DNA of 64,000 bases from Chrysophaeum taylorii. Taxonomy: Eukaryota; Sar; Pelagophyceae; Pelagomonadales; Pelagomonadaceae. Positions 1-64,000 of the stretch are shown piece after piece. Positions within the stretch are counted from its first letter, which is position 1, and every line of letters begins with the position of its first letter. A model generated the notes under the pieces. It had not been told where the DNA came from. It did not search any database and saw only the letters and a program-made list of their open reading frames with translations. The translations under genes were made by a program, and so were the position numbers. The stretch covers positions 186,001-250,000 of the forward strand of contig JAQMWT010000334.1 of NCBI GenBank assembly GCA_029834535.1. The letters run 5' to 3'.

Positions 1-1
1 G

Positions 2-487
2 GCCTGGCCCGCCATCAATGAGGTATATAACAAAAGTTATTTACCCAACAAGGCTCGAGCCATTATGCTCATCGCCTTTAGTCACTACGAGTCTGTTACG
101 ACTACTGATGTGTCCTATTTGAAACAGCAATTTAACTCTGTTGTTTATAATCCTAACTGGTATGTCCATGTATTTATCGAAGCTGTCCTAGCATTTAGGC
201 AAATCTCTTACCAACTTAACCAGGAAGAGACTGACCTTCAATTCGACTTTGGCACTCTTTGTAGAAAAATCTATGAAGAGATACATCGGCATTATGCCGA
301 TAATACCAGCAACAATCGTTACGATCGTGGTTGGGTAGATTGGTGTTATATGTATGAAACCCGATCTTCATCTCGGCCTGTGCCAGAAGCTGAACGATTG
401 TGTCACCCTACCAACCCTAGCTACATTTTAGAATACGCATTAGACCTATACAATGTAGTATCAAATGGGTCGAACAAATACGCTTAG
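2..487 (+). pseudogene. copia gag-like fragment, 5' end outside window
   Basis: An open frame runs from the window edge to a TAG at 485-487. The product is hydrophilic and predicted helical, without a CCHC zinc knuckle in the visible part. The next frame (from about 460) is open through the stop and continues a compatible protein, so the stop probably marks an indel and not the true gag end. Assignment as gag rests on position upstream of protease, not on a diagnostic motif. Confidence 0.5.
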
Positions 488-2136
488 AACGCCCTGTTTC
501 TTGGCAACCCTATGTCGAAGGTTTATCATCTCAACCAAAGCCAAAGTTACTACTTACAAACACTTTGGCCTCAGCAGACAAAAGTCTGACTCAAACTGCT
601 AACACACTCGCCTTCATCACTTCGTCCCAACCTGGTACATCTTCCACGTTTAATGCTAGACGCTTGCGTAACTCTAATGATGCTCGCCAGCCTTTCTCTC
701 GCAGCGATTTATCGTATTATCGTTCTGGTGATTCTTACGTCACCAAGAAAACTGCCGGACAGTCCCATGACCGTCCAATTTACCCCCGCACTTTTGACAG
801 GTCCTCTCGGTCTAACATGAAATTATTAGATCGAACAAACCACACCTTAAACACCCTGCGAGAACAGTGTAGTGAACTTACGAAGCATGTGACAGATAAT
901 GATACCACGGCTCAGCTACAACAGAATATCAACAAGTTATTTGAGACTCTATTACAATCAGCTGACATTCTGTCAACGACATCTACTGAGGACAACAGTA
1001 GTTTACTTCGTCTAAACGAACAGCTCATGTTTGCAGAAGACATCATTTATGATGTAGACGTTCATCTATCCTCGACCGAAAAGTCGTTAAACTACGTGGA
1101 GCCACAACACCATACTGTTGTTACTGCTCCCACCCCAAAGGCAACTCCTCCTACTACAAACACACAGGGTAATCCTTCCAATACCGTGCCTAACCTCTTT
1201 ACCGCTTCCGCCATCTCGGCTTTACCACCAGCATTATTGTCCTCGCTATCTTCACAGGTCCAATCTGCCCTCAACCTACCATCACAAGCCGAAACCAAAA
1301 GGGATGCCGATCATACTTCGCTATCGTCATTTGATGAAAAGCACGGCATGGCTGATGAGGCTGACGAACCATCACCACCTGTTCAACCGATTATTATTCC
1401 AACGAATCTGTTATTGCTGGAGAACTTCTTCACAGCCAGCCTCTCCACTACTTGCCCACATTCGGAAAACGCCTTCCTCACCAACTACATGAAGGTAAAC
1501 AGTGTCCCTCCACATTGCTCTTTTCTATATTTTGACTCTTGTGCTACCATCTCATTGATGTCCACTTACGATTTTGCAATAACCAATCATATAATTCCAC
1601 TGGACTCCAAATACGCGCCGATTGTTATTCAGACGGCGACAGGACATCAACGTGCTTCACACATGATGTTAACACGCAACATTGTTGTTCCCCTACCAGA
1701 TCATCCACAAGTTGGCTATGTTAAGATCGACTTCGCTCTATGTCTTCAGCCAGTGCATGACCGACATCTCGCTATCCTGATCATGCTCGAGTGGAACCAG
1801 ACGAACCTGACCACTGTGTTCAATGATCGAGCTGAGCCAAAGCTCAGCGCTGTCACGAGCCGCATAGACAAAGATGTACGTATACCCATACACTATGTAG
1901 CAGCTAATTTACCTGCTCTCCCTTGTCTCACTTACAACATCGCTCGCGACAAGCAACTCGAACTTCGCTCCCTCGCATTTCCCCTCAAGCGATACCATGA
2001 AAACAGGGATCTACTGGCATACTACAACTACCTACTCCAAAGAGTTTTACCAGATCGCCCGTGGATTCGCCCTTTGGTTCTCAATCTTCGGAAACAGAAC
2101 AAGTTTGTTCAGCAAAATACGCAGCCATTAACTTGA
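484..2136 (+). CDS. copia gag C-terminal part and aspartic protease-like domain
   Basis: This frame starts inside the preceding gag fragment without an ATG and ends at an in-frame TGA (2134-2136). Its first part (to about 1092) is Gln/Leu-rich and predicted coiled coil. It ends at the first T-E-K-S-L-N-Y repeat (1072-1095). A Ser/Thr/Pro-rich linker follows. At 1531-1548 the peptide FDSCAT replaces the usual DSGA or DTGA active site of retroelement proteases, and the hydrophobic stretch LAILIML near 1770 may be the second conserved strand. The Gly-to-Cys change in the active-site triplet is unusual. Downstream of the TGA the same frame stays open, so protease and the next domain were or are one polyprotein. 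Confidence 0.65.
   Translation, partial: LERPVSWQPYVEGLSSQPKPKLLLTNTLASADKSLTQTANTLAFITSSQPGTSSTFNARRLRNSNDARQPFSRSDLSYYRSGDSYVTKKTAGQSHDRPIYPRTFDRSSRSNMKLLDRTNHTLNTLREQCSELTKHVTDNDTTAQLQQNINKLFETLLQSADILSTTSTEDNSSLLRLNEQLMFAEDIIYDVDVHLSSTEKSLNYVEPQHHTVVTAPTPKATPPTTNTQGNPSNTVPNLFTASAISALPPALLSSLSSQVQSALNLPSQAETKRDADHTSLSSFDEKHGMADEADEPSPPVQPIIIPTNLLLLENFFTASLSTTCPHSENAFLTNYMKVNSVPPHCSFLYFDSCATISLMSTYDFAITNHIIPLDSKYAPIVIQTATGHQRASHMMLTRNIVVPLPDHPQVGYVKIDFALCLQPVHDRHLAILIMLEWNQTNLTTVFNDRAEPKLSAVTSRIDKDVRIPIHYVAANLPALPCLTYNIARDKQLELRSLAFPLKRYHENRDLLAYYNYLLQRVLPDRPWIRPLVLNLRKQNKFVQQNTQPLT
1071..1095 (+). repeat. SLNY repeat copy 1 (STEKSLNY in frame)
   Basis: First of five near-identical 22-24 bp stretches in the element. 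It lies in the gag/protease frame, between the coiled-coil segment and the linker to the protease. Confidence 0.85.
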
Positions 2137-3420
2137 CTACTTTCACGCCCAGTGTTTCTCTCACAAGAGTCCAATCTCCGCAAACCCTCTGTCATGTTAC
2201 TTTGTTCTGGTTTGTCAACTCCGGCGTTCCTGTCTCAAGCCACTAATGACTTAGGCTTAAATATCAATGTAAAAGTTGTTGTTGAGTCTGATGATACGCT
2301 TGTTCGTATGTTACGCCACCGTTTCCCTACTGTATTATTATTTGAATCTCTCCCCGCCTTTATTAACCATCTTCACCTAATCTCACCAGAGGAAAGGCGC
2401 ACATTCTATTGTGATATAATTGAGATCACTCCTCCCTGCACAAACAGGAATTTACTAAAACAGCATAAGACAGAAGACTTACACAGCCTGCTGGACGATT
2501 CTCTTTTCGACAGCATGTTGTCTGTCATCAAGCTACTCCAGCCCTTGGTACTACTGGCTGAGATGACGCCTCCGCATAAGTATTGTCATCAAGACCACAT
2601 CACAGTGGCCAACCTTATCCATACTACACTTGATTACTGTGTCGATGTTGTTGATAGGTTCCCGACCTACCTCTGTGGCGACTACCAATCTAGAGAAAGA
2701 TGGATATGCATCGCACGCAGGTATTCTACTGGACCAATTAAACTATTGTCGTGGCCTATCCTCCATCCACGCCCCTTCCTAAAGATCGTGGATGATCTAC
2801 AAGCTATTCCCAAGCGCCTTTGGCTACCTAAACACGTATCCAAAGACTGGATCCGGGTGTTCCCCGATCCTCCATATATCCCCGTTCCTAAAACGTTTGC
2901 ACCTTACTCTCGCACAGGTTCTGCTCAGCTTACTATGGCTGACCTTGAATCCCTCAATATGTTGCTGCTTCGCCTCCACTCACAACAGGCTCACGAGCAA
3001 CGTACTCACTCTGTTCAATCCGAGTGTACTTATCATCAGTTGAGCTTTAAACGCTCCTCTATGGAGCCGCTACCCAATGCAACGCACCCTATACACGTCA
3101 AGGTTTTTACAATCCTCTATAACTTGTTTGCCAGCTTACACACTAACTCACCCACTCCTGTGTCCTATTACATAACCGTTTTCGAAACTAACCAACCGTC
3201 ACACAGGTTATTACTTACAACCTCATCAACATCACACAACTCCTACTTCTTAACTGGTGGCCACCATTCCGACGGCAACCTCACCATAGAGAACGCCACC
3301 ACCAAATATCATGCTTCCATTGACGCGTTTGGAAGCACGTATACGTTCACTGCTTCCGACATCCCCGCGACCGGGACAGGTCCATATATTTGGAGCCGTT
3401 TATGGGTTACTTGTGGATAG
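2137..3420 (+). CDS. C5-cytosine DNA methyltransferase-like domain inside the copia polyprotein
   Basis: Same frame as the protease, after TGA 2134-2136. Methyltransferase motifs appear in the canonical order. Motif I is SGLSTPAFL, followed by an acidic E-S-D-D (2200-2290). Motif IV is CDIIEITPPC with the catalytic Cys near 2437-2439. Motif VI is a Glu in LAEM (2560). Motif VIII is QSRERWICIARR (2686-2721), and a weak motif IX-like LTMADLES lies near 2930. No clear motif X is visible. In the family, the PC cysteine attacks C6 of cytosine, and the ENV glutamate and QxRxR arginines assist catalysis. Here PCQ reads PCT and ENV reads EMT, so activity is uncertain. The C-terminal 300 residues (to the TAG at 3420) are not recognised. 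Retrotransposon-borne cytosine methyltransferases are known from a few algae and dinoflagellates. Confidence 0.68.
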   Translation, partial: LLSRPVFLSQESNLRKPSVMLLCSGLSTPAFLSQATNDLGLNINVKVVVESDDTLVRMLRHRFPTVLLFESLPAFINHLHLISPEERRTFYCDIIEITPPCTNRNLLKQHKTEDLHSLLDDSLFDSMLSVIKLLQPLVLLAEMTPPHKYCHQDHITVANLIHTTLDYCVDVVDRFPTYLCGDYQSRERWICIARRYSTGPIKLLSWPILHPRPFLKIVDDLQAIPKRLWLPKHVSKDWIRVFPDPPYIPVPKTFAPYSRTGSAQLTMADLESLNMLLLRLHSQQAHEQRTHSVQSECTYHQLSFKRSSMEPLPNATHPIHVKVFTILYNLFASLHTNSPTPVSYYITVFETNQPSHRLLLTTSSTSHNSYFLTGGHHSDGNLTIENATTKYHASIDAFGSTYTFTASDIPATGTGPYIWSRLWVTCG

Positions 3421-4300
3421 TCCAAGCCCTTCCCCAAGTTGGCTCCGCTGCCACCTATGGCACCGCCATACAAAAGCTCTTGTCCAGATGCTCTCTTGTG
3501 ATGCCTGGCTGCCTTACCTACAAGGCCACCGACAACTCTTTCGACTACAAGGATTCTCATTTTGCTCTGGAAGATCACCACTTATCTCATAGTCGCTATA
3601 TAGGGTACCTTCGTGGAAGTGACCGCAAACTCGGCTCTAAAATCCACTCTATGCTTGCTCCATTGCCCACCGTCCGAGGGTACGCCAATATTATTTTACT
3701 TGACCCTCGCAACGGGAAATTACGCTACCCCACTCGACCGGAGTTGATTCGTGCTAACAACCACACCAAACAACAGGAATCTTTCCTCTTGTCTCTACGC
3801 CATGACCTTTGCTGTGACATGCTCAGCAATGCTCTGCCTGCCGGTACGTACAGCACTCTGTACAAGCACCTTTCGCTCCTCGTTGCCGATATTAAATCCC
3901 TTATGTTGGACCCTACCTTCCAACATACTGCTGCCGTGACGAAGAAATCCTATGTATCCAATTTCATGACCGTTGATCAAGCTTCCACCACGTGCAGCAC
4001 AGATACCTTGTCTTTGGCACAAGCTTTTATGATGTCTATTTCCAGCAACTGCTTGACCGAAATGTCGTTAAACTATATATCTTCGTCCTACGAAGATACT
4101 CTCGCTACTCGTGATGATGAGGATGCACCTCCAAGTGACCCTGCTGCGCACCAGGATGACGACGCACCGCCTTCCCCTGCCTTAGACACCGAACTCAAGT
4201 TCGATGTTCGGCGCAAACGGCATATTCCCGCTCATCCCATTCCTCGTAAGTCCCTCGCACACGGATCCACCGAATATCTCAATGCCAAAGAACGTGCCAA
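3390..4300 (+). CDS. copia polyprotein segment between methyltransferase and integrase
   Basis: The coding sense moves to the next frame somewhere between 3390 and 3480, so there is no start codon of its own. The product has no domain I recognise. The end carries an acidic linker and the second SLNY repeat (4053-4076). Coding sense passes to the integrase frame at about 4295-4303, where the motif continuity of the HHCC region breaks from frame 3 to frame 2. This is most simply a one-base indel. The frame stays open to 4526, but the part after about 4300 looks like shadow. Confidence 0.5.
4053..4076 (+). repeat. SLNY repeat copy 2 (LTEMSLNY in frame)
   Basis: Second copy, in a different reading frame of the window but still in phase with its own coding frame. 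It lies between the unknown post-methyltransferase segment and the integrase. Confidence 0.85.
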
Positions 4301-7300
4301 TCGCTTCACCGGGTGCATCACTGCCCCGACAACGTCGCTGCCAAGGCCCCCAACGTACTTGCTCGCCCTGGATTCTCTGCTTCTGACATACCATATCGCG
4401 ACTTATGCACCGACTGCATCGCACACAACAAGCGCCACCCGCACAAGCATTTCAATGCGACCAAGCCTTCTTTTGAGCAAACTCACAAAGCCGGCGAAGT
4501 CTGGGCGTGCGACGGCGGCTATGTGACCATCCCATCCGAATGGGGAGGCTTCACACATATCATCGTCTTCAAGGAACTCATTTCGAAATTTCTCTTGGTG
4601 TACTTTACACGCACCACCAACGCCACGGAGTTCACTCAAGCTCTGGATTTTGTGTATGACTTCTGTCGTACACAACTCAACGTGCACATGCGCACCCTCT
4701 ACTCCGATGCCTTCAAGCCCTACTTTAGCCAGCACATTACCTCCCCGTACCGCGTCGATAAGGGCATTCAACTCATCGCCTTCCCGCCGTACATGCACCA
4801 CTTTAACTTTGAAGTTGAGTCTGCCATCGGTTTCATCGCCTCCGCCTCCTCAACTCGCCTTCGTTCTCTCCTTAATGCTCACTATCGTGGCGCCAAGATC
4901 GTGGAACCAGCCATCATGTTTCCGTGGGCGGTGATACACACCGTTCAAAGCTACAACCTTCTCCCGAACGCCACGCTCGAGCGCATTCATCATGCTATCC
5001 TGAGTCCGCAACAGCTACTCTACAACCAACTCAACACTCCCCAACATGATATGCTCAAGATTTTTGGCGCTGAATGTTACCTTCTATTGGAGCCCCATGA
5101 ACACCACAAGTGGGAACCGTGCCGCCGCAAATATTTATATCTCTGTTGCGCCAACGCGCAAAACCCGCTCGTCTCCCCACGCGTCGACCATCTCGCTGAC
5201 GTCGTCCTCAACCCTGAAAACGGACAAATTCGTGTTTCGTCCAAGCTGCAATTCCTCTACATGCAGCATCCTACTCCTGATCCTGAACTTGCTCCTCCGC
5301 CTCACGCTCCTCCCGCGCCTTTCTCGCTCACACCCCACACCGCTATCCAAGACCATGTCATTCAGAGGGGGACACGGACTCCTCATCCTCAGAGGGGGCA
5401 CTCCCCACCTCCTTCAGCTCCTTCTTCGTCCCCTGCTCCTGCCTCTTCTCCCTCTTCTGACACTCTCGCCGACGATTCTGGCTCTATGTCACCGCCGCCC
5501 TTGCTTCCTTCTTACAAAGACCTTTTTGCACAAGATGACCTCATTCTTGTCCCAGGTTCCAAACAGCCCAACACCCGCAAGGCCACTTCTATGAAAACTA
5601 TCCGAGCCCGGTTACAAGCGTCTACTATTGGTGCTTACAAAGCCGCTGGTGGCAAACTCGCCGATTTCCGCTGGGATCTTCGCCACCACTTTCTTACGTT
5701 CAAGTCTCCCGCCCTCTCCGCCCTTCATCTCAGTGGTGGTATCCTCTGGTCTGCTATCTGCTCAGAGGGGGAACATGCGTTGTTAGCTCGTCTTCTTCTC
5801 CCGTTGCGCACTGACTTACTTGCCCGCTACCCGCACGTCGATGGTTACTTCGCCCACGCCAAGTGCGCATCCAGCATCCCAGCTGCAACCTTTTTAACTG
5901 CTGATGGTTCACCTGCGTGCCCTATTCCTCAGCCCCTTTTATCTGCGTTCACTGAACACGCTGCTGCCTTCGGCACTTCTTCCTTACAATATGCACTTAC
6001 GTACCTGGCGCCGACCAGCTTTATTGATCACAACTCCTCCGAGTTTGGCGCTACTTCTGCATCTCTGGCTGACTTGGAGGAATACCTTCTGGTCTCTACA
6101 GAGTTTATCACCCAGGTCTTACACACCGACCCTACTATCCATATTCAACTGGAATCTGCCCCTACTACTCCTACTGACGCTGTTTCCGCTTATCCCGAAG
6201 TTGCGCACACTGCCTCGACCGCAACGTCGCTAAACTATAATTCACCAGCCATTGTTGGTCCTGACGAATATAAGGTCCAAGAAGCGGACGTTTCCATTGA
6301 CGAATATAAACTTAAGTGCCTCCACGGTTTGTCGCCTGAAAACAGGCACGCCTACCTCAAGGCCATCGCCAAGGAACTCCACGACATTATCCGCTTTGGC
6401 TGCTTCAAACTTTCCTTACCCGACGGTGTCTCTCGTCCTATTGACAGCAAGATGGTGCTGAAGATTAAAACAGACTCTGCAGGCAAATACGTTAAGCACA
6501 AGGCTCGCCTCGTGCTACGTGGCTTCCTAGCATCTCTTGGCGCCGATTTCTTTGGCACCTTCAGCCCCATGGCCACCATGACCGCAATCCGGGTACTACT
6601 AGCTATTGCAGCATACAAGCAATTGCCTGTCTACCATGCAGACGTCCCGAACGCCTTCGTTCAGTCTGACATTGATGCCAACGTCTATGTTCAGTTACCA
6701 GACGGCATCAAGCTTATCGACCCCGATGACGCTAAGTACAAGGGCCGACGTCTACCGAAACTGCTGAAGTCACTTTATGGACTTCGGCAATCACCATCTC
6801 TTTGGAACAAAGAGATAGACGGCTTCTTCCGTAGCCTTGGCTACAAACGCCTGCATTCGGACTCTTGCCTATATGCTCGAGTATCCGCACATGCTAAGTT
6901 CGTCGTATGCAGTCTGTCTGTAGACGACATTGTTATTGTGTCCAATGACGACCCTCTTCGTACTGAATTACAGGATGCCCTCCACAAACGGTATGCTGTA
7001 GAGCAGTTTGAACCTGTCCATACCCTCCTAGGCATGCGTGTGTGTCGCACATCTGACGGTTCCATTTCTCTGGATGTGCAAGCCAAGCTGGATGAACTCT
7101 TCGCTGATCACCCAGTCTTGCAGCAACTGACCCCGCTTAAATATCCTATGTCATCGTCCTTCAAGTATAAAGATGGCACTCCCAGCTCTGAAACAGAGTT
7201 GTACATCAATTCGCACTTTGCCACCCTCCTTGGCAAGCTGGTGTTCATGCAAGTTGCCTGCAGACCTGACTTCTCGCAAGCCTTGGGCAGATGTTCGCGT

Positions 7301-8107
7301 GGTATGCATGCACCCACGTATGTTCACGTCCAAATGCTAGAGCATTTGCTTCGCTACCTCAAGAAGCCGGAAAACCGCTCACTTCGCCTCTGGTTCCATC
7401 CTAAAGGTAATGCCATTGAAGCTCACCTTCGCACTGTCTCCGCTAATCGAATTGATCTATCCACTGTGGTCGACTACCAACCGCAGGATGTATCTACTGG
7501 ACAGTTTGATCCCTTAGTTGCCATGGTTGACGCTGACAACGCCCCTTCCTTAGCACAGGAAGATAGGAAATCTACCACCGGGTTTGTCTTCTATCTTTTC
7601 AACTGCCTTATTGGTTGGAAAAGCAAACTTCAACCGATTGTCTCCTGCTCAACTCACGAAGCTGAGTTGATTGCCCTCAGTATTTGTGCTGATGAAGCTG
7701 TTTGGCTACGCAAGCTGCTGTTGGAACTCTCCTTTGTCGTCAACCCCACCTTCTACGTCAACAATGCTAATGGTGAGAACACCGCTGACCCTGTTGACTT
7801 CGATGACAATGACAACCCAATTGCTGAAGATATGCGCTTCATCAGAAGCCTACCTCTCTTGTCTGACAATGCTGCCGCTGTTCACACCTCTAATAACCCA
7901 GATGGGTCCTCTCGATCCAAGGCACTGTCGACCAGATGGTTTAAAATCCGTGAGTACATCTCGCTACAGAAAATACGAGTCCATCATGTTCCCGGCAAGC
8001 TGAACGTGGCGGATGGTTTTACAAAGCCACTTGCTGCTGAGTTCTCCACTTTTCGTTCTCTACTCGGTATGCATCATGCCTCTGACGACAAGCCTTTACA
8101 GGATTGA
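4301..8107 (+). CDS. copia pol: integrase, reverse transcriptase, RNase H
   Basis: No ATG; this is the downstream part of a polyprotein. The integrase zinc-binding region LHRVHHC...CTDC (4301-4425) is followed by a DDE core with Asp in VWACDGG, Asp in LYSDAF and Glu in FEVESA. A Pro/Ser-rich linker with the third SLNY repeat (6214-6238) precedes the RT. The RT has HADVPNAFVQSDI and the catalytic pair in LSVDDIVIV (6917-6928), where the usual YVDD tyrosine is Ser. RNase H has DADNAP, STHEAELIAL and LLSDNAAA, then the copia hallmark KIREYI...VADGFTKPL near the end. The stop is TGA 8105-8107. All acidic catalytic residues are present although the element is broken elsewhere. Confidence 0.93.
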   Translation, partial: SLHRVHHCPDNVAAKAPNVLARPGFSASDIPYRDLCTDCIAHNKRHPHKHFNATKPSFEQTHKAGEVWACDGGYVTIPSEWGGFTHIIVFKELISKFLLVYFTRTTNATEFTQALDFVYDFCRTQLNVHMRTLYSDAFKPYFSQHITSPYRVDKGIQLIAFPPYMHHFNFEVESAIGFIASASSTRLRSLLNAHYRGAKIVEPAIMFPWAVIHTVQSYNLLPNATLERIHHAILSPQQLLYNQLNTPQHDMLKIFGAECYLLLEPHEHHKWEPCRRKYLYLCCANAQNPLVSPRVDHLADVVLNPENGQIRVSSKLQFLYMQHPTPDPELAPPPHAPPAPFSLTPHTAIQDHVIQRGTRTPHPQRGHSPPPSAPSSSPAPASSPSSDTLADDSGSMSPPPLLPSYKDLFAQDDLILVPGSKQPNTRKATSMKTIRARLQASTIGAYKAAGGKLADFRWDLRHHFLTFKSPALSALHLSGGILWSAICSEGEHALLARLLLPLRTDLLARYPHVDGYFAHAKCASSIPAATFLTADGSPACPIPQPLLSAFTEHAAAFGTSSLQYALTYLAPTSFIDHNSSEFGATSASLADLEEYLLVSTEFITQVLHTDPTIHIQLESAPTTPTDAVSAYPEVAHTASTATSLNYNSPAIVGPDEYKVQEADVSIDEYKLKCLHGLSPENRHAYLKAIAKELHDIIRFGCFKLSLPDGVSRPIDSKMVLKIKTDSAGKYVKHKARLVLRGFLASLGADFFGTFSPMATMTAIRVLLAIAAYKQLPVYHADVPNAFVQSDIDANVYVQLPDGIKLIDPDDAKYKGRRLPKLLKSLYGLRQSPSLWNKEIDGFFRSLGYKRLHSDSCLYARVSAHAKFVVCSLSVDDIVIVSNDDPLRTELQDALHKRYAVEQFEPVHTLLGMRVCRTSDGSISLDVQAKLDELFADHPVLQQLTPLKYPMSSSFKYKDGTPSSETELYINSHFATLLGKLVFMQVACRPDFSQALGRCSRGMHAPTYVHVQMLEHLLRYLKKPENRSLRLWFHPKGNAIEAHLRTVSANRIDLSTVVDYQPQDVSTGQFDPLVAMVDADNAPSLAQEDRKSTTGFVFYLFNCLIGWKSKLQPIVSCSTHEAELIALSICADEAVWLRKLLLELSFVVNPTFYVNNANGENTADPVDFDDNDNPIAEDMRFIRSLPLLSDNAAAVHTSNNPDGSSRSKALSTRWFKIREYISLQKIRVHHVPGKLNVADGFTKPLAAEFSTFRSLLGMHHASDDKPLQD
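6214..6238 (+). repeat. SLNY repeat copy 3 (STATSLNY in frame)
   Basis: Third copy, in the pol frame between the integrase C-terminal linker and the reverse transcriptase. Confidence 0.85.
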
Positions 8108-8122
8108 AGATGCCTAACTCTA

Positions 8123-8146
8123 GTGACCGCAACGTCGTTAAACTAG
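8123..8146 (+). repeat. SLNY repeat copy 4 (VTATSLN then stop)
   Basis: Fourth copy, in the pol frame but 15 nt after the TGA that ends RNase H. The Tyr codon TAC/TAT is TAG here, so reading through the TGA would stop exactly at the motif. Confidence 0.85.
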
Positions 8147-9068
8147 CCCTGGCCTTACCTTCTTTTGCCACAAATTTTTGTACGCGTGCGAGTGTTGCTC
8201 ATGTCTTTTCTTGGCACTCCCGTGGCCGCGGCATCTCCCTAGTCGGTTGAAGGACAGTCCTTTCTCGCTCTCCACGGCCGAACCTTCCCCCAGGTTGTCG
8301 CAAAAGCAACGAACCATGACTGCTACAACTGCTACCACACTGGCTGCTGCGTTTGCACCGACACTAGCCGTGCATATCTCACCTCAGTCGCTGACGACGT
8401 TCCAGGACGGCCTCAGTATTGACTATGCTGCTTACGAGCGAGGAATCTCTCTCCTTGAGAACTTCCGTGTCCCTGTCACCCCATTTCTCTCTTCTTTTAT
8501 GCGAGTGGAACTCACACTGACCTATGAGTCTACTGACTTTTCATTGTTTGTAGACCTGACCACATTCATATCCATGCGCTTACCCATTACTATACTTTGG
8601 GAAGCTGCTCCTGCTATTGCTTCTATTGGCTGCTACAGATGCCCCAAACGCGAACGTTTCATTTTGTCGCTTTCCTTTTTTTACGCAGTGCCTCAATGAT
8701 CGTGGACAACCGACTTTCCTAGTCTCGACCACGTACAGTTCCAAGGCACAAACACCTCGTGAACTCCCCACTGAAGTGCTGAGTCACCTCAACACGGACG
8801 ACCATAAGAAGAATGGTCACATCCCCATTATCACAACACCGATCAGTTTACTTGTGACTCGTGTTCGAACACAGAGTCGCACAGCTCAGGCTATACAAGC
8901 CATCCATTCAGCATTTGATTACTACTGTTGCTCGATCGCGTGTACAACATCTTGACGACTACGCATCATCCTCTGATGATACAGAACCGCTATCACTCCG
9001 GGATGTAATGTTCGGCCACACTTATGCTCAGGCAGAACATTAAGGCTTCCTGCACCCCTTTTTTAACG
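8147..9068 (+). pseudogene. decayed copia 3' module A after RNase H
   Basis: Coding-like pieces in changing frames: an ATG at 8316 opens 127 codons to 8699, then frame 1 to 8955, then frame 2 to 9043. One overlapping frame has a Cys/His cluster (HDCYNCYHTGCCVC near 8318-8360) that could be a broken zinc finger. No domain is recognised. It is bounded by SLNY copies 4 and 5, which suggests it was once part of the same polyprotein. Confidence 0.45.
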
Positions 9069-9092
9069 TTGACCGAAACGTCGTTAAACTAC
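9069..9092 (+). repeat. SLNY repeat copy 5 (LTETSLNY in frame)
   Basis: Fifth copy, downstream of RNase H in the frame 9024-9341. It separates two unrecognised 3' modules. Confidence 0.85.
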
Positions 9093-9740
9093 TCACACTC
9101 CACGCTAGACGCTACTCTGGAGATATCTTCGCCATCGTTACCTACGCCTTCTGCTTCGCTTGCTGATTTCGACGTCTTGTGCCAACAAGTCGACCAACTC
9201 CAGGAAACTCTTCGAATCTATATTACCGAGGCTGCCATTGCTTCAATCACCTCCCTGGAGAACCGGCTCTTCCCTCCTACAGCCAACACCCACGTGTTAC
9301 TTATACACTGTACAAGATCACAGAGCTGTTGTCTCGCTTAACACTCACCGCTCATGACCAACATGCTACCAACCACTCCTCCCCGGACGATCACCTCCTT
9401 CATCTACGTGACAAGTTGCTCTCATGCTTCAGAGCATTCCGTCCGCTCTCATGTGAATCTGAAGACTCTTCTATCTTCGTTCGCCAAGTCCAACCTTTTT
9501 TTTTTGAAAACCAACTGGACACCTTTCAACTAGATTCTCTGTCGCCATCCATACTGAATGCTCTACTTGCACTCACCCTTCTCTTGGCACCACATCATTC
9601 AGCTATTGGTGTTCACCACCTTACAGCAGAAGCTGACGATGATTGATAATCCTAACACACTGTCTGTTGTATCTGTGTTTCTTAATGTTCTGTTCAAAAG
9701 GGTCAAATCGACTCTCAGCTCCACCAAGTCCAAGTCCAAG
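9093..9740 (+). pseudogene. decayed copia 3' module B after RNase H
   Basis: Starts right after SLNY copy 5. Frame 3 runs to 9341, then coding sense passes to frame 2 (to 9646). The product is Leu/Gln-rich and predicted helical, similar in composition to the coiled-coil segment before copy 1. No catalytic motif is seen. It could be an env-like or second capsid-like protein, but nothing in the sequence decides this. Confidence 0.4.
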
Positions 9741-9875
9741 TCCTAAGACCCTTCTATACTCTTGATGCTTCGTATGTGACCTCTGTGACCATCAAGACTG
9801 TATTCCCTCCTTTTTCTTCATCATCATCTTTCTCAAGAGATGCTCTACAGTCGCACCTTGCGCTTAAGACATCTC

Positions 9876-10279
9876 GAGGGGGTGCAGAGAAATCTGCTGC
9901 CTCTTACCCTTATCCGTCCGTTGAGAACGTGATCTCTTCCTTACCCTTCTTCTTCCTTCGTACACAATCAAATAGTCCTCTGATTTGTGCCTACGCTCAT
10001 CATCATGGTCTAGCGCGTCCCGAGGTATGTAGCACTATACACTTTACCTTTCTCGTGTAGTTCTAGATGCCGCCTGTCGTGTTCTGAGGATATAGGGAAC
10101 ATACCTTTTCATTCCCCGAATTAAATACTTCCAGACGTTCATGATGAGACGGGATGGTTTCCCAGGTGACTTACCACTGCTTGCTAATGCTCTGCAGTGG
10201 TAGTCTAGTCTAAATGGGTCGATAGGTAGGTGTGTTGCTATAGGTATGTAGGCACAGGGAGATACGTGCATCTATAGGA
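9876..10279 (+). other. candidate polypurine tract and start of 3' LTR
   Basis: GAGGGGG at 9876-9882 is directly followed by TG (9883), the usual order of polypurine tract and LTR edge in copia elements. The LTR end and a target duplication cannot be set because the 5' LTR is outside the window. The LTR must end before the SINE-like element that begins near 10280. No open frame of interest lies in this stretch. Confidence 0.4.
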
Positions 10280-10628
10280 CCCTTTTCCTGATCGCCAACT
10301 GCGGTTGCGATGGAGGACGGTGCCTCATGAATCCTGAGCCTTGCGAGGGCATCCGCCCTCCCGGCGTAGGTTGGCACCTATTCGCCTCCCGGGCGGGCCG
10401 GTTGGCAGCCGGAACGTTCGCAGTGGGTCGGGGTATGGCCGGGGGGTGAAGACGGAAGGTTATCGACGAGTTGGTTGTCAGTCACATCGCGGTCTCCTCG
10501 TCGCATGGCGACAAGCTTGATGGTCACTCTCCGCCGACCGACCTTTCGGCGCTCCTCGTCTACAGGCCCGTGATTCCGGACTGGCACCTGTCGGTCCGGC
10601 CTGGCTCCCATGCTCGGGAGAGGTCTGA

Positions 10629-10659
<31 letters not shown>
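10280..10659 (+). mobile_element. SINE-like element copy A with (AGTT)n tail
   Basis: The segment 10401-10636 is about 98% identical by eye to the complement of 54526-54761. The element ends in about eight AGTT units (10628-10659). A 7-bp direct repeat TATAGGA flanks 10280-10659 (10273-10279 and 10660-10666), consistent with a target-site duplication. The first 120 bp are absent from copy B, as expected if B is 5' truncated. A short simple-repeat 3' tail plus target duplication is typical of LINE-mobilised SINEs. I see no convincing tRNA-type A and B boxes, so the promoter class is open. Confidence 0.6.
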
Positions 10660-10661
<2 letters not shown>

Positions 10662-10714
10662 TAGGATGGTGGGGCTCTTTATACACACAAACAGACAGCT
10701 AGCCGGTGTCCCCA

Positions 10715-12853
10715 CTACGGGCGTCTGGTGAGTCTTTCGGCAAATTCGGCGAAAGAGATTGTACCGTCGCCGTCGAGGTCGAGCTCTTTGAGGAACTTGT
10801 TGACGTCGGCGGCGTGAAATGGGTCGTCGCCGTTCATCCTGTTGAGGAGGGCGCATCCGCGCTCGAGAGCGGCGCGATCGAGGACCCCGTTCGAGTCGGT
10901 GTCGAGAAAATGGAACAAGAGCGTGAGTTGGTGGCGGCGGCGGTAGAGAGACTCGTGGAGGGTGAGGGCCTCTTTGTTGAGTGATTCTTCGTGATGGAAG
11001 GCGTGCTCGAGGCGGCGGAGGAGGGGCGTGTAGCAGACGGTGCCGTCGTCCAACGGTTTGACGAACTTGTGGGCTAGATGCGTCCACGGGAGCTTCATCT
11101 CGACGACGTCGTTCATGACTTTTGCCCAGGCGTCGCAGTGGATGATACCTCTCGACAAAGGGTCGAGCTTCTTGAAGGCCGTGATGAGCTCTTGGCGGTG
11201 GTCTAGGAGGGCGTTCTCGACGCGGTCGAGGCCCTCGCGCTCGAGCCTCGCGACGCTCTGAGCGACGGGCGCGACGGAGACGGTCCGGTACGTCAGAATC
11301 CGCGCGTCGCTGCGGCTCAAGACTACGATAGCCCCGTCGTTGTCCGAGTCGCCGTAGTAGTTTGAAGCCGAAAACAAGGTGAGGCACTTGCCGCCGTGGC
11401 AAATCTCAAAGCCGTCGTCCTTGCACTGGTGGCTCCTGATCATGACGCCAAAGTCGTGTTTGACGAGCCACAGCTTGGTGAGTCCGGCGGGCCATAAGAC
11501 CCCCTGCCCCCTGTGGTCGTTGGGGACGCACTCGAGGTCGAGGGGATCGCCTCGGTCGCTCGGGTCGGACCACAGGAGGTCCTTGAGTATTTCGTGCTTA
11601 GACGGCGCCTTCTTCTTAACGCCCCGCTTCTTTAGGCGCTGCTGCTGCTGCTGCTGCTTGGTGCCCGACATCTTGATGTGAGGGGTCGAGAGGCTCGGGT
11701 GAAGGCCGCGGTCGATCGCCTTGAGGTCATCGAGGGTCCCGAGCTTGTCGGTCAAGCCGCCGTGGACGACGAAGACGTTGTGGTCGACGACGTGCGCGAT
11801 CGGGAGGTACGAGAAGCAGGCTTCCAAAACCTGTCGCAAGCGAGGGTCGCCGTACTTGGCCTCCAGTTCGGCGACCAAGCCGTACAACATCCCCACCGCA
11901 AAGTCCTCGTGGTTTCCGCGGTTGACGTAGATCGAGTACGGGTCGGCGAGCGCAAACCCCATGATGAGCACCAGCACCTCGACCGAATGCGGTCCTCGGT
12001 CGACGAAGTCGCCGTTGAATACGTACGGATTGTCGAACGAGGGAAGACCGTTGTGCGAGAAGATGTGAATCAAGTCCTTGAACTGACCGTGGATGTCCCC
12101 GACGATCGTGAGCCGCGGCGTGAGCGCCGTCGAGACGTGCACGACTGTCGGGAGCTTCCGCAAAGCGTCTAGAAATCGACACGCGATCGAGAGCGCGAAC
12201 TTGACGTGCAAAACCGCCTTGAACCCCCGGTCCTCCTCGTCGGTCTTGAGCCGTTCCAAAACCATATCCATAATGTCGATCATGTTGTCGACGGTCGGCA
12301 TCCCGTTCTCGACGCTCACGCCCGCGTAATCGCTCTCTACCGACAACGACTCGGGCCATCCCGACCGACGGAGTGCGTCGATGTCAGACCGAGCCATCTT
12401 CCGCTCGATCACGTCCGGCGCCTTCTCTTCGAGCCGGCGCATGAATTCCTCGAGACTCCGACGCTGGTGTCGCTCTTCCGCGTACTCGGCTGCCTCGTGC
12501 AGCCCCGAAGCGACCTGCCGACGCGTCTCTAGCTTGGCTTGCCGCTTCTTCACCATCCCCTGGACCTTGCTTGCGGACGACGATGCCGCCTTTCGCAGCC
12601 GCTGCAGGTCCTCCACCGACCTCGACGCGACGCCGTCGCCCTCCTCCCCAATATCCGGCGTCCACTCCACCTGCTTCTTCTCGACCGTCGCCGTGCGCGT
12701 GCGCATCATCCATTCTGTCGATTCAACGACCGTCTCGTCCTCGAGCCGCGCGACCCGCACCGCGCGCCAGTCCTGCAACCCGACACCCTTCTTCCTCTTG
12801 TTATTATTGTTCTTCGCGCCCGACGACGACGACGACGACGCGCAGGATCCCAT
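10715..12853 (-). CDS. PPEF/RdgC-type Ser/Thr protein phosphatase with EF hands
   Basis: 712 residues from ATG 12853. The catalytic core has the PPP metal-binding motifs GDIHGQ (252-257), GDFVDRG (about 281) and RGNHE (about 311), then HGGL. It carries an insertion with a Gln run before LLWSDPSDRG. Two canonical EF hands lie near the C-terminus (DTDSNGVLD near 640 and DLDGDGTISFAEF at 692-704), preceded by a degenerate one. The N-terminus MGSCASSS followed by a Lys/Arg cluster fits N-myristoylation plus palmitoylation, so I infer membrane anchoring. This start was preferred over an upstream in-frame codon for that reason. Calcium control through the EF hands is known for PPEF enzymes. Divergent from RAD54 with 225 bp between starts. 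Confidence 0.88.
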   Translation of the reverse strand: MGSCASSSSSSGAKNNNNKRKKGVGLQDWRAVRVARLEDETVVESTEWMMRTRTATVEKKQVEWTPDIGEEGDGVASRSVEDLQRLRKAASSSASKVQGMVKKRQAKLETRRQVASGLHEAAEYAEERHQRRSLEEFMRRLEEKAPDVIERKMARSDIDALRRSGWPESLSVESDYAGVSVENGMPTVDNMIDIMDMVLERLKTDEEDRGFKAVLHVKFALSIACRFLDALRKLPTVVHVSTALTPRLTIVGDIHGQFKDLIHIFSHNGLPSFDNPYVFNGDFVDRGPHSVEVLVLIMGFALADPYSIYVNRGNHEDFAVGMLYGLVAELEAKYGDPRLRQVLEACFSYLPIAHVVDHNVFVVHGGLTDKLGTLDDLKAIDRGLHPSLSTPHIKMSGTKQQQQQQRLKKRGVKKKAPSKHEILKDLLWSDPSDRGDPLDLECVPNDHRGQGVLWPAGLTKLWLVKHDFGVMIRSHQCKDDGFEICHGGKCLTLFSASNYYGDSDNDGAIVVLSRSDARILTYRTVSVAPVAQSVARLEREGLDRVENALLDHRQELITAFKKLDPLSRGIIHCDAWAKVMNDVVEMKLPWTHLAHKFVKPLDDGTVCYTPLLRRLEHAFHHEESLNKEALTLHESLYRRRHQLTLLFHFLDTDSNGVLDRAALERGCALLNRMNGDDPFHAADVNKFLKELDLDGDGTISFAEFAERLTRRP

Positions 12854-12854
12854 A

Positions 12855-12939
12855 GGTGTCTTTAAATGTCGACTGGGTGTCTTTAAATGTCGAGTGCTAA
12901 GAGGGGGGTGTGTGTGGGGAACATGAAGGGTGTGGGTGG
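12855..12939 (+). repeat. TTTAAATGTCGA repeat family, locus 1 (two partial units)
   Basis: A short unit (12855-12875) and a longer unit (12876-12939) start with GGTGTCTTTAAATGTCGA. The longer one continues with a G-rich run and an ACATGAAGG block. The same order of blocks recurs at 46717-46881. It lies in the shared upstream region of the phosphatase and RAD54 genes, so it could contain promoter elements. Confidence 0.65.
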
Positions 12940-13078
12940 TCGACTGGGTGTCACTCAACCGTACTATAATGGTATGTAGCTGTCAATAATAATTACCCTT
13001 TTTGTTGACTTTCGTCGAATCAACGCATTTTGACGACGACGGTTGGCGGCGGAATCCGCGAAGCCGAAGACTCGCGCG

Positions 13079-15952
13079 ATGGAGGACATCAGCAACACGC
13101 CACCGGAAAAAAGAGGCGAGACGACGACGACCACGAAGAGGAAGAAGGCAAGGTTCGTGCAGCCCCAGCGGCTCTTCGAGACCCCGACGACACCACAAGT
13201 CTCTCTCGACGACGACGACGACGAAAACCACAGCAAGGAGACGCCCGTCGTTTTGGCGAAGCGCGTCCCCCCGAAGAAGCCCCTCAAGCGCGGGTTCGTG
13301 CTCCCGGCGCGCGTCGCGACGCCCCAAGAGACGCCCCAGCAGCAGCCACACCCGACGGCTCTACTCGAAAAAAATGAAGGAGCAGCGGCTCTCGTGGAGC
13401 CGAACGAAGAAGAAGAAGAAGAAGAAGTTCTGGCGGTCGTCAAAAAGCCGAAGAAACGAAAGAGGGTGAGCTTCCGCCCCCCGGGGAGCTCGCGCGCGCA
13501 GGCATCTTATCTGCCGCACGAGCCGCTCGAGCTGTCGAGCGAGATCCGCGTACCTGGCTTGATTTGCCAGTTCCTGCGTCCACATCAGCGCGTCGGGGTC
13601 CAATTTCTGTTCGAGTGCGTGAGCGGGCGGCGCCAGTACCCTGAGACCTCACCGGGCGGAAGCGGCGCCATCCTCGCCGACGGCATGGGTCTCGGAAAGA
13701 CGATCACGACCATCGCTTTGGTGTACGCGTTACTCCAAAAGGGCACGCTCGAGGGAAAGCAGATCCGACGCGCGATTGTCGTGTGTCCGTGCAGCCTCGT
13801 TGGCAACTGGGACAACGAGTTTTCCAAATGGATTAACTCCCGCACCGAGGCAAAAAACGAACGGGTCGAGGTGAGGGCAGTCGTCGAGGGGAATCGGGCC
13901 GCGACGGAGGCGGCGATAGAAACATTCTTGGCACCGAGCCGGCCGTTCCACGTTTTGGTATTGTCGTACGAGAGCCTCAGAGCGAACATTTCGAGGCTCT
14001 CGACACACTCGGCCTGCGATCTCCTGGTTGCCGACGAGGCGCAGCGCCTCAAGGGCGCCAAAACCCAAGTCAACGTCGCTCTCGGCTCGCTTCCGTGCCG
14101 CCGGAGGATTTTGCTGACGGGGACTCCGCTCCAGAACGACCTCGACGAGTTCCACGCGATGTCGGACGCCGCGAATCCCGGCGCGCTCGGGACCGTGGAG
14201 GCCTTTAGAAAATACTTCGCCCAACCGATCCTCGCCGCGAGGGAGCCCGACGCCTCGAGCGAGGCGGGCGCTTTGGGGGGAAGGCGCCAGACCGAGCTCG
14301 CCGCCTTGGCCAAGTGCTTCGTGCTTCGCCGCGAGAACAGACTCAACGCGCTCCACCTCCCCCCAAAGCTCGACCTCGTCGTGTGCTGCAAGATGCCCCC
14401 CGCGCAAACGCTCGCCTACGATACCGCGATCAACGACAAGCAGCTCCAGCACGCCCTCGCCGGCAAGAAATCTGACGCGTTCAAGTACATCGACAAGCTC
14501 CTCAAGACCTGCAACCACCCGCGACTCCTGCTCCAGCAGCAGCAGCAGCAAGGCCCCCCAGAAGAAAAAAAAAACAAAAAAGGTGACCGCGACGACGTCC
14601 TTCCTCTCGAGAAGATGTCGGCCAAGCTGTACGTGGTCTTCCGGCTGATGCGCGAGATGCGGCGGCGCGACGAGGGCGAGCGCATCGTTATCGTCGCAAA
14701 CGCGACGGCGTCGCTCGAGGTTGTCGCCGAGCTGTGCGACCGCGAGGGGTGGCCCTGGTGCATCCTCGACGGCAAGACCCCAATCAAAAAGCGCAAGCAA
14801 CTCAACCTCGAATTCAACGACCCCAAGTCACACCACTTCGCCTTCCTCCTGAGCTCGACGGCCGGGGGGTGCGGCCTCAACCTGATCGGCGCGAACCGCC
14901 TCGTCTTGTACGACTCGAGCTGGAATCCAGCGACCGACAAGCAGGCGGCCGCGCGGTGCTGGCGCGACGGCAACAAGCGCCGCTGCTTCACGTACCGTCT
15001 CGTCTCGACGGGTACGATCGAGGAAAAGATGTACCAGCGCCAGCTGAGCAAGGAGGGTCTCCTGAGCGTCATCGAGGACAAGGAGCAGATAAATTCTTTT
15101 TCGACCGTCGAGCTCAGACGCCTTTTCGTATTTGAGAAACACACGGCCTCCGACACCCACGCGATGTTGAATTGCACGTGCGAGGCGGCGACGACCTCTT
15201 ACTGCCGGATGTCCGAACAGGAGGACCCGAACGCGCTCGGTCCAAAAAGGGCGTCGGCGTGCCGCGAATACGTCGTCGCCGAGACAATCGTCCTCGTCGC
15301 CTCGCTCCCGTCTCTTCCCGAGGAAGCGAAAGAAGTGACCCAAAAGGTCATCGCGCACCTCGAGGCGGTGCGCGCTCAAATTCTCCCCGACGTCTCGACG
15401 CTTCCTCTCGTCCGCCGCGAGATCGACCGCGGTTTCGTTGATTTGGCGGCCAAAGCCGATCCCGCCGGGCTCGAAACGCTCGAAAAGCTCCGCGCCAACC
15501 TTCAGAGGTCCTGGCACGACCTCGTCCACAAGGTCTACGCGATTGACGAACGCGACGAAGATCCAACAAAACTCGCCCCGGCACCGGCGATCGAAAAAGA
15601 CGCCTTCAAGCCGCAGCTTGGTATGCCCACCGAAGAAGATCTACGCAACTGGGGCCACCACGCGAGCGTCGCCACCGTCGACGACGACGTCCTGCGGGCG
15701 GCCCTCAAAGGGGGCGCCGAAAGATTCGTATCCTTCGTCTTCACGCTCGAGACCACCGCCACTCTTATCGCCCAAGCTGAGAAGAATACTAATAAGTCGA
15801 CCCCTCCTCCAGAACAACAACAACAACAACAACACAAGCCCACAACCACCCCATCGTCGTCGTCGTCGTCGCCGCAAGGCCCCTCGTCCAACCGAGGTGG
15901 TGTTGTTGGTGCCCCGTCCGCGTTAAATTCGCTCTCCTTTTCTAGATACTAA
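13079..15952 (+). CDS. RAD54: RAD54-like SNF2 family DNA translocase
   Basis: 957 residues from the ATG at 13079. The N-terminal 150 residues are charged and low complexity. The SNF2 core has Walker A DGMGLGKT (about 201), box II DEAQRLKG (about 318; RAD54 usually has DEGHRLKN), GTPLQND, and the helicase C-terminal motifs ending in RCWRDGNKRRC and TGTIEEKMYQRQ (about 645). The following FSTVELRRLFVF...SDTHAMLNC segment is the RAD54-specific tail, which separates it from other SNF2 groups. About 230 further residues, helical then Gln/Ser-rich, extend the C-terminus beyond usual RAD54. Expected role: stimulating Rad51 strand exchange in homologous recombination in the nucleus. It ends 53 bp from the convergent S9 peptidase gene. 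Confidence 0.9.
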   Translation: MEDISNTPPEKRGETTTTTKRKKARFVQPQRLFETPTTPQVSLDDDDDENHSKETPVVLAKRVPPKKPLKRGFVLPARVATPQETPQQQPHPTALLEKNEGAAALVEPNEEEEEEEVLAVVKKPKKRKRVSFRPPGSSRAQASYLPHEPLELSSEIRVPGLICQFLRPHQRVGVQFLFECVSGRRQYPETSPGGSGAILADGMGLGKTITTIALVYALLQKGTLEGKQIRRAIVVCPCSLVGNWDNEFSKWINSRTEAKNERVEVRAVVEGNRAATEAAIETFLAPSRPFHVLVLSYESLRANISRLSTHSACDLLVADEAQRLKGAKTQVNVALGSLPCRRRILLTGTPLQNDLDEFHAMSDAANPGALGTVEAFRKYFAQPILAAREPDASSEAGALGGRRQTELAALAKCFVLRRENRLNALHLPPKLDLVVCCKMPPAQTLAYDTAINDKQLQHALAGKKSDAFKYIDKLLKTCNHPRLLLQQQQQQGPPEEKKNKKGDRDDVLPLEKMSAKLYVVFRLMREMRRRDEGERIVIVANATASLEVVAELCDREGWPWCILDGKTPIKKRKQLNLEFNDPKSHHFAFLLSSTAGGCGLNLIGANRLVLYDSSWNPATDKQAAARCWRDGNKRRCFTYRLVSTGTIEEKMYQRQLSKEGLLSVIEDKEQINSFSTVELRRLFVFEKHTASDTHAMLNCTCEAATTSYCRMSEQEDPNALGPKRASACREYVVAETIVLVASLPSLPEEAKEVTQKVIAHLEAVRAQILPDVSTLPLVRREIDRGFVDLAAKADPAGLETLEKLRANLQRSWHDLVHKVYAIDERDEDPTKLAPAPAIEKDAFKPQLGMPTEEDLRNWGHHASVATVDDDVLRAALKGGAERFVSFVFTLETTATLIAQAEKNTNKSTPPPEQQQQQQHKPTTTPSSSSSSPQGPSSNRGGVVGAPSALNSLSFSRY

Positions 15953-16005
15953 CTACAATAGTAGTCTTTCGCCGCCGCCACCACAACATGCTGTCCGTCA
16001 CACTC

Positions 16006-17979
16006 CTAGGTTGCGGCGGCGGCGTCGTCGAGATTATCGATAGCGAAGGGGACGAGATCCTCATCCGGGGGAAGTTCGAAGCCGAAGACGCGCGAGTAGA
16101 AGTATAGCTCACTGTTGAGGGCGTCGACGATGTTCTCGGCCTTGCGAAAGCCGTGCTGTTCGCCGTCGTAGATTTTGATGGCGGTCGGGACGCCTTTGGC
16201 CTCGAGGGCGGCGTGCATGAGCTCGGCTTGGTTCGGGGGGACGATCTTGTCCTCGGCGCCTTGGAGAAGGATGACGGGGCAGTTAAGGCGATCGACGGCA
16301 TTGATGGGCGCCCGCTCGGAGTAGAGGTCCCGAGCCTCGGGCCACGGTCCGACGAGGGTGTCGAGGTAGCGGGACTCGAACTTGTGGGTGTCTCGGGCAA
16401 GGACCGCGAGGTCGGCGACGCCGTACAAGCTGCATCCAGCCGTGAAGACGTCCTTCCAGGCAAGAGCGCCGAGCGTGGTGTAGCCTCCGGCGCTCCCGCC
16501 GTCGATAGCGAGTCTCGATTCGTCGACGAGTCCTTTCGCGACGAGGGCTTTGGCGGCGGCGCAGACGTCCTCGACGTCGTAGACCCCCCAGTTTCCGCGA
16601 AGGGCCTTGCGGTACTCGCGGCCGTAGCCCGTCGAGCCGCGGTAGTCGACATCACAGACGGCAAAGCCGCGGCTCGTCCAGAACTGGACGACGTTCGAGT
16701 ACGAAGAGCTCGCGCAAGCGGTAGGACCGCCGTGAGCTTTGACGAGAAGCGGCGGTTTTTCGTGGTCACACCCAACGTACTCGGCGGATTGAGGCATGTA
16801 GAGGTAGGCGAAGGCTTTCGCCCCACCGGTCGTCTCGAACTCGAAGAGCTCGGGTTTCGCGACGCCATCGGCCGGAACGAGCGCTTCGGCGGCGGTCGCG
16901 AGCTTTTCGAGCTCGCCGCCGCTCTCGAGCTTGGCAACAAAGGGTGGCGCGGTCGCCGAGGTCCCGATAAAATAAAGCGCGCCGTCGTCCCCGCACCTCA
17001 CTCCGGAGACGTCGCACGGGACTTGGATGTATTCCGGATTATTTTTCGCGCCGGGTCGCGCGAGTCTCGACCGCCCGTCCTCCTTGAAGGCGACGATCGG
17101 GACGCCGGCCGCGTCTAAACAGTAGCCACGCTGGCCGAGCCGCCATCCAGGCGCGGCGTCCCCCAGGTCCGCGGGCACGGTGAACACCGCCTGCGAGTCG
17201 CCGCCGCCATTGTACCGATACAAGCCGTACCAGCCCGAACGGTCGGAGAGATAGTACAGATCGTCGCCGCGCCAGTACGGCTGCGCGACGCTCTCGTCCG
17301 TACCCCCGGCCACGACGGTCTCGGCGCCGGATTCGAGGTCGAGCACCACGAGCTCGGTGGTGTCCCAGGGCATGTTCGGGTGGTTCCAGCGCACGAGCGC
17401 GAGCCTCGCGCCGTTCGGAGAGACGCGCGGCGACGCGTAGAAGTCTGACCCCCCGGCGACCGTCTCGGATGATCCGTCGATCAACGACACGCGCGCCACG
17501 GAGTTCTTCACGACGCCATCGCCGTGCTCCTCGCGCACGCAATACACGGCGTCCCCGAACCGCGAGAAATCTGCGTACCGCCACGCTCCCGGCTCTGGCG
17601 GCTCGCCCGTCAACGGATTCTCGTTTATCCACAGTCGCTGATCCGAGAAATTCGAGTACAGGACGGTCGCCTCGTCCAAAGGCAGCCAGGCCCCACCGCC
17701 GTATTCGTGGACGCGCGTCCGCGCGTTCGCACTCTTCGGGATCGCTTCCTCCACTCTACCCTCGACCTTCCGCACCACCACCTGCCGACCCGCCTCCTGC
17801 GGCCGCGCCTCGAGCCAATACACTGCGCGACCGCACGCCTCGACACTGCTCAGTCCAACCACACCTTCGGTCACCTTGGCGGCCGTCAACGCCGACGGCC
17901 ACGACCCGAAAGGCTTGGCGATGCGCATCGCGACACCTCTCGCGCCAAAAAGTAGTAGTACAACTACCACACAAAGCAT
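16006..17979 (-). CDS. S9 family prolyl oligopeptidase-like serine peptidase
   Basis: 657 residues from ATG 17979. An N-terminal hydrophobic stretch (MLCVVVVLLLFGARGVA) looks like a signal peptide. A beta-propeller-like region fills residues 30-390 and an alpha/beta hydrolase domain the rest. The nucleophile is in GGSAGGY (494-500), the acid in GAEDKIVPP (about 577) and the His in EQHGFR (609), which completes the triad. HGGPTA near 425 is the usual oxyanion-side motif. It resembles dipeptidyl aminopeptidase/acylaminoacyl peptidases. With the signal peptide it would act in the secretory route or outside the cell (inference). Divergent from the His-rich small gene. Confidence 0.88.
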   Translation of the reverse strand: MLCVVVVLLLFGARGVAMRIAKPFGSWPSALTAAKVTEGVVGLSSVEACGRAVYWLEARPQEAGRQVVVRKVEGRVEEAIPKSANARTRVHEYGGGAWLPLDEATVLYSNFSDQRLWINENPLTGEPPEPGAWRYADFSRFGDAVYCVREEHGDGVVKNSVARVSLIDGSSETVAGGSDFYASPRVSPNGARLALVRWNHPNMPWDTTELVVLDLESGAETVVAGGTDESVAQPYWRGDDLYYLSDRSGWYGLYRYNGGGDSQAVFTVPADLGDAAPGWRLGQRGYCLDAAGVPIVAFKEDGRSRLARPGAKNNPEYIQVPCDVSGVRCGDDGALYFIGTSATAPPFVAKLESGGELEKLATAAEALVPADGVAKPELFEFETTGGAKAFAYLYMPQSAEYVGCDHEKPPLLVKAHGGPTACASSSYSNVVQFWTSRGFAVCDVDYRGSTGYGREYRKALRGNWGVYDVEDVCAAAKALVAKGLVDESRLAIDGGSAGGYTTLGALAWKDVFTAGCSLYGVADLAVLARDTHKFESRYLDTLVGPWPEARDLYSERAPINAVDRLNCPVILLQGAEDKIVPPNQAELMHAALEAKGVPTAIKIYDGEQHGFRKAENIVDALNSELYFYSRVFGFELPPDEDLVPFAIDNLDDAAAAT

Positions 17980-18053
17980 CTTGGTGAGTTAGTTAGTTAC
18001 CCTTGTAGAACAATCATCATCTAGCTTCGGGGTTTCGTGTGTCCACTCCCCTC

Positions 18054-18088
18054 AACAAACAAACAAACAAACAAACAAACAAACAAAC
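18054..18088 (+). repeat. (ACAA)n microsatellite
   Basis: About nine tetranucleotide units in the divergent intergenic region upstream of the S9 peptidase. Confidence 0.95.
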
Positions 18089-18189
18089 GGATTGATTGAT
18101 TTTTGTCCATTAATAATAATAAGACTTAGCCTTAGGGTTTTCATCTACTCATCAGTACCAGTAAGCACGCGGCTTTTTCGTAAAGAAAG

Positions 18190-18201
18190 AAATATATAAA
18201 G
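18190..18201 (+). promoter_or_regulatory. TATA box of the His-rich small gene
   Basis: AATATATAAAGC lies 25-36 bp upstream of the ATG at 18226. If used, the 5' leader would be only a few nucleotides long. Confidence 0.4.
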
Positions 18202-18225
18202 CTCTCTTTCGAAGGACAGGAAATA

Positions 18226-18465
18226 ATGGTGTCGCCACCGACGTGCGATAGCGAGAAGCACTGCGAAGACCACCACCACTACGACAAAGCGGTGGTTCAC
18301 GAGGTGGTGCACGAGATAGCTGTCAAGGATGAAGAAAAAGAAGAAGAAGCAGAAGAGCACTGTGCCGACGGAGCGTGCCACAAGTCCGACTGCACGCGCG
18401 ACCACGACCACGCGGGGTGCCACTACGAACACGAGCACAAGGCACGCCGGTCGCGTATCTCGTGA
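18226..18465 (+). CDS. small His/Cys/acidic-rich protein, putative metal binder
   Basis: 79 residues from ATG 18226. The product is dominated by His, Cys, Asp and Glu: an HHH cluster near the start, a lysine/glutamate run, and a C-terminal CHKSDC...CHYEHEH pattern. There is no signal peptide or membrane segment. Composition fits zinc, nickel or copper binding, but no family is recognised. A TATA-like box upstream and an ATG-to-stop frame with biased composition support a real gene. An overlapping frame on the other strand is less convincing. Function is inference from composition only. Confidence 0.5.
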   Translation: MVSPPTCDSEKHCEDHHHYDKAVVHEVVHEIAVKDEEKEEEAEEHCADGACHKSDCTRDHDHAGCHYEHEHKARRSRIS

Positions 18466-18841
18466 CCTGTTACCCTGTTACCGCGTGCTGCGTGCGAGGA
18501 ACCCGTTCTCCACGTGGATATCATCCATGAAGTTTTTTTTCTCGAGCTGTCTGCCTGCCTTTCGCGTTTTTTTAACAAATAAATATGAAGAGGTCCGTTC
18601 CGGTCCGGTCCCCCTTGGCTTGCACGCCAGCAACGCGAGGGCTGCTGTTGTCTGGAGGGCGACGAAGTTGACGGTTCGGGTCGGCGGGGACGGAGCCTCC
18701 GCTGAACTCTGGGACAGACTTATGTCGCTTGCTTCTTCCTTACTTACCCTTCTCGTCAGGTCAGACTTATTTGAACACATTACCTTTTTTAAACCTAAAC
18801 CCTCGTAGGAGAGGAGCTGGGTCAGAGTTATCGTCTAAGGG
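18466..18841 (+). other. intergenic, no gene recognised
   Basis: Short AT-rich runs and no supported open frame. It should contain the 3' end of the His-rich gene and the promoter of the flavoprotein gene; no element stands out. Confidence 0.5.
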
Positions 18842-20113
18842 ATGGTACTGCGCGACGTGACGTTCGACGTGGCAATCATCGGCGCCGGTCCCGCGGGGCT
18901 CGCTGTGCTGAGCGCTCTCAACGGGAAGCTGTCGGTCTGCGTGATCGATGCACACAGCTGGCTGACGGAGTGGCGCGGTCGGTTCGCTGCGCTCGACATC
19001 AAGTTTCTCCGGTCGGAGTCGTCGGCGAACCCCGACGTCTTCCACAGCGGTGTCTCCGAGTTCGCGATGCGCACGGGACGCAGGCTCCCCGAGTTCAAGT
19101 GGCGCACGGGGCGCACGCTTCCCGAGACGGGGTTGCCCGAGTCGCGATTGTTCGAAGAGTTTTGCGACTACCTCTCGTCGTCGCTCGCGCACGAATTCGT
19201 CGTCGGCACGGTGACGAGCGTCGAGAGGGCGACGGGCGGCTACGACCTTACCCTCGACACGAAGAAGGTTGTGCGCGCGCGGCACGTCGTCTTTGCCCTC
19301 GGCGCGCCGGGCCCGCCGAACGTTCCCGAACCGTGGAAGCTGGGACCTCGCGTGGTGCACTCGAGCGACTGGCGCCGGCTCGGACTCGATTGCGTGTCGT
19401 CGCGCGACGCCGTTCTCGTCATCGGCGGCGGCCTCAGCGCGGCGCAGGCGGCCCTCAAGGCGGCGCGGAAAGGAGCCAAAGTTGCCCTGTGCAGTCGACG
19501 GCCTCTCGCGACCCGGCGCTTCGACCTCCCCGAAAACTGGCCGAAGCGGGGGCGCGCGCGACTCTTCGAGTTCTATGGGACTCCTCTCGCGCAGCGCGCA
19601 GCCTGGGTCGACCGCGAGCGCGGCGGCGGGACGGTCCCGCCGTCCTATTTGCGAGAACTCGCCGGCGTCCGTCGCGTCGTCGACGTGGTCTCGGAGGTCG
19701 ACGCGACGCTCCGCGTTACCTTCCACGGCGCCACCGAGCCCTTCGACGCGACGCGCGTCGTCCTCGCGACCGGCACCACGCGAAATTGCGCGCGGATTCC
19801 GCTCGTACGAGACCTCGTTCGCGCCTTTGATCTCCCCGTATTGGACGGCCTCCCGCTCGTCGACGAGACCCTGCGCTGGGGGCACGAGCGCTTCACGGTG
19901 GTTGGCGCCCTCGCTACTCTTCAGGTCGGACCCGACGCTGCGAATCTCACGGGTGCAAGACGCGCCGCCGAAATCTGTGCGGACGACCTCGGAGTCTACG
20001 ACATCGTCGACGAACCCCCTCGCCGCCTCCCCCACTCGAATAACAAGTTCGATGTCCTGCTCGGCGACGATGATGACGACGACGACGACGACAGCGAAGA
20101 AGGTTCCTCCTAA
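18842..20113 (+). CDS. FAD/NAD(P)-dependent oxidoreductase, flavin monooxygenase-like
   Basis: 423 residues from ATG 18842. A Rossmann FAD site GAGPAGLA lies at 14-21 and a second nucleotide site VIGGGLSAAQ near 192. Between them is GPRVVHSSDW, which resembles the FMO/BVMO-type fingerprint, and near 310 VLATGTTRN resembles the ATG motif of these enzymes. Family options are flavin monooxygenase or lysine/ornithine N-hydroxylase; the substrate cannot be told. The C-terminus ends in an Asp run. A 422-codon open frame on the opposite strand is a codon-bias shadow, because it lacks these motifs. Confidence 0.75.
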   Translation: MVLRDVTFDVAIIGAGPAGLAVLSALNGKLSVCVIDAHSWLTEWRGRFAALDIKFLRSESSANPDVFHSGVSEFAMRTGRRLPEFKWRTGRTLPETGLPESRLFEEFCDYLSSSLAHEFVVGTVTSVERATGGYDLTLDTKKVVRARHVVFALGAPGPPNVPEPWKLGPRVVHSSDWRRLGLDCVSSRDAVLVIGGGLSAAQAALKAARKGAKVALCSRRPLATRRFDLPENWPKRGRARLFEFYGTPLAQRAAWVDRERGGGTVPPSYLRELAGVRRVVDVVSEVDATLRVTFHGATEPFDATRVVLATGTTRNCARIPLVRDLVRAFDLPVLDGLPLVDETLRWGHERFTVVGALATLQVGPDAANLTGARRAAEICADDLGVYDIVDEPPRRLPHSNNKFDVLLGDDDDDDDDDSEEGSS

Positions 20114-21733
20114 TTAATCTCCGTTTATTTCTATGACGACCCCCGACACTGCCCCGGCGGGGTCTGTCTGCCTACTCGGACACCCAGCTCGGTGCATAGA
20201 AAAAAGACAAGTGCAACCACCACCACCACCACCACCACCAGGTCCTCTGCGCTGCGTCCGTTTCTTCGAGTTCCAAAAAGAAGATGGTGTCCGGGTCAAT
20301 TATTTTTATGTACGTACCTCCTAAAATAGCCGCCACGGTGGCACACGGACTTTCGCGGCAGAATATCGAGCATGAAGTGCCCTTGCCAAAAAGACAGTGT
20401 CGTTTATGGAGCAGTGCCTTTTTTAGGTTGGCGGCACACGGGCGTGGAAGGAAGAGTGAAGCGAAAATAGCTCAGATGTCGCGGCCGGCGGCCAGAGCCA
20501 CCAGGCGCTAGTCTCGTAGATAACGAGGAGGAGGAGGCGAGTGGCGGCCTAGGGCTTGAAGCAGAGCCTGAGCGGACTGAAGTGGTCGACAAGCGCCATG
20601 GCGCTCGAGCGAGGTTTGCTTGGCGCCGTCGGAGACGGCGACGGCACCTTCGAGCTACATACAATAAGCTGGGCGTCCGGTCATCGAGAAGCTCGAGCTC
20701 CTTGGACGTCTCCGTTGACATCTTGGTGCGCTCGGGCCTCCTCTAGATTAGCCGAGGCCGTCGGGTCGTTCCAGGCAGCACCAACGACCGGCCTTTTTTA
20801 TTCTCGCAATCGGTAAGCGAGTCGTCGTTCGGCTCGAGGCCGTGGTGTTCGCGGCGTGTGTTTCATGCCTGGATGAGCCGCATCCTGGACCTTGTTGCCT
20901 TCGGTTTGCATGATTCCGGTGCCGGCCGACATGAATAATTGCACAGAGGCGCCTCCTCGTTTCCTTCCGTGTCCTTGTGCGTTCCCGGGTCATCATCGGT
21001 GCACGATATCTCCACGATGCGGATGGTTGGACGAGGTCGTCGTTCATCACGCAGAGCACGCCGGCCGAATCATGTGTGGGCTACTCGCGTTTTCGGCCAA
21101 TCGACAAGCGGGACTTGAGCAATTTCTCGTTCGATCACACCAGGTGGGTGGTTCGCCGCGTTCGGCCCATTATTGCACCAGCGTGAGTGCTGACAAACAC
21201 GACTTTGGAGAAGGAACTTTGCCGACAGGGTCTTGTTATTCAGGGGAGCTGAGGAGGAACACCATAATTAGTTGTTCGATATCGAAGATTCGAATTCGGG
21301 ATGTCCGAGAACATTCTGAAGAAGAAAAACGAATCCTAGATATATGGAAAAATGAGATCCTGAAAGCGCAGCACGTCAGCCCGTGCTCGCGCCACTCGGC
21401 AGGCAGCCTTATCAACAACCACCACGAAGGTCTCGCCCTCTGGCTCTCCCTGAAAAATAGAATGGCGAGCGGTGTGAATCGGTCGGTATCGGCGCCTTTG
21501 GTTGACCTTCTTGATGGAAATAATTGGGTCACTCGCGCTTGGCGACAGCCATAACCGGCAAATCGAATTAACCTTGCTACTATCCTTCTAACGGCTGTAT
21601 TGGCGACTTGTGCCCCCCGGTTGTTTCCGCTTCAGTGCGGCAGGCACCGTGGCGTCGTAAAAAACTAGCCCTCTTCCTGCGCTTCTCGACGCCAAAGTGA
21701 CGTTGGCCCAGGCGGTGTCCACGTGGGCCTAGT

Positions 21734-21765
<32 letters not shown>

Positions 21766-22147
21766 TTGGGGTAATAAGTCCCATGAGCCAGCCACCTACA
21801 GTGGCTGCGGTGGGGAGATAACTCCAGAAGTGACCCGTTCCGACAGCAGGCATCGTGTCGAATAAGCGTGGCACACGACGATCGATAAAGCCACGGGGGA
21901 GGAGTTATAATTCAACTTTCAGGTGCACACCAACGAAGACCGAAAACAAGCACCAAAATGCATGCATGCGTTGAGGCTTTGAAGCTTCGAAGACGAAGGC
22001 GGGTATCTATGAACGGCTGAGTATTTTATTCACACACACAAAAAACAAAGCCCCCCAGTACAGTACAGTACAGTACAGTACAGTGCATCGTGCGGCGGCA
22101 AGCGAAGGCGCAGCAGAACAAAACTTGACCTCTCTCCCTCCCCCCCT
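20114..22147 (+). other. gene-poor region, no supported gene
   Basis: Contains a (CAC)n run (20218-20240), an (ATCA)n run (21734-21764) and a (CAGTA)n run (22056-22084). Short open frames such as 20892-21554 (+) and 20404-20721 (-) start without a good ATG or show no recognisable motif. Decayed gene fragments are possible between 20900 and 21550, but I cannot assign a family. Confidence 0.5.
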
Positions 22148-22969
22148 CTAGACGGCGAAGCGGGCGGGCTTCGCGGTGGTCGGGGAGTCTTGTTGGGTGT
22201 GGGCGGCGGCAAAGAATCTCGAGTGGACCGCTCCGAGCGCGTTTCTCGTGACGGAGGTCGCGACGAAGCGGATTGTGGTCCAGGAGAGGGCGGTAGCGGC
22301 GGCGGCGGCGGCGATGACGGGAGTGGCGATGGGACGCGCCGTGTCGATAGCCTTGGCAGCGAAATCGGTCGCCAGGATGGGGGCGATGAGCTTGTCGGCC
22401 CAGGTCTCGCGGTCGACGACAAATATTCGGTTGCGGTGAACGCGCGCGCGGCACCGCCACGTTTCCCATTTCCCCAGAGAGACCTCGGCGCGCTCCTCCC
22501 ACGAAACAACCGGCATGGAGGGAACGTGGTCGTCGTCGACGGCCATCGTGGCGGGAAGGACGCCCGGAGGGGCGAAGGCCTCGAGGCGAACGACGTGGCC
22601 GCGGCGGGGCTCGATGCCGTGAGGTTCGTAGGCGACAGAGAGTTGAAGAGGCTTTTCTAAGACTCGAAGGGTTTCGAGGACGGCGGGGGTCGCGCCGAGG
22701 ATGAGAGGCCGAAGGTCGAGGGTTGTGGAGGCGAGGCCGCGCCCGCGGTCCGAGACCTCGACGGCGAGGAGGGGCTCAGCAAACTTGCGGAGGGGAAGGA
22801 TCGCCTCGCCGTCCGCCGAAACCATATCGCCCGAGAGGTGCAAGGTCACCGCGAGCGACGACCGGTGCTGGCCCGTGACCCGGACGCGGAGGTGGCCGCA
22901 GACCCCGCCCTGGTGGTCGGCGAGGGGATCCACGCGCCCTTCGACCCCCCGTCGGACGGCCGAGATCAT
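22148..22969 (-). CDS. C2-like domain protein, or C-terminal exon of the TyrRS gene
   Basis: As a separate gene it would start at ATG 22969, only 10 bp past the TyrRS stop, and give 273 residues. The first 120 residues have a C2-like beta pattern (GHLRVRVTG near 30, then LAVEVSDRGRG). A Trp-rich segment (KWETWRCRARV) and an Ala-rich hydrophobic stretch near the C-terminus follow. Alternatively a 58-nt GTAAGT...AAG intron (22939-22996) joins the TyrRS frame to this frame in phase, giving one 1010-residue protein. The tiny spacing and matching phase favour the fusion, but transcripts are needed. No catalytic motif is seen. Confidence 0.55.
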   Translation of the reverse strand: MISAVRRGVEGRVDPLADHQGGVCGHLRVRVTGQHRSSLAVTLHLSGDMVSADGEAILPLRKFAEPLLAVEVSDRGRGLASTTLDLRPLILGATPAVLETLRVLEKPLQLSVAYEPHGIEPRRGHVVRLEAFAPPGVLPATMAVDDDHVPSMPVVSWEERAEVSLGKWETWRCRARVHRNRIFVVDRETWADKLIAPILATDFAAKAIDTARPIATPVIAAAAAATALSWTTIRFVATSVTRNALGAVHSRFFAAAHTQQDSPTTAKPARFAV

Positions 22970-22979
22970 GATTTCTGGT

Positions 22980-25238
22980 TTATGATGAAAACTTACCCTT
23001 TTTGGTTTGGTTTTTCTTGAAGGCCTTGATGGCGGCGAGGGCGGGCTTGGCGTTGGAGACGGCGGTGGCCATCGCCGCGATAAGCGTTCGGGATAAGGCA
23101 TCGGTGACGGCGGGCTTGAGGTCGCCCGGATGGAGAGCCTGGGACCTAAAGTCGGCGACGAGGTCCTGACGGGAAGCGTAGGCTTTGTCGCCGCCGTTCG
23201 CAGGGGGGCGCTTGATGTCGATGGCGGGGACGAGGTTCCGGTCGAGGAGGAAGGATGCGATCGCCAGGGGTGGGTTGAACTCGACGTTTCCGGGTTCACA
23301 AAAGGCGCGCTTGATCTTGCGCTTGACGGAGTCGACGCCGTCGAGAAGAAAAAAGTCGCGATTTTCGTCCAGGTCGGGGACGCCGTCGGCCGCCGGCATG
23401 TGGAGTCTCGTGGAAAAACGGTCGATCGTGATTACGGGCGTGTTGGTGCGTTTCTCGGCGAGGCGCGAGGGCGAGACCCGATCGGCGTCGACGAGAACGG
23501 ACGCGCGCGCGGCCGTCGCGTCCGCGCACCGCAAGAGTGCGGCGACGACGGGACCGACCTTGACGCTGTCGTCGACGCCCGTCGCCTCCTCGGTTTCGAC
23601 CAACGTCAAGGCACGTCCCGCGTGGATGACGTCGATCCAGTACTCGGACGGACGTTCGAGGATGAGGTGCGACTGCAGCAGGATTCTGCAGCGACGCCCC
23701 CCCCCGAGGAGGAGGGCGAAGAGGCTGTCGACGGCGCACGCGATGAGCCGCAACGACGCGAGGATCGCCTTGGAATCGCCGTCGAGGCTGTCCGCCGCGG
23801 CGATCGCGCTCCAGTCGCACAAAATCAAGACGGGTTCCTTCCCGTCGTCCGAAGCTCGCGCGAGCTGGAGCGAGAGAGTCACGAGGTCCCCTAGAGAAGG
23901 CGATAGCGCAGGTAGGACGAAGACCGCTCCTATCTTTGTAGCAGCAGTAGTTTCGGAGGAGGAGGAGGAGAAAGAACCGCCCAACCACGCCGCCGTCTTT
24001 GCCAGCGCGCGGTCGAGCGCCCTTTGCCTCGCCTCGGCCGTCTCGCGAACCGACGAGTTTCCTGTCGAGCTCGAGTTGTTGTTCTTCTTGAAAGATCGGA
24101 CGCGGTCGAGCAGCGATGCCGCAGCGGCGTTCGACTTGAAGTGGCGCCGGACGGGCTCGAGGAGCCGATTTATCGCGGCGGCCAACCCCGCTTTCAAGTC
24201 GACCTCGCTCAGCGTCCCGTCGACGAACGCTTCGCCTACCGCGTCGGGCGAGTAAAACGACCTTCCGTTCGCCTCGAACACAGCTCCCGGTGGCGCGAAG
24301 ACGACGTGCTTCACGTAGTCGAGACACGGGTTCATCAGCCCTTGCCACCCCTCGGCGGCGGCGGCGGCGCGCATGTCCGAAGCCTCGTGCGCCGCCCTCA
24401 CGCTTTCGTCGACTACTAAAGGACAGTACGCGTTCGATATCTTTCGACACACCTCCGCCTCGGAATCTTCCATGAAAATGGCCGAATCCGGGTCAGACTT
24501 TGACATCTTCGCCTGGCCCGCTTTGAGCCCGTACAGCATGTGATGGCTTAAGATTACGGGCTTCTGCTTGATGCTCGCGGCGTCGCAGTACTCGCGCGCC
24601 AACATGTTCACCTTCCGCTGGTCCACGCCAAGCTGGCACACGTCCGCCTTCAAAAAGAATATGTCGCTGCACTGCATGAGCGGGTACAATATCTGCGCGG
24701 CCGTCAAACCGCCCTCGCCCCTCCCCATAATCTGGCAACACTTCTTTATTCGCGCGATCGTGAAGCGTCTCGCCACGTCCAAAACTAACGGCCAGTACGC
24801 GCTCGCGTGCTTCGTGATCTCCTCGGACGCCCACCGGAACTCCACGCGGTCCATTCTCATGCCGGCGGCACGCCACACCTCCACCAAGTACTCGCCGACA
24901 GTCTTTATCTTCTCCAAATCGCCCCCCATTTTGTCGTTCATCAACGCGAACCAGTCGGCCACCCAGAACACAAAGATACCCCCCACTTGGGTGCACTTGT
25001 TCACGTTCTGGGCCTTGAACACACCCTGGGCGATGTGCATGCGCCCGCTCGGTTCGAATCCATCGTACAACCGAAAACTCGGACGTGCGAGCAGCGCGCC
25101 GACTTCGCTCGCGTTTACGCACTCCTCCCCAACGCTCAACAACACGCCGGCGCGGTCCGTCTCGAGGAACTCGCGGATACCCTTCGCCTCCAACGCGTAC
25201 ACTGTTCCGTCGTTCGCCGACCACCCCGCAGGCCACAT
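22980..25238 (-). CDS. double-length tyrosyl-tRNA synthetase (tandem catalytic folds)
   Basis: 752 residues from ATG 25238; usual eukaryotic TyrRS is about 350-530. The first half is a complete class I synthetase: GRMHIAQG in the HIGH position (65-72), the TyrRS-typical ADWFALMNDKMGGDL, and KMSKS (244-248). The second half (about 430-700) repeats the fold: PSLGD in the HIGH position, no KMSKS, but FFLLDGVDSVKRKIKRAFC near 650, which matches the segment after KMSKS in TyrRS. It is therefore an internal duplication with a probably inactive second site. Trypanosomatid TyrRS has the same layout, where one half supplies catalysis and the other tRNA recognition. The stop may lie in an intron (see the C2-like entry). 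Divergent from syntaxin, 147 bp between starts. Confidence 0.85.
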   Translation of the reverse strand: MWPAGWSANDGTVYALEAKGIREFLETDRAGVLLSVGEECVNASEVGALLARPSFRLYDGFEPSGRMHIAQGVFKAQNVNKCTQVGGIFVFWVADWFALMNDKMGGDLEKIKTVGEYLVEVWRAAGMRMDRVEFRWASEEITKHASAYWPLVLDVARRFTIARIKKCCQIMGRGEGGLTAAQILYPLMQCSDIFFLKADVCQLGVDQRKVNMLAREYCDAASIKQKPVILSHHMLYGLKAGQAKMSKSDPDSAIFMEDSEAEVCRKISNAYCPLVVDESVRAAHEASDMRAAAAAEGWQGLMNPCLDYVKHVVFAPPGAVFEANGRSFYSPDAVGEAFVDGTLSEVDLKAGLAAAINRLLEPVRRHFKSNAAAASLLDRVRSFKKNNNSSSTGNSSVRETAEARQRALDRALAKTAAWLGGSFSSSSSETTAATKIGAVFVLPALSPSLGDLVTLSLQLARASDDGKEPVLILCDWSAIAAADSLDGDSKAILASLRLIACAVDSLFALLLGGGRRCRILLQSHLILERPSEYWIDVIHAGRALTLVETEEATGVDDSVKVGPVVAALLRCADATAARASVLVDADRVSPSRLAEKRTNTPVITIDRFSTRLHMPAADGVPDLDENRDFFLLDGVDSVKRKIKRAFCEPGNVEFNPPLAIASFLLDRNLVPAIDIKRPPANGGDKAYASRQDLVADFRSQALHPGDLKPAVTDALSRTLIAAMATAVSNAKPALAAIKAFKKNQTKKGKFSS

Positions 25239-25385
25239 CGCCGACGTGGTGGTGATTTGAGTTTTATCTGGGAGGGTTAAGAAGAAGACTGACTAGTCGT
25301 CATCTCGTTGTATTCGAATTCTGCAAAAGTTGAAAGAAAGAAAGCTTACCCCTTATCGTCGTAGCACACCAATCCCAAACTTGTG

Positions 25386-26177
25386 ATGTCCTTTGGTGAG
25401 TTGGGTAGGAGACCGAGTGTGGGGAGCGGCGGGGCTCGGGTAGCCCAGGAGCGACGCAGACCGAACGGGCACGGCGGGGGAATCAACCAGCAGACGTCTC
25501 AGATCGCGGACTGGCTGCGACAGTTTCAGCACAACCTGTCGCTCCTGGAACGACTCGGGGAGTCGCTGACGCATTCGTCCGAGGAGTTATTGCGGCAAAT
25601 CGCGGCGCAGCAAGAGGTCGTGGAGGAATTGTCGAGGACGGTGGTGCGCGCGCTGGGTGAGATGGCGCGGGAGATCGAGGCGCTGCCACGGCCCGAGCAG
25701 GCGCGCCTTCGAGCGACTCGCGCGAAACTAAAAAAAGACTACGAGCGCGTCGCGAGCGAACTGACGCGCGTTGTGGCCAAGATAAAACGGAGTCAGAAGG
25801 CCGCCTCGACGAGACCCCCGCCACCCGTCGAGGCTGAAGAACACCGCGTTGGTCGCGCGCAGTTTGGAAGATCGGACGCGCCGGGCGACCTCGACGTTAT
25901 GATTGGAGACGAGCGGGTCCAGCTCCAGGTGGCCATGCAGGAGGAGGCGATCAACGACGCGATCCTCAGAGAACGCGAGGACGAGATTCGCAACATAAAC
26001 CAGAGCGTCCACAAGGTCAACGAAATTTTCAAAGATCTCGCGACCCTCGTCGACAAGCAGCAGGAAGACGTCGAACAAATTTCAGAGCACATTGAGAAGA
26101 GTCACCAGCACGCCGAAAAGGGCCTCGACCAGGTGCAAAAAGCCGCCAAACTCCAGCCCTCCTGCGCCATCTCCTGA
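25386..26177 (+). CDS. Qa-SNARE (syntaxin 7/Pep12-like) ending in a CaaX box
   Basis: 263 residues from ATG 25386. An Habc-like three-helix region spans about 30-140. A SNARE motif spans about 185-250, with the central Gln in LVDKQQEDVEQI and the Qa-type pattern NINQSVHKVNEIFKDLATL. There is no transmembrane segment. The protein ends KLQPSCAIS, and CAIS fits a farnesylation CaaX box. Family syntaxins usually end in a membrane anchor, while Ykt6 uses a prenylated CaaX. I infer endosomal or vacuolar fusion with lipid anchoring. No hydrophobic exon is open in the next 270 bp, which argues against a missed terminal exon. Confidence 0.82.
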   Translation: MSFGELGRRPSVGSGGARVAQERRRPNGHGGGINQQTSQIADWLRQFQHNLSLLERLGESLTHSSEELLRQIAAQQEVVEELSRTVVRALGEMAREIEALPRPEQARLRATRAKLKKDYERVASELTRVVAKIKRSQKAASTRPPPPVEAEEHRVGRAQFGRSDAPGDLDVMIGDERVQLQVAMQEEAINDAILREREDEIRNINQSVHKVNEIFKDLATLVDKQQEDVEQISEHIEKSHQHAEKGLDQVQKAAKLQPSCAIS

Positions 26178-26450
26178 AAAAAACAACTACGCAAAGAAAC
26201 TATCGTCTCCTCTTCCCACTCCGATCTCTACGCGTTCGCGCGTCCTTCCTACCAACCTCCGCCGCCTGCTACATACATACATGTCGCCCCTCCCGCTTCT
26301 CTCCACGTCGTCGTCGTCCTCGTCGTCTCCCTCTCTTTAGGGAGCAGGTTTTCTTTCAGGTAGGCAGGCAGGCAGGCGGGCGGGCGGGCGGGCAGACGAC
26401 GCGAGGGGTGGTTGTGCCAGATCTTTCTTTATACGTAGCATCCTCCTCGG

Positions 26451-28802
26451 TTACGGGATATTCTGGATATTGTCGATAGTGGTGTCCATGACGGTGACGT
26501 TATCATCGTTGCGCGGTTGGCTTCGTAACTCGACGGACATGTTTTCTACACACGCCTCGGTCATAGCTTCGAGCGGGGGCGCGCTCGGCGTCCTTCGTCC
26601 GGCCAACGGCAGCGGCGGATTGAGCCGCCTCTCGGGGTCTTCGTCGTCGTCGTCGTCGTCGTCGTCCCGAGGCACCGGCGGCGGCGGCGGCGGCGGCGGG
26701 GACTGCTTCGCGTAGAGGATGAAGTAGTGTCCGGGGTTGAGCGCGATGTCGACGGCGGGCGCTCCTCCCGGCGTACGGAGGTCGCCGACGACGAGCTTGA
26801 CGGTCTGATCGAAGAAGGCCCAGGTGCGGCAGTCCCCGCCCAAAAGGCTCGGGAGAATCGCGAGATCGCAGACGAGACCCTCGGCGTCCTCGCCCATCGT
26901 GAGGATCCTCAAGTAGCCTGGACTCGCGCACAGATCGTTAGCGTCTTCGAAGTGGCCGAGGGCGATCGCCACGGTAAGGTCGTCGTCGTCGCCGCCGCGG
27001 TCTGGCCGCGGCGAGGTGTCCCCCAGGATCTTTGCCTTGGCTCGGAGGAGGTCCTCTTTGGCGGTTTGCATCGAGGCGGTCGCGTGATCTCGTACGAAGT
27101 CGGCGACGACGCACCGCGCGGCCCTCACGAGCGCGGCATCCAGACGCGGCTCGGTAGCGATCGCTAGCTCGAACCCGAGCGGTTCGAGCCCGCCGCCGCT
27201 CACGGCGTCGAGCCGATCGAGGAACGCCGCGTGGTCGACCTCCATCTCCTCGCGCGACGCGCCAAACTCGTCGATGATCTGAGACACATCGCACCTCTCC
27301 AAGCGCCGCCGGATCGACAGCAGCACCGCACCGCGTCCCGAGAGCGCCAGCGCTTCGACGATTCCGAACGCGACCGAGCGATAGTAGCAGTTCCCGTCGC
27401 CGCGCACCGCCCGCCACTCGTCGAAGTTATTCGCCTTGAGAGACGCGACCATCGAGCTCACGCCTCTCTTGTATCGCCCCAAGTACTCGACCAGCGCGTC
27501 GATCCCCTTGCGCTCGTCGATCGCCGGCCGCCTCGTCTCGGCGGGAGCGGGACCGCGCTCCCTGGGCGGCGGCGGCGGCGAAGGCTCTTTGGGCGGCGGC
27601 GGCGGCGGCGGCGGCCGATAATTCACGTCGCCCTTGTCGTAGCCCGGGGCGACCACCAAGGCCCGCGACAACGATTCTCTCTCGCGCGTCGTGGTCTGGC
27701 GTGCCGGGCCGAGCACCGCGTCGCTACTCGGTTCCGCCTTTCGTGCCTGCTCGTCGGCGAGCTTGAGGGACTCTGCCATGGCTTTCTCGACTTGGCGGCG
27801 CTCGACCTCTTCGGCCTTTGACTCTTTCACAGCTTTCAAATACGCGTCGTCCACCGGACCGTACTTCTCGGACGACAACAAGTTACGGTTCGCGACCGCG
27901 CTCGGCCGGCTACCGAGCCTCGGATCGTCGTCGTCGTTGCTTAAACAAATTTCGTCGCTCCCCGACGCGAGAAGGACGCTACGGTCGACGAACTGCCAGA
28001 CTTGCGGCTCGCGCAAATGTACAATCGAAATCAACTCGACGTTGCCCGAACGAGTAGCGGTAAGAGCGGACGCCTTATCGATCACGAGCTGGCCTCGAAC
28101 GTCCATCTTCCACCAATGGCGGCTGCTCCTGATGTCGCCTAAGACGAGATTATTGGGATACACGAGGCGCGAGACGTAGGAGACTGCCGGCTCGATGCAA
28201 CACTCCGCCACATTCTGGCTCCGTCGCTTGACGTGGTATAGCAGGCCGTCTTCCAACGCGAATTCCACGAGGCTTCCCGCGCGCGACCGAATACGAGACA
28301 TGCGCAGCGCGCCGCGCGCGTCCACGTCCAAGCACCACGGCTCGCCGCCCTCCCGTACGTTTATCAGGATGCCTCGATAACGCTGCCGCGAGTGAAACGG
28401 GCACCGCCAGACCCCTGGCTGGGAATAGTCGCGGTCGAGCGCGACGACCGTCGTACACTCGTCGCACCAAACCTTCTCGCCTTCATTCTTCGCGCCCTTG
28501 TCGCGGCAGAGCGTCAAAATTCTTTGCACATACGGTGAGGAATCGTTTACCCCAATCACGCACTTCACGTCCCTGCACCCCTCAACACGTCTCCCTTCGA
28601 TAATGTACTCTTCGAGTCTTCTGCCTTTGAACGCGCTGCTCACTTCTCGCTGCCCGTGTTCCTCGTCACACTCGATGAACAGGAATTTGTAATATGACCA
28701 TCGCCGCTGACGATACCCAAGGACGACCCCGTTCACCGTATGAACCTTTTTCCCGTGAGGCCTTGTCCTCATGATCACACGGTCCCCGACATCAAAAGCC
28801 AT
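26451..28802 (-). CDS. otubain-like OTU deubiquitinase with N-terminal reader-like modules
   Basis: 783 residues from ATG 28802. The catalytic domain at about 450-700 has RGDGNCYYRS (Cys472) and NPGHYFILY (His692), the otubain (peptidase C65) pattern. The N-terminus has an SH3/Tudor-like segment (1-70), then VWCDECTTV...VWRCPFH near 110-140, which resembles a CW-type zinc finger. VEKAMAESLKLADEQ near 345 resembles a ubiquitin-interacting motif. Pro-rich and Asp-rich linkers flank the OTU domain. Expected activity is cleavage of ubiquitin chains. The CW and UIM calls are by eye and less sure than the protease call. Confidence 0.82.
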   Translation of the reverse strand: MAFDVGDRVIMRTRPHGKKVHTVNGVVLGYRQRRWSYYKFLFIECDEEHGQREVSSAFKGRRLEEYIIEGRRVEGCRDVKCVIGVNDSSPYVQRILTLCRDKGAKNEGEKVWCDECTTVVALDRDYSQPGVWRCPFHSRQRYRGILINVREGGEPWCLDVDARGALRMSRIRSRAGSLVEFALEDGLLYHVKRRSQNVAECCIEPAVSYVSRLVYPNNLVLGDIRSSRHWWKMDVRGQLVIDKASALTATRSGNVELISIVHLREPQVWQFVDRSVLLASGSDEICLSNDDDDPRLGSRPSAVANRNLLSSEKYGPVDDAYLKAVKESKAEEVERRQVEKAMAESLKLADEQARKAEPSSDAVLGPARQTTTRERESLSRALVVAPGYDKGDVNYRPPPPPPPPKEPSPPPPPRERGPAPAETRRPAIDERKGIDALVEYLGRYKRGVSSMVASLKANNFDEWRAVRGDGNCYYRSVAFGIVEALALSGRGAVLLSIRRRLERCDVSQIIDEFGASREEMEVDHAAFLDRLDAVSGGGLEPLGFELAIATEPRLDAALVRAARCVVADFVRDHATASMQTAKEDLLRAKAKILGDTSPRPDRGGDDDDLTVAIALGHFEDANDLCASPGYLRILTMGEDAEGLVCDLAILPSLLGGDCRTWAFFDQTVKLVVGDLRTPGGAPAVDIALNPGHYFILYAKQSPPPPPPPPVPRDDDDDDDDEDPERRLNPPLPLAGRRTPSAPPLEAMTEACVENMSVELRSQPRNDDNVTVMDTTIDNIQNIP

Positions 28803-28971
28803 GCTTCTCCAAAAGTAGCATCAAACAACACCACTAGACCTTGTAGTCAGTCAGACCAGTCAGTCACTTTTGGACTACTCTAACCACTCCTGAAAAAATT
28901 ATTATTATTCCGGTTGATGGAATTCGAACGGGGAGTTTCAGAGATACATCTACTACGAAACCTCATTCAAA

Positions 28972-30270
28972 ATGGTCGTGTTTGAGCAAAAAGGTTCCCA
29001 CTTTGTCGAAGCCTTCAACGGTCCTAAAATTCCAACAAGAACGAACGATGATGGAAAGCCTTGATGAAGAGATAGCTACGCCTCAGCAACTCGCGAACCA
29101 GCGACGGCGTCTCCTCGAAAAAAAGCGACACGATCGCGCGAGACACGCGTGCCAAGCACCACAGGAACTCTCGGACCAACGAGGACGTCTCCTCGAAAAA
29201 GAAAGACGCGATCGCGCGAGAGACGCGCGGCCTGCGCGGCACCGCCCGAGCGAAGATGAGAACAAGGAATAGGAGCGCGAGCGGGCGCGAGAGCGTCGGG
29301 CGGCAAACAAGCACGAGGGTCCCGCGAAGAACGCGGCGCGGTGTCGTCGTCCTGGTCGCGAGGCGCAAAGGGGAGCTCGAGCATCTTTACGACTGCGGTG
29401 CGAGTGCCGCTCTTCGAGAAGTCCTGCGACTCCCGTACCTCGAGGCCGAGCTCGAGAAGGCCAACGACCACAAAGCCGCGCGCGACGCTCGGGCCGCCCA
29501 GGAGAATCGCCCCGTCGAACGTGGCGAGGTCGACAAACGCGCTCACTTTTTTTCCGACAATAATTGGTTGACGACTCTGTTCGAGATTGCCGGCGTGATC
29601 TTCACCATGTTGGCTACGTGGACGACGACGTCAAACTCGTAAACTCTTACGACGCCTTCAAGACCGCGCGCGAGCAATTCGCTCGAAATCATCGCGTCTG
29701 CGGACGCGAGAGAGAAGATCGTTGATGATGGACGTCGGCAGTGCGAGATCGTGCACGTCGATGCGGCGGCCGCCTTCTACACCTCGTGTTGCGCTATGTT
29801 CGACTTAAACGGACAGCCCACCATCAACAAATGCCCCCGGCATTTGCCCTTCTTAATTCCAAAGTTTTACGTCTACAACTAGTCGAGTGGCAGAAGCCGG
29901 TCTGTGGCGAACGTCCAAGTAGCGGCGTCCTGGGGATTGCCATGCCCTCGGTGGACCTCGCGAGAATCCTGGCGACGACGGAGACTTGCGATCAAGTCGA
30001 CGGGCGAAGTCAATCCGAGCTTGCCTCGGAATTAAAGGCCTTGAGCGAAGTGCTTCCCGAGCTCTTCGGGGCGATGATGCAATGTGGCGGCCAGCTCGAC
30101 TACGTCCCGCGCCGAAGTATGCGAGAGACAGCGCCCGCCAAGAGCCGCAGACATTCAGCTTTGTCGTTCGAACGTCGACATTCAGCTTTGTCGTTCGAAC
30201 GTCGGGAAAGAAGTCATGCCGAGGGAAGTTCAACACAGCTGTTGCGGCCCATCTGAAGAAAAATGATGAC
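28972..30270 (+). pseudogene. unresolved coiled-coil plus membrane-segment gene or pseudogene
   Basis: Coding-like pieces in changing frames start at ATG 28972, divergent from the otubain gene. The first piece has two copies of a RxLLEKxRxDRARxA repeat. Frame 29256-29642 is Glu/Lys/Arg-rich and ends in a hydrophobic segment (LFEIAGVIFTMLATW). Pieces at 29650-30250 contain coding-like stretches in two frames. The layout, coiled coil then one membrane segment, resembles the intron-containing gene at 36613. I could not find an intron set that restores one frame, so it is either multi-exon or broken. A rival 156-codon frame on the minus strand (29076-29546) cannot be excluded. Confidence 0.3.
30151..30204 (+). 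repeat. perfect 27-bp tandem duplication
   Basis: Two identical 27-bp units in direct succession, in frame in the 29741-30256 open frame (peptide RRHSALSFE repeated). Confidence 0.95.
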
Positions 30271-33200
30271 ACGGTGTGAAAAGGCAAAAAGTGCATTCGC
30301 TGGCTGAAAAGTGACGACCACAAAAAAAAACACAGCGAGGGCGCGGATCAATTTCGACCTGGAACTTCTGGATCCTGGCAAATCTCCCAACAGCCGAGCC
30401 CTGCTCGCGACCCTGGGCTTGTTGTGCCGCGTCGATCAATCCGCGATGGGTTGATGAAGCTCCACGCGCGGCCGCTGAGCTCTCGAAGGGCTTTCGATCT
30501 ACGCGCGAGGCTGTCTCGGGATCCGTGGCCGACGCTGGCGCTGTCTCCCCGTCGCCGACTCGATAGACAGGCGTCGCCTCGCGGTGCCGTTCGCGCCGTG
30601 GACAACAAACCGCGGTGGTAAAAAAGCTCTCCCCACCCGCGGTTCGGTTCTTTCGCGCTATTCTCTCTTATAATTGCGCAGCGCGCGTGCGCTTTGCGCC
30701 GGTCCACGGTCATTCCCCGTGCTCTCGACGCACCACTCGGGGCCTCGACGCACCTTTTTGGGGTGTGCCCGGTTTGGCTTTCCCCCGACGTGCGCCCAGC
30801 ACGAGGCGTGCGCCCGGTGTGCGATGATCTCGTCCGAATTACGACCCGCGCAAACGCGCTATGCAATCCTTCTTACAGCGCTCTTACTGAAGCAGCTCAC
30901 CCTCGTTCGTGAACGGTAACACAGCCGCCTCCGTTTCAGCCCTTTCTTTGCAGTCGTCGACCTGTAAAAAGAAAGCCAGAATTCCGACCCCCCACCTCTT
31001 ATTGCAATCAGCCCACAATCGTTAACATTTACCCGCCACCTCTTATTGCAATCAGGCCACAATCGTTAACATCTTAATTATTACTGTCGTCCGCACCACC
31101 CTGATGACAGAAGAATCTTCCCTCCCATCTAGCTCACCTCGGCGCGTATCATATCTTGCGTTCTCGCCTACGTCCTCCGACCAGCGTAGGTTGCTCCCCT
31201 TCGCCACATTCCAAGAAGCCTAAACACGAAATAAGAATATGCGGAAATCGTCTGCCGTTGTGCCACCTATTCCACTTACCGATGTTTTGCGGTGAGAGAG
31301 AGTGAGAGTCCTGTGTGCTTCGCTCCACAACTGCGACATCGCCGGCACGTCGCTCACTACCCCGCCCCCAGCATCGACCCAAGTCTCGGGCAAACTTGAT
31401 GATGATGAAGCTGCTCTTGCACACCTTTCGCCGTGCGCTGCCAAGACCGCGCTTGCGCAGAGAGCACTGGAGGAATCACCGCTACTGCTCAACTACATGT
31501 AGGGAAAGGGTGCCAAGAACAGGCGGTTGTCGACCGCTATCCAGAGTTGTACGTGCTGATTGGATCGTATCCAGACTTGTGGTACCAGTATTATAATGCT
31601 ATTTTCCACTCTTTGACTTGGCAGATTCAACTTAGATAATTTCGAAAGTTCAACACGAGTTATTAGCTGTACATTTTTGCCGTGCTCCGCCGCCCGAGAG
31701 TGACGTGTCCACGTCGCAAGATATTGCGGAGATTCGAAGGAGAGCTTAAGCACCTCACCGACGGGGCACTACGACGTGGTCCGGCCGACGGACATCGCGT
31801 CGTTGACGAACAATGAAGAGGCGAAAGCGGAGGAGCAGCTGTACGAGGCCCACAATCAATTCGCCCAGTTACGAACGGCCGGCGTCGGGCCCGAAAAAGG
31901 CGATGCGTCGCAGCTGGTCATCAATCGATACGTGGAGCGCAAGCGGGCGGTGCGGAACGGGCACGAAGCATGAAGGGGCGGCAGCGCGGCGGGAGGAGGC
32001 GGCGCGTGAGCAGGTCGCGGGCGAAGATCGCGAGAAAATATCATTGTTTCTCTTTTTCTATAAAGGGGATCAAATTCTGAGCGCAACTCTTCAGAAAAGT
32101 TCGAGTTCTTTCCTGGTGCGAAGTTTGCGTCTTCAGTCAGGCGCACCCACCACTCTCTGCACGCAATCAGAGTCAAACGCGAAAGCAGGCTCTTCTTCTG
32201 GACGTGATGCAACAGGACTCTGTATAAAATGACCTTGGGGGTCGCGCGAACCATACACGATGTTTCACGCCTGAAACGAGCGAGCTGGATCTCACGACAA
32301 CGACCGCGAATAGACTCACACCACCATTTGACGCGGTGGGTCTCATCGAACTCTAAGTTTCGACAATCAAGCCGAAAAGTATCGTGCTAGTGCTCTTCGC
32401 GGCTGTTAACGTACCTCAGCTATGTCCCACGCGCTCTATATATGTTTGTGCTTCTCACCAACCTGCGCGCATCGACTCTGTTCTGCTGCTCTGACCTTGA
32501 CCGCGAGGGTCTTCGGGTGCGCTGAGGCTGCCAACAGCCGAGAGAAATTCCGCATTCTGGTCGCCCTTATCCTCGCGACTGAAGCCCAAGAGTATCCATT
32601 GACGATCTGATAGCGTGCGATTCGAGCCTTTTTTGGACGAGGACACACGAGGGGGGGCGTCGAAGCCGCGGGAATTGACGATTGTAAGCACGCCGATTTG
32701 TTTTAAAGATATTAAAGATCGACGTAGTACGACTGCGAGGACGAATGCGAGACGCTTTCAACACACTCAACAGTGTAATGCTTCGACCTTTAATCAGGAT
32801 CTATGGCATAGGACCGTGACCAATTTCCGCGAGACGCTTTATTCCATTGTTGCGGTGCTGAAACTGGGTGAAATGCGCATCGAGGACCGGTCTCGACTCT
32901 ATTGATTATTTATGAGACAATTCTGCATGCCTGTGAAAACGTCCATCGTAACAGTTGACAGGGGAAATTCATTCTTTGTGAGGCGAAGTGCGCATCTGCT
33001 TGATCGACTTTTGATACGCGACGTCTATGGGTACCATCGAGCCTCTCGCCAGCACGACGCCCTTCGCAATCGCTCAAGAGTCCAAACACATTTCACGGCG
33101 CCATTTAGACCGGATTGGCTGACGACGTCGAGAGGCTTGTCAAGTGTTTCTGGTTGCAAAGATACAACTTTGCATGGTCCTACGCTCTCGAGCGGGTCGT

Positions 33201-33779
33201 GTCGTGTCCGCTCGCCAAAAGCTCTGCGATGCCACTCGTCGGGCCTCACAGTCGTGGGAAATCTTTCTCCAAGACGGCGGCATATGGACGCCCACCACGT
33301 CGCCGACGACAGCGTACACGCCCACAAATTTGTCGTTTCGTTCCAGTTGGCTCGCACCTCGGAAATATTGGTCCCCTCGAGCACGGTCATCCGCCTCAAG
33401 GTCCCGCGAGTTGATAGACTGACCACTTGCTCAGTCGAGCTCCATACTCAAACGGGGCTGCGAAGCCCCTCTGTCTCTCTTTGAGATGACTCTGTTCCCC
33501 GAGATCGCATTGTCTCCGATTGGCGCTCCTTGTTATTTCGTCTCCTAGTTCTTCTTCTCCCTCTTCGTCCCCTTCATTCGTCGAACATACGAGAGCGTGG
33601 TGTCTCCATGAATTCGCCGCAGATTCGCTGGAGTCTGGAGCGGCTGCGATCCGGCATGACGCACGAATTAATAATTCATTCATTTAAAAACACTAGAGAA
33701 CTCCTGATCGCCGGACGAGGCGCGACGGGGCCTCAGGTCATTCATAACTTTTTTGTCGAGGCAGAGAAGGTCAAGCAGC
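30271..33779 (+). other. gene-poor region, no supported gene
   Basis: More AT-rich than the flanks, with only short frames that lack motifs (for example 31776-31973 and 32912-33484). Contains a 44-bp-period tandem repeat at 30991-31074. It may hold decayed genes or old transposon sequence, but no diagnostic residue pattern was found on either strand. Confidence 0.5.
30991..31074 (+). repeat. two-copy tandem repeat, period 44 bp
   Basis: The block CCACCTCTTATTGCAATCAG followed by CCACAATCGTTAACAT occurs twice with few differences. Confidence 0.85.
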
Positions 33780-36404
33780 CTACAGGTTCTTCTTTTGCAT
33801 CAGGTACGCGAGCGCCTGGCTCATGTCATTGTTGTGACGCTCGAGAGCATCGTTAGCCTCCACAACGCTACAGCTTCCACCGTACGCCTCGACGAAATCG
33901 ATGAGCGTTTCGGGCGGCGCGGTTTCGGCGAAATAAAACTTGCACGTGGTTTCGTGCGCAGTGTTACCGTTCTTGTGAATGAGGCCGTTGTCAGCTCCGC
34001 ATTCGCTGCAAAAAACAAAGTTGCAACTCGGACATGTCGCTCGTCTACACTCTTCTGCCCGTTGAGGCTCGCATAGCGCGTAACACTGCGGACAGAGAAC
34101 GAACGTGATACCGGACAGTGCGGCGTCGAGCTGTTGTTGCTCGGCGAATTCTTTGCACGTTATTCCGTGGTGTACATCCCGGGCACACTTTGGGCAAAAT
34201 ACATGCCCGCAGATCTTGCCGGCCATATTCTTGTATGGACAACGTGCTTCACCCCCTTCGATGCGCTCGCTCGGGTTGTTACATTTTGGGCACGTAACAA
34301 ACTGTTTCGCCAGTCCGGCGCAAAGCGCCTTGTCGTACTGTTCCCACTCGTGCGCATTCAGGATGTCTCGCACAACTTCTGGCGAGATGGGGTGCTCACA
34401 ATTGGGCATCGGGCAAGTCAGCTTCCCAGTCTGCGACAGGCGACCTCCGTCTTCGGCGCTGGCATTCAGAAACCCGCGGCAGCAGTCGGCGCAGAACGAG
34501 TGGTCGCACTCAATGACTGTGCCATCTGTCATTGGCCACGGAAAGGACCGGAGGTCCTGTTTGAGAAACTCGTCGGTGCATATTTGGCAAATGACAAGAT
34601 GGTCGACGCGCGAGGACGTGGCAGACCGGACCCATCCCAACGTGATCTTCGAATCGCGACCATGTGTCACCGCGAGCGATGTGCCACTGTCGCGCGCGAA
34701 GAAGACTTCGCCGAAGGTGACGACCCGCAAATCGGGATCTTGATTGGTGCATGCCGCATCGTAGGCAAGCGCCGCCGCGGGGTGATGATTCATCTGGTAT
34801 CTAAATACTCGCGTTCTCGCGTCTCCTTGTTCCGCGGGGCCTTTCCGCCGCTGAAATGACGGCATGGATGGTGGTGGCGTCGGCGGCAGATCGACCTGCG
34901 CAGAATAGCCTTGCGGCGGCGGTGCTTCGTACTCGGGGGCATGGTGCACCCAATCCCCGCTAGAAAAACTATTGGTTTTTTCGCGGGATTCGGCGGGGAT
35001 GGTGGCACGCGTGCGACCGGAAGCCGCCACGTTTGGTTTTGGGAACTTGACGTCCGCGCGGTGCGCAGCATTTGCCTGCGCTTCATCGTCGTTACGATGC
35101 TGATGTTGCGAGGGATCAAGCGTTTCGATAGCTGGCGCGGCGACTACGGGTCTCGTCTCCCTCATTCTGGTAAGTCTAGCCCTGCGTCGCGCGTGGCGCC
35201 TGTCGATCACGGAGGCAGTGCCAATCTGGAACTCTCCAGGCGGCAACTCAAACGCGGCGTTGCGGGCGGATGCCAGAGCTGCGCCCTCCTCAGTCTCAGT
35301 TTGAGCGGGATGGGCCTCTTTGGCAGTTGGCATAACAAACGCGTTTCTCGCGTTCGCGTTCTCCTTCATTTCGTTTACTCGAGCGCGGAACTTGTCAATC
35401 TTGTCAAGTAAGGTGGTGGCGTCACTCTCAAACTCTGCTTGCGGCGGCTGCGACGCAGGGCTGCGAGCAAAAGACGGCGTCGTACTCTCGTCAGTGCCAC
35501 CACGCGAGTCGCTTTTCACCATCTCGGGCATAGCTCTGACGTCGGCGGTCGTTTTTTGGGATGAGACTGGTAGCGTGACGACGACCTCGAGTACCATCGG
35601 CGAGAAGGAGAATCTGACACCGTCGGGGAAGCGACAGTCGAGGTCGCCTTCGCTCCCGACGCCGCGAACGACGGCCATCTGACCCCAGTAGTGGTCCATA
35701 ACAGTCTTCCACGGCGAGCGGCGTTCCTGGAGACTCTTACACTTGTCGCGATCCTCGGCATACTTCAAGCGCACGGTGTCGCCTAGTTGTGGTTCGGAAG
35801 GTGGATCGTCGAGGGCTTCCAAAACCTCCGGAGAATAGCGAAAGCGCTGACGATCAGCGAAGGCGACGACGACGTCGCCCGAGGAGAACACCTTGGAGAT
35901 TCGGCCGACGCAGCCCGCGTAGGTGGTCATTTCTTCGGACCATGCCCCGTGGCCGTTGGCCATGTCCTCGAGCCCCGCGACGTCGTCGGCCACGCGCACT
36001 AATATATGCAAGCGATACGCGCCAACGCCCGCGTCGTCCTGCCGCAGGTTCACGAGCGCATCGGCGGTCAGGTTAATGACGAGCGGCAGGACGAGCTCGT
36101 GCACGGACTCCCGCTCCTCTGACGTCGCACTCGCGATCCTGTCGCTGTGCTCCGCCTGGCTGGCGCACGCGTCGAGCCCAAGCCCCGATCGCAGGCGAAG
36201 AGCGATCTGTTTCGCCGTCTCGCGACTGCCGTCCAAAGAAAGCACGCCTCGCTGGCAACGCACGATCCCGAGCGCAAATTGCACGAGAAGCGACGACGTC
36301 TCGACCGTACCCAACTCGTTAATGATCACGTCGATCACGTGCGGCATCAAGGCCTCGAAACCTTTCGGCTCGAGCGCGACGACCACGTTCCAGACTTCCT
36401 CCAT
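33780..36404 (-). CDS. RBR (RING-IBR-RING) E3 ubiquitin ligase with Mind-bomb-like repeats
   Basis: 874 residues from ATG 36404, chosen because the longer frame begins with GTG. Two SH3-like segments near 165-280 (each ending RFxxSPxVLE or RFSFSPMVLE) resemble Mind bomb repeats. A disordered Pro/Gln-rich middle follows. The C-terminal RBR module starts near 605: RING1 CQIC...CDHSFCADCC...CPMPNC, then IBR CPKC...CPYKNM...CGHVFCPKC, then RING2 CPQC...EEC...CPSC...FCSEC. The Cys in AEEC is the expected thioester cysteine. The tail SVVEANDALERHNNDMSQALAY resembles a UBA fold. RBR ligases pass ubiquitin through a RING2 cysteine. Divergent from the coiled-coil membrane gene, 208 bp between starts. 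Confidence 0.85.
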   Translation of the reverse strand: MEEVWNVVVALEPKGFEALMPHVIDVIINELGTVETSSLLVQFALGIVRCQRGVLSLDGSRETAKQIALRLRSGLGLDACASQAEHSDRIASATSEERESVHELVLPLVINLTADALVNLRQDDAGVGAYRLHILVRVADDVAGLEDMANGHGAWSEEMTTYAGCVGRISKVFSSGDVVVAFADRQRFRYSPEVLEALDDPPSEPQLGDTVRLKYAEDRDKCKSLQERRSPWKTVMDHYWGQMAVVRGVGSEGDLDCRFPDGVRFSFSPMVLEVVVTLPVSSQKTTADVRAMPEMVKSDSRGGTDESTTPSFARSPASQPPQAEFESDATTLLDKIDKFRARVNEMKENANARNAFVMPTAKEAHPAQTETEEGAALASARNAAFELPPGEFQIGTASVIDRRHARRRARLTRMRETRPVVAAPAIETLDPSQHQHRNDDEAQANAAHRADVKFPKPNVAASGRTRATIPAESREKTNSFSSGDWVHHAPEYEAPPPQGYSAQVDLPPTPPPSMPSFQRRKGPAEQGDARTRVFRYQMNHHPAAALAYDAACTNQDPDLRVVTFGEVFFARDSGTSLAVTHGRDSKITLGWVRSATSSRVDHLVICQICTDEFLKQDLRSFPWPMTDGTVIECDHSFCADCCRGFLNASAEDGGRLSQTGKLTCPMPNCEHPISPEVVRDILNAHEWEQYDKALCAGLAKQFVTCPKCNNPSERIEGGEARCPYKNMAGKICGHVFCPKCARDVHHGITCKEFAEQQQLDAALSGITFVLCPQCYALCEPQRAEECRRATCPSCNFVFCSECGADNGLIHKNGNTAHETTCKFYFAETAPPETLIDFVEAYGGSCSVVEANDALERHNNDMSQALAYLMQKKNL

Positions 36405-36612
36405 AATCAATCGGAGAGCATTCAGAGAGGAGAGCACTAGGGTTTTAATAAAAAACGCGCGACAGCAGCTAAAAAGGGGAGGCTACCAAAAAAGGGCAAC
36501 ACGTCATCAAGATTCGACACAAGAAGACATTTTTGTGAGCACAAAGGTTGAGGAGGGTAAGTCTAGAAAAACGCGAACTTTAGGATTTTCGTGTAGCCTG
36601 TTTGTTCGAAAC

Positions 36613-37983
36613 ATGGACAAGGAAATGCCAAGCGAGTTGGTCGTCCACCGTATCCATCGAAACGAAGACATACCTACCGATCTGGTCGTGCCTCGGATCC
36701 ACGTGGAAGGTGCCCTCGATCACTACCCTCGAGCGTTGGAGGTTTGCGAGTATTTTGAGCCGCAAAACTCGTAAGAATTGGAACGCAGGCGACTGTGAAG
36801 AGCCAGCAAACCGAATTGGACAAATGTCGGCAGCTTTACGAGGAAGAGCGGCGCGGACGTATCGATGCGGAAAGGCTGGAAGAATCAATCAAGACGGAAC
36901 TGATCAACGCGCAGTCGACGTGCGCGCGCGAATCGTTTTTTTCGGTCGCCGAAACCGACGGCGCAGGTATGCGCTCAAGTTGGCCGAGCAAAGAGCGTAG
37001 GTATGCTTCCGGTGCTGGAGAATATCGAGGACTCTCGTGTAGGTGCCATGCCGAGGAGCTCGAGATCAAGGTCGAGCAACGTCTTTCAAAAGCTAGGGAG
37101 GAATCGCGCCACCACATGGACTTGGTAGGACGCGTATTATTTATTCTTTTCCCAATCGCTGAAATCACAGCTTAGCGCGCGATGCGCCCAGCTCGAAAAG
37201 GATGCCGCGTTGCTGCGCAAGCTCCACGCCGACTGTCGCCAAGAGTACGAGGAGCGGAGTCGTGCAGACGTTCAGGCGAAGAATGCCGCCATCGAGGAGA
37301 GCCTCCGGAAGACCGAGGACTTGCATCCTCGCCGTGTCCATTTTTGTACCTCCTTGCGTGCGAGTGTGGCCTGCGCAGGCAACGCACGAGATGCCGCGTC
37401 TCTGAAGAAAGAAAGTATCTATCAACTTGGTTCAAAGAGCAGAATCATCGTCCGGTGTTGGTGCTGCGCAGGCGCGCTGGCTGGAGCTCGCGAGCAGCAT
37501 GCCGAGGAATTGCGTGCGGTCGCCAAGGGCCGCACCTCGATCGACCGGCGGTACGGCTGCCTCGGCAACGTGCGCGTCCCAGTTTTGTTTTTAAAAAGGT
37601 GCCGCACCCCCAAATGCGGCGCACAGGTATTCTTTCTCTTGATTGTCGCGTTCGCTGGCGTCGCACACTACGCGTTCGTGTTGCACGGTCAAGTCCAAGT
37701 GGCGTCGGAGGCCGCGCGGGCGTCGGCCGCCGACGAGCGAGTTCGTCAGGCCGAGATGGTTCGTTTGCGCGACGTGGAGTCTGTGGCAACGTCGTGCTCG
37801 CCGGCGCTCGAGGTCGTGCGCCGCGATGTCGCCGACGTCCTGGAGACGCACTACTGGTCGGTCCAGATCTCTCACATCGCGCGGCTTCACGAGAAGGTCG
37901 TCGCCGCGATGGTCGGCTGCGGGGTAGGGGTTTCCCCACATGTCGGGGACCCCCCCTCCTCCGGCGGTCCCCCGGAAAAATAA
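36613..37983 (+). CDS. coiled-coil protein with one C-terminal membrane segment, six predicted exons
   Basis: Predicted exons: 36613-36741, 36789-37124, 37171-37333, 37379-37414, 37472-37569, 37627-37983. The five introns of 47, 46, 45, 57 and 57 nt all run GT to AG, and the joined frame is open for 372 residues. Residues 44-240 are Glu/Lys/Arg/Leu-rich and predicted coiled coil. VFFLLIVAFAGVAHYAFVL (255-273) is a membrane segment, followed by another helical region and a Gly/Pro tail. No family is recognised; a tethering or scaffold role would be only a guess. The last three introns are multiples of three without stops, so they are invisible to a simple frame scan. Exon 2 may contain one more intron near 36967-37040. 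Confidence 0.5.
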
Positions 37984-38338
37984 TCATTACGATGATAAAA
38001 AAGACACACAAGGTCGTCGTCGTCGTCGAATCGAGGTTAGAAAGGGAGGGAAGGAGGGAGGGAGTGAATGAGTAGGCTCGGTCGTCGATCGATCGATCGA
38101 TCGATCGAGCCTACCTACCCCTCTGACGGCTCGGCTCGCTATCCGCCGGCGCCCCCTGGAACAAAAAAAAAAAAAACGGCCTGCGTCTCCGTCCTCCCCT
38201 CGTCTTCTAATCCTCCCTCCCTCGCTCACCCTGGTCTCGAGAGAGGCTCCCTCCCTCTCACCGAACATACACCCCACCCTTATACCCTTAGAGTTCACTA
38301 ATAAAACCCTCTTCTCAGAGAAGAAGCATTAATTAATT
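37984..38338 (+). other. intergenic region with simple repeats
   Basis: Holds GAGG-rich sequence, a (GATC)n run at 38085-38108 and a 14-base A run near 38163. It lies between two plus-strand genes and should contain the promoter of the RRM gene. No TATA-like element is convincing. Confidence 0.6.
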
Positions 38339-39877
38339 ATGTTCCAGAGTGGTGGTGGTGGTGGGTACGGTCAATGGGCGCCGCCGGCGACGCCGGGGGC
38401 TTTCGGGTTCCCGGCCGTGTGGCGCCCGCCTCCTCGGCTCGAGGAAGTGAGGTCGCTGTGGATCGGAGAGGTCCAAAACGAGTGGACCGAAGAGTTTGTC
38501 GAAGCCCTGTTCGGCGAGTGCGGAAAGAAGTTCAAGGTGAAGTTGATGAAGGACCGGCCGACCGGAGGTGCCGCGGGGTACGGTTTTTTGGAGTTCGAAA
38601 CGCACGCCGACGCCGAGGAGGTTTTAGCCAAGTACTCGGATCAGCCGATCAAGGGGACGGGGCTGCGTTTGAATTTGCGATGGGGCGGAGGTCACGGGCG
38701 TCAGCGAAGCGTCGCGCCGGCGACGCTCGCCCCCGACTGCTCGATATTCGTGGGCGACCTCGACTACAGCGTCACCGAGGCCCAGCTCCACGAGGCGTTT
38801 GCGACGCGGTACCGGTCGGCGGTCGCGTCCAAGCTGGTGATGGACTTGGCTACCGGAACGTCCAAGGGCTTTGGTTTCGTAAAATTTTCGGACGCAGCCG
38901 AGCGCGACCGCGCGGTGATGGAGATGAACGGGCAGTACGTGGGTGATCGGCAGATCCGATGCACGATCGCAACGACGCGCGACGAGCGCGAGAAGCCTGT
39001 TTTCGACCCGTCTCGCCTCTTGCTGCCCAAGGCGACCGAGGAGGGGGAAAACACGTGCGTCTTCGTCGGGGGGTTGGACGAGTCGGTGACCCCCGACATG
39101 CTGCGGCACCACTTTGGGTTGTTGGGGGATATCGCCTACATCCGGATTCCCCCGGGCCGGGGGTGCGGCTTTGTGGGCTTCGTCCACAGGAAAAACGCCG
39201 AGGCCGCTATTTCCACGCTCCAGGGCCTTCGGATCAATGGCTACAAGGTCCGCCTCTCGTGGGGCTCGATGCGCCAAGGCCCCAAGACCGCGCGCCCCGC
39301 GCAGGTCGTGCGTCCGGGGGCGGCGGTCCTCCCGACGGCGGCTCCCCCCGTTCGAAAGGAGGTCAAGACTCCCTTCGGTGCCCTCACGAACGACTTTTGC
39401 GCCGACTTGCCCGAGCCCCGCCAGCCCTGGGCGAAGCACCCCAACGACCAACCAGCACCAAAGCTGGAGGAGGAGGAGGAGGAGGAGGAGGAGGGGGTCC
39501 CGCCCGTTCCCCCGCGTCTCGCGACCAAAGCAGCGACGGTGCCCATGTCCCCCTACGTCGCGCAGCTCAAAGCCCGGTACGAGGCCTACGTCGCGGCCGC
39601 CGCCAAACCCTCGCCGCGAACCGCGACCAGCGACATCCCGGGGGACCGGTACTCGTTCTACTCGACGCGGACCTCGAGACCCGCGAAGCGTCCGATGACA
39701 GAGGACGAGGTCCACGTCGACAACCACAACTTCGTCCACAAGTTCCTCAAAAAGACCCTCGCCCTCCTCGCCTCGGGCGTCGTCCTCCCGCTCCCGGCCC
39801 CCCGCCCCCTCGCCGCCCACTACGACCACGCCGCCGACACCCCCATGGCCGCTTACGTGGCGAGCGAAGGGGGATGA
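38339..39877 (+). CDS. three-RRM RNA-binding protein, RBP45/Nam8/TIA-1-like
   Basis: 512 residues from ATG 38339. Three RNA recognition motifs: about 38-117 (RNP1 AGYGFLEF), 133-212 (RNP2 IFVGDL, RNP1 KGFGFVKF) and 235-307 (RNP2 VFVGGL, RNP1 GCGFVGFV). Domain spacing matches the plant RBP45/47, yeast Nam8 and SECp43 group, which binds U-rich or poly(A) RNA and acts in splicing or mRNA handling. The N-terminus is Gly-rich. The C-terminal 200 residues are Pro/Glu-rich with a short conserved-looking helix (HNFVHKFLKKTLALL). It ends 42 bp from the convergent FMN reductase gene. Confidence 0.88.
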   Translation: MFQSGGGGGYGQWAPPATPGAFGFPAVWRPPPRLEEVRSLWIGEVQNEWTEEFVEALFGECGKKFKVKLMKDRPTGGAAGYGFLEFETHADAEEVLAKYSDQPIKGTGLRLNLRWGGGHGRQRSVAPATLAPDCSIFVGDLDYSVTEAQLHEAFATRYRSAVASKLVMDLATGTSKGFGFVKFSDAAERDRAVMEMNGQYVGDRQIRCTIATTRDEREKPVFDPSRLLLPKATEEGENTCVFVGGLDESVTPDMLRHHFGLLGDIAYIRIPPGRGCGFVGFVHRKNAEAAISTLQGLRINGYKVRLSWGSMRQGPKTARPAQVVRPGAAVLPTAAPPVRKEVKTPFGALTNDFCADLPEPRQPWAKHPNDQPAPKLEEEEEEEEEGVPPVPPRLATKAATVPMSPYVAQLKARYEAYVAAAAKPSPRTATSDIPGDRYSFYSTRTSRPAKRPMTEDEVHVDNHNFVHKFLKKTLALLASGVVLPLPAPRPLAAHYDHAADTPMAAYVASEGG

Positions 39878-39919
39878 TCAAGGTTGCGAGCGAATGATGA
39901 GGGAGGGAGCCTCCTTGTC

Positions 39920-40636
39920 TTAGCTCGGCGCGTTCCGCTGCGACGGCGCGGCGCGGAACGCCGGAGACGACTCGAACGGGTCCTCGGGGCCGCGGTGGTT
40001 CTTCGCGGCCGCAGCCCACCACAACAACTGCGACACCCCGCGGTCGGCGTACGCGTCCCAACCCTCGGAGGCCGGGCGTCCGTCCGCGTCGAACTGCTCC
40101 TGCGCCCGCGGCACGTGCACCATCGCCGACACCGGCAAACATCCGAGCTCGCTCAGAATCGGCCGGAGGGCGTGCGCGGCGCGCGTGCCGCCCCACTGCC
40201 CCGCGCTGTAGGAGACGATTAGCGAGCTCTTGAAGCTAAAGATCGACGACCCGAAGTGGTCTACGAGATTCAACAAAGCCGGGCCCGGAGCGTGGTTGTA
40301 CTCTGGCGTCACCATAACGTACGCGTCTGCCGCCGCGAGCCGCGCCGCGAGCGCATCCAGCGCCGCCGGGGCCCTCCCGTACGCAAAGTGCGGCTTTTCC
40401 AGCAACGGCAAAGCCTCGACCACGGGGTCCACCACGTCGATCTCGCACCCGCGCCGTGCGACGGCGCGCTCCATGAATGCCCCGACTGCAACAACGAAAC
40501 CGCGTCAACCAACTCAAAAAAGAACACGCCACTCACCGCGCGCCCCGAGCGGGGCGGGCCGCGGCGGCCCGCTGCTCCGCGTCGACCCGAGCACGAGACA
40601 AACGCGCATCGACGACGACACTGTTGTTGTTACCAT
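39920..40636 (-). CDS. NAD(P)H-dependent FMN reductase family flavoprotein (one intron)
   Basis: Predicted exons on the minus strand: 40636-40537 and 40485-39920, with a 51-nt GTGAGT...TTGCAG intron (40486-40536), giving 221 residues. Exon 1 supplies the flavodoxin-like phosphate loop VLGSTRSSG, which the downstream frame alone lacks. Exon 2 carries VTPEYNHAPGPALLNLVDHF and SYSAGQWGGTRAA, the family's FMN and dimer segments. Expected reaction: NAD(P)H-driven reduction of FMN or quinones in the cytosol. The ATG at 40636 gives a short N-terminal extension; a second ATG nine codons later is also possible. Confidence 0.82.
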
Positions 40637-41265
40637 ATGATCGATTCCTACTGGAATACTTCTGGGGCAGTAGATAGAGAGAGGGTTGTTGAAACTCTGT
40701 ACAATAATCATCAAGAGGGTTCAAGATCAGAAGCGCTTCGAGGTCAAGGTTCGTCTGCGCGAAGGCGATCGCGTGTGGACGCTGCTGGGACCACCGGGTC
40801 ACGCTGCTGTACCTCCCAAATCAGGTGCTTCTTCTGCGACCGATGCTCCTTCAACCCCTCTTCACCCCCTCTTCACGACGATCGGCGACTCTTTGTCGAA
40901 CTGCGCGCCCTTCACGATCAATCAACCACACCGGGCGTCATCCGCTCGATCCCCGTCTTCCGTGTGTTCGGAAGTCGGCGATATGCGCGCCGGGTGGTCT
41001 CCCCGCCTCGCTGTCCGCCGGACGGTTTGTATCGTCATCCCGAGCCGCGTGGCGGTCCGCCGTCGCTCGCCACGAAGGCGCGAGCCATTTATCGCGACAA
41101 AACCCGAAAGACGTCCGAAGCCTCTACAAGTAATTTCAGCGTTTGCACCTTCGTTGAAGGGTTTGAACCTTCAACGAAGGTGGAACCTTGCTCAAACTTG
41201 ACCATTTAAGGTCTAGGTATGTCAAAGTTGATTGCGTTTTGGCAAAGCAAGCATTCAATTCATAT
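40637..41265 (+). other. divergent intergenic region, FMN reductase to ABCG transporter
   Basis: No supported gene. The open frames here are shadows without motifs. A 15-bp-stem inverted repeat lies near its right end (41146-41182). Confidence 0.6.
41146..41182 (+). promoter_or_regulatory. perfect 15-bp inverted repeat upstream of ABCG gene
   Basis: Arms 41146-41160 and 41168-41182 are perfect reverse complements (CACCTTCGTTGAAGG on the left) with a 7-nt loop. It ends 83 bp before the ATG, so it could be a palindromic operator, an RNA hairpin in the leader or a small transposon remnant. Confidence 0.55.
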
Positions 41266-44078
41266 ATGAAAGCTTGTTGGTGGTGGTGGTGGGTCTTGGT
41301 GGGGCTCCCGGCGGCGCGGGCGGTGAACGGGAGCGTGAGCGCGGCGTGCCCGGCGCTGACGTGGTCTGAAGTGGTGGAGAAGTCGACGCTCGTCTACAAA
41401 CTAACCGACGCCTGTGCGGCGCTGTTCGAATGCCCGGCTGGATCCTACTGCGCCGCCGGCGCCTACGTCACCGAGTTCGGGGCGGCGGATGCTTTGGACT
41501 ACTTCACCGACGCGTGGTCGGTCGACACGTCCCGGTGCGCGGTGGTTGAGGGGTTTGACGAAGGTACGTACTCTTACGCGTGCGACTGCGGGTTTGGGAT
41601 GTGGTGCGGCTCAAACACGGCGCTGCCGCGGTTCTGCCCGGCGGACTTTTATTGCCGCACGCCGGCGACGATCAACGAGTGTCGCGCGGGGCATTACTGC
41701 AAGGAGGGCTCGACATTCGGACGCCGGTGCAACTTTCTTCAGACGTGTTCGAAGAAGTCTCGTCGACCCGACGACTCGAGCGGGTCGATCGTGGTCTTTG
41801 TCGTACTGACCGTGTTGGCGTTTTTCAGCTTCAAAATCTACGAGTCGCACAAGGCGAAAGAGCGCGACAAGGCCAACACGGAGATGGAAGACTACCTGGA
41901 CCACGTTCGCGCGAGCGCCAGACCGCGTCGCGACGACAAGCGCGCCAAAACGCCTCGCGAGGGCGCGACCGAGGCCCTCAACACGACGGAGGAGGAGAGC
42001 TTTTTCATCGAGTTCAAGGACCTCAGGCTCACGCTGCCCAACGGCGTCACCATCATGCGCGGACCGTCGGGATCGTTCCGTCCGGGAAGAACGACGGCGA
42101 TCATGGGCGCGTCGGGCGCCGGGAAGACAACGTGCGAGAAGCGCCTTGTTCCGATGTTATTGTTGATGCAATTGCGTCATAGGATCATGAACTTGATCAG
42201 CGGCAAGGTCAAGAAGACGAGCGGGACCATCCTCGTGAACGGAACCGAGGCAGAATCGCTCGCGGCGTGGAAGAGCCGTGTTGCCTTCGTGCCTCAGGAG
42301 GTATCTATCTCCCCGTCTGTCGACGCGATTGCCTCGTCGTCCCACGCGCCGATTGCTAGGATATCATGCACCGGAGCCTGACGGTCCTGGACAACGTGAC
42401 CTTCTCGGCCTACATGCGCCTCCCGCGCACGTGGTCCGAGACGCGGAAGCGCGACATGATCGTCCGGACGCTCATCGCGCTCAACCTCGACGAAATCGAG
42501 CACAGCACCATCGGGGACGAATACGAGCGAGGTATTTCGGGCGGGCAGAGGAAGCGCGTAAATGTGGCCATGGAACTCGTCGCGGACCCAAAAGTACTTT
42601 TCATGGACGAGCCAACGTCGGGCTTGGACAGCGTGTCGGCGACGGAGCTCGTGCAAACGGTGCGGTCGACGGCCGAGAAAAACGTGCTGACGGTGGCTGC
42701 CGTGATCCACTCGCCGGGTCCGGCGGCATTCTTCGCGTTCCACGACTTCATTTTGCTCCAAACAGGTGGTCGTCCCGCGTACGTCGGGCCGATGGCGAGC
42801 GTCGAGGCCTACTTTAGGGAGATTGGGTTCACCCAGCCGCCGGAACGCAGAGAGATTCAACCGCTGGCCGACTACATCATGGCGGTCGTCGCTGGCGAGG
42901 GCAAGCCCGACCGTCAATCCGCGACCATCGCGCTCGACGACGACGACGACGACGGCTGGGATCCCGTGACGGGATTCCATCGGCTCTGGCACGCAAAGCT
43001 CGGGATTGCGCCGCCCGCCAAAGACGACGACGCCGGCGACAAGGACGTTGCGTTGGGCCAGTTTGGAGTGTTACGCCTGAAGCGGCTCGCGGGCGACGTG
43101 ATCCACCAATGGTGCGTTTCGTACCCGAGGACGGTCTTTCGCCACCTCTGTCCGTCGTCGTCGAAGGACGCCAAGCGGCCGACGCCTACGGGATTGGAGA
43201 CGTTCGGCCTCTGCTTCAAGCGCGCCTGCGAGCAGCAATACAAGACCCTCAAGGAGTTCGTGCTCGGGACCCTCCTCGTGTTCTTCATAATCGGCGCGTT
43301 TATAGCGGGTCTCGCGCCCGCCAACCTCAACGTGCTCGGGGGGTATCCCCTCGACGTCTGCGACAAGCAGTACCCCCAGCTTCGCGGAACGTGCCTGGAC
43401 CTCCAGCAAAACTCGTACGTGTCGGCGCTCCAGTTCTCGGGATTCATAATTGTCGCGGCGTCGGCGGCCGTCTCGGCGTCGACGTTCGGCGCCGAACAGC
43501 CCATTTATTGGCGCGAGGCGTCCACCAACTTGAACACGCCCGCCTATTTTTTCGCCAAGGTGTGTGCGGACGCCCCCGTGTGTTTTTGCTCGGCCCTCGC
43601 GGTTACGGCGGGATACCTGACCGGGTTTGTCTCGCCAATGCTGTTCGGCCATCTCTTTGCCGCCTTCCTGGAGCTCCTCATCTTCGGGTATCTCTCCGGC
43701 TACTTTCTCTCGTTCGTGCTGCCCTACTCGTCTGTCGCCCTCGCGGGCGTCGGCTGGAGCGTTTTCTGGTGCTTGCTCTTCGGCGGCACGACCACGGTCA
43801 TGTCCGACAACCGCGAGACCCGGTGGGTCTGGGCGCTCTCGCCCGGGCGGTGGGTGAACGAGGGCCTCTTCTACGCCTCGACCATTTACCCCTACGAGAA
43901 GGTGCGGGAGGGCAATTACAAGGGCGAGGATCTCTTCGACATGAGCCGCCAGAAGCAGGAGTATCTCTTCTTCCTCACCTTTGACCAAGCCCTCTCCTGG
44001 GGGGCGCTTTCCCTCCTCATCCTGCTCTTGATCGACCTCGTCCTCATCACCGCGACCAAGCTCGACAAAAAAGTCTAA
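41266..44078 (+). CDS. ABCG half-transporter with Cys-rich N-terminal ectodomain (ABCG24/28-like)
   Basis: Predicted exons 41266-42131, 42183-42300 and 42360-44078; introns of 51 and 59 nt; 900 residues. A signal peptide (MKACWWWWWVLVGLPAARA) precedes a Cys-rich region of about 150 residues and a membrane segment (SIVVFVVLTVLAFFSF). The nucleotide-binding domain has Walker A GASGAGKTT (about 282), signature ISGGQRKR and Walker B VLFMDEPTSGLDS. The C-terminal ABC2 membrane domain has about six segments. Both introns are marked by breaks in conserved motifs: the first follows GKTT, the second splits VPQE|DIMHRSLTV. Plant ABCG24/28 share the N-terminal Cys-rich domain. Substrate unknown. Confidence 0.9.
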
Positions 44079-44235
44079 TTGTAGGAAAAGCAAGAAGAAA
44101 AACGGTCGCCACGGTGGAATTAAATAATGAATTCGCCGAAAAAAAACTTTTTTTTTGTTGCAATAAGAAGAAGACCAAAACCTTAAACCTCTCGTTGCGT
44201 TTGTTGGTGTGGAAAAAAACAACACGAACATCATC

Positions 44236-45787
44236 ATGTGTAGTGGCGAGGGCCCACCAACACCAACAACAACGAAAGGAGGCCAGAAACGCGTCCCGAT
44301 GGGGACGAAGACGACGATGGAGTTGTCCCTGGAGACGATCGAGCGCGCTTTGTCGGAGAGTCCGCAGGAGGAAAAGGTGGAAGAGGGTCTGCCCGGGCCT
44401 CCGCCCCAGCGCGTCGGGCGGGGTGTGTTCGTGACGTTCGCGCTGGGAGGGGCCCTCTTCTCGCAAATTATCGCGCTGACGACGGTCCAGGTGTGCTGGT
44501 TGCGGCTGGGGCTGCGGCCGGGGTTTTTGGGGCCGTGGTTCGCGCTTCACAGCGGGTGCGGGCTCGTCGCGGTCGTCGCGGCACCCCACCCCCGGTTCTC
44601 CCTGGGGTTGGGGTGCGGGGGCGTGGCCGTCGCGGCCCTGGGGACCTGGTTTGCCATGACAAACCGCAAGGCCGCCGCGCTCTGGGTTTTTGCGCTGAGC
44701 GGTCTCGGCGCGCCGTCGGTACCTCTGTTTGTCCGGCTTCGGGCGGCCGCGTTGGCCGACTTCGAGTTCGGCCAGTACGCCGAGGTCGCGAGCGCGGTGG
44801 AGGCGATGGGGTACGCGGTGGCCGCGAGCGGTGCGAGCCTCGAAACGAGATTCGGTCTTCCCGCGGTGGCAATGGTTGCCCTCGCGGCTTCGCTCGGCCT
44901 CTTTTACGCGCACGCTCGATTTTACTCGGCGCATCGCGCGCGCGCGTCCGAGCGCGAAAACTCGCCCTACACGATCGTGTTGTCGGGGGACGCGCCGCCA
45001 TCGCCCCGCGCCGAGTACTACTACTACCATCGCTTAAAAACTTCGCTTCTCGACCCGAAGAAATCCGGGCTTTTTTTCGTGCGCGACCGCGTCTCGTCGG
45101 ACCGCGCTATCCGCGGCTCGCATACTCTCTTCGTGCTGTCGTGGTTGACCTGCGGGGTCGGCTTCCTCGAGACATCCACCAAGATCCTCGCGGCGGTCCA
45201 CTGGGTCCGCGGCCTCTCGCGGCCCGTCTGGCTCCTCTGCTCGACCTGGATTCTGGCGATATCCGTCGCCGGCGTTCAGCCCGACTTGTGGGGATTGTTC
45301 GTCCTCGAGGCGCGATTCACCGCAAAGAACGCCGCCACGGCCCTCCTCGTCGGCGCTCTTGCGTTCGGGGGCCTCGTCATCGTCGACAACAACTGGATAT
45401 TCGCGGCTTCCGTGCTGGTGTCCTTCTGGATTATCGTCGACTTCTCCAGGCGCGCTGCCACCCGACTCGCCGAGAGCTACGTCGTCACGCGCAAGAGTTA
45501 CGAACACTGGGCCGTCCGGCGCGGCGTGCTCCGGGTCGCCGGCGCCGTCCTTGCCTCTTTCGCCTCCCCGACCCTCTACTTCAGGGACCCCCGCTACGCC
45601 TGGTACCTCCAGTCGGTCGCCTGCGTCGTGATCGCGACCATCACCTTGCGCTACGTCCTCACCCACGCGGCCGACATCGGCGTCGCCCACTTCGACACGT
45701 TGGTCGACCTCGAGTCCAAGCTCCGGAACTCGGGCCCGCGAACCCTCGTCTCCTTTATCCGCGACGCCATCGGCCTCGAAGACCTCG

Positions 45788-45821
<34 letters not shown>

Positions 45822-46585
45822 GCAAGAACAACGCCTCGAGACGGTCCCCGAGGCCTCCTTGTTGGCTTCGCCCTCCTCGTCGCCGCCCTCGACGCCCTCC
45901 TCGTCGCCCCCGTCGACGCCCTCGACGCTATCCCCGCCGCGGCGCCGCTCGGCCTCGGCACCCCCAACCCCGGGCGACCCCCTCGCGAAACCGACCTCCC
46001 CGCTCCGCAGCATTCTCAAAAAGTCCGACGACTCCGACGGAACCCTCTCCCCCGACGACGCGGGCTCCCTCCCCCGCGGCAGATACAGGCGCCATGGCTC
46101 CGACGCCTCCGTCGACTCGGACTTTGCCTACAAAAAGCAAGTGAGCTGGAGCAGCGACGTCACGGACCCTCTCCCGCGCAAGTCGCCGTCGCGCAGAAAG
46201 AAGAAGTCGCCAAACAAACCCCCCGTTCTCCTCGTGAGGACGGAGAACGGGGTGGTCAAAAAGCAAGTCAGCTGGAGCGACACCCGCCTTTCCCACCACA
46301 ACCTCCCGGGATCGCCACCCCATCGCGGCGGCCTCCCGGGATCACCGCCCTTCCGCTCCTTCCCGGGATCGCCACCCCATCGCGGCCTCCCGGGATCGCC
46401 GCCCTACCGCGGCCTCCCGGGATCGCCGCCCTACCGCGGCCTCCCGGGATCACCGCCCCACTTTGCGGGACGCCCCGTCTCCTTTCCCCCAAGATCCGCC
46501 GGCAGTGGCGGCGCCGCCTCGCCCACGCGAAAGAACGGCACCCTCAAGGCGTATCGGGCGACCGACCAGAACAACAACAAAAAAT

Positions 46586-46619
<34 letters not shown>

Positions 46620-46710
46620 TAACACACCCCCGGACCTCGTCGAATCCCGCGCCATCGTCTTCACCGAATCCCCTCCGCCATCTTCGTCGCGCGAAATCTA
46701 CGACATCTAG
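44236..46710 (+). CDS. polytopic membrane protein with C-terminal PP1-docking motifs
   Basis: 824 residues from ATG 44236. Residues 55-500 hold about 11-12 hydrophobic segments in two blocks, like a transporter, but no transporter signature is recognised. The cytosolic-looking tail has a Gln run, a Ser/Pro region, RSILKKSD (about 591; a SILK motif) and two KKQVSW motifs (about 634 and 675), which fit the RVxF class. LPGSPPxRG repeats follow, then an Asp run. SILK followed by RVxF is the docking order seen in several protein phosphatase 1 regulators. I infer a membrane-anchored PP1 partner; the transported molecule, if any, is unknown. The stop TAG is part of a locally duplicated sequence (46699-46808). 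Confidence 0.72.
46303..46464 (+). repeat. coding tandem repeat, about 27 bp units (LPGSPPxRG)
   Basis: Six units built on CTCCCGGGATCGCC. Two central units (46386-46439) are nearly identical, so unit number may vary between strains. Each unit has an SP site for proline-directed kinases. Confidence 0.85.
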
Positions 46711-46881
46711 GGAGTATGTGTCTTTAAATGTCGACTGCTAAGAGGGGGGGGGGGGTGGGGAGCATGAAGGATGTGGGTGGGTTTGTGGGGTACGACATCT
46801 AGGGAGTAGGTTATTAGACTGCCACATAAACCGAGTGTTTTGTTTTTAAATGTCGACTGGTAAGAGGGGGGGGTGTGTGTG
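46699..46881 (+). repeat. TTTAAATGTCGA repeat family, locus 2 (two units)
   Basis: A direct repeat of TACGACATCTAGGGAGTA begins both units (46699 and 46789). Each is followed by TTTAAATGTCGACTG and a G run (46723 and 46843). The first unit includes the stop codon of the upstream gene, so the duplication happened at the gene end. The core matches the sequence at 12855-12939. Confidence 0.75.
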
Positions 46882-47021
46882 GTTTTGCTTTGAGGGGGAA
46901 TCAACCCCCCGATCGACGACGCGAAGGCTTTAGAAAGACCGCCGCCAGCGAAGCAGAAGCTCGCGCAAACGCCGCGTTCGCGAACGACACAACCAAGAAA
47001 CCATCATCAAGACCCGTCGTC

Positions 47022-47022
47022 G

Positions 47023-47054
<32 letters not shown>
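47022..47054 (+). repeat. (GTT)n run directly before the AAA ATPase ATG
   Basis: About ten GTT units end one base before the start codon. Reading upstream in frame would give poly-Val, which I treat as 5' leader and not protein. Confidence 0.9.
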
Positions 47055-47056
<2 letters not shown>

Positions 47057-50000
47057 AATGGACGAGGCGAAGCGCAAGGCGACGGCTGCGGAGAGCCCCC
47101 CTCCTCCAAAGCGGGCTTGCGGATCTCCCAGCACGAAGGATGATGCCCATGCTGCGGTCCGCAAGGCCCACGAGCGACTGAGCGATGCGAGCCTCGCGAT
47201 CAAAAAGGAGGCGACGTGGGTGTGGAGCGCGTTGCGGGAATTCGAAGACATCTTGGGGCCTCTCCGGCAAGCCTACGAGTCGGAGCGCGAGTACCTGAAA
47301 CACGTCGAACTCGGAACGCTGCTCCGGTCCATGTCGGTGAACGTGTCGTGCACCTTGTGGGAGTCGACGTTCCGATCCGACAAGGTGTCGGGGCCCCTCG
47401 GACAGGTGACGTCGGGGGAGTACGAGGACCGCGAGTCGCTGATGCTGCGCGAGAAGAGGCTCCGGGAGCTCGAAGCGCTGGCGACCGAGTACCGGGTTGC
47501 GCGGCTCGCCGCGTACGGACGACCGCGGCTCGCGCGGCTCGCCGCGCACTACGGGTTTTCGGTCGATTCGGTCGAGGTGCGGCTGCTGGAGACGCTCGCC
47601 GTGTTCTCGACGGCGCAGACGGACGCCGTGCGGTGCGCGCTGATCGAGGACGATCACGCGCGCCGCGCGACGCAGCTGTGTCGGCTCGCGGGCGCGTCCG
47701 AGTTGGAGGTCGAAAAGTTTGCCGACCCCGAGGCGGACCACGTCAAGGAGAACGTCGTGTATGTGTCCGACGATGCCGAAGCGTACGTGTCGCCCGGCGG
47801 GATTCCGCCCCTGCGGTTGTCCAAGATATGCGCGCGAGTCATTCGCGGCGACGCGCTCGCCCAAGACGAACTCCTCAAGACCGCGGGAACAAAGCTGGAG
47901 ACCGTCTTGGCCGACGAGGGGCTGCACGCCATCCACCAACAAAAGCACGCGACCGAGGGCGGCACCGCCTTCGAGGACGAGGACGACGAGGATCCCGGCG
48001 GCGGCGGCGGGGTGGCGCACGTTTCTAACGAAGCGAGCTCGTCGTCGACGTCGTCCGTGGCCGTCGCGGGCGAGTCGCCCGCGCAGCCGTATCCCAAGGA
48101 CAACGAGCTCGAGTATTTGGGCGAGGTGTTCGAGCTCATCGCCCTCTCGATCCGCCTTGCGACGGCGAAAATCAAGTCGGTCGTCAAGGAGCAGTCGGGC
48201 CAGCACCAGCGGTCGTTTTTTCCGCCGCCCGACGAGGGCTCTAGAGCGGGTGCGCGAGAACTCAAGGCCAAAATTCGGGTCGCCGAGGCAAAGCTTGTTG
48301 CGCGCTGCGCGGCCACACCCCACAAACCGAGACTCCTCGCGATGGCGAGAAAGCTGGGTCTCGACGATTTTGACGCGCGGGTCGTCGCGCTCCTGGTCGG
48401 GAGGACGATCTCGCCCGCGATCAAGGCGTTGATGGACGGCATGGAGGCGTCGGCCGTCCAGCGCCTCGACGACTCGACCACGGTCGGCGCGCTTTTGAGC
48501 ATATTCTGCCCCGACAGCTTCCAGGACCAAGTGGCGCACCGCGCTCGCTTCTACAAGGGCGCCAAGCTCGTGAGCCGCGGGGTGATTCGCGTCGGCCGCT
48601 CGCGCTGGCACGCCTCGGGCTCGACGGACCTGACCGAGTCGCGCGTCGAGCTCGACCGCCGCGTCCTCGACTTTTGCGTCGGTCTCGACACCGAGATCAA
48701 CGAGCTCGTCGAGGGGAGCGAGCTCTACATGCCAAAGGTCGACTTTGAGGACTTGGTCCTTCCCGAAAACCAGAAGCACAAGCTGATCGCGCTCTGCTCG
48801 GCCTTCGACAAGCTCGGCGCCTACGTCGTCGGGGGCGGAGGCAACAACAACAACAACAACAACAACAACTCCATTAGCAATGGGTTCAAAAAGCAATGGA
48901 CCCCCCGATCAAAGGAACGGTGGCTCGCGTCGGCGCGGCCCCAGGGACAAACGGCGGGCGGCGACGACGACGCGCACCCCCTCCCGCCGTACGGGACGGG
49001 ACTGATCATTCTGTTGACGGGCCCGTCGGGCACGGGCAAGACGATGACCGTCCACGCCGTCGCCAACCGCCTCGAAAAGCGCGTACTCCAGGTGGATTTC
49101 CAGTCGCTCCGGGGCAAGCACGCCTCGAGCGGCGAGGACGTCGACGCCGATCTCCGCGGCCTCTTCCGAGAAGCGGAGATGGCCGACGCGTGCATCTTCT
49201 TCGACGAGTGCGAGGCGCTGTTTCGGTCGCGAGACGCGGGCGCGGGCGACCGACTGCTACGCGCGATGCTCCAGGAGATCGAACGCCACTCGGGGATCGT
49301 ATTTTTGGCGACGAACAGGCCCGCCGACATGGACGAGGCCCTGCACCGGCGCATCTCGCTGGTGATAGAGTACAAGCAGCCCGAGGCGCGCGAACGCCGC
49401 GCCATCTGGGACACGCTCTGCCGCAAGGGCCGGCTCAAGTTGGCCGACGGCATCGACTGGGACACCATCAGCCTCAAGTTTGAGCTCTCGGGGGGTTTCA
49501 TAAAAAACGCCATCCTCTCGGCGTTGCTCTTCGCGATCCACCGCGATCGGGCCGACGTCGAGATCACCGAAGCCGACATCCGCGCGGGCTGCGAGCTCCA
49601 GCAGCGCGGCGTCATGTACAAGCACGGGACGAGTCTGGGGGCCCGCGACGATCGCCACGACGTCTCCGGCCTCGATTCGCTCGCCTTGTCCAAGTCGCAC
49701 CGCGAGTCTCTGAGGCGCGTCGTCGACTTCGAGAAGCGACGCGGCCTCGTCTTCGGAGCGTGGGGCTTTGGCGACGCGCACGCGGCGACCCTCGCGCTCC
49801 TCTACGGCCCGCGCGGCGCTGGCAAGCGCACCTTGTGCGCTGGCCTCGCGGCCGACCTCGATTCGAAGCTCTACCGCGTCACGGCCCGCGACGTCGTCTG
49901 GTGTCCGGACGAGACGCACGCCTCTCCAGAGACCAAGGCCAAGCGCCTCGACGCCGTCCTCGACGACGCGCGCCTCACTGATTCGGTCTTGCTGATCGAC

Positions 50001-50465
50001 GGCTTCGAACACGCCCTCGACACTTCGGGCTGCTCGGAGGCCGACCATCTCGGCCCGCCCCTCTCCCGCGCCTTGGATCGCCTCGCGCGATACCCCGGCG
50101 TCGTCCTCCTCGTCGCCCACGTCGAGGACACCAAGACCGTGCGGTTCGTCCCCGACTTCCTCCGCCGGGTATCGCTGGCCATCCCCATCGCCATGCCCGA
50201 CCAAAAGCTCCGCGCCGACCTCTGGAAGTCCATCGTCCCTTCCCGCGCTCCCCTCGACCGCGCCGTCAACTTCGACAAGCTCGCCGCCGACTTTGACCTC
50301 CTCCCGACCTCCATCCGCCGCGCCGCCGTCAACGCGGCTGCCAACGCGGCCGCGGGGGGACCCCAGGCCAAACTCACCCACGCCCACTTCCACGACGCCG
50401 CCGCCCACGAGTACGACCGCCTCCGCGGCCTCCACGCCGACGCGATCGACCGCCTCTTCATGTGA
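47055..50465 (+). CDS. tandem AAA ATPase with degenerate second ATPase domain
   Basis: 1136 residues from ATG 47055. The N-terminal 580 residues are helical with acidic and Gly-rich linkers. They contain segments that resemble the helical and winged region found before the ATPase in some AAA families (RVLDFCVGLD near 540). The first AAA domain has Walker A GPSGTGKT (about 656), Walker B CIFFDECEAL (about 713) and the sensor-like FLATNRPADMDEALHRRI. The second has Walker A GPRGAGKR (about 918), but VLLIDGFEHAL lacks the Walker B Glu, so hydrolysis there is doubtful. An Asn run lies before the first domain. Not a close match to Cdc48/p97 or NSF; substrate unknown. Confidence 0.82.
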
Positions 50466-50503
50466 TGCTCGCTCCTCGATGTAATAGCTATCATTTTATT
50501 CCT

Positions 50504-50558
50504 GACAAACAGACAAACAGACAGACAGACAGACAACCCGTCTTTCTTTCTTTCTTTC
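50504..50558 (+). repeat. (AGAC)n followed by (TTTC)n microsatellites
   Basis: Two adjacent tetranucleotide runs between the convergent ends of the AAA ATPase and SpoU methyltransferase genes. Confidence 0.9.
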
Positions 50559-50629
50559 CTTCCTCGACCACCACCTCGAAAAATGCATATATGTCGCTGC
50601 TCTCATTACGATGACGACGACGACGACGA

Positions 50630-51493
50630 CTAAGGCCCATAATCATCATCTATCCTCAGCTGGCGGCGGACGACCTCGAAGATAGCGACCGCGGCGGCCG
50701 AGGCGACGTTGAGCGAGTTTTTTGTCCCAAATGTCGGAATGTGGACGATGCGGTCGACGGCCCCCAGAACCTCGGGGGCAACGCCGACGAGCTCGTTCCC
50801 AAAGACGAGGGCCACGGGCGCATCCGCGGGAATTCGGACGTCGTAGAGCGAGACGGACCGGCCGGGCGTCGTCTCCAACGCCAAGACCGTCGTATTCCGT
50901 CGTTGAAGCCGTCGCACGACCTCGAGCGCCGACGGCTCGTGACGGGCGTCGACGTACTCGGCCGACCGGCACGCGGCCTTGAGCACCGCCGGATTCGGCG
51001 GGCGCGGCGTCGTGCCGCACGCGTACGCCGTCCGCGCGCCCGCCGTCTCGAACGTTCTCAGAATGTTACCCACGTTCTCGCCAGACCGCAGGCCATCCAA
51101 AATCACGTCGAGGGCATGCTGCGGCCGTCCGGCCGCGATCTCGCGGTCCCGGTTCTCGAGCCACGCGGTTTGCTCGGCGATCGTCTCTCGCGCCAAAAAA
51201 GCGATCTGATTCGCCACCGTCCGCGCCCTTTGCGGCTGCGAAGCGATCGCGAGCGCTTTTTCCGACTTGGGCAGCACAAAGCTCCGGTACATGCGCAGCG
51301 CCGCGCTCCCCTCGAGCCGCCGGTCCTCCTCGAGCCGCGCGGGGTCCCAACCCGCGTCGAGCAGCGCGCCGTCCAGCCGCGCGCGCCGCTCTACGCTCCC
51401 CTCGACAAACACGGCATCCTCACCCGTTGCCGTAGACCGCGAAAGCCGCCGCACGCCGCCGCGCAACGCGACAACCATCACGAACGCGAGCAT
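50630..51493 (-). CDS. SpoU/TrmH family RNA 2'-O-methyltransferase
   Basis: 287 residues from ATG 51493. SPOUT motif 1 is DGLRSGENVGNILRTFETAG (about 133-152), motif 2 LVFGNELVGVAPEVL (about 230) and motif 3 IPTFGTKNSLNVASAAAVAIFE (about 251-272). These form the trefoil-knot SAM site and carry the catalytic Arg and Asn residues. The first 20 residues (MLAFVMVVALRGGVRRLSRS) are hydrophobic then basic and could be an organelle-targeting sequence. Target, tRNA or rRNA of plastid or mitochondrion, is inference. Tail-to-tail with the AAA ATPase gene, 164 bp apart. Confidence 0.9.
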   Translation of the reverse strand: MLAFVMVVALRGGVRRLSRSTATGEDAVFVEGSVERRARLDGALLDAGWDPARLEEDRRLEGSAALRMYRSFVLPKSEKALAIASQPQRARTVANQIAFLARETIAEQTAWLENRDREIAAGRPQHALDVILDGLRSGENVGNILRTFETAGARTAYACGTTPRPPNPAVLKAACRSAEYVDARHEPSALEVVRRLQRRNTTVLALETTPGRSVSLYDVRIPADAPVALVFGNELVGVAPEVLGAVDRIVHIPTFGTKNSLNVASAAAVAIFEVVRRQLRIDDDYGP

Positions 51494-53289
51494 CTACCGC
51501 CCTGCTGCGCGAAACGACGACCAAAAAGTCACGCGATCTCTCCAACAACAACAACAACAACAAGCGACCCTCGAAAGGTCGTTTGCGTCGTCTGAATCCT
51601 GACACATTAGTAGCAAGAACTCTTTTCACTGATCCCTCCAAACCCCTGCGCGGGCATGCCGCCTCTTCATCCGACGACACCACAACACACCTACACACAC
51701 ATCATCGCACCTTGCTCCTCTGACGCACATCTCGCGAGGGTTCGGTGTTTGGGGCGCACCTTTGTTTTAATGAGGGGGTTGCCGCGCAGATCAGGGGGGC
51801 CGCGTTGGCCCACGTCTCTGATGCGCAGCGGTCGATGAGAATGCCGATCTCGCGTGGACGAAAGCCGGTAGGTATCACACGGTTCCCTCTCGCCTACATT
51901 CGTGCGCTCGAAGAAGTGAGTGAAACTGCGGCCGGCCTTGAAGTTCCCCTTACGTTTTAGGTCGGAGGCGGCGGTCGCCTAGAGGCGTAATGGAGTCGAA
52001 AACAATCGGATCCTCCTCCTTAATCAGTATCATAATGCGACGGTGTCGTTGTCGCAGTCATACTCTTCGTGCACTTCAGCAACATAAATCACGCGCACCC
52101 TCGGGCTTGCCCATTAAAAATCCGGCATTTTATTCCACTCAGCTACATATTCAGACTGTAGAATCGGTTGCCGTCTGATGCGGAGCATACATAATAAGTG
52201 GACTAATCTCTGTTCCAGCAATGTACGGAACAAATCATCGTGTATACAAAGAACACGGCGGGTGAAGTTCGACCAAACGAACTTTCTATCTAGAAGCCAG
52301 CCCATAGTGCATGGGACCTACGCTAATCCCAGCGCCGTGGCGCGCGGGATCAGGATCTCAGGGCGTTCGGGGACGAGGGGGGTATAAATGAGGATTGGGG
52401 ACGATGGCTAATGAAATTTTTTTTTCTGAGCAGCAGCCCATTGGCAAGTTCAGTGCCAATGCATCGCGGCTAGTAGCCTTCTAACATGACATTGTCAATG
52501 TGTACATTTAGGGTGGCATAAAGACAATAACCGCCTGTATAATAATAAGAAGAATCTGAGAAAACGTCCTTTCATCTACACCCATCATAGGACCGAAAAA
52601 AGCCATGAGTGCCATCATAGTTGGAAGCTTCCTGCCACATTGCCGTACGTGTTCTTCCACCGGCTTTCTTTAAGGAAGTTTCCGCGGTTGGTTTTACGGT
52701 CCGCATCCGCGATATGGAAAAGTGCCACTTTCTCTCGAATAATTAACTCGAGTGAGACGATTAAAAGCGCCGCCGAGATGTAGCAGCTGGTAACCAACTC
52801 ATTTTAGTCATTCTCGAAAACATTGGCTGACAAGGCACAATAGTCGCTTCGCAGATCATATGTGTACTTATATTGTTATGATTATTTTATCAATATGGCG
52901 GTGCCTTTCGTTCAATACGACGTGTTTGTTCAATTCGTTCCACTGTTGGCGCCACTCTTTTTACGCAGGTGCGACGATACGCCGGGGAAGAAGCCCATAT
53001 GATCATTGATGGTGCTTCGGCGTAATCGGGTAAAGCCAGCCTGGCTAAGTTCGCCCCGACAGTCATCTGAGGCCTCGTCGTTGTCAATTTGCCTGGTTGC
53101 GTAGATGCTATCTTCTTAATATTCGTGTGTAGAGGTTCCGACGGCTCCTTGTCTTTTAATTAATTTTTCTTCGTGTTTGGAAGGCTTGCGTTACCACTTG
53201 GCAGAGTGCTTGCGCGCCCGGATTAGAGACATTTACTTAAAATTGGGCGGGGATTGGGTCTTGACCTCGGGATTCATCTCATACATCAA
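51494..53289 (+). other. gene-poor AT-richer region
   Basis: No supported gene. A TATA-like GGGTATAAATG at 52380-52390 follows a GC-rich stretch and might be an old LTR promoter. Short minus-strand frames could be the far end of the gypsy remnant, but show no integrase core motifs. Confidence 0.5.
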
Positions 53290-54970
53290 TTGGAGGTTGC
53301 TAACTGGTTTTCTTTATGATCAGGCGGCACACGATCCTTTTCTTCTCTAACTCGCGAAAGATCCGAATGAGAACGGATTCGTGTTGGGTATTCGTACCGG
53401 GTATCGGCATGCGATGGTTGGCATGGGTGATGGACGACTTCCATCGGGCGTCGATGAGAGCCGTAAAAAGCCAATGGTCTCTTTCATAGAATGGATTTTC
53501 TCTGCTGCTGTACTCTTCGCGGGCCAACTGTGGGGAAATCAATCCGAACAACACACTGCTAGTGGTCTCAATCCATGTCCAAGTGAAATATCATCATTGT
53601 TAGCAATGAGCTCAAGATAGAGCCAGGCAGGTAAATCCGTGTTGTTTAAATGTTCCTGACGTTAACGTCTTCGTCGATAAGGACCCGAGCCAGGGGCGAT
53701 GAATTATCTGCTGACAACTAGGATCTTGTCTTTGTTCTTTGGAAATTTCCTCGATTGTCATCATGTCTTCAATTTGGTCAGTTATTAATTGGAGGCAGTC
53801 AACGGGCACCACTGGATTCATTCGAAAGAAAAAGTTGGTGGTGTAGCGAGACGACGCTTGCTCGGAGAAGCTAGTGCCGGGAATAGTGAAATCACGGTCG
53901 GGGCTTGGTGAGAAAGGACAAAACATGCGTTCCTTGAATCACATCACCGGAAGGAATGTCTAGCACAATAAGATAGGCCCCGTCAATAGGCTCGCCGTCT
54001 TCGTCTCGATCAATGAGCTCATCAACAGGATAGCGCGACAAACAATCAGGGTCGCTCATACCAGATGAGTTTTCCGGCGAAAATCCAACCTCACCATCAT
54101 CTGAAGCAAGTCGCATAACAGCCTAGCGTGGTCCGTTTATAGTTTCATCTGATGACCTTCAACGTAGAGGCGAAAAGCTTTCAGAGCAGAGAGAAAAGCC
54201 CACAGTTCCAACCGACGAGGTTCGTACTTCCTCATAGCTTCAGGTTTAGTGCGAGTCCAGTACTTGTTAACTCTTTTTTCCACTCTTCGCTTTTCGACAT
54301 ATTCATCATTGAACGACGGGCGCTTTTGAAGCAAATAGGCGCCTTGACCATGAGCAAAAGTGTCTGTGCGGATATGGAAGGGCAGGGAGTAGTGCGGATG
54401 ATACAATCCTTCTGAAGAACTTGGGCATCAATGAGAGTATCTCATGTTTGCGTCCACTTAATAAATTCGACGTGGGTTGCTACAAACATGTGTAAAGAAT
54501 TTGGCGAAGTGGCGAATATAACTAAAACTAACTTCAGACCTCTCCCGAGCATGGGAGCCAGGCCGGACCGACAGGAGCCAGTCCGGAATCACGGGCCTGT
54601 AGACGAGGAGCGCCGAAAGGTCGGTCGGCGGAGAGTGACCATCTAGCTTGTCGCCATGCGACGAGGAGACCGCGATGTGACTGACAACCAACTCGTCGAT
54701 AACCTTCCGTCTTCGCCCCCCGGCCATACCCCGTCCCACTGCGAACGTTCCGGCTGCCAACTGGCCAATATATCCGTGGCAAAAACTGCACATGCCCTGT
54801 AGTCATGGAGACTGCCCTAAGGATCCGCGTTGGGAATAGTACCAGGTATCGGCAGGCGACATATAGCATCGAATGTCCTGGGTTGTGGACGAAGTCTATC
54901 GAGCATCGATAATTTATTTCAACGAGATCCTTCATGAAATGAATCTTACTTCGATACCCAATGCGGTCCA
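53290..54970 (-). mobile_element. decayed Ty3/gypsy-type retrotransposon pol fragment
   Basis: Minus-strand pieces in gypsy order: an RT thumb-like YIRHFAKFF (54460-54510), RNase H-like FHIRTDTFAHGQGAYLLQ (54326-54379; usual TDAS...GIGAVL), then LELWAFLSALKAFRLYVEGHQ (54140-54210), then DCLSRYPVDE (about 54020-54055), matching the ADALSR end of gypsy RNase H. An integrase N-terminal-like part follows. Frames are broken by stops and shifts. The RT end is interrupted by SINE-like copy B (54520-54761). No LTRs or other domains are visible. Confidence 0.72.
54520..54761 (-). mobile_element. SINE-like element copy B, inserted in gypsy remnant
   Basis: About 98% identical by eye to 10401-10636. 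The tail on the minus strand is a shortened AGTTAGTTTTAGTT. Imperfect 10-bp direct repeats flank it: TGGCGAATAT (54510-54519) and TGGCCAATAT (54762-54771), 9 of 10 matching. It interrupts gypsy coding sequence, so it is younger than that element. It lacks the first 120 bp seen in copy A. Confidence 0.65.
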
Positions 54971-56311
54971 ATCCTGGAATAACTCAGGGACAGTGTACTG
55001 CAAGTTTTTTTTGCTAAAGCCCATGTCTAAGTAAGATATCATTAAAAAAGCCACGAGCTCACGATAGAGCCAGGCTGACGAAAAATCCGTATTCGATTGT
55101 TTCGCAAATCAGACTTCCAGCTGGTTTGACACCCAGAGCCAGTGCTGTACGCGCCCAAAGGACTTCGCTAACGTAAACACGTCCTGCGCCTCTCAGGTAT
55201 GAGTCGCAGGTTGTGATATAGAATATCCAATCTCGTACTCATCGATTCTCCAAAAGGGAAAATCTATCCATAAATGTGTCCCTTTGGCTTATTACACTTT
55301 GTCAGCTATCATCAAGAAGTATATCGTTGAGACGCCGAAGATCGACGGCAGCTCCGTTAGCATTCGAGGTTCCCTCCCGGTTCAGCACCCTTCTTTGGAG
55401 AGCATCAGCACAGGAAAAAACACAAAGAATTGGTAGGATGAATGGCACCGTTCATCGACCTGGAGGCGTAGGCACTCCATTTTCTCCTCTGATCGTGGGT
55501 ACGGCGACAGCTCGATAGGCACAGTATTCAGATCTTCAAAACGCAGCAACAAACATATTATTCTCAAGAGAGCCGCCCATAGCGCAAAACAAAAGAAAAG
55601 ACCAAGCCCAACAATCATTGCACGCATGGGCAAGAGCGAGTGGGTAGTTATTTCGAAGCAAGCCACCACGCAAAAAGAAAGTACGTGGTGGAAAAGGGAA
55701 GGGGGAACGCGACACTACCCTCACGCCCACTGCAAAACGTCGGAAAAGCACGAGGCTAGAGATAATAATCGTGTACCTGGCGGCGCGTGTGGAGATGTAA
55801 ACCCGTACGTGTCTCAGTCCCCCTGGCCCAAGATGTTGAAAGTCTCGCAGGATACAACAAGAGTGCGCCAAGGCGAACTTTGATGATGCAAAGAGGGCCG
55901 CTATAATTTATGAATAAACTAAAATTAAAAGCCCGCGGTTTCTTTCCTTTAGTAATAAGGACCGTTTTGGGCACGCCGGCCGAAGCCGCGCGAGGCAGCT
56001 GCCGATATGCATGCAGCAGGCAGCCGTGGTGCAAGTTGTCCGCCCGAAAACGGCGCAGTGCTCTCTCTCCTCCTCCTCCTCGGATTGAATTAGTTCATAA
56101 TTCCCGCGTCATCTGTGCACGCAGAGCCGAAGAAGTCAGATCGCCAGGGGTGTCGTGCAAACACCCAGGTGCCGGACGACGACGACGACCACAAGAAAAG
56201 AAGAACGGGCGCGAAACCAACAAGATGGCGGCGGTGGTGCTTAGCTCAGCTTAGCTTAGCTTAGCACATCAAAGAAAGAAAAAAAAGGAATAATAATGGG
56301 AGAAGCACGCA
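54971..56311 (+). other. gene-poor region, no supported gene
   Basis: Short frames only. The longest plus-strand ATG frame (55910-56254, 114 codons) shows no motif. A short (CTTAG)n-like run lies at 56237-56263. Composition is AT-richer than the genes on the right. Confidence 0.5.
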
Positions 56312-57577
56312 CTAGGCTAAGAGGGTGTCGGCGAGGAGGATGTTGTCACCGCGGAGAGTCGCGGCTTCGGCGGGGAGGTCCTTGAAGGCGGCGGGGAGGA
56401 CCGCATCTCGAATGGTCTTAGCGTCGTAGGGGGTAAGGAACTTGCGGACCACACGGGATTGGCTCGAGGATTTGGTCATGTTGGAGCCTTTTTGCGAGTT
56501 TTGGTCGAAGGTGGCGAGGGCCTTTTCTTGGTCGTATTGAGAGATGCGGAGGTGGGCCATTACGTGGGCGATGGCGTCGGCCTTGGTACTCGACGCGACA
56601 AACTCGTCCATGCGGATCACCAGAGGCGGAGGTTGGATACTGGGCTTGATCTCGATCCAGCCCAAGACCGCGTCGAGCCACTTCGCAACATGCATGACGA
56701 CGCCCGGTTTGGAAAAGCGAAGCATGGCGAGTTCGACGCCGTCTAGGGCTGCAACCCGGTTCTTGAGGGGAGGCGGGAGGGTGATGCGGGGGTAGGCGGC
56801 CCAGGAGAGGCGCGTCAGGATGCTGGGGCCGCCCGATTGGGCCTCGAAGATGGAACCGAAGCTCTCGACGACTTTGTGGCAAGCGCGGTACATGAAGACG
56901 TGCCGGGCCGAGGGATAGGCTCTGGCGATCGCCGCCTGCAAGGACGGGCCGCCGCCCTTGGGGTTGAGCGAGAAATAGGTTGCCTTGGGGAAGGTCGATC
57001 TCGCCGCGAGCTCGGTGTCGAGGCGGACGCAGGTCTTGAAGGCGGCGACCCGGGCGTCGTCGTGCATCGGGCGTCGCAATAGCTGATCGAGCCAATGAGG
57101 TTCGCTGAGGGAGCATACGTCTGTTGCCAGCAGAAGCTTGTGCATCAGCGTGCTGCCGCAGCGGCCCGTGTTGCCGATGTGCGAGAGCTTTTCCCCCGTG
57201 AGGCGCGAGGCATCGTCGGACCAGGCGTCTGCCGTTTCGGCGCTCGCGACCACAACTTTCGAGCCGAGGGGAACCAGCTTGCGGACGCCGCGGTCCAAGA
57301 ACGGTTCCTCGAGGTACAATTGTCTTTTGACTTGGGGGTCCGCGAACTCGAGAAGCACGACGGCCCCATTTTCGATCGCGTAGAGAACCCAAGGATTGTC
57401 TTCCTGTGCCTTGAGGAGATCGGCGAAGAAGGCCGTCTCGCCGCCTCCGCGACAGGAGATGAACTTGAGGGCGCTGCACCCGGGATACCCGCCACCCATG
57501 CCGTCGTGCCGGTCGACCTTGGCGAGCTCGTACACCTTGGCGTACCCAAAGGCCGGCACCTCGTACAGAAACTCCAT
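56312..57577 (-). CDS. P-loop sulfotransferase-like protein
   Basis: 421 residues from ATG 57577 (an in-frame upstream TTG was not used). IGNTGRCGSTLMHKLL near 135-150 is a 5'-phosphosulfate binding loop, and VFMYRACHKVVESFGSIF near 225 fits the 3'-phosphate binding Arg/Ser motif of PAPS-dependent sulfotransferases. SLSEPHWLDQLL after the loop matches the family pattern. There is no signal peptide or membrane anchor, so a cytosolic enzyme is likely. The N-terminal 120 residues are an extension with mixed beta content. Substrate unknown. Confidence 0.72.
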   Translation of the reverse strand: MEFLYEVPAFGYAKVYELAKVDRHDGMGGGYPGCSALKFISCRGGGETAFFADLLKAQEDNPWVLYAIENGAVVLLEFADPQVKRQLYLEEPFLDRGVRKLVPLGSKVVVASAETADAWSDDASRLTGEKLSHIGNTGRCGSTLMHKLLLATDVCSLSEPHWLDQLLRRPMHDDARVAAFKTCVRLDTELAARSTFPKATYFSLNPKGGGPSLQAAIARAYPSARHVFMYRACHKVVESFGSIFEAQSGGPSILTRLSWAAYPRITLPPPLKNRVAALDGVELAMLRFSKPGVVMHVAKWLDAVLGWIEIKPSIQPPPLVIRMDEFVASSTKADAIAHVMAHLRISQYDQEKALATFDQNSQKGSNMTKSSSQSRVVRKFLTPYDAKTIRDAVLPAAFKDLPAEAATLRGDNILLADTLLA

Positions 57578-57654
57578 CGTCACCAAAATTGCTCAGATTG
57601 ATCGACGAGAAAGAAAACGTCCGTTTGCAAAAAAACGCACAAGGTTTTGCAGCG

Positions 57655-57900
57655 ATGGATGCTCCGAAAAGCGCAGATATATCACGAGACGGGACGACTG
57701 GAGACGTACGGCGCAGCAGGCAGCGGGGTCGAGTTGCTGGAGGCTACTATCAACAAGCTGAGCAGACGGCGGCGGAGATGAGGTCGACGGCCGCCTTTTC
57801 GAGGAAGAGGAAGAAGGGAAAACCGGAACATCGGCCTTCGAACGTCACCAACTCGCAGACGCCCGCCTCGAACCCCCAGCACCCGCAACGAAGGCATTAA
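57655..57900 (+). CDS. small basic protein, doubtful
   Basis: 81 residues from ATG 57655, divergent from the sulfotransferase-like gene with 77 bp between starts. Basic, low complexity, no motif. Divergent pairing is the only support; it may be leader or intergenic sequence. Confidence 0.2.
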   Translation: MDAPKSADISRDGTTGDVRRSRQRGRVAGGYYQQAEQTAAEMRSTAAFSRKRKKGKPEHRPSNVTNSQTPASNPQHPQRRH

Positions 57901-57935
57901 TTAATTAATTAATTAATTACTTACATTAATTAAGT
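57897..57935 (+). repeat. (TTAA)n microsatellite
   Basis: TTAA units at 57897-57919 with a further ATTAATTAA at 57926-57934, 3' of the J-domain gene. Confidence 0.9.
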
Positions 57936-58085
57936 GCGTCGACGATTGCCACGCCGACATCCCCAATATCACGAATGCGGGGCTGTGCAGCAGCAGCAGC
58001 AGCAGCAGCAGCCTGAGTAGGTGCCGAAGAGAGAGGGAGGGAATCCGCCGAGGGAATCCGCCGCGCCTTCATAAAGTAAATTATA

Positions 58086-60161
58086 CTACTGGGGGAGGGT
58101 TTCGGGTGCGTTCGGGTCTCGGGCGAGGGAGGCCCAGGGGAGGCCCTTGGTCCTCTTCCGGAGGCCGAGGGCCACGACGCGCTTGGCTTCGTTGCACTTG
58201 AAGGTGCATTTTGAGGGGATGACAGGCTGGAAGAGGCGGCGGTCGAAGGCGAGGAGGCGGCGGTCGCCGGCGCGGATCTGGACGCGGAGCCTGTCGGCCT
58301 CGAACCGGACGGCGAGGTCATCGAGGGACAGGTGCTCCACCGGCACCGTGAGGTACACTTTGACAAAGGTGCCGCGCCCGCCGTCGTCGTCCCAAGCGAA
58401 GGTAGAGATCGGCTCGGCTTCGCGGCCACTCTCGCCAAAGAGGTCTTTGCTTGCGCTCGCTGCTGTTATTCTGTCAACTTCAATGAGCAGCGGGGGTCCG
58501 GCCGCGCCGCCGGATGTCGGAAGGTCCTCCTGCGGATGATGTTCTCGACTCGGTCGCGCTTTATTATTTTTACTCCGAACAACAGTCAAATCGTCGTCGC
58601 GACTGTTGTCGCCTTCCCATTTGCGGTCGTCTTGGATCGAAGTCCGCGCGTACCACTGCCTGATGGGCTCCGACTGGGGGTCGGGGAGAGAAAAGGGGCG
58701 ATGGAGCGGGAGCTTTCGGTCGGCGCGCGGACGGTCGCGACGCATCGACGCGAGCATACCTTTTGCCGCGGGAAGCAGGTCGGATTCTGGCATGAAAGAA
58801 TCGGCGTAGTCGAGGTAGGCCGAGACCTGGGCGATGGCGAGCGTGAAGAGGTCGTCCTTCTCCTCGACGAAGAGATGATTTACCACCTCATCTTCGGGCG
58901 GCAAATTGGAGAATGCGAGGGTGCACTCCACGACTCTCCGGCCGTCGACGTCCACGAGACACCAGGTCGAGGCGTCGGGGAGACAATCGAAGAGAAAGTG
59001 ACGGATCCAGGGGACCCTCCCGGCCACCGCCACCTTGACTCGTTTCGCCGACAGCTCGACCTCGAGGTCGGCGACCCGCGCGGTCCGCGGGACGTGCGTC
59101 GTTAGCACGACGTCGCGCTGATCGTCGAGAAGCCAGTCGTGCGCGTCGTGGTCGCCCGCGTCGCGGCACAGGTAGGCGTCCCCTTCGAAGCAGGCGGGCC
59201 ACCGTTCTCCGTACCGCGCCTTGCGGAGCTTGAAGGCCACGACGTGGGTCTGGTCGAAGCTCGCGCACTCTATATCGGTTTTCTCGACCGCGCCCCACAG
59301 CGCGCGTCCGTCGACCACGGGGGCGTACCCTCGTTGCTTCACGTGGAGCGAGGTCGGCGGCGCGACCGCCCCGCTGCTCTTACGACGGTCCAGCTCCCGC
59401 ACGTCGATCTCCACCTCGTCGACGTTTCCCTGTACCCACACGGCCAAGTGAACCGCCGACGGCGACTGAACCCATCCAAAACAAGTCAGCAGTCTCGGGT
59501 CTTTGTGTTTTTTCGCAGCAGCCTGCTTGAACGCCCGACGCTCGATCGCCTTGCGGTCGTCGCTCCGCACCCACGGTCTCACCTCCTCGCGGCGGTTCTT
59601 GAGGAGCCGCGAATGGCGCTCCGACGACGCGATGCCGCGCCGGAACTTGGGCGAATATTTCGACGGATAGTGAGGCGGAATGCCCTCCTTCGCGTGCTCC
59701 CGCAGCGCGCAGAACGCGCACACCAGCATGTCGCACACCGAGCACCGGAACTTACTCGGGGCACCGCACGAGTCGCAGCACAACACGAGCGCGTCGCTCC
59801 CGATGTCTTCCTCCGGGTCCAGCACCGCATCCCGGAACTGTTCGTCCACCACGTCCCGGAACTCGGGCGTGTTCGACACGGCGTACTTGTAGATGTTCTT
59901 CCGGACGAGCCGCTCGCGCGCGACGAGGCATCCGTCGTACAACCGCCGCGACCCCTCGTTGCTCAGCGTGTCGTAGGCCTTTTTTATTTTCAAGAAGTGG
60001 GCCGTCCGAGCCTGGGTCTCCTCGCCGAGGCCAAAGTTACGGTCGGGGTGGAACAGCTTCGCGAGCTCGCGGTACGCCGTCCTGATCTCCTCGTCGCTCG
60101 CGCTTTCACCCACGCCCAGCACATCGTACGGCGACACATCGTCGTTCCACGCCGCGTCCAT
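58086..60161 (-). CDS. J-domain protein with B-box-like zinc finger and CS-type domains
   Basis: 691 residues from ATG 60161. A J domain (10-77) has the HPD triplet at 38-40, so it should stimulate Hsp70 ATPase. A Cys/His cluster CCDSCGAPSKFRCSVCDMLVCAFC...H...H (about 128-168) resembles a B-box zinc finger. Three beta-rich segments resemble CS/p23-NudC domains: about 230-345 (ending near ACFEG), 350-430 (DVVLTTHVPRTARVADLEVEL) and 605-685 (VYLTVPVEHLSLDDLAVRFEADRLRV). The last is the best match. A cochaperone linking Hsp70 and Hsp90 is a reasonable inference. Divergent from the MBD4-like gene, 183 bp between starts. Confidence 0.8.
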   Translation of the reverse strand: MDAAWNDDVSPYDVLGVGESASDEEIRTAYRELAKLFHPDRNFGLGEETQARTAHFLKIKKAYDTLSNEGSRRLYDGCLVARERLVRKNIYKYAVSNTPEFRDVVDEQFRDAVLDPEEDIGSDALVLCCDSCGAPSKFRCSVCDMLVCAFCALREHAKEGIPPHYPSKYSPKFRRGIASSERHSRLLKNRREEVRPWVRSDDRKAIERRAFKQAAAKKHKDPRLLTCFGWVQSPSAVHLAVWVQGNVDEVEIDVRELDRRKSSGAVAPPTSLHVKQRGYAPVVDGRALWGAVEKTDIECASFDQTHVVAFKLRKARYGERWPACFEGDAYLCRDAGDHDAHDWLLDDQRDVVLTTHVPRTARVADLEVELSAKRVKVAVAGRVPWIRHFLFDCLPDASTWCLVDVDGRRVVECTLAFSNLPPEDEVVNHLFVEEKDDLFTLAIAQVSAYLDYADSFMPESDLLPAAKGMLASMRRDRPRADRKLPLHRPFSLPDPQSEPIRQWYARTSIQDDRKWEGDNSRDDDLTVVRSKNNKARPSREHHPQEDLPTSGGAAGPPLLIEVDRITAASASKDLFGESGREAEPISTFAWDDDGGRGTFVKVYLTVPVEHLSLDDLAVRFEADRLRVQIRAGDRRLLAFDRRLFQPVIPSKCTFKCNEAKRVVALGLRKRTKGLPWASLARDPNAPETLPQ

Positions 60162-60344
60162 CTTAACACACTTTTTAGTATTCCGATTCTGCGTGACGTC
60201 ACGGCTGTGTGGTGCAAATATTGTACGTTGATGATGCTATTATTCTTTTGCTTTTCGTTCAAAAAAGGCCGGCCGGCGCTGGGCGGATATTGATTGCAAC
60301 ACTACTTCGAGACGACGACCACGACGACGAGGGTTTGGATTGAA

Positions 60345-61646
60345 ATGAGCACGACGGCCGATCCTCGAGATTCGCTGGCCCATTTCCTCGCGGCGGCCAA
60401 GGCCAAGGGGACCGCGGCGTTCGGGGCGCAGCGCGATTGCGCCCTGGCGGTGCTGCGGCCGCTCGAGGCAGTCGAGGGGGCGCTGCTGCCCGAGGCGGGG
60501 GAGGTGGTGCGCGCGCTGCTCGGGGAGCTCCGGCGGCTCCACACAAACTTTTCGTGCCGGTCGCGCCAGCGGTCGCAAGAGGTGCGGTCGGCGCGTGCCG
60601 AATTGACGGCGCTCCTGCGACGCGCGCGGTCGGTCGAGGCACGTCTCGACCCGCGGGGCGCGGAGAGCAGCTCGAGGAAAAGGCGTCGCGAACTCCGAGC
60701 TCGCGCCGACCGCGCCGAGCGCCGAACGGGCCGGCCGCACCTCGACTCTGATATTTCGTCGAACGAATACGACGACGACGACGACGAGATGTGTGCGGAG
60801 TTGGTGGCGACGGGGAGTTGCGACCATTTGTGCCCTCATCTGTGTTATTTCCGCGAGCACGAGGGGCCGCGGCAGCTGTTCGCTCTGCGGCTGCGCGTCG
60901 CCGCGGCGGCGGGGTCGGCCCGGGCGCTGGACTCGTGGCGAACAGTGGTGGAACGCGGCCGGCGAAATAATTGGCGCGTCATCTTCGTGGATCCGGCAGG
61001 CGGGCGCTACGAGACCGCGGCCGCGGTCTTGAAGACCTTCGGCCTGTCCCATAATTCGTCGTCGATACGCGAGGAGTCAACGGACGCGCTGCGTGCCGCG
61101 CTGTGGCCAGAAGAGGACGAGCGGAGCATCCACGCCTCGGGGGCGCGCGCGTCGCCCTACTTTTGTAAAGGCGGCGGCCCGGGCGGCGGCCCGGCGCGGT
61201 CGCCGTTTGGGCTTTTGGAGGAGATCCTCTGGCACGACGAGTACAAGCTGCTGGCCGCGTGCTTGATGTTGAACGTGACGACGCGCGCGCAGGTTGACGT
61301 GGTGCTCTGGCGGCTGTTTTTCTACTTTCCAGACGCGCGGGCGGCGGCGGGAGCTCTGGACGACCCTTCTCGACTCGACCTCCTCGAATCGATCCTCCGA
61401 CCGCTCGGGCTCCACCGCAAGCGAGCGCGGCGGCTTTCGCTCATGGCGCGCGATTGGTTGAGAGTTAGTAAAGGAGGACGACCTCTCGAGGCTGTCGCAA
61501 ACTTGCACGGCGTTGGCTCTTACGCGACCGACGCTTACGAGCTCTTCGCGCGCGGCCGCGTCCCCGCACAAGGGAAGCCCCCCCGCGACCACGCCCTCCG
61601 CTGGTACCATGCCTGGGTTTTAGAGAGATTTATTATTATGAGATAG
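60345..61646 (+). CDS. MBD4: MBD4-like DNA glycosylase with a methyl-CpG-binding-like domain
   Basis: 433 residues from ATG 60345. The C-terminal 150 residues match the MBD4 HhH-GPD glycosylase: SPFGLLEEILWHDEYKLLAACLMLN, then the hairpin LHGVGSYATDAYELF with catalytic Asp396, then HALRWYHAWV. MBD4 removes T or U from G mismatches at CpG sites, countering deamination of 5-methylcytosine. Near 205-245, SWRTVVERGRRNNWRVIFVD continues as PAGGRYETAAAVL and fits the MBD fold (conserved Trp/Arg, DVxYxxPxG-like core). A Cys/His cluster lies just before it. The N-terminus is Arg-rich and helical. The glycosylase call is strong; the MBD call is by eye. Confidence 0.85.
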   Translation: MSTTADPRDSLAHFLAAAKAKGTAAFGAQRDCALAVLRPLEAVEGALLPEAGEVVRALLGELRRLHTNFSCRSRQRSQEVRSARAELTALLRRARSVEARLDPRGAESSSRKRRRELRARADRAERRTGRPHLDSDISSNEYDDDDDEMCAELVATGSCDHLCPHLCYFREHEGPRQLFALRLRVAAAAGSARALDSWRTVVERGRRNNWRVIFVDPAGGRYETAAAVLKTFGLSHNSSSIREESTDALRAALWPEEDERSIHASGARASPYFCKGGGPGGGPARSPFGLLEEILWHDEYKLLAACLMLNVTTRAQVDVVLWRLFFYFPDARAAAGALDDPSRLDLLESILRPLGLHRKRARRLSLMARDWLRVSKGGRPLEAVANLHGVGSYATDAYELFARGRVPAQGKPPRDHALRWYHAWVLERFIIMR

Positions 61647-61871
61647 GCGTTTCGAAAATGAGCGACCCGCGGCGCGCAAGAGTTGGGGGACGGCCGGGTC
61701 CGTGAAGAGGCTGTAGGCGAAGGAACACAATGCGGGCGCCAGCACCATAAGGAAGACGTACGTCACCAGCCGCCGGTAGGTCCCCATCTTGTGCCTCGTC
61801 AGCTTGGGGTCGCGCCGCTTGACAAGCGCATCGGCGGCCGTCGTTATGAGGAAGAGGAGGAACCGGTTCAT
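61620..61871 (-). CDS. small membrane protein of 83 residues
   Basis: ATG 61871. Two hydrophobic segments (FLLFLITTAADALV and VTYVFLMVLAPALCSFAYSLF) are separated by a basic loop, with a basic C-terminus. No family is recognised. Its end overlaps the last 27 bp of the MBD4-like gene tail to tail, and it is divergent from the WNK gene (278 bp between starts), which fits the pairing rule of the window. Localisation to an organelle inner membrane would be a guess. Confidence 0.5.
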   Translation of the reverse strand: MNRFLLFLITTAADALVKRRDPKLTRHKMGTYRRLVTYVFLMVLAPALCSFAYSLFTDPAVPQLLRAAGRSFSKRLSHNNKSL

Positions 61872-62149
61872 TTTTTATTATTTTCCGGAACGAACATCAC
61901 ACACACTTCCTTCCAAGATCGGTCGTCGCTGACAAGAGGAGCCCCCCTATTCTTCAGTTGCAATTTGGGGAAGTGCTGCCTGCCTGCCTGCTCCAGAGCA
62001 AGCCTGCGACGCCTACGACGCCTACGACGCCGACGACGCCGACGACGACGACGACGACTTCCGGCTCCGAGTCATCAAAGCAGCAGCAGGTGGTGGTCGG
62101 GGTGGAGTGAGGGGGTCCGGCCCCCCGCTTCGCTTTGCGGCTTTGCGAA

Positions 62150-63157
62150 ATGGAGGAGGAGGAGACCGTCTCGGAAGCGGAAGTGATCGAAAAGTCGCCG
62201 CGGGAGCGGTACCTGCGTTTCAAGGACCTCCTCGGGCAGGGCGCGTACAAGCAGGTGTGGCGTGCCTACGACACGATCGAGGGCATCGAGGTAGCATGGA
62301 ACGTGGTGAATTTGAAGAAGATGCCCCCGGCGGAGAAGGCCCGAGTGATCAACGAGGTCAGGCTCCTGGACCGATTGGAGCACACGAACATCATCGATTT
62401 TCACGGGTCTTGGGTGAACCGCGAGAAACACGAGGTCGTCTTCGTCACCGAGATCCTCAGCTCGGGGAGTCTGAAGAAGTTCATTACAAAGGTCCAGGTG
62501 ATTCGGTGGAAAATCATCAAGCGCTGGTGCAAGCAGATCTTGAGAGCGCTCTCCTACTTACACTCGCAAGAACCTCCGATCATCCACCGAGACATAAAGT
62601 GCGACAACATCTTTATCAACGGAACTACCGGCGATCTCAGAATCGGGGACCTCGGTCTCTCGACGACAGCGATCATCGGAAAAGGCCAGTCCGTTCTGGG
62701 GACTCCAGAGTTCATGGCTCCCGAGCTCTACGACGAGCAGTACGACGAAAAGGTCGACGTCTACGCCTTCGGCATGTGCGCGGTCGAGATGATTACGAAA
62801 CAACTCCCCTACGCCGAGTGCGCCAACGCGACCCAGATATATCGGAAAGTCACGGCCAACGTCATGCCGCGCGCCCTCGAGCTCATTCCCGAGGGACCCG
62901 CCTACGAGTTTGTCACGTGTTGCGTCAATACGGACCCTGCTCTCCGATGGAGCGCCGAGCAGCTGCTCCTTCATCCGTTTCTTCAGAACGATCCCGAGTT
63001 CGACGAGACCGAAGTCAAGATCAGGGAACAGCCCCAGCTCCCGCCCATTTCAGAGCCGTCCACGATTCTGCCGCCCCCCCCCCCGACGCCCCCCGCGGTC
63101 TCGAGGGAGCAATCTCTCGAATCGGAGCACTTAGCCGCCGCGGTCCAACCGCCCGCC

Positions 63158-63201
<44 letters not shown>

Positions 63202-63337
63202 CGTGGTCAAGCCAAAGGAGGCCGTCAAGCTGGCGGTCTCGGCGGCCCTCAACGCCTACGTCGCAGCCTCCGAGGCGGCGGCGAGCGCGATGCGCCGGGC
63301 TGGGCACGCGAACGAGCGAGCGCGCAACGTCGGCTTT

Positions 63338-63368
<31 letters not shown>

Positions 63369-64000
63369 TGCGGCCGCCAGTTGAGGTCGCGCCCGTCGTA
63401 GTGGAGTCGTCGCCGGAGCCTCCTCCGACCCTCTCTATCGAGGGCACGCCCGGCCCCGTCACCGCCCCGTCGCCCGTGTCGACGCCCTTCTTCACTCCAA
63501 AGATCCGCGAGGACCTCCCGCCGCACGTTTTCATCTCCGAGGCTTCGGTCGACTCGCCGTCCGCGAGCGAGCTCAGCACGCCCTCGCCGCCGCTCGGTCC
63601 CTCGCCGGATTTCGACGAGACCTTACCACCAAAAGACGACGAGCCACCCAAGCAATTGCCGTCGCCCGAGCGCTCCTTCAACGGTCTCTGGTTCGAGAGC
63701 GCGCAGGAGACGGAAGCGCCGCCGCCGCCGCCGCCGCCGCCATCTTCTTCGGAGGACGTCGGCCTCGTCGACGACGATTACGACGCCGCCAGAGCCCTCG
63801 CCCACAAGCTTCTCCCCGACGCGATGCCCCCGCCACCCCCCGACACGCCGCCGCCCTCGCGCGCGTCGCGCTCCTCGAGCCTCGACCACGTCGAGCTCAC
63901 GAGGGAGAGGGAAATGGAGCGCGAAATCGAGAGCGAGGACTTCCTGTCCAAGATGCGAGACAGGGAGACCTTCGAGAAGAGCCACAAGGTCCGCATCAAG
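62150..64000 (+). CDS. WNK-type (with-no-lysine) protein kinase, 3' end outside window
   Basis: ATG 62150; open to the window edge (617 codons, no stop). The kinase domain spans about residues 20-285. Subdomain II reads GIEVAWNVVNL, where the usual catalytic Lys is Asn, and the glycine loop GQGAYKQVW carries the replacement Lys: the WNK hallmark. HRDIKCDNIFING, IGDLGLST (DLG in place of DFG) and GTPEFMAPELYDE complete the core. The rest is low complexity with Pro, Ala and Asp runs and many SP sites. WNK kinases sense chloride and osmotic state and phosphorylate SPAK/OSR1-type or other targets. Upstream, 62040-62100 is GAC/ACG-rich. Confidence 0.93.

Follow-up and report, generated by a model that had tools for sequence, protein, structure and literature searches.

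Retrotransposons are known to have captured cytosine methyltransferases (DNMTs) in the LINE, DIRS and Gypsy groups. In Klebsormidium nitens, KnitGypsy-Dnmt3 is a Gypsy element with a DNMT in its Pol region, and purifying selection has been reported for it (de Mendoza et al., 2018; PMC5890265). In Symbiodinium, SymbioDIRS-Dnmt3, which carries its DNMT in Pol, and SymbioLINE-Dnmt are both DNMT-encoding retrotransposons present in many copies (PMC5890265). Retrotransposon DNMTs are reported to be capable of de novo CG methylation, methylation of the cDNA was proposed by the authors for the DIRS type, and the Copia elements of Symbiodinium are described there as having no DNMT (PMC5890265). A preliminary description of the locus treated here had pointed to Symbiodinium and Klebsormidium as precedents; these are real, but they are LINE/DIRS and Gypsy elements and not copia (PMC5890265). 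A search of open-access papers yielded no clear copia element with a DNMT. One ambiguous sentence in a 2025 paper mentions DNMT3 for LTR Copia and DIRS families and refers to the 2018 study, where the element is called Gypsy (PMC12344493). As far as the accessible text of these sources goes, a case from the copia superfamily has not clearly been reported before.

The window analyzed here is a stretch of 64,000 nucleotides of the Chrysophaeum taylorii genome (contig C334:186001-250000; 70.8 Mb in 697 contigs); a copia LTR retrotransposon, most of which lies inside the window, takes up the first 10.2 kb. This element has the TG..CA LTR ends and 5-bp target duplication of the Ty1/copia group, as well as an RVT_2-type reverse transcriptase with the integrase upstream of it. 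Its LTRs are 315 and 314 bp long, with termini TGCAGAG..CTCTGCA, and GTGGT flanks it on both sides. The features are as follows, in window coordinates unless stated otherwise:

Contig 184528-184842 (outside the window, 1473 to 1159 bases before its first base): 5′ LTR, from LTR comparison.
1-10196, forward strand: in-window part of the copia element, from the LTR pair and the GTGGT duplication.
421-2133, forward strand: open frame with a predicted gag-like stretch and a putative protease-like motif, D-S-C-A (1534-1545).
2134-2136, forward strand: in-frame TGA followed by CTA, a probable readthrough site, from comparison of copies.
2176-2736, forward strand: C5-cytosine methyltransferase-like catalytic core with motifs I to VIII, from profile, hhalign, structure and motif evidence.
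2737-4483, forward strand: region between DNMT core and integrase with no known domain (neither 2137-3417 nor 3390-4523 matches a Pfam model).
4484-4732, forward strand: integrase core (rve), E 0.0045, under the gathering score.
6416-7078, forward strand: copia reverse transcriptase (RVT_2), Pfam E 1e-41.
7500-8104, forward strand: putative RNase H-like end of Pol, without a Pfam match.
9876-9882, forward strand: G-rich polypurine stretch directly before the 3′ LTR.
9883-10196, forward strand: 3′ LTR, TGCAGAG..CTCTGCA, 97% identical to the 5′ LTR.
10197-10201, forward strand: right-hand GTGGT of the 5-bp target duplication.

For the frame at 421-2133, Pfam gave nothing above its cut-off, and the motif at 1534-1545 is taken to mark a protease by its presumed agreement with D-[ST]-G-A; the RNase H-like assignment is likewise our assumption from a familiar motif. 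Behind the integrase core lies an SH3_retrovirus match in Pfam (E 2.7e-4), also under its gathering score, and Rfam matched nothing in the window at gathering scores. Frames are disrupted in the window copy: those upstream overlap near 421-484, and near 3370 its DNMT frame diverges from the one that other copies have. A short repeat occupies window positions 10291-10650, just behind the element; it occurs twice more in locus L035 (107-459 and 5365-5492), the second time where that copy of the family is interrupted. Just inside the 5′ LTR, at L029:3844-3858, is the sequence GGTTATGGGCCCAGG, which we take, from an unaligned comparison, to resemble the complement of the anticodon stem-loop of the initiator tRNA, as with the half-tRNA priming that Drosophila copia uses.

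The DNMT frame spans 2137-3417, residue 1 being encoded from base 2137. In order along it lie a motif I-like CSGLSTPAF (2203-2229), an acidic Glu50 after strand 2, motif IV PPC with Cys101 (2437-2439), a motif VI-like LLAEMTPP with Glu142 (2560-2562), and motif VIII QSRERW with Arg188 (2686-2703). The Pro-Cys of motif IV, the Glu of motif VI and the Arg of motif VIII recur in this order in all nine distinct copies read of the window element’s family, family A. Motif I is altered, in that it has lost its usual glycines, and motif VI of family A reads EMT rather than ENV; the series I, IV, VI, VIII noted in the preliminary description is in register with C5-methyltransferases by hhalign, with two of its members modified. 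The location that it gave, between the protease motif and the copia integrase, agrees with the reading frame and the Pfam layout. Its limits of 2188-2990 hold only in part, as the core runs from about 2176 to 2736, so that the former start falls inside the core and the former end overshoots it. No target-recognition domain or motif IX or X was identified by alignment or by hhalign against C5-methyltransferases, where the aligned region covers residues 14-213 only and the full-length structural model is unreliable past residue 200. If such parts exist, the region at 2737-4483 would need to hold them. The copia domain shares its predicted core fold and its motif order I, IV, VI, VIII with DNMT1/MET1, DNMT3, DNMT2, M.HhaI and M.HaeIII, but is about 10-20% identical to these enzymes, has motifs I and VI altered, and shows no recognized target-recognition domain, motif IX or motif X.

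Homology to C5-methyltransferases emerges from relatives of the window protein, which alone matches nothing in Pfam or NCBIfam and finds nothing significant among PDB sequences. A profile from family A alone (A4) also found nothing significant among PDB sequences, its best C5-methyltransferase row having E 1.2, whereas a profile of family A with the second family described below (A3) matched PDB 8yf3 (3.3e-6) and M.HhaI (3.4e-4). The window protein retrieved two proteins from a protein database, P0001 (41% identical; from a transcriptome) and P0002 (38%), and profile A1 retrieved three, P0003 being the additional one. Of 24,736 Pfam models, PF00145 alone matched P0001 (E 4e-4) and P0002 (E 6e-5) with E <= 1; P0002 lies above and P0001 below the PF00145 cut-off, and 6 of the 15 members of alignment A2 match this model. 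The profile search suggested in the preliminary description has a divided outcome, negative for the window protein and positive for its homologues and for family B. With hhalign, an alignment of family A and P0001-P0003 matched seven C5-methyltransferases with probability 95.7 and E 1e-8, motifs in register, versus at most probability 0.9 and E 0.063 in 200 column shuffles and probability 0.1 for the reversed alignment. The DNMT region of copy L031 retrieved no long polyproteins from the protein database, and seven pattern matches in viral contigs gave no confirmed case.

Structure prediction, which had also been proposed, gave a poor first model of the full-length protein (mean pLDDT 47), whose matches mixed C5-methyltransferases with NAD(P) enzymes and had DNMT2 as the top Foldseek row. 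The model of the core (pLDDT 72, pTM 0.75) contains a SAM-binding Rossmann core of C5-methyltransferase type, and in each of two structure comparisons all 50 of the 50 matches listed were enzymes of the C5-methyltransferase family. Among these listed matches DNMT2 appears again, DNMT1 and Met1 ranking equal to or above it; Foldseek ranking among C5-methyltransferases is not decisive. Because the homologues match PF00145 only, hhalign far exceeds its shuffles, and the listed core-model matches are all C5-methyltransferases, the identity of the domain goes beyond chance: window positions 2137-3417 almost certainly encode a divergent C5-methyltransferase homologue, as the preliminary description had supposed for a domain within a copia element.

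Relatives of the 2137-3417 frame are encoded by 102 genomic stretches at E <= 0.001, a rough copy number only (scoring covered 98 of 1443 first-look candidates, and an element may account for two rows). The loci read for both families were the best-scoring ones and not a random sample, and 11 family A loci represent nine distinct copies, since L030 duplicates L003 and L035 duplicates L008. The search for intact copies was answered in part: copies are many, and in L031 a single open frame of 1691 aa runs from the DNMT to the reverse transcriptase, although farther upstream this copy carries an additional stop.

A second, diverged copia family (family B) was found in the same genome through its PF00145-matching DNMT. 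In locus L033, one open frame of 1952 aa holds a DGGAS protease-like motif, the DNMT, the integrase and RVT_2. Its DNMT exceeds the PF00145 cut-off (E 1.1e-7), and the family B domain also matches TIGR00675 dcm in NCBIfam (1.3e-8) and phage DNA methyltransferases (best E 1e-6). Of the 18 family B loci, three (L032-L034) were read with their surroundings, with full-frame Pfam on L033 only, and the other 15 just around the DNMT. All 18 have PC and the Glu of motif VI, and 15 show the motif VIII pattern. The Gln of motif VIII is absent from family B. Between the families, DNMT identity is about 19% in the aligned region and reverse transcriptase identity 35% over 312 residues, and the P0002 DNMT aligns to that of family B with E 1e-12. 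Family A, P0001-P0003 and family B cluster with SH-like support of 0.95 in a tree of 17 sequences that included phage and host enzymes; a single capture before the A/B split is the simplest reading of these comparisons, the tree being one without the eukaryotic Dnmt classes. Beside the family B element of L032, on the opposite strand, lies a family A 3′ end (L032:8428-9901, equivalent to window 8727-10196). The genome also has two full-length host-type DNMT genes, L009 (C634:8824-9801; PF00145 E 4.1e-19) and L010 (C621:16962-17498; E 7.9e-18), both spanning nearly the whole profile. Many further long-frame stretches match just PF00145 positions 2 to about 53 with weak scores (e.g., C235:21172-21345, C686:127391-127564, and C491:52005-52181) and are possibly another repeated family.

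New here is the in-frame UGA-CUA that directly precedes the DNMT. The TGA at 2134-2136 is in frame with both protease and DNMT, and the TGACTA junction is identical in eight of the nine distinct family A copies, the exception being L006 (10 of 11 loci before duplicates were merged). The DNMT had been described as part of the polyprotein; it does share the frame, but in family A this stop interrupts it. In family B, the L033 DNMT is continuous with the protease-like motif, with no stop between. An in-frame UGA-CUA kept among copies is the sequence feature of a UGA readthrough site, and on this basis readthrough at the junction is likely, and Pol made in this way would probably have the DNMT as its leading domain in family A. 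UGA-CUA alone is reported to give 1.5% readthrough in human cells (PMC4132726). The shared stop may simply descend from one source element, although Pol expression in that element would still have required passage through the stop. Downstream of it the RNA structure shows nothing unusual (z -0.73). Tca2 of Candida albicans is a copia-type retrotransposon. It, too, carries an in-frame UGA, which separates gag from pol and needs bypass, but it differs in having no DNMT, and here the UGA is followed by CUA; the Tca2 junction alone gave no readthrough in S. cerevisiae (PMC2194720).

Among the systems described earlier, KnitGypsy-Dnmt3 is also an LTR retrotransposon with a cytosine methyltransferase in its Pol polyprotein and key residues kept; it is, however, a Gypsy element whose DNMT is placed by a tree in Dnmt3, whereas the copia DNMT is given no class here, and the published account, in its accessible text, does not mention a stop before the DNMT such as the UGA of family A (PMC5890265). 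The Symbiodinium elements are similar in their many copies and, for SymbioDIRS-Dnmt3, in a DNMT within Pol, but they are DIRS and LINE elements and not LTR copia (PMC5890265).

In family A, dN/dS was 0.14 for the core and 0.35 for the remainder (36 pairs of nine copies), the latter value being inflated by copies with frame changes near the end. The pair of the window copy and L031 gave 0.41 for the core (five synonymous and seven non-synonymous changes) versus 0.05 for the integrase and 0.08 for the reverse transcriptase, so single young pairs fail to show core constraint. In family B, three pairs gave core values of 0.12, 0.08, and 0.11, with core dS of 0.6-0.8. CpG transitions between the window copy and L031 were not in excess (33 of 422 CG sites versus 38 of 495 GC sites), and heavy CpG methylation of old copies is therefore unsupported. 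For the idea in the preliminary description that the element may methylate its own copies or escape host control, this comparison served as an indirect test, with a negative result. The CpG observed/expected ratio was 0.90 for the element and 1.34 for the rest of the window, two regions that differ in composition and coding.

The explanation that we consider best, at somewhat better than even probability as a whole, is a captured and retained C5-methyltransferase, made by readthrough and most likely methylating cDNA. Domain identity, domain order, the many copies, the kept catalytic motifs, the conserved stop and family B selection are its computed elements. A copia lineage would have captured a C5-cytosine methyltransferase, most simply before the A/B split, and then kept it. 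In family A, the Gag-protease product would terminate at UGA-CUA, and occasional readthrough would give a longer product with the DNMT first, followed by integrase and reverse transcriptase. The DNMT would thereby enter the virus-like particle, if packaged, at the same low dose as the reverse transcriptase, and in the particle the cytosines of new cDNA would most likely be methylated before integration, the least certain step. A DNMT placed first after the stop fits the cDNA methylation idea proposed for the DIRS type. The domain is rather likely to be an active methyltransferase; that cDNA is its main substrate has a little less than an even chance, and this substrate and the benefit of marking to the element are the least certain parts. 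The altered motif I, the EMT of family A and the missing motif VIII Gln of family B count against full activity; the core dN/dS of 0.41 in the window-L031 pair, the ordinary number of CpG transitions, the ordinary RNA structure after the stop and the failure of the window protein to match any profile also weigh against this explanation. More tentatively still, an old copia lineage may have made an independent capture, with UGA-CUA readthrough tying the dose to that of reverse transcriptase, such that a methyltransferase in each particle would mark the cDNA, or else the element’s RNA or its tRNA primer, prior to integration.

A descendant of a C5-methyltransferase that no longer methylates, and that Pol retains for nucleic-acid binding or for its structure, would fit the altered motifs I and VI, the lack of a recognized target-recognition domain or motifs IX-X, the lack of a CpG decay sign and the low core constraint in one young pair. 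This alternative is rather unlikely, however, as none of the nine family A copies has a change in the catalytic Cys, Glu or Arg, and PC and Glu persist in 18/18 family B loci despite the roughly 19% identity between the families. Less probable again is an RNA or tRNA cytosine methyltransferase whose target is the RNA of the element or the initiator tRNA that primes it, comparable to DNMT2 with its tRNA anticodon loop: the DNMT2 matches of both models and the presumed tRNA-like complement after the 5′ LTR (L029:3844-3858) speak for it, and the rank of DNMT1 and Met1, as high as DNMT2 or higher for the core model, speaks against it. Chance motif matches in some other Rossmann-type protein without methyltransferase kinship, for which one could cite the window protein’s lack of a Pfam match and the NAD(P) enzymes matched by the low-confidence full-length model, are contradicted by the Pfam, hhalign, shuffle and structure results and are scarcely credible.

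The independent capture with readthrough dosing sketched above, if true, would give copia its first clear example, and no translational control of the dose of such an enzyme was met in the literature searched. Two diverged copia DNMT families occur in one 71-Mb genome, one of them divergent enough for the standard profile to miss, and a copia case with a probable readthrough stop suggests that DNMT captures are commoner than profile searches show. The element offers a compact system for testing what a retrotransposon gains from a methyltransferase of its own.
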